From: Botryllus schlosseri
Taxonomy: Eukaryota; Chordata; Ascidiacea; Stolidobranchia; Styelidae
Length of the DNA stretch: 21,788 bases
Assembly: GCA_000444245.1 (NCBI GenBank)
Contig: ATSW01073490.1
Span: 1-21,788, forward strand
Reading direction: 5' to 3'
Positions 1 to 21,788 of this stretch are shown here, piece after piece; positions within the stretch are counted from its first letter, which is position 1; each line of letters opens with the position of its first letter. Position numbers and translations under genes: made by a program. The notes below the pieces were generated by a model. The model did not search any database, was not told the DNA's origin, and worked only from the letters and a program-made list of their open reading frames with translations.

Positions 1-240
1 GATCAGTTATTAATGTACTTATGGTTACTAGGTTATCTTGAATCAAGTGAATCGTTGGTTGTGAAAGAAAATTTTCAAATCATTCCATTGCATAAATTAG
101 TTTTTTTCTTCTGAATTTCCAGTTGGAATCGGATTAGGATAGGACATGGACTTGAATATGAAAAAGTTATGGATTAGGTTTTGGATTTGGATTTGAAGCT
201 TCGGATTTGGATTGGATTAGGACATAGAAATTTCAAATCC
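1..240. repeat. Low-complexity GGATT/TTGGAT-rich DNA
   Basis: From about 125 to 240 the sequence is a degenerate string of GGATTAGGA, TTGGATTTGGA and similar units. Positions 1-124 show no exon, including none resembling gene B exon 4 on the minus strand. Confidence 0.5.
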
Positions 241-255
241 GCTCATCTCTGCTAC

Positions 256-690
256 AGGGTGTGGACCCAACACAAACAAATGGTACGGCTCACTGAGAGA
301 GGGTTACGTCATTCTCTCCATTTGACAAGGGAAATTTATTGCACCATTGAGACAGGCTTGCCGAGTGAGAGATTGGATAAAAATCGGAATCAATCAAAAG
401 CTACCGTAGTACTTATAAAATTTATTCTGCTCGTGACCCTGGAACCCCCCTAAAATCTGTGTCGAGCGTTGCGTTGTGCTGGTATTTGGCATAGTGACGT
501 AGCTCAGGAGCAAGTTAGCAGTGTTCTCCCGATGAGAGACGAGTTAAACCCGTTCACGGCACGCCAAACGCCCCGCTGTGACTGAGTATCTAAGTGGCTT
601 GTGAACGGGTCGTCGGAATCTAGGCCATGAATGTACTTTGATTAATAAAGATATGTGCTGATGTGAAACCTTTACTGCTCGCCGATAGAA
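256..690 (+). mobile_element. Possible solo LTR (family not determined)
   Basis: The stretch begins near TGTGGACCC, has a TATA-like CTTATAAAAT about 413-422, a hairpin (ACCCGTTCAC at about 548 pairing with GTGAACGGGT near 600) and an AATAAA at about 643-650, an order that fits an LTR with U3, R and U5. No primer-binding site, polypurine tract or coding part is seen, so at most a solo LTR remains. Ends and target duplication are not certain. It lies in the expected last intron of gene A. Age cannot be judged from one copy. Confidence 0.25.
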
Positions 691-752
691 GTAACCGGGA
701 ATTAGCCTACTTAGCCTTGTAAGTATTGCAATAATTTAGAAAATGTGCATAC

Positions 753-3411
753 AAGGAATTCCAAGGACGTTGGCTTCATTTTCGGAGATGTCGTCAGCAA
801 AATATGGCTCTTCAGTGGGTTCCGTGATGACTTGAGAGTGAGAGCATTCGTCGAGGAGATATATTTGAGGAAGGTTTGACTCGATCCCAAGCATGGCATT
901 CACGGATGCTAATTGTACGAAGGTGAGAGCTTCAGTAAATTCTGAAAATAAATGTTCAAAATATGGTTAGGTGTTTTATATTCGCGCATTTACGTTCGAT
1001 TCGCCCGAATTATATTTACACATAACTATATGTTCTCAGTTTTATTAGAGAGTGCTTATAGTCAGAGGGGCATATGCCAGGGTTGACATACCTACCTCAT
1101 AATAAGAGAATAATAATTGTCTACCAATCTACCATACAAAACTTTTTCATCAAGAAATACTACGCCTATACATAAAACAATCAGACAAGATTCGAACAAT
1201 ATATATCTGTCTCCATACACGAACTTACCCATAGGACCCCTGACTCTGGCAGTCCGCATTCTATGGTACAGATCGCTAGTTTTCCCGTTCCATATTTTTT
1301 GATCTGAGATTTCTTCAACGAAGGTGGCGGGAGTGTCATCGCCGAGATCTGTGGTTATAAACCATCAAAACTCTGTAAATATGAAGTCTAGCATATGCCT
1401 GCTAATTAGGGATGAACACTGACTCGGGTACTCGAATCTGAATCGAGTATTAATTTTAATCATTCAAGTCACGTAGCAAAAACCGAGTTTTTCGAGTACT
1501 GGAATTATACGCTTCTCGACACTAAAAGCTATTTTATCGACGAGAATTAAGGTTTCGATACTATTTTCCACTGTGGAAGCCTCGAAACCTTGTTGATTGG
1601 CCGTATCGCAGCATACGAAACATAGTACAGAGTTACGAACGTTACTGGAAATAACACATTTCCGAACTCATGATACTCCCACAACATTGACACAAAGTGA
1701 ATTGAGATCGGTAGGGTCAAAATATTACCAAAGTATCTTTACAGGCAATACATTCTTTGTGGTGGCATAAAAGGGACATATTTGAACCTTGACATTTTAT
1801 AAACTGGTATTACGTCATAATGAGTGATACTCGAATACTCGACTCGAAGCACGGTGCGTGATTCAGAATCCAATCACTCAGGTACTCGATTTCGCTCAGC
1901 ACAGACATGCCACTCCTGGGATTTTCCACCCAGATCAGGTTTTTTTAGCATCACCTGGGTTTCTGGGTTTTTGTCCTTGAAATCTGTTTTTTTCGACATT
2001 ATGATCGTCAGGTCAGTTTTACGATCGAAAATTAATTGTTAGGTTAGTAAGATCATAATATTGTGAAATGCACGCACTTTTATTCGTCATTATCGATGCA
2101 TTTCGCTGTTATTGTACCGACATAGTAACGGGAGACTGTTTCACTACTAAAATGAGAGGCCTCGGCGTGATGTAACGGTGCTTCATTGCATGATAACATC
2201 CGGGTTGAAGAAAGTCATGCTTATAGGGAAACTCATTGCAGTCATTGGAAACGTTGTTTATAATTTAAAACGATTTATGACTTGAATGCTAGTATCATTC
2301 CAACAAATTCGTCGTGTAACGATAAATAACATGTTACCTCATGGTATGCACATGACATATGGATATAGACCAGGCGATAATTCTTCTCTGATTCCATTTA
2401 GTTCACATTAACACAGAGACACCCCCAGCAAGCTATTCAGTGGCTATAGTTGGTCATCAGCACATTGACTACACCCTGAATTTCATGATTTGGCAGTTAT
2501 GGCAGTTCTTTGTCGACAAACATGGGTCTGTGTCATTATCCCAGATAAACGTGATTGTCCCGGGATCAATTGGCCAGGTCACTGAAAATATACGAAAATC
2601 ACCCACAGAAACAGGGAATGGATGGAATTCTTGCGAAGTTTCTAAGCGCAATGATATAATTAATGCATTACTAAGTATTGAAGCCGCGCACCAGTCGAGA
2701 AGAAAGCGACATATTTTTGTGGGATTTTTCAGTGTTAACCGAGTAAAATGTAGAGTATGAACTGTTGGAAATTCAGTCTCAATGGCTCCTATGACTGTAG
2801 GATGACCGTCGGGTCCCAGTTTCATGGCTATGTAATGTCACTTTAAGTGAAATATAGGATCTGGGTTTTTCTGGGTTTATTTGGCCTCCACATCTGGGTT
2901 TTTCCGAAATATCCCAGTGGCATCCTGCTAATATCCAAGCATTTGCATTGTTGAGATGGTTTTTTCAAATGTACGCCCCTCACGTACAGCAGGATTTTAC
3001 GGCCGTGACCATCCAGTCGTCCAATTTGTCTCATTATAGCAAACATAATAAAATAATACAGATTCGATTTTTGACACCTGTCAGTTATTTGTCCTACCCG
3101 ATCAACATAAGTCTATATCTACAACGTCATGGGCACCAAACACACGTTTGCTATATACACGAAAACATCTCAAGTTTCTGTATAGAGCCTACGGGACAGG
3201 TCATGGTCTCACCAGGATCGACGAATACAGTTTTGAACAGGCGGGATTATGACACTCTGCGGTTAACAGAATTGGTGAAAACATAAATATCGTTTCAATA
3301 TAAAAGGCAATCCATCAGCAGCGACTCACCTGGCTCCGCAAATGAAAGAAAAATCATGCTGCATATCACGAAGTAGAGTTTGTAACCTTTAGATCTCATA
3401 GCAATAGACAT
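753..3411 (-). CDS. Gene A: tandem paralogue of gene B, 3 of 4 exons in window (3' partial)
   Basis: Seen: exons 3411-3330, 1348-1229 and 941-753, all with GT-AG ends and phase-1 junctions, encode 131 residues so far. Exon 1 is a signal peptide (KLYFVICSMIFLSFAEP). Exon 2 carries FVEEISDQKIW, matching YEEISDHKIW of gene B. Exon 3 carries AMLGIESNLPQIYLLDE, matching DMLRIESHLPEIYLVDV, then TEEPYFADD. Exon lengths differ from B by 9, 24 and 18 nt, all multiples of three, so the reading frame has been under selection. An in-frame ATG 12 codons upstream (3447) would add MKLIFFVVLYER; I prefer 3411 because it is conserved in B. Intron 1 holds a composite hAT insertion (1410-2925). The exon 4 counterpart is not found down to position 1 and is expected beyond the left edge, past a possible LTR in intron 3. 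Family unknown; whether A is still functional cannot be told without exon 4. Confidence 0.7.
1410..1901. mobile_element. hAT-type MITE, family 1 (copy 1)
   Basis: It starts TAGGGATGAACACTGACTCGG-like and carries many ACTCGAATC/GAGTACTCG blocks near both ends. It is the reverse complement of the copy at 7607-8121 over nearly its whole length, at roughly 80% identity by eye. No transposase is encoded. Confidence 0.75.
1410..2925. mobile_element. Composite hAT-type insertion in gene A intron 1
   Basis: An 8-bp repeat CTGCTAAT lies at 1402-1409 and again at 2926-2933, the size expected for hAT target duplications. The paralogous intron of gene B has a single CTGCAAAT at this place, with flanking sequence matching on both sides. 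The insert consists of a 492-bp MITE (1410-1901) directly followed by a second hAT-like element (1902-2927). The two ends of the composite belong to different families. Confidence 0.65.
1902..2927. mobile_element. hAT-like element, family 2 (non-autonomous)
   Basis: Left end CAGACATGCCACTCCTGGGA and right end, read inverted, CAGGATGCCACTGGGATATT form imperfect terminal inverted repeats, followed inside by CCCAGAT and CTGGGTTTTT blocks on both sides. It has no target duplication of its own. ORFs of about 106 and 118 codons on opposite strands (2440-2825) show no transposase motif. Confidence 0.6.
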
Positions 3412-3850
3412 GCGCTCATAAAGGACGACGAAAAATATCAACTTCATAAACGCGGCCCAAGACCGTTGGTTATTACATTTTCATATCGCGAAAAGCTGTG
3501 ACGCGTGCTTAGCCTACATCCTCTTCCGCGATACGTAATTTACTCTTGACGAAGCGCAGGATGTAGACCTACGTACTCTACGATTGAGGGCCAAGGCGAT
3601 AACTTATGGTTGAAGCTTCGTAAGCGTACAGCCCACCGTTATACGCATAAAAATCCAGAGGTGTTCTAAGTAGCCCTTGTTGGTACTCAAGCAGAAGTTA
3701 CCGACGCAAACTTAATTACAAGTAGGCTACCTATTTCCAAGTGAGTAAAAAGTAAATAGGCTACTGTAGTTTTGCCTAATGAACGATAACTGTGAAGTAA
3801 AAGTGGTGTAAAATCATAACCACTCGAGTAAGTAGTGTAAGAAAGCGTTT
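3412..3850 (-). promoter_or_regulatory. Duplicated 5' flank of gene A
   Basis: This stretch upstream of the gene A start is conserved with 13454-13890 upstream of gene B, including AAAAGCTGTGACG, CCTACATCCTCTTCCG and CTCTACGATTG blocks. It probably holds the 5' UTR and promoter, but no initiation site can be fixed. A TATATA-like stretch lies near 3876-3882 (minus strand). Confidence 0.4.
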
Positions 3851-4162
3851 AACCTATTAGCGTACTCCCCAAAGGTATATAAGTATATCCTTATCGTCCA
3901 GTCTCCAGTATCCACATTTCTACACCGTGAATCAGTGATTCCCCAACTGTGTTCCGTGGCACAGTGGTGCGCCGCCACAGAATCTCAGGTGCGCCGCTAG
4001 TCTTTTTGGGATTTTGGAAGAACACTGCGCAATATTGAATATTCAGGCATGCAGACAAGTAGATGCGACTAGAAAGCGGTCTAACTCCTACAGCGGGCCG
4101 ATAAATCAACCCATATGACCATTTCCATGAGCCTAGCGTTGCATAGCATTGCCGATGAATAG

Positions 4163-4279
4163 CAGGGCTTTGGACCCGGTGCCGGAGCCCCGGAGTCATG
4201 CATTTACAGCGGAGCCGGAGCTGGAGCCGGATCTCTGCATAAAATTCAAGTGGAACCAAAGCCGGCGCTGGAGCCGGTT
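4163..4279. repeat. GC-rich GGAGCC-type repeat
   Basis: Degenerate GGAGCCGGAGC units stand out against AT-rich surroundings. The first bases CAGGGCTTTGGACCCGG resemble ends of some hAT MITEs, but no second end or target duplication was found. Positions 4280-5046 hold nothing I can support. Confidence 0.4.
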
Positions 4280-5046
4280 GTTTGGAATGTATCTTCGGCT
4301 ATGTATTCCACAATATATAATGCTATTACTTTAATTATAACGGGAATCCTTCACAAAATTAAGAATTGTTGCCTCCTATAGGCACCCCGTTTTCTAACCA
4401 TGTTCAATTGTTCACATAGGCGCCTTGCTGAACATGTCGATTTGGAGGTGAACACGCCGCGAAACACGGTCTCCTCTCTGAATTAGACGAGCAAATGAAC
4501 TTTCTCAATTGTTAGTTATTTAATCGTAGCTCGTAATTCGACAGTGTTATGCCTACTAATTGAAATTGACTCCAGCGCATGATCGTTTACTCTAGTAATG
4601 ATTTGATTTGCAAGCTTCAAAGGAAGATGCATAAGAGCCGGCCACAACGTCACTTTTGTCGAGATGCGAGCTAGTCAATATAAGAATTACATTTGGTGAT
4701 TAGATGAGCGCTTTCCAGTTTGTGATCATCAGTTTTGTGCATTCAAAATTGTCTGCTTGATACACTCGTAATCTATTGGTCACACAATGTCATTTTCGTC
4801 ATGTAGTTCAATTTGTTACTGAATCGCCGTTTTCGCCCAAATTTCGGGATGTCTCCTTTCAAACGCTATCCCGTGATAAATGCAATACATGTTTTTTTTA
4901 TCGTTTGGACTGAAATAAAATGCCGTGTCCGAGATACCCTGATTGGAAACCGACGATATGCGGGCATGTCGGCGACAATGAAACATCGTTTCATTGGATT
5001 ATATGTTTATATAAAAAGCATAGTCATCGCATTAACACGTAAATAG

Positions 5047-6003
5047 TAGGGATGGGATGAACCTCTGAAAGGTTCATGTTCGAGTGAACGCGAACCTTTT
5101 TGAAAGGTTCCGTGTGAACGCGAACATGAACCTCTTGACGTCGCGTGTCGTCATATTGCTAATTCTAAACCTACATTTCAGTGCAGTGATATATATTAAT
5201 GTACACGATACCTAGCGACGACTCGTACCACTTTTTAAACGTCGCAAAATGTATCAACTGCTGGAGCAATCAAATGATATAATAATCCCACAAAATCAAT
5301 ATCTTCCGTCGCTTTGCCAGCAATTTCGACGAGGAATTGTACGGGAATATAAGCTTACGCCTTAAACGGTCTAGGCAAGCCCGAACATTGTATTCCGTGT
5401 CTGAGTGTTGCTACGTTGATATTAAGCAGAGTGTAAAACCGGTTTTACCCCATGCACAAGGTATACAGCAGTAGCCAACACCTCAATCGCAGTGATTTGG
5501 TTTTTATGATGCAATAAACATACGAAATCGAGATGGACCCCGTATACGCTTGCTAGATTTTTTTTACATCACTCAACGATATCAATTTCCTTGATTGGTT
5601 GAATAAGCATCTTCTGCTGACTACCTACAATGTAGTGTATTTCTCTCTTGATGTTGTGAGGTTTCAGGTCAAGCTTACATCAGAAAGTTACTAAATATCC
5701 ACTAACAGAAAGCTGGATATTTCGAGAAAACTTTTGTAACAAAGCAGTTAAAATGTTTGAGATTGTCAAGATTCATGCTCGTTTAGTGTTGATTTTTAAT
5801 GCTGCCAGCGCCGTGCCTAGAGTCGCCCGAATGAAAACGCATTTAGTTTCAACCAAAGATGTTATAATGACGTGAAAATTGTAATATATGAAAAAGGTTC
5901 ACAGTGCAGAACCTATCAAGGTTCGTTTGTGAACGTGAACCGCTAAATTTCCGAGGTTCACACACAGAACGCGAACGTGAACCTCACGCTCACACAATCC
6001 CTA
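5047..6003. mobile_element. hAT-type MITE, family 3
   Basis: The ends are TAGGGATGGGATGAACCT and its inverse-like ...CACACAATCCCTA. Subterminal AGGTTC/GAACCT blocks occur in both orientations near each end. Flanking octamers GTAAATAG (5039-5046) and CTGAATAG (6004-6011) agree at 6 of 8 positions. It is 957 bp long with no coding capacity. Confidence 0.75.
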
Positions 6004-6219
6004 CTGAATAGATTTGTTACGATTCGTTCTTGTAAGTTTGCCACGAGCGGTATATAATTTTTTTAGTGTGCTACAACAAGCCCATGCAGAAAGTTTGGGA
6101 GCCACTGCCATAATTGGATAAAACCTGTTTCATAATTAAGTTTAGATATGAGCCATCCTGTGATAGCGCAATTCACCGTAAACAGCTCAGAATTTATAAT
6201 AATTCGTAATATTCTAATG

Positions 6220-7022
6220 CGGGGTTGGGCAACCTGCGACCGTGGACCGGTAATTAAATTATAGCATGTATTTGGTGGCCCTCGACGTGAAAATACAATT
6301 TACGAATTGACTCCAGCATTTTTGAGAGAATAATTAATCTTTGAGATATTTCATTAATCTTGAAATTTTCTTCATCCTGACCACGATTCAATGCGACTTC
6401 ATTTTTTGATTTCAATTTAGTAGCGTCCTGTGCAATCTAAGACCCAGAGTACAGATGCGACCGGCGGAGGAGAATTATGCACCCGATATAGAAATAGCAA
6501 CATGGAATCGTGCATTCCTCACGAAAAAAATTAATTTGTTTCTGGTAGGTTTGGGAGATTCCAATATCTTACCACTATACCGACAATCCTGACTGGAGAT
6601 CAAGAAATAACAGCACGCAACTAAGTGAATAATAACAATTGGTCCACCCGAATATGCATCATCATTTATAATTTGGCCTATATTTTCGAAAACACTCCCT
6701 CCAACCACTGTACCGGTGAATCTGATCACATAGGCTGAGAAAGAATAAAGATTTGGTTAACTCTACTAAATTCTTGCTTCGCGCGACCATAACCACTCTC
6801 GGTCGCTATTCGTTACATGACCACCAGCTATTTCCATGCGTATAGTAAGACGATATGAAAAAGTAGATTAGTCCGAAGTTCACCGGAAATGGACATTGTC
6901 AGTCTAACATGAATATTTGGTGTCTAATTGGTTCATTGCGACTATGTCCAGGAATGCAGCCGTAGGCTACATAAGTATAATTGAAATGCGGCCGTGAATA
7001 GCAAATAAGTTGGCCAACCCTG
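6220..7022. mobile_element. hAT-type MITE, family 4
   Basis: Left end CGGGGTTGGGCAACCTGCGA and right end ...TTGGCCAACCCTG are imperfect inverted repeats. Flanks TTCTAATG (6212-6219) and TTCTAATT (7023-7030) agree at 7 of 8. It is 803 bp; the ORF at 6475-6729 (minus) shows no transposase features. Confidence 0.75.
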
Positions 7023-7030
7023 TTCTAATT

Positions 7031-7606
7031 CTATTGTCTCACTGCTTTCAAAGATATATAATATATAATATTAATGTCAACACATCATCTAAACCCCTCA
7101 AAATCACCAAGGAATGTTAAATTCGAATTCGTTACGTATACTTACAGCGCAAGGAAACAATAAGCAGGTGAAGCACAAATAAATTGACTTCACTCTTTGT
7201 TGGCTAACAATCCGGCAATCGCAGAGCAGGGATGCAATGCGCTTTTGACTTGCAAACCGATGTCGCAGTAAGAATCGTGTAGCTGCGACAGCCAACATGT
7301 AGTGCAGAGCAAATTTAATTCCTTACTGGTGTAGCTGTTATGTATTTTCCATTCACACCTGCCTTCTATTGTCGCTATGTATAGTATCTTCTTACGTATG
7401 TAAAGAATGCTAATGTGATGAAGAAAGAAGGCGCTAGCTGAATCGGCTAGCATTCTGGGTTTGCATTCTACATTTGTGTATCTGATATTAAAATAAGTTA
7501 AAGCCTCGCAGACCACGAGTCCCCACTGCACGTCACTGTAAAATACTTCCAGGGTCCGGTTTCATACCGCGTTCAGTCTGTTTGCTTGTCACTGGTGCGT
7601 TACAAC
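7031..7606. other. Intergenic, no gene found
   Basis: Two overlapping minus-strand ORFs (64 and 113 codons) lie here in different frames. Neither has recognisable motifs, splice partners or support from the duplicated unit. Confidence 0.5.
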
Positions 7607-8121
7607 TAGGGCTGGGCAAAATCGAGTACCTGAGTGATTCGATTCTGAATCACGTATTATGCTTCGAGTCGAGTCGAGTATTCGAGTATCACTCATTATG
7701 ACATCATAACAGAATGGAAGATGTCAATGCTCAAATATGTACCTTTCTGGCAACCCGAAAGAATATAATGCCTGATATCCATCACATTAAAGATACTTTG
7801 GTATTTTTTCGACCGTACGGATTTCATCGCACTTTTTGGCAATGTAGTGGGATGGTCAGGACTTCGGAAATCTGTTATTTCCAACAACGTTCATAGCTTT
7901 GTACCATATGTTTCATATGCTGCAATACGCCCAAGTATGTTTCAAGGCTTGCCCAGTCGATAATAGTACCGAAACTATAATTCTCGTCTATAAATAACTT
8001 TCAGTGGCGAGCAGCGTATAATTTCAGTACTCGAAAAAATCGCATTTTACTACTCGATTCGAATCATTAAAAATATCACTCGATTCAGATCCGAGTACTC
8101 GAATCCTTATGCCCGCCCATA
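7607..8121. mobile_element. hAT-type MITE, family 1 (copy 2, inverted)
   Basis: It begins TAGGGCTGGGCAAAATCGAG and ends TATGCCCGCCCATA, good hAT termini. The interior matches 1410-1901 in reverse orientation. Flanks GTTACAAC and GTTGCACG agree at 5 of 8. It retains the full right end that copy 1 has partly lost. Confidence 0.8.
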
Positions 8122-8420
8122 GTTGCACGACATAGTTCGTTCTATATTTCGAGCAAAACGCGGATTATTTTTAAAACCAAAAGTGAACCACTACTACATG
8201 GCGAAACTTCAAAAGTCCCCCTAGTCAAAGTTTCACTACAGTATGTCGCACGGTACCTATAAACCACCTACTTGTAGATTCTATATTCCACAGTCATTTC
8301 CGAGGGCGAATACTTATTCGACGCACACCTACACTGATTTCGCAACCCAACATAAAATGTACAATGGCGAAGTGGGAGTGTAAAACCGGATGATCAAGTT
8401 CGAAATTGGCATCGAGCTAC

Positions 8421-8426
8421 TTTATT
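8421..8426 (-). terminator. Polyadenylation signal of gene B
   Basis: AATAAA on the minus strand lies about 104 nt past the gene B stop codon, a fitting 3' UTR length. The 8122-8420 stretch further on holds no gene I can see. Confidence 0.5.
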
Positions 8427-8529
8427 AAAATATATCAGGCGATATCCACACAGGCCTACTCAAAATAAACATGCACGCCAGTGTAGATTTGGAACTATCC
8501 ACACCATATTGATCTCCCGGGTCTTCTGC

Positions 8530-11500
8530 TCACACGGCGACAGAGGTAGGACCGGATTCGCCAACGAGTATGGTACCCCAATATGAAGGATTGGCAAGTG
8601 TGGTTTTCATGACATACAGCTTTACCGGCACTGTTACATGGAAATATATTTAGTTATTAACATGAATAAGCTGCAAATTCTATTCAACTCTAGGTAGAAC
8701 TTTGTGTAACGTAAAATATGTGCAATATATTCAAGTTAAATTCTTGAATAGGAGATTGGAGTTGGATTACCGTACCGAATCGTTATTAGTTACTACTTTT
8801 CGTATCGCTTTTCTTGTTAATCAATTAATCACTCCAGAGCATATTTCAGCTTTCCCGCGTTAGATTAAATTTAGAATTGTATATAGCTACACAGTTTTTC
8901 CGTACAAGATTCGAATTAGAAATATTGAATATGCAAATGCTTGGAAATCGAATAAAATTCGGAATTAGAAAGAAATACAACAAACATCAAGTTCATTTCA
9001 TATCAAATCAGAATTCCTTCTCGTGAACATGAGGATGGCAAATCTCTGTGCACTGAACTTGGCTCATTTTGGTCTATATATACAATTCTCGTGTAGGATT
9101 TCAGAAAAACCGGAAATTATATTACAATAGGAGAATATGGAAACAATTCACAGATTATATTACAATATTTTTACCGACTTCGATCTAATGAGTATAATTT
9201 GACAACTATAGAGTTTTCCTAGTCTGAATAGGCAACGCATAAGGCTGGCAGACCGAAGTGACAGGGTATTAAGGCTTGTAAGTATTGGAACAATTTAGGA
9301 AATGTAGATATCCTACCATTCACTCCAGCCACTCTGCCTCCGTCCCAGAAGCTTTCATGAGCAAAGTGCGGCTTCTCAGTCGTTTCCGCGGGGACTGGAG
9401 GGCCTACGTCGACGAGATATATCTCAGGAAGATGTGACTCGATTCGAAGCATGTCATTCATACATGCTAATCGTGCCTCAGCGAATCCTGCCAAGTTGAA
9501 AATATGGAGAGTGTTTTACGTTCGCGAATTTACGTTTAAATCGCGTGACTTCTATTTCCACAGAACTACCCACTCAATGTTATTGCTGAGCGCAGAATTT
9601 GTTTCGAGTACTGAGATACTTCGTTCTTTTGCCACCAAAAGCAAATTTATCAGCAGTAATAATAGGTCCAATGATATTTGCACTGAGGAATCCTTTACAT
9701 CAGTGGTTCTTAACCTTGCCACCAGCGCCCCCAAAGGGGCGCTGGCGATTTTGAAGGGGGCGAAAATGCTCTGGGGGCGCTGAAGAAAATTGCCTTCGCA
9801 GTAGATGATGTGGTAGTAGGACACATCCTTAAGGAGTATTCAGAACAAATGAACGTCACAGAAAACATGTCAAATCCCGACATTTTTGGTCGCGCTACGC
9901 GGCGATGTTTGCTACATATGCTTTCGTGAATGTACTGGGGTAATATAATTCATATAAAACAAATTGCGCGTACTTTAAGATCGCCAATTTTTCCCTTATT
10001 TAAAACACTGCCGCCACGCTTGCTAGGGTTATTTTCAACAAAATGTTTCGAATTAGGTATCCACAACGCACAGCGTGTGAAAATCGAAGAAGGAGGCACT
10101 ACATATCACTTTTGATTGAGAGTGAGAGCTCCCAGTACATAACATAAGTTTTGAAGCTTTGTGCACGAAATGAATAACTAGATATACTTGTATTTGAGAG
10201 CTACAAAATTAAACCGTCAGAATATTTCTTCATCATATCATAAAGGATGATACTATCTCGTGTTGTGGTTCACAACCTCACATGAACGTTATACAATATG
10301 AGTTGATTTGTTCGGAATACATTCATGTTAAAATTAATGACTGGGTTCAGTACTAAATTCAATGTGAGCAGGTATATGCATCCGATTCTCAGTTGACTTA
10401 CTTATAGTTACACAAAGCAATAAGACAATATCCGAACGACAGGATATATGAAACCGTACCCGATTGTTGTTTTAACAACCTCGATTAGACCCTGAATATA
10501 CCAATTATTACATATTATTATATGGTTTATTATAGTCGAATGGTCCCCGAGCGCGACTTAAGCGCGAAATATTTCCAATACCCAAGTTCGTCAAAAAGAT
10601 CGTCAGCGAGAAAACCTTAGCCGAAGAGGATTGCCCTTATATTGAGCGTAAACTTCGATGTATATAAGTCTAATAGTCCATATGTGGTTAAATCGCTCGT
10701 GCCGAATTATCATGTCGTCGCAATCTGCACCCCACAGGACAAATAACATCGATCACAAAAATTATATGCCGATGACGAAATACCAATTTTGAATCGTGAG
10801 CTAACTTTAGTTCAATACGTTTATTCGTTTCAATATCTTTTGACTATATCGCGGACAAGAGGTAACAAAATAACATGTAACGATTTAATTGTACCAACGG
10901 GCATGCCCGAATATGTTCAAATATTAATTACGTGGCATTCATTTTCCTATGCAACAACTCACTCAGCGCTACTGGTAAATCTGATTTATAGTGTCATATA
11001 TATATGCATTATGCAATTACAACCTATTTTATTCATGCATTATAGAAAACTTTGGCTCCAGGGCGAACAGGCCACATAAACTTAGCTGACCATCGGAATC
11101 ACGCGACGGGGTTCTTGGGGGCGAAGCCCACACAAGTTTGGTCTATCACGCTATGGGTGACCAGGATAATCATTTGTTTAGAGGGGCTGACGAAGTGCTG
11201 TTACGGCCCTCCCATCACCCATTGTCTTTATTACAGTCCTTACAATATGAGGTGGGGGCGCCGGAGCACGATATTTTTTTAAAGGGGGCGCTGGAGGAAA
11301 AAGGGCTAAGAACCACTGCTTTACATCTTCCCTATGTTTAATTCTACTATGACCTCAAACTGAAGGATACTCGAATACTTGACCCGACTCAAAATACGAA
11401 ATAGTAAATACAGTCAACTCTGCCTAATTCGGACACCGGATAACCCGGACAACCGGTTTATTCGGTCAAAATGCTCGGGAACGGAAGAAAAGTTGAAATT

Positions 11501-13453
11501 GCACGTAAAACACCCCGGCAAATTGGACAATTATTCGCTTAATTCGAACACAGTCTCGCAATTTCTATCATTTAGTTTTGACGGGATCGATAACTTCGTT
11601 CGTTTTAAGACGAGTGATTATGGTGAAATAAAGGCTATCCATGCAGTAACAATCCACAATGAGCTCGTATAAGGTCGTGCCAGCATCTAAGGACTCGCTT
11701 ATTCGAGACCATTACGTCCATCTTGCAGAAAAGATTGGTATAGAAAAGTTAGATTTTTTGGCTACTGCTGTTGAAGCAAATGCGGTATCATAATACAGTT
11801 AATCAAACTTCATTTGACGTGACTTCCTATTTCTGACACAGTCACAGAGTAAACGTATGGGCCTATGGAAGTATTGTGTTTTGTGGATTTAGATTTCAAT
11901 TAGCGTTGATAGCTTTTTCATAAATAATTTACTGCTCTCCTATAACTTTTTGAATTTTATTCCCACCGTTTCTTGGAGTAGATTTATGAAGTAAAAATAC
12001 CGTTTCTGCCCCTCCTGTTGATGGCTTGCTACCATATTTGAAGAATTTCTGTAATATTTTAGGCCCTACTGTATCTATTATACCAGGGCTGGCCAACCTT
12101 TTTGGCCAAAGGGCCACATTCGATTGACGAACTATCACGCGGGCCACTATCCGCGCGAAGCGCGAAAATTTTTCGAAGTTCATAGGTCAATAATATTGTC
12201 ACTTGACTGTATTGCGGGCCTGCTGTATATCGCTGGACGCAGTTTGCAAGGACTGGACTATTCGGCGCTTGGACATATCGATATCGAAAGCTTCGACCAA
12301 CATGCATCAATCATTTCGTGCCTATATAGGTTTTATCGTCGACGGTCTTTCTGCTAGCGCAAACGCAAGTTCGTATATGTTGAACGACACTTTGTCTCGT
12401 AATCGCGAATATAATTAGACCCAATCTGATACAATAGACGTTCTTTCATTTTCACGAAGGGGTAACAATATTTAAAGCAAGAAATCGAGTGACAACATGT
12501 TGCGCGAAACGTGAAAAAAAAATTTTCTTTTGATAAATATATCTCAAATTATTCTGCTTTATTGTAGTGTACGAAGTTCTACCAAAATATGACAAGCCCA
12601 TGGATCTGCCAATGCGTCGGAACTGATATTTTGGTCATCACATCTCAAGTGTTGCGGCCAGACTAATCAAATTTTTGATTGGCCTCGCAAGTTCACAATC
12701 TGTAGAATCCATTTTGTATGATATTACAAATTTCGGATATTACCTCGCGGGCCACTCAAAACCTTCTCGCGGGCCACATGTGGCCCGCGGGCCACGGGTT
12801 GGCCGGCCCTGTATTATACAATGATACCGTATGCAGTATCTGTTGAATCGCTTGATGTCGAAATCTTGTACATACAACTAACCTGGAGGTATAACTCTCG
12901 TACGTTTTACGCTGGTCTCCCCCGCAGGCCATATTTTGTGATCTGAAATTTCTTCATAGAAAGCGCCAACTTCTAGATCTATGATTTTAAAACATTGAAA
13001 TGTTGTACGTATAGTCTAGCCTGCAAATTTATGTATTTGTATTGTGTGAGACATCTTTCAAACGTGCTCAACGCCCGCACAGAAAGATGTGAATTGTGAA
13101 GGCCGCGACCACGAAATCGGTCGTTATTGCTCATCATAGTGAGCAAAATAATACACGTTGTTGACAACAATCAGTTATCTACGGTCCCGGTAAGCACAAA
13201 TCTACCTACAACGACATGGGCACCAATTGCTTTCGTGCTATATTCACGAAATTATCTTCAGTTCCCTTCTTGGTTAACAGAATCGGTACGACCTAGTACG
13301 GTATACCCATAGCCATAAAATATCATTGAATTATAAATGGCAACCAAACAGCAGCGAATCACCTGGTACAGCAATTGAAAGTTTCGAGACAAGACTCACG
13401 CTGCATATCATCAAGTGGATATTGTAAGATTTACCTCTCATAGCGACTGACAT
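8530..13453 (-). CDS. Gene B: unrecognised secreted or membrane-targeted protein, 4 exons, complete
   Basis: Seen: minus-strand exons 13453-13363, 12978-12883, 9487-9317 and 8630-8530 (stop TGA) join in frame with GT-AG ends, all introns phase 1, giving 152 residues. Exon 1 encodes a signal-peptide-like start (hydrophobic stretch IHLMICSVSLVSKLSIAV). Exon 2 carries FYEEISDHKIW and a dibasic KR (SVKRTRV). Exon 3 has a helix-like FAEARLACMNDMLRIES followed by LPEIYLVDV and an acidic/Pro stretch. Exon 4 carries PVKLYVMKTTLANPSYWG and ends GPTSVAV. An AATAAA lies at 8421-8426, about 104 nt past the stop. Few Cys are present, so a disulfide-rich fold is unlikely. No known domain was recognised. 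The start is the ATG conserved with gene A; the frame is open further upstream. Intron 2 (3.4 kb) is swollen by transposons. Inference: extracellular ligand, peptide precursor or recognition protein. The exon structure is well supported by the paralogue; function is unknown. Confidence 0.75.
8631..9316 (-). other. Gene B intron 3
   Basis: The intron runs from donor GTAGGA (9316) to acceptor TAACAG (8631). AT-rich; no further exon or repeat stands out. Confidence 0.6.
9601..9692. mobile_element. hAT MITE family 1 (copy 3, first part)
   Basis: TTTCGAGTACTG...CCACCAAAAGC...CACTGAGGAATCC matches the left half of 1410-1901. The copy is split by the hAT insertion at 9701-11318 and resumes at 11327. 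It appears internally shortened. Confidence 0.55.
9701..11318. mobile_element. hAT element, 1618 bp, nested in MITE copy 3
   Basis: The ends CAGTGGTTCTTAACC and, inverted, CAGTGGTTCTTAGCCC form terminal inverted repeats. A perfect 8-bp target duplication CTTTACAT lies at 9693-9700 and 11319-11326. Subterminal GGGGGCGC blocks occur at both ends. The longest ORF (10789-11079, plus) shows no transposase motif, so it is non-autonomous. Confidence 0.92.
11327..11404. mobile_element. hAT MITE family 1 (copy 3, second part)
   Basis: GGATACTCGAATACTTGACCC and neighbours match the right end of the family-1 MITE. Its own terminus is cut off by the Tigger-like fragment starting at 11411. Confidence 0.55.
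11411..11560 (+). mobile_element. Tigger/pogo-like terminal fragment
   Basis: CAGTCAACTCTGCCTAATTC next to a TA dinucleotide, followed by GGACACCGGATAACCCGGACA-type repeats, is typical of TcMar-Tigger ends. A matching far end was not found, so it looks truncated. How far it extends past 11560 is unclear; 11561-12075 shows nothing assignable. Confidence 0.5.
12084..12811. mobile_element. hAT-type MITE, family 5
   Basis: The ends CAGGGCTGGCCAACCTTTTT and ...GGGTTGGCCGGCCCTG are inverted repeats, with GCGGGCCAC blocks near both. A perfect 8-bp target duplication TATTATAC lies at 12076-12083 and 12812-12819. It is 728 bp with no transposase, inside gene B intron 2. Confidence 0.92.
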
Positions 13454-14484
13454 GCGCTCACACAAGACCGCATCAAAATATCTACCATACTGTATACATT
13501 TACTTCTTTGGACGCAACACAATACCGTTGGTGATTTCATTTTCATATCATAAAAAGCTGTGACGTACACCTACATCCTCTTCCGAAAACGTAATTTACC
13601 CTCGGCGTAGATCCGGATGTACGTAGCCTACTCTACGATTGCGGGCCAAGGCTAATTTACAGGCAAAGATTGGTATGCATTACAGCCTACCGTTATATAC
13701 CCTTCAGCGGTGGTCAAACCTGTTGTTGTTGGTACTCAGGTGAGAATTTAGCGTCGATAACTCATGCACAAGTGGCAATTTTCAAGTAATTAAAAAAGTA
13801 CGTATTCTAGGCCTAGTTTTACCTACAAAACTGATAACTGTGGACTAGAAGTGTCCAAAATCATAATAACTTGACTGATTATACTGCCAGTACGCAAAAC
13901 CTACCTGAGACTGAGCTGTAGTTCGCTACTGAATCCCACTGTCAAAATCTACCTTCCGGAATACAACGACATATCCATATAACACCATAAATGAATAAAA
14001 TGTGCTTCATCAAAGACAACGCCAAGTTTGATAATAAAATATATTTTATTCAGCAGTAGACATTGGACGCGTAAGTAGGCGAGCAGTATATATATAAATA
14101 GAATAACAAAAGAAGTCCGCAAAATCTCCCAGTGTCGCACTATACCTGAAACGTGTCGAAAAGCGCCAGACAGTATAAGACAAAAGGGTTAGTAACAGAT
14201 CAGTAAAATGAGCTCATTAACACGCGTTCTAAGTTACGCCGATATGCGGACCATATCGGAAATGAAAAAGCGACCGGGAATGAACCTTGTTGGAATCCGT
14301 TGACAGTAATACCGCGCAGGCAATGCTTAACGTAGCCAATCCTAAACCATGGATATCTCATTTATGTATACTATCAGCAAACGGAATCCGTGGCAGAACG
14401 GGAATCGTCAAAAAAGAAGAACATCAAAATTAAAGAATAAATAGAATCAGCAACGCATAGCGCACGGCGACACAGTGTTCCAGC
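13454..14484 (-). promoter_or_regulatory. Gene B upstream / MORN5 downstream region
   Basis: About 13454-13890 is the conserved counterpart of the gene A 5' flank. From 13890 to 14484 no gene is seen; it should hold the MORN5 3' UTR (possible AATAAA near 14045) and any distal gene B promoter. Confidence 0.45.
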
Positions 14485-17926
<3,442 letters not shown>

Positions 17927-18373
17927 ACCGCTTATGATAATCCAATAGTTTTTATCTCAAAAATACAAATGGATACAGACGTAATAAATATGTCAAATCA
18001 GTTCTGAAATTCGATCAAATTAATGTGAAAAGACATTATAGGCTACAGTTTGGAGCTAGGTATTGTGACATTATTGCTGCTCTGAATTCAATTAGAAGTA
18101 GAAGTATAGAGGTCTACAATCAGCAATATTTAGCTGTCCTTGACATAACCTATAAAATTTTGTACTGTATTGCAATGTCACCGTCTCTCAGCTGCAGTAT
18201 GATTACCCGATCGCTTCGCTGTAGCTTTGTCTAGCAATAAAATTGCATATAGTGCTACTTTAATTTACTGCGCATTCAATACATCTATATCTGTACATTT
18301 CATATCACGATTTTTATGCTTTAAACTTACCTACTGTGATAGGACAATTTTTTTGAATCATGTGTATGTGTAA

Positions 18374-18560
18374 GATATACTATCTTCTTTTACTTTTTAT
18401 TAGGTGTGCATGCCTCCTCTTTACATCACCTAGGCCAAGGTGGGTGTCTGATTCCATAGACTACTCCAAGTCGCTTCGACATCTTCCTATCTTTTCATTG
18501 TATGGCATTTTTGTGGTGTATGGAACTGCTAAAACTGCTAATAAACCAATGATGATGATG
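18374..18560 (+). mobile_element. LINE 3' tail fragment (copy 1)
   Basis: From CTATCTTCTTTTACTTTTTA to AATAAACCAATGATGATGATG it is nearly the same as 19866-20074. It is 5'-truncated and holds only 3' untranslated sequence ending in a short ATG-repeat tail. Confidence 0.75.
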
Positions 18561-18624
18561 TACTTTAATGAAGTATCTGAAGTGTTTTGTTACTTTCTTT
18601 TTTGTGATGATGAATAAATTCATT

Positions 18625-18652
18625 CCTCTCTCTCTATATATATATATACATA
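18625..18652. repeat. CT/TA microsatellite
   Basis: A short CTCTCTCT run passes into TATATATATATA. Confidence 0.8.
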
Positions 18653-19185
18653 TGTATTTAAGGTTTAGAAACACAGAAATTTAGTAAAAATGTCTTAGGC
18701 CTATCTAATGACGGGCAATACCATAACCAGAGCACCATGTGATGCCAGTACAGCATCACAACTGTATAGTATGCAATGGAAACACAATTTCATTTTCAAT
18801 TTTATATTACAGCGCTGAAATGACGTTTGCTTACTCACGGTGAGAATAAGTCGAATCTCTTGAAGGGGTTACACATCACATCACATGAAGCAATATGAAT
18901 ATTTCAGTTTAATTCTAGTATTTCGTTCTCATTTGTTGTTCCACAACCTTGTTTACATTCTGGTTGAACATATCAGTATCCAATAGAATTACACCACACT
19001 CAGCACGCAGAGTGCGTGTATAGGGTCGGGTTACTGAATGAAGTATACTGTACTAAACTGGATATTATTACATCATGGTAACGATGTAACGATCCTATAC
19101 TGTGCTGCACTAAATCTATCATCTGTGCTGTGCTCCTTTCCTGCTTCCAGTTCTTATGCCAGTAGCTTTATATCCGCTGACTTAC

Positions 19186-19275
19186 CGTACCGTTTTTTGC
19201 CGAGAAAACCAAGAACTCTTTTGCTACCTTGATTTGTTCAGCAAAATATCATTGATTTATTGAATGCGGCGAGCC
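19186..19275 (-). other. Possible non-coding 5' exon of MORN5
   Basis: Just below the X-box, the minus strand ends in a consensus splice donor GTAAGT (19185-19180). A weak acceptor (ATAAG, ending at 17931) sits four bases before the MORN5 start codon. Together they would place the MORN5 promoter at the X-box. This is inference; no transcript evidence is available. Confidence 0.3.
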
Positions 19276-19281
19276 TTGACC

Positions 19282-19294
19282 GTTGCCTAGCAAC
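19282..19294. promoter_or_regulatory. RFX X-box (ciliary gene promoter motif)
   Basis: GTTGCCTAGCAAC is a perfect palindrome of two X-box half sites with a one-base spacer. RFX factors bind such sites in promoters of ciliary genes, and MORN5 is one. A YY1-like ATGGCGG follows at about 19316. The distance to the MORN5 ATG is about 1.35 kb, so a spliced 5' exon would be needed for a promoter-proximal role. Confidence 0.5.
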
Positions 19295-19304
19295 GTGGGA
19301 AAGA

Positions 19305-19381
19305 ATGTCCAGTCGATGGCGGTATTGTGCCAATCTCAATTCTCAAATCGAGATCTTCGATAGGGACGAGAAGGACGAGAA
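19305..19381 (+). CDS. Possible first coding exon of a divergent gene
   Basis: An ATG 11 bases past the X-box opens a frame encoding MSSRWRYCANLNSQ, then IEIFDRDEKDE, ending at a GTAAAG donor (19382). Composition looks protein-like but I recognise no family. No second exon is identifiable before the right edge, where LINE and hAT sequence dominate. It could be chance. Confidence 0.25.
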
Positions 19382-19643
19382 GTAAAGCTACAATATAGGA
19401 CGTAGTTCTATTTTATATATCCGCATTTGGTGACTTTTCCTATATCTTCTGAAACATTTGACCTGTATCTGGAATGTTGGTGTAATTTCGTTCGACACCA
19501 CAAGATTGCGCAGCCAGGAAAAGATAGTAAGGAAGGTGTTGCAGTGATGGGAATAGTTTCCTATCACACACCCTGCCTGACACCATAGCCTAACAAGAAC
19601 AGAGATGGACTTTGAAAAATCAATTAAAAGTAAGAGAAGATAA

Positions 19644-20041
19644 CATAAAGCTACAAGCGATGGATATGAAGTGGCATATTCCAGACCTGATGTGTGGAAC
19701 AGTATCCCGCCGGCCATCCGACAGTCGACGAGCATGTCCACATTCAAGTCGAAATACAAGCAATTACTATTAAATAAATACAGTCCATCCTCAAGATTAC
19801 CGGACCACGACTGAGCTATCGATCTCGCTTCCCATTACGTGCCGCCCTATTCTTGTCGCTTTCTTTTTCTATACTGTCTTCTTTACTTTCATTCAGTGTG
19901 CATGGCTCCACTTTACATCGCCTAGGCCAAGGTGGGTGTCTGATTCCATAGACAAATCCAAGTCGCTTCGACATCTTCCTGTCTATTCATTGTATCGCAT
20001 TTTTTGTGGTGTATTGAACTGATAAAATTGATAATAAACCA

Positions 20042-20074
<33 letters not shown>
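19644..20074 (+). mobile_element. LINE 3' end with reverse transcriptase C-terminus (copy 2)
   Basis: The frame at 19644-19814 encodes SRPDVWNSIPPAIRQ and STFKSKYKQLLLNKY, the C-terminal signature of CR1/L2/Jockey-type reverse transcriptases, then stops. The 3' untranslated part matches 18374-18560 and ends in AATAAACC followed by a GAT/ATG repeat (20042-20074). The element is 5'-truncated. Confidence 0.8.
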
Positions 20075-20284
20075 TTTCGTCGGTAAGCGAAATAGATATC
20101 ATGGTTCAGTAATCTCGACCGCAGACTAGAATTCATTCAGTAGTTTATCTTGAATGTGTACAACACTGGTCGTAGACATGCAACAATTTTTTCATTAACT
20201 GATCTCTATCTGCCGCTAAATTGTATTTCCATTGTATTTCTGACTGTTCCATGATTCTCTGTGTTGATGTTCTTTCCGGTCGTC

Positions 20285-20507
20285 CCTATTTCTATTTATT
20301 TTTTATGTATTTCTGACAGTTATCCACTGTGATAATTGCTTCTGTCCTGTGTCATATCGAGCTTCTCGTCTACCTTGGATATCGCATTTCACTGTGTTGC
20401 GTTTTTGTAGTGTGATGTTGATTTGCGACTGTCTGATTGCTGACGATATATTCTTCCACAGTCGTGGTCCGTCAATTTGATCGACTGATGCCTTTCTCAA
20501 TGTAGTG
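20285..20507 (-). mobile_element. Second LINE reverse transcriptase C-terminal fragment
   Basis: On the minus strand LRKASVDQIDGPRLWKNISS then AIRQSQ matches the GPxLWNxLPxxIRxS pattern of LINE C-termini. The usual FKxxLK helix is degraded. AATAAATA follows near 20291-20300. It is a different family or older copy than that at 19644-20074. Confidence 0.6.
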
Positions 20508-20826
20508 GCGTGTTAACGACTAACGAAGTAACTTACGTGGTAACTAGGCCTACCTGCCGATTAGGGTTGGATTATCCGGATAACGATTAACCGGTTAACC
20601 GGTCAACCGCGGGTATTTTTACTATCTGATATCCGGATATAATTCTGCCGGGTAACCGGATAAAAAAGAATCGTTGGTAATGCGTTTTACACTTTTTAGT
20701 AAGCTTCATTAAGTCGTATTCAGTGTTGTGCGCTGCCGATTAGCGAGAAACATGTTGCCAATTAGCGAGATGCGTCTGTGCTGAGAAGATCGCCACATTC
20801 GGTCAGTGATTGCCGCACACTCGGCT

Positions 20827-21055
20827 ATCGTCTCTGGCCTGATTTATCGCGTCTTCAACAAGCCTATAGTTCCGCTGGATCGAAGAATCGCAACTGCAAT
20901 AGGCCCTGTGCAGCGTGCACACTGTTCCATCGCTGGCCTGCACAATCGCATCTGCTTTGGCTTGGTGCTCACGATATTATCGCTGACGTACACAATTCAT
21001 CTGCATAGGCCTACGAAAGATATCATCGCTGGCCTAACCATCGCGTCTCGGACCT
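20827..21055 (+). repeat. Degenerate ~98-bp tandem repeat inside the hAT element
   Basis: ATCGTCTCTGGCCTGATT (about 20827), CCATCGCTGGCCTGCACAAT (about 20927) and ATCATCGCTGGCCTAACC (about 21023) recur at near-equal spacing with ATCGCGTCT-like followers and AGGCCT blocks between. Confidence 0.5.
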
Positions 21056-21446
21056 AGCAGAATAGGACCTTGGCTCCTGTCTCTCGATGGCTTGGTGACG
21101 ATATGCCGTTAAGTGTATTCTAAATAGTGATTTTGAGAGTGACTCCGCAAAACTGAATGACATTGAATGTTCGCAAAAATGTGCGTGCGTACAAGCGTAA
21201 TTGATCCCCGCAGATAATTAATTCGAAAAATATCGAAACCCCCCTACATTTTCAACTGGCTGCGTGCCTGATCACGTGAATTAGAGCGAGGTATCATGTC
21301 GGCATCAATTCCAGTATCGGCTAGTCGTCTTTTTAGTATTCCAAACCTAAACATAAGAATGGTCAAAAGGAATGTAAAGTCGTTGAAGTATCCGGGATAC
21401 GACCTGTCAACCCGTAGACTCTCTACGAAGCGCTGCTTACTATTCA

Positions 21447-21577
21447 ACCCACTTCTGTGGAAGCTGAAAAAGCATTCAATGAACGTGGACTCTTTATTAC
21501 AAAATTCCGGTCCCGGCTATAGGATGCCACAATTGATGCATCTGTGCTTTATAAAGAGGGCGTTGCAGAAGCAGTGA
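21447..21577 (+). pseudogene. hAT transposase C-terminal (dimerisation) remnant
   Basis: The frame reads TSVEAEKAFNERGLFITKF then RSRL, a stop (TAG at about 21505), then DATIDASVLYKEG, ending before TGA-type stops further on. This matches the hAT C-terminal dimerisation region (TSVxSERxFSxAGxxxTxxRxxL). The rest of the transposase is not recognisable in the element, so it cannot be autonomous. Confidence 0.75.
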
Positions 21578-21788
21578 ACATTAAATTTGCGTGGTTTTTC
21601 TCGTATTCGCTCATACTGCGCGCGTAGGTAGGTAGCCTACTCTACAATAACACTGTGTAATGATTTTGCGATCCGTTTTACATGCAGACCTCATGAAATC
21701 GATTGTCTCACTTAGCAGTTAATATCCGGTTAACCGGTTAGATAAATTCTAAATATCCGGATATATCCGTTATCCGGATAGTGAAAAT

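What the first reader, a model, noticed from the sequence alone, without database searches (positions are those of the whole stretch)
753..13453. Undescribed tandem pair of secreted-protein genes (A and B)
Two four-exon genes on one strand encode signal-peptide proteins of about 150 residues with no domain I recognise. They share exon order, uniform phase-1 introns and motifs EEISDxKIW and MLxIESxLPxIYLxD. Reading frames are preserved in both, with exon length differences of 9, 24 and 18 nt. B carries an internal KR site and ends GPTSVAV.
Basis: partly seen in the sequence, partly recalled or inferred. Interest (0 to 1): 0.8.

Follow-up and report, generated by a model that had tools for sequence, protein, structure and literature searches.

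The report
Tandem pair of orphan secreted-protein genes
Next to a conserved sperm-tail gene (MORN5), an animal genome carries two copies of a small, fast-changing gene for a probably secreted protein that matches no described family searched here; it is a believable new gene pair of an ordinary kind, and its job is unknown.

Summary
The tandem pair is real. The copies share about 400 bp of upstream DNA and exons 1, 2 and 3 in the same order (E=2e-55, 6e-5, 1e-26). Coding status is well supported: open frames, phase-1 introns in both, 4 of 4 internal exon gaps multiples of three against 0 of 16 in non-coding flanks, omega about 0.56 (0.34-0.95). Corrections: A has three exons, not four. B's fourth exon (GPTSVAV end) rests on a weak donor, has no counterpart beside A, and is only possible. 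The upstream block is as conserved (74%) as exons 1 and 3 (71-77%) and exon 2 less (51%), so a kept promoter drives a fast-changing product. No match in Pfam, NCBIfam, PHROGs, PDB sequences or viral contigs; exon 3 gives only one low-confidence helix. Much of the long introns is hAT/pogo-like non-autonomous transposons. The upstream neighbour is a complete MORN5 orthologue, so the source is an animal. No eukaryotic sequence collection was searchable, so 'undescribed' means only 'not in these libraries'. Function is inferred: a small, acidic, cysteine-poor secreted protein, possibly cut at a basic cluster shared by both copies.

The parts
3412..3827 (-). Gene A upstream block, alignable with the same block of gene B (74% identity); includes a TATA-like GTATAAC about 230 nt before the ATG
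   Evidence: BLAST, alignment
3330..3411 (-). Gene A exon 1 (82 nt; start and candidate signal peptide)
1229..1348 (-). Gene A exon 2 (120 nt; EEISDQKIW, basic cluster RMRTAR)
736..941 (-). Gene A exon 3, last coding exon (MLGIESNLPQIYLLD; stop TAA at 738-736)
421..426 (-). AATAAA, candidate polyadenylation signal of A
13454..13874 (-). Gene B upstream block, homologous to that of A
13363..13453 (-). Gene B exon 1 (91 nt; start and candidate signal peptide)
12883..12978 (-). Gene B exon 2 (96 nt; EEISDHKIW, VKRTR)
9317..9487 (-). Gene B exon 3 (MLRIESHLPEIYLVD); open frame continues to a TAG ending at 9219 if not spliced
8530..8630 (-). Gene B possible exon 4 (ends GPTSVAV, stop ends at 8530), followed by AATAAA at 8426-8421; unproven
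14488..17926 (-). Neighbouring MORN5 orthologue, five coding exons; context, not part of the pair

Best explanation
A and B arose by tandem duplication of one small gene together with its promoter, downstream of MORN5 in an animal genome. Shown by sequence: homologous upstream block and three coding exons, shared phase-1 splice sites, frame-keeping indels, weak purifying selection. Inferred: each makes a short, acidic, cysteine-poor protein that enters the secretory pathway through the exon-1 leader and acts outside the cell as a lineage-specific ligand or effector. The protein diverges at least as fast as its promoter, so the expression site would be kept while the product changes. Cutting at the basic cluster at the end of exon 2 (RMRTAR in A, VKRTR in B) could release the exon-3 part (ML.IES.LP.IYL.D); this step is a guess.
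For: Homology blocks E=2e-55 and 1e-26. Gap lengths inside exons 9, 9, 12, 6 against 16 non-coding gaps, none a multiple of three (P about 2e-4). All 349 aligned exon columns are in the same codon phase in a plain nucleotide alignment. omega 0.56, bootstrap 0.34-0.95, and fewer amino-acid changes than random placement of the same substitutions (P 0.003-0.009). No stop in either copy, about 3 expected if neutral. Hydrophobic leader in both. pI 4.2 and 4.9, with 2 and 1 cysteines after the presumed leader. Upstream identity 74% against 51-77% in exons.
Against: No transcript evidence and no orthologue outside the window. The omega interval nearly reaches 1 and is helped by the protein-guided alignment (0.64 from the plain nucleotide alignment, against 0.75-1.12 in non-coding frames). 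The leader of B carries an internal K and its exon-2 acceptor is weak. The exon-3 fold is not predicted with confidence (pLDDT 52).
Confidence: 0.62

Rival explanations
1. One copy (more likely B) is a decaying pseudogene or has lost its original end: a 5-nt insertion at the end of exon 3 broke the ancestral C-terminus, and 'exon 4' is chance.
For: The 5-nt gap lies at the proposed B donor and shifts the frame relative to A. Exon 4 has no counterpart beside A. The B donor is the weakest of the set.
Against: Upstream of that point B keeps frame, splice sites and weak constraint; no stop in 119 codons.
Confidence: 0.22
2. The pair belongs to a known but fast-evolving extracellular family (for example a neuropeptide precursor, cytokine-like, gamete or immune effector family) too divergent for these libraries.
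For: Leader, phase-1 exons and a basic cluster fit such precursors in general; the two copies themselves share only about half their residues.
Against: No hit at E<=10 in Pfam or NCBIfam, none in PHROGs at E<=1, and only one chance-level PDB hit for B (E=0.11). No cysteine framework and no repeated amidated peptides in the sequence.
Confidence: 0.25
3. The exons are non-coding conserved segments or transposon remnants and the frames are chance.
For: Non-coding flanks are as similar as the exons.
Against: Frame-keeping indels, no stops, splice signals retained in both copies, no further copies in the window.
Confidence: 0.08

Closest known systems
Taxonomically restricted (orphan) small secreted-protein genes in tandem arrays of animals
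   Same: Short, leader-bearing, cysteine-poor products; tandem copies; divergent protein under shared flanking sequence
   Different: No orthologues could be sought here, so the restriction itself is untested
Neuropeptide/prohormone precursors (general class)
   Same: Leader, short length, basic cluster that could be a convertase site
   Different: No repeated or amidated peptide; the candidate cleavage site differs between copies (KR in B, RTAR in A)

Membership tests
Any Pfam, NCBIfam or PHROGs family | Profile match above threshold | tested here: not met
   No family for A or B: Pfam and NCBIfam up to E=10, PHROGs up to E=1
Protein with a solved relative | Significant PDB sequence match | tested here: not met
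   A none at E<=10; B one chance-level hit, E=0.11
Prohormone/neuropeptide precursor | N-terminal signal peptide | tested here: inconclusive
   Hydropathy only; no signal-peptide predictor
Prohormone/neuropeptide precursor | Conserved dibasic cleavage sites flanking a conserved peptide | tested here: not met
   KR in B only; A has RTAR in a shared basic cluster
Lineage-restricted secreted gene | No homologue outside the lineage | not testable with these tools
   No eukaryotic genome or protein collection available; viral contigs negative
Protein-coding paralogue pair | Frame-keeping indels, open frames, dN/dS below 1 | tested here: met

The most novel reading that the evidence does not exclude
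A and B found a new family of secreted precursor proteins in which a conserved promoter and an N-terminal EEISDxKIW pro-part are kept while the released exon-3 peptide diverges, as in rapidly evolving signalling or recognition factors.
Probability: 0.15. Interest if true: 0.5.

Novelty: new member of a known kind. Interest (0 to 1): 0.27.

Why it matters
If real and expressed, it is one more family of animal orphan secreted genes, with a tandem pair whose promoter is at least as well conserved as its product. That makes it a handy case for studying how such genes arise and diverge. It does not change any general picture.

Tried and rejected
Own-genome search: no genome held. Rfam and tRNA scans: nothing. 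Profile, PDB and PHROG searches: nothing. Scan of IMG/VR with the exon-3 alignment: pattern matches only, no relative. Literature search for the motifs as text: none. AlphaFold of exon 3 (two-row alignment): one helix, residues 3-17, mean pLDDT 52.5, pTM 0.19; too poor for a fold search, so none was run. Search for a third copy in the window and for an exon 4 beside A: none. Species not identified: the MORN5 match only shows it is an animal; a tunicate or other invertebrate deuterostome is my guess from short ancestral introns and repeat style.

Full report
Observation. On the minus strand two copies of one gene lie head to tail. BLAST of the window against itself joins 713-1028 with 9272-9568 (E=1e-26), 1290-1392 with 12929-13020 (E=6e-5), 3050-3176 with 13145-13263 (E=1e-7) and 3285-3827 with 13318-13874 (E=2e-55), in the same order and orientation. 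A is 135 aa from three exons (3411-3330, 1348-1229, 941-736). B is 119 aa from three exons (13453-13363, 12978-12883, 9487-9317) plus, if the fourth exon is real, 33 more to a stop ending at 8530. All introns are phase 1 and begin GT and end AG.

Is it coding? In a plain nucleotide alignment the gaps inside exons are 9, 9, 12 and 6 nt. The 16 internal gaps in aligned upstream and intron sequence are 1, 2, 5 or 19 nt; none is a multiple of three (exact P about 2e-4). This count of 16 includes the 5-nt gap at the end of exon 3, which lies just past B's proposed donor but inside A's last codons; leaving it out gives 0 of 15. Gaps touching block edges were left out. All 349 aligned exon columns keep codon phase. 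omega is 0.56 (0.34-0.95), with 58 amino-acid changes against 67-68 expected from random placement, and no stops against about 3 expected. The nucleotide alignment gives 0.64, lower than the two other frames (0.78, 1.20) and than the three frames of aligned non-coding sequence (0.75-1.12). The evidence is good but not overwhelming.

What is odd. The 400 bp upstream block is as similar (74%) as exons 1 and 3 (77%, 71%), and exon 2 is the least similar (51%). With synonymous divergence near 0.65, the upstream block looks constrained. So regulation seems kept while the product drifts or adapts. A TATA-like GTATAAC/GTATATAAC is shared about 230-250 nt before the ATG (read from the alignment).

What is wrong in the finding. 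A has three exons. Its sequence downstream shows nothing like B's exon 4. B's last donor is the weakest, sits at a 5-nt insertion relative to A, and the homologous A sequence runs straight on to a stop. Exon 4 is helped only by an AATAAA about 104 nt past its stop. Reading through would end at 9219 after 32 more residues. Both ends are possible.

Introns and transposons. B's intron 2 (3395 nt) holds two elements with inverted ends and perfect 8-bp target duplications (9701-11318, CTTTACAT; 12084-12811, TATTATAC) and one with TA flanks (11411-12071). Without them about 390 nt remain, near A's 287 nt. A's intron 1 holds similar repeats. The exons themselves are in none.

Surroundings. Upstream on the same strand is a complete MORN5 orthologue (17926-14488), residues 1-172 aligned end to end with a solved MORN5 (E about 1e-80). 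Mouse MORN5 was identified as a male germ cell gene whose protein sits in the sperm tail, and is also found in human sperm (PMC5526581). Co-expression with A and B is not implied.

Function. No library recognises the proteins. Hydrophobic leaders, acidic cysteine-poor mature parts and a basic cluster at the end of exon 2 in both suggest small secreted proteins, possibly processed. Exon 3 begins with a predicted helix of low confidence and the rest is unstructured in the model. Mechanism beyond secretion is a guess.

Verdict. A real, probably coding tandem pair of orphan secreted-protein genes, an ordinary kind in animal genomes, with two details of the gene models corrected.

Noticed in passing
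14488-17926 (-): Complete five-coding-exon MORN5 orthologue (174 aa), well conserved with solved MORN5 proteins.
   Followed up: yes
9701-11318, 12084-12811: Non-autonomous hAT-like elements with inverted ends CAGTGGTTCTTAACC and CAGGGCTGGCCAACC and perfect 8-bp target duplications, both in B intron 2.
   Followed up: partly
11411-12071: Pogo/Tigger-like element (CAGTCAACTCTGCC...GGCCCTACTG) flanked by TA, in B intron 2.
   Followed up: partly
1421-1900 and 7611-8105: Inverted pair of one 0.5 kb TCGAGTA-rich repeat, 78% alike; one copy in A intron 1, one between the genes.
   Followed up: partly
3933-6107 with 5047-6003 inside: Element with ends CAGTGATTCCCC...GGGAGCCACTG, apparently interrupted by a second element with ends TAGGGATGGGATG...CAATCCCTA.
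   Followed up: partly
18376-18560 and 19870-20053: Two 90% identical copies of about 185 bp of what looks like a LINE 3' end, tailed by ATG repeats; upstream of the second a frame reads RPDVWNSIPPAIRQS.
   Followed up: no
21430-21530 (+): Remnant that looks like the hAT transposase C-terminal dimerisation region (PTSVEAEKAFNERGLFITKFRSR); read by eye, no Pfam match in the one frame tested.
   Followed up: no
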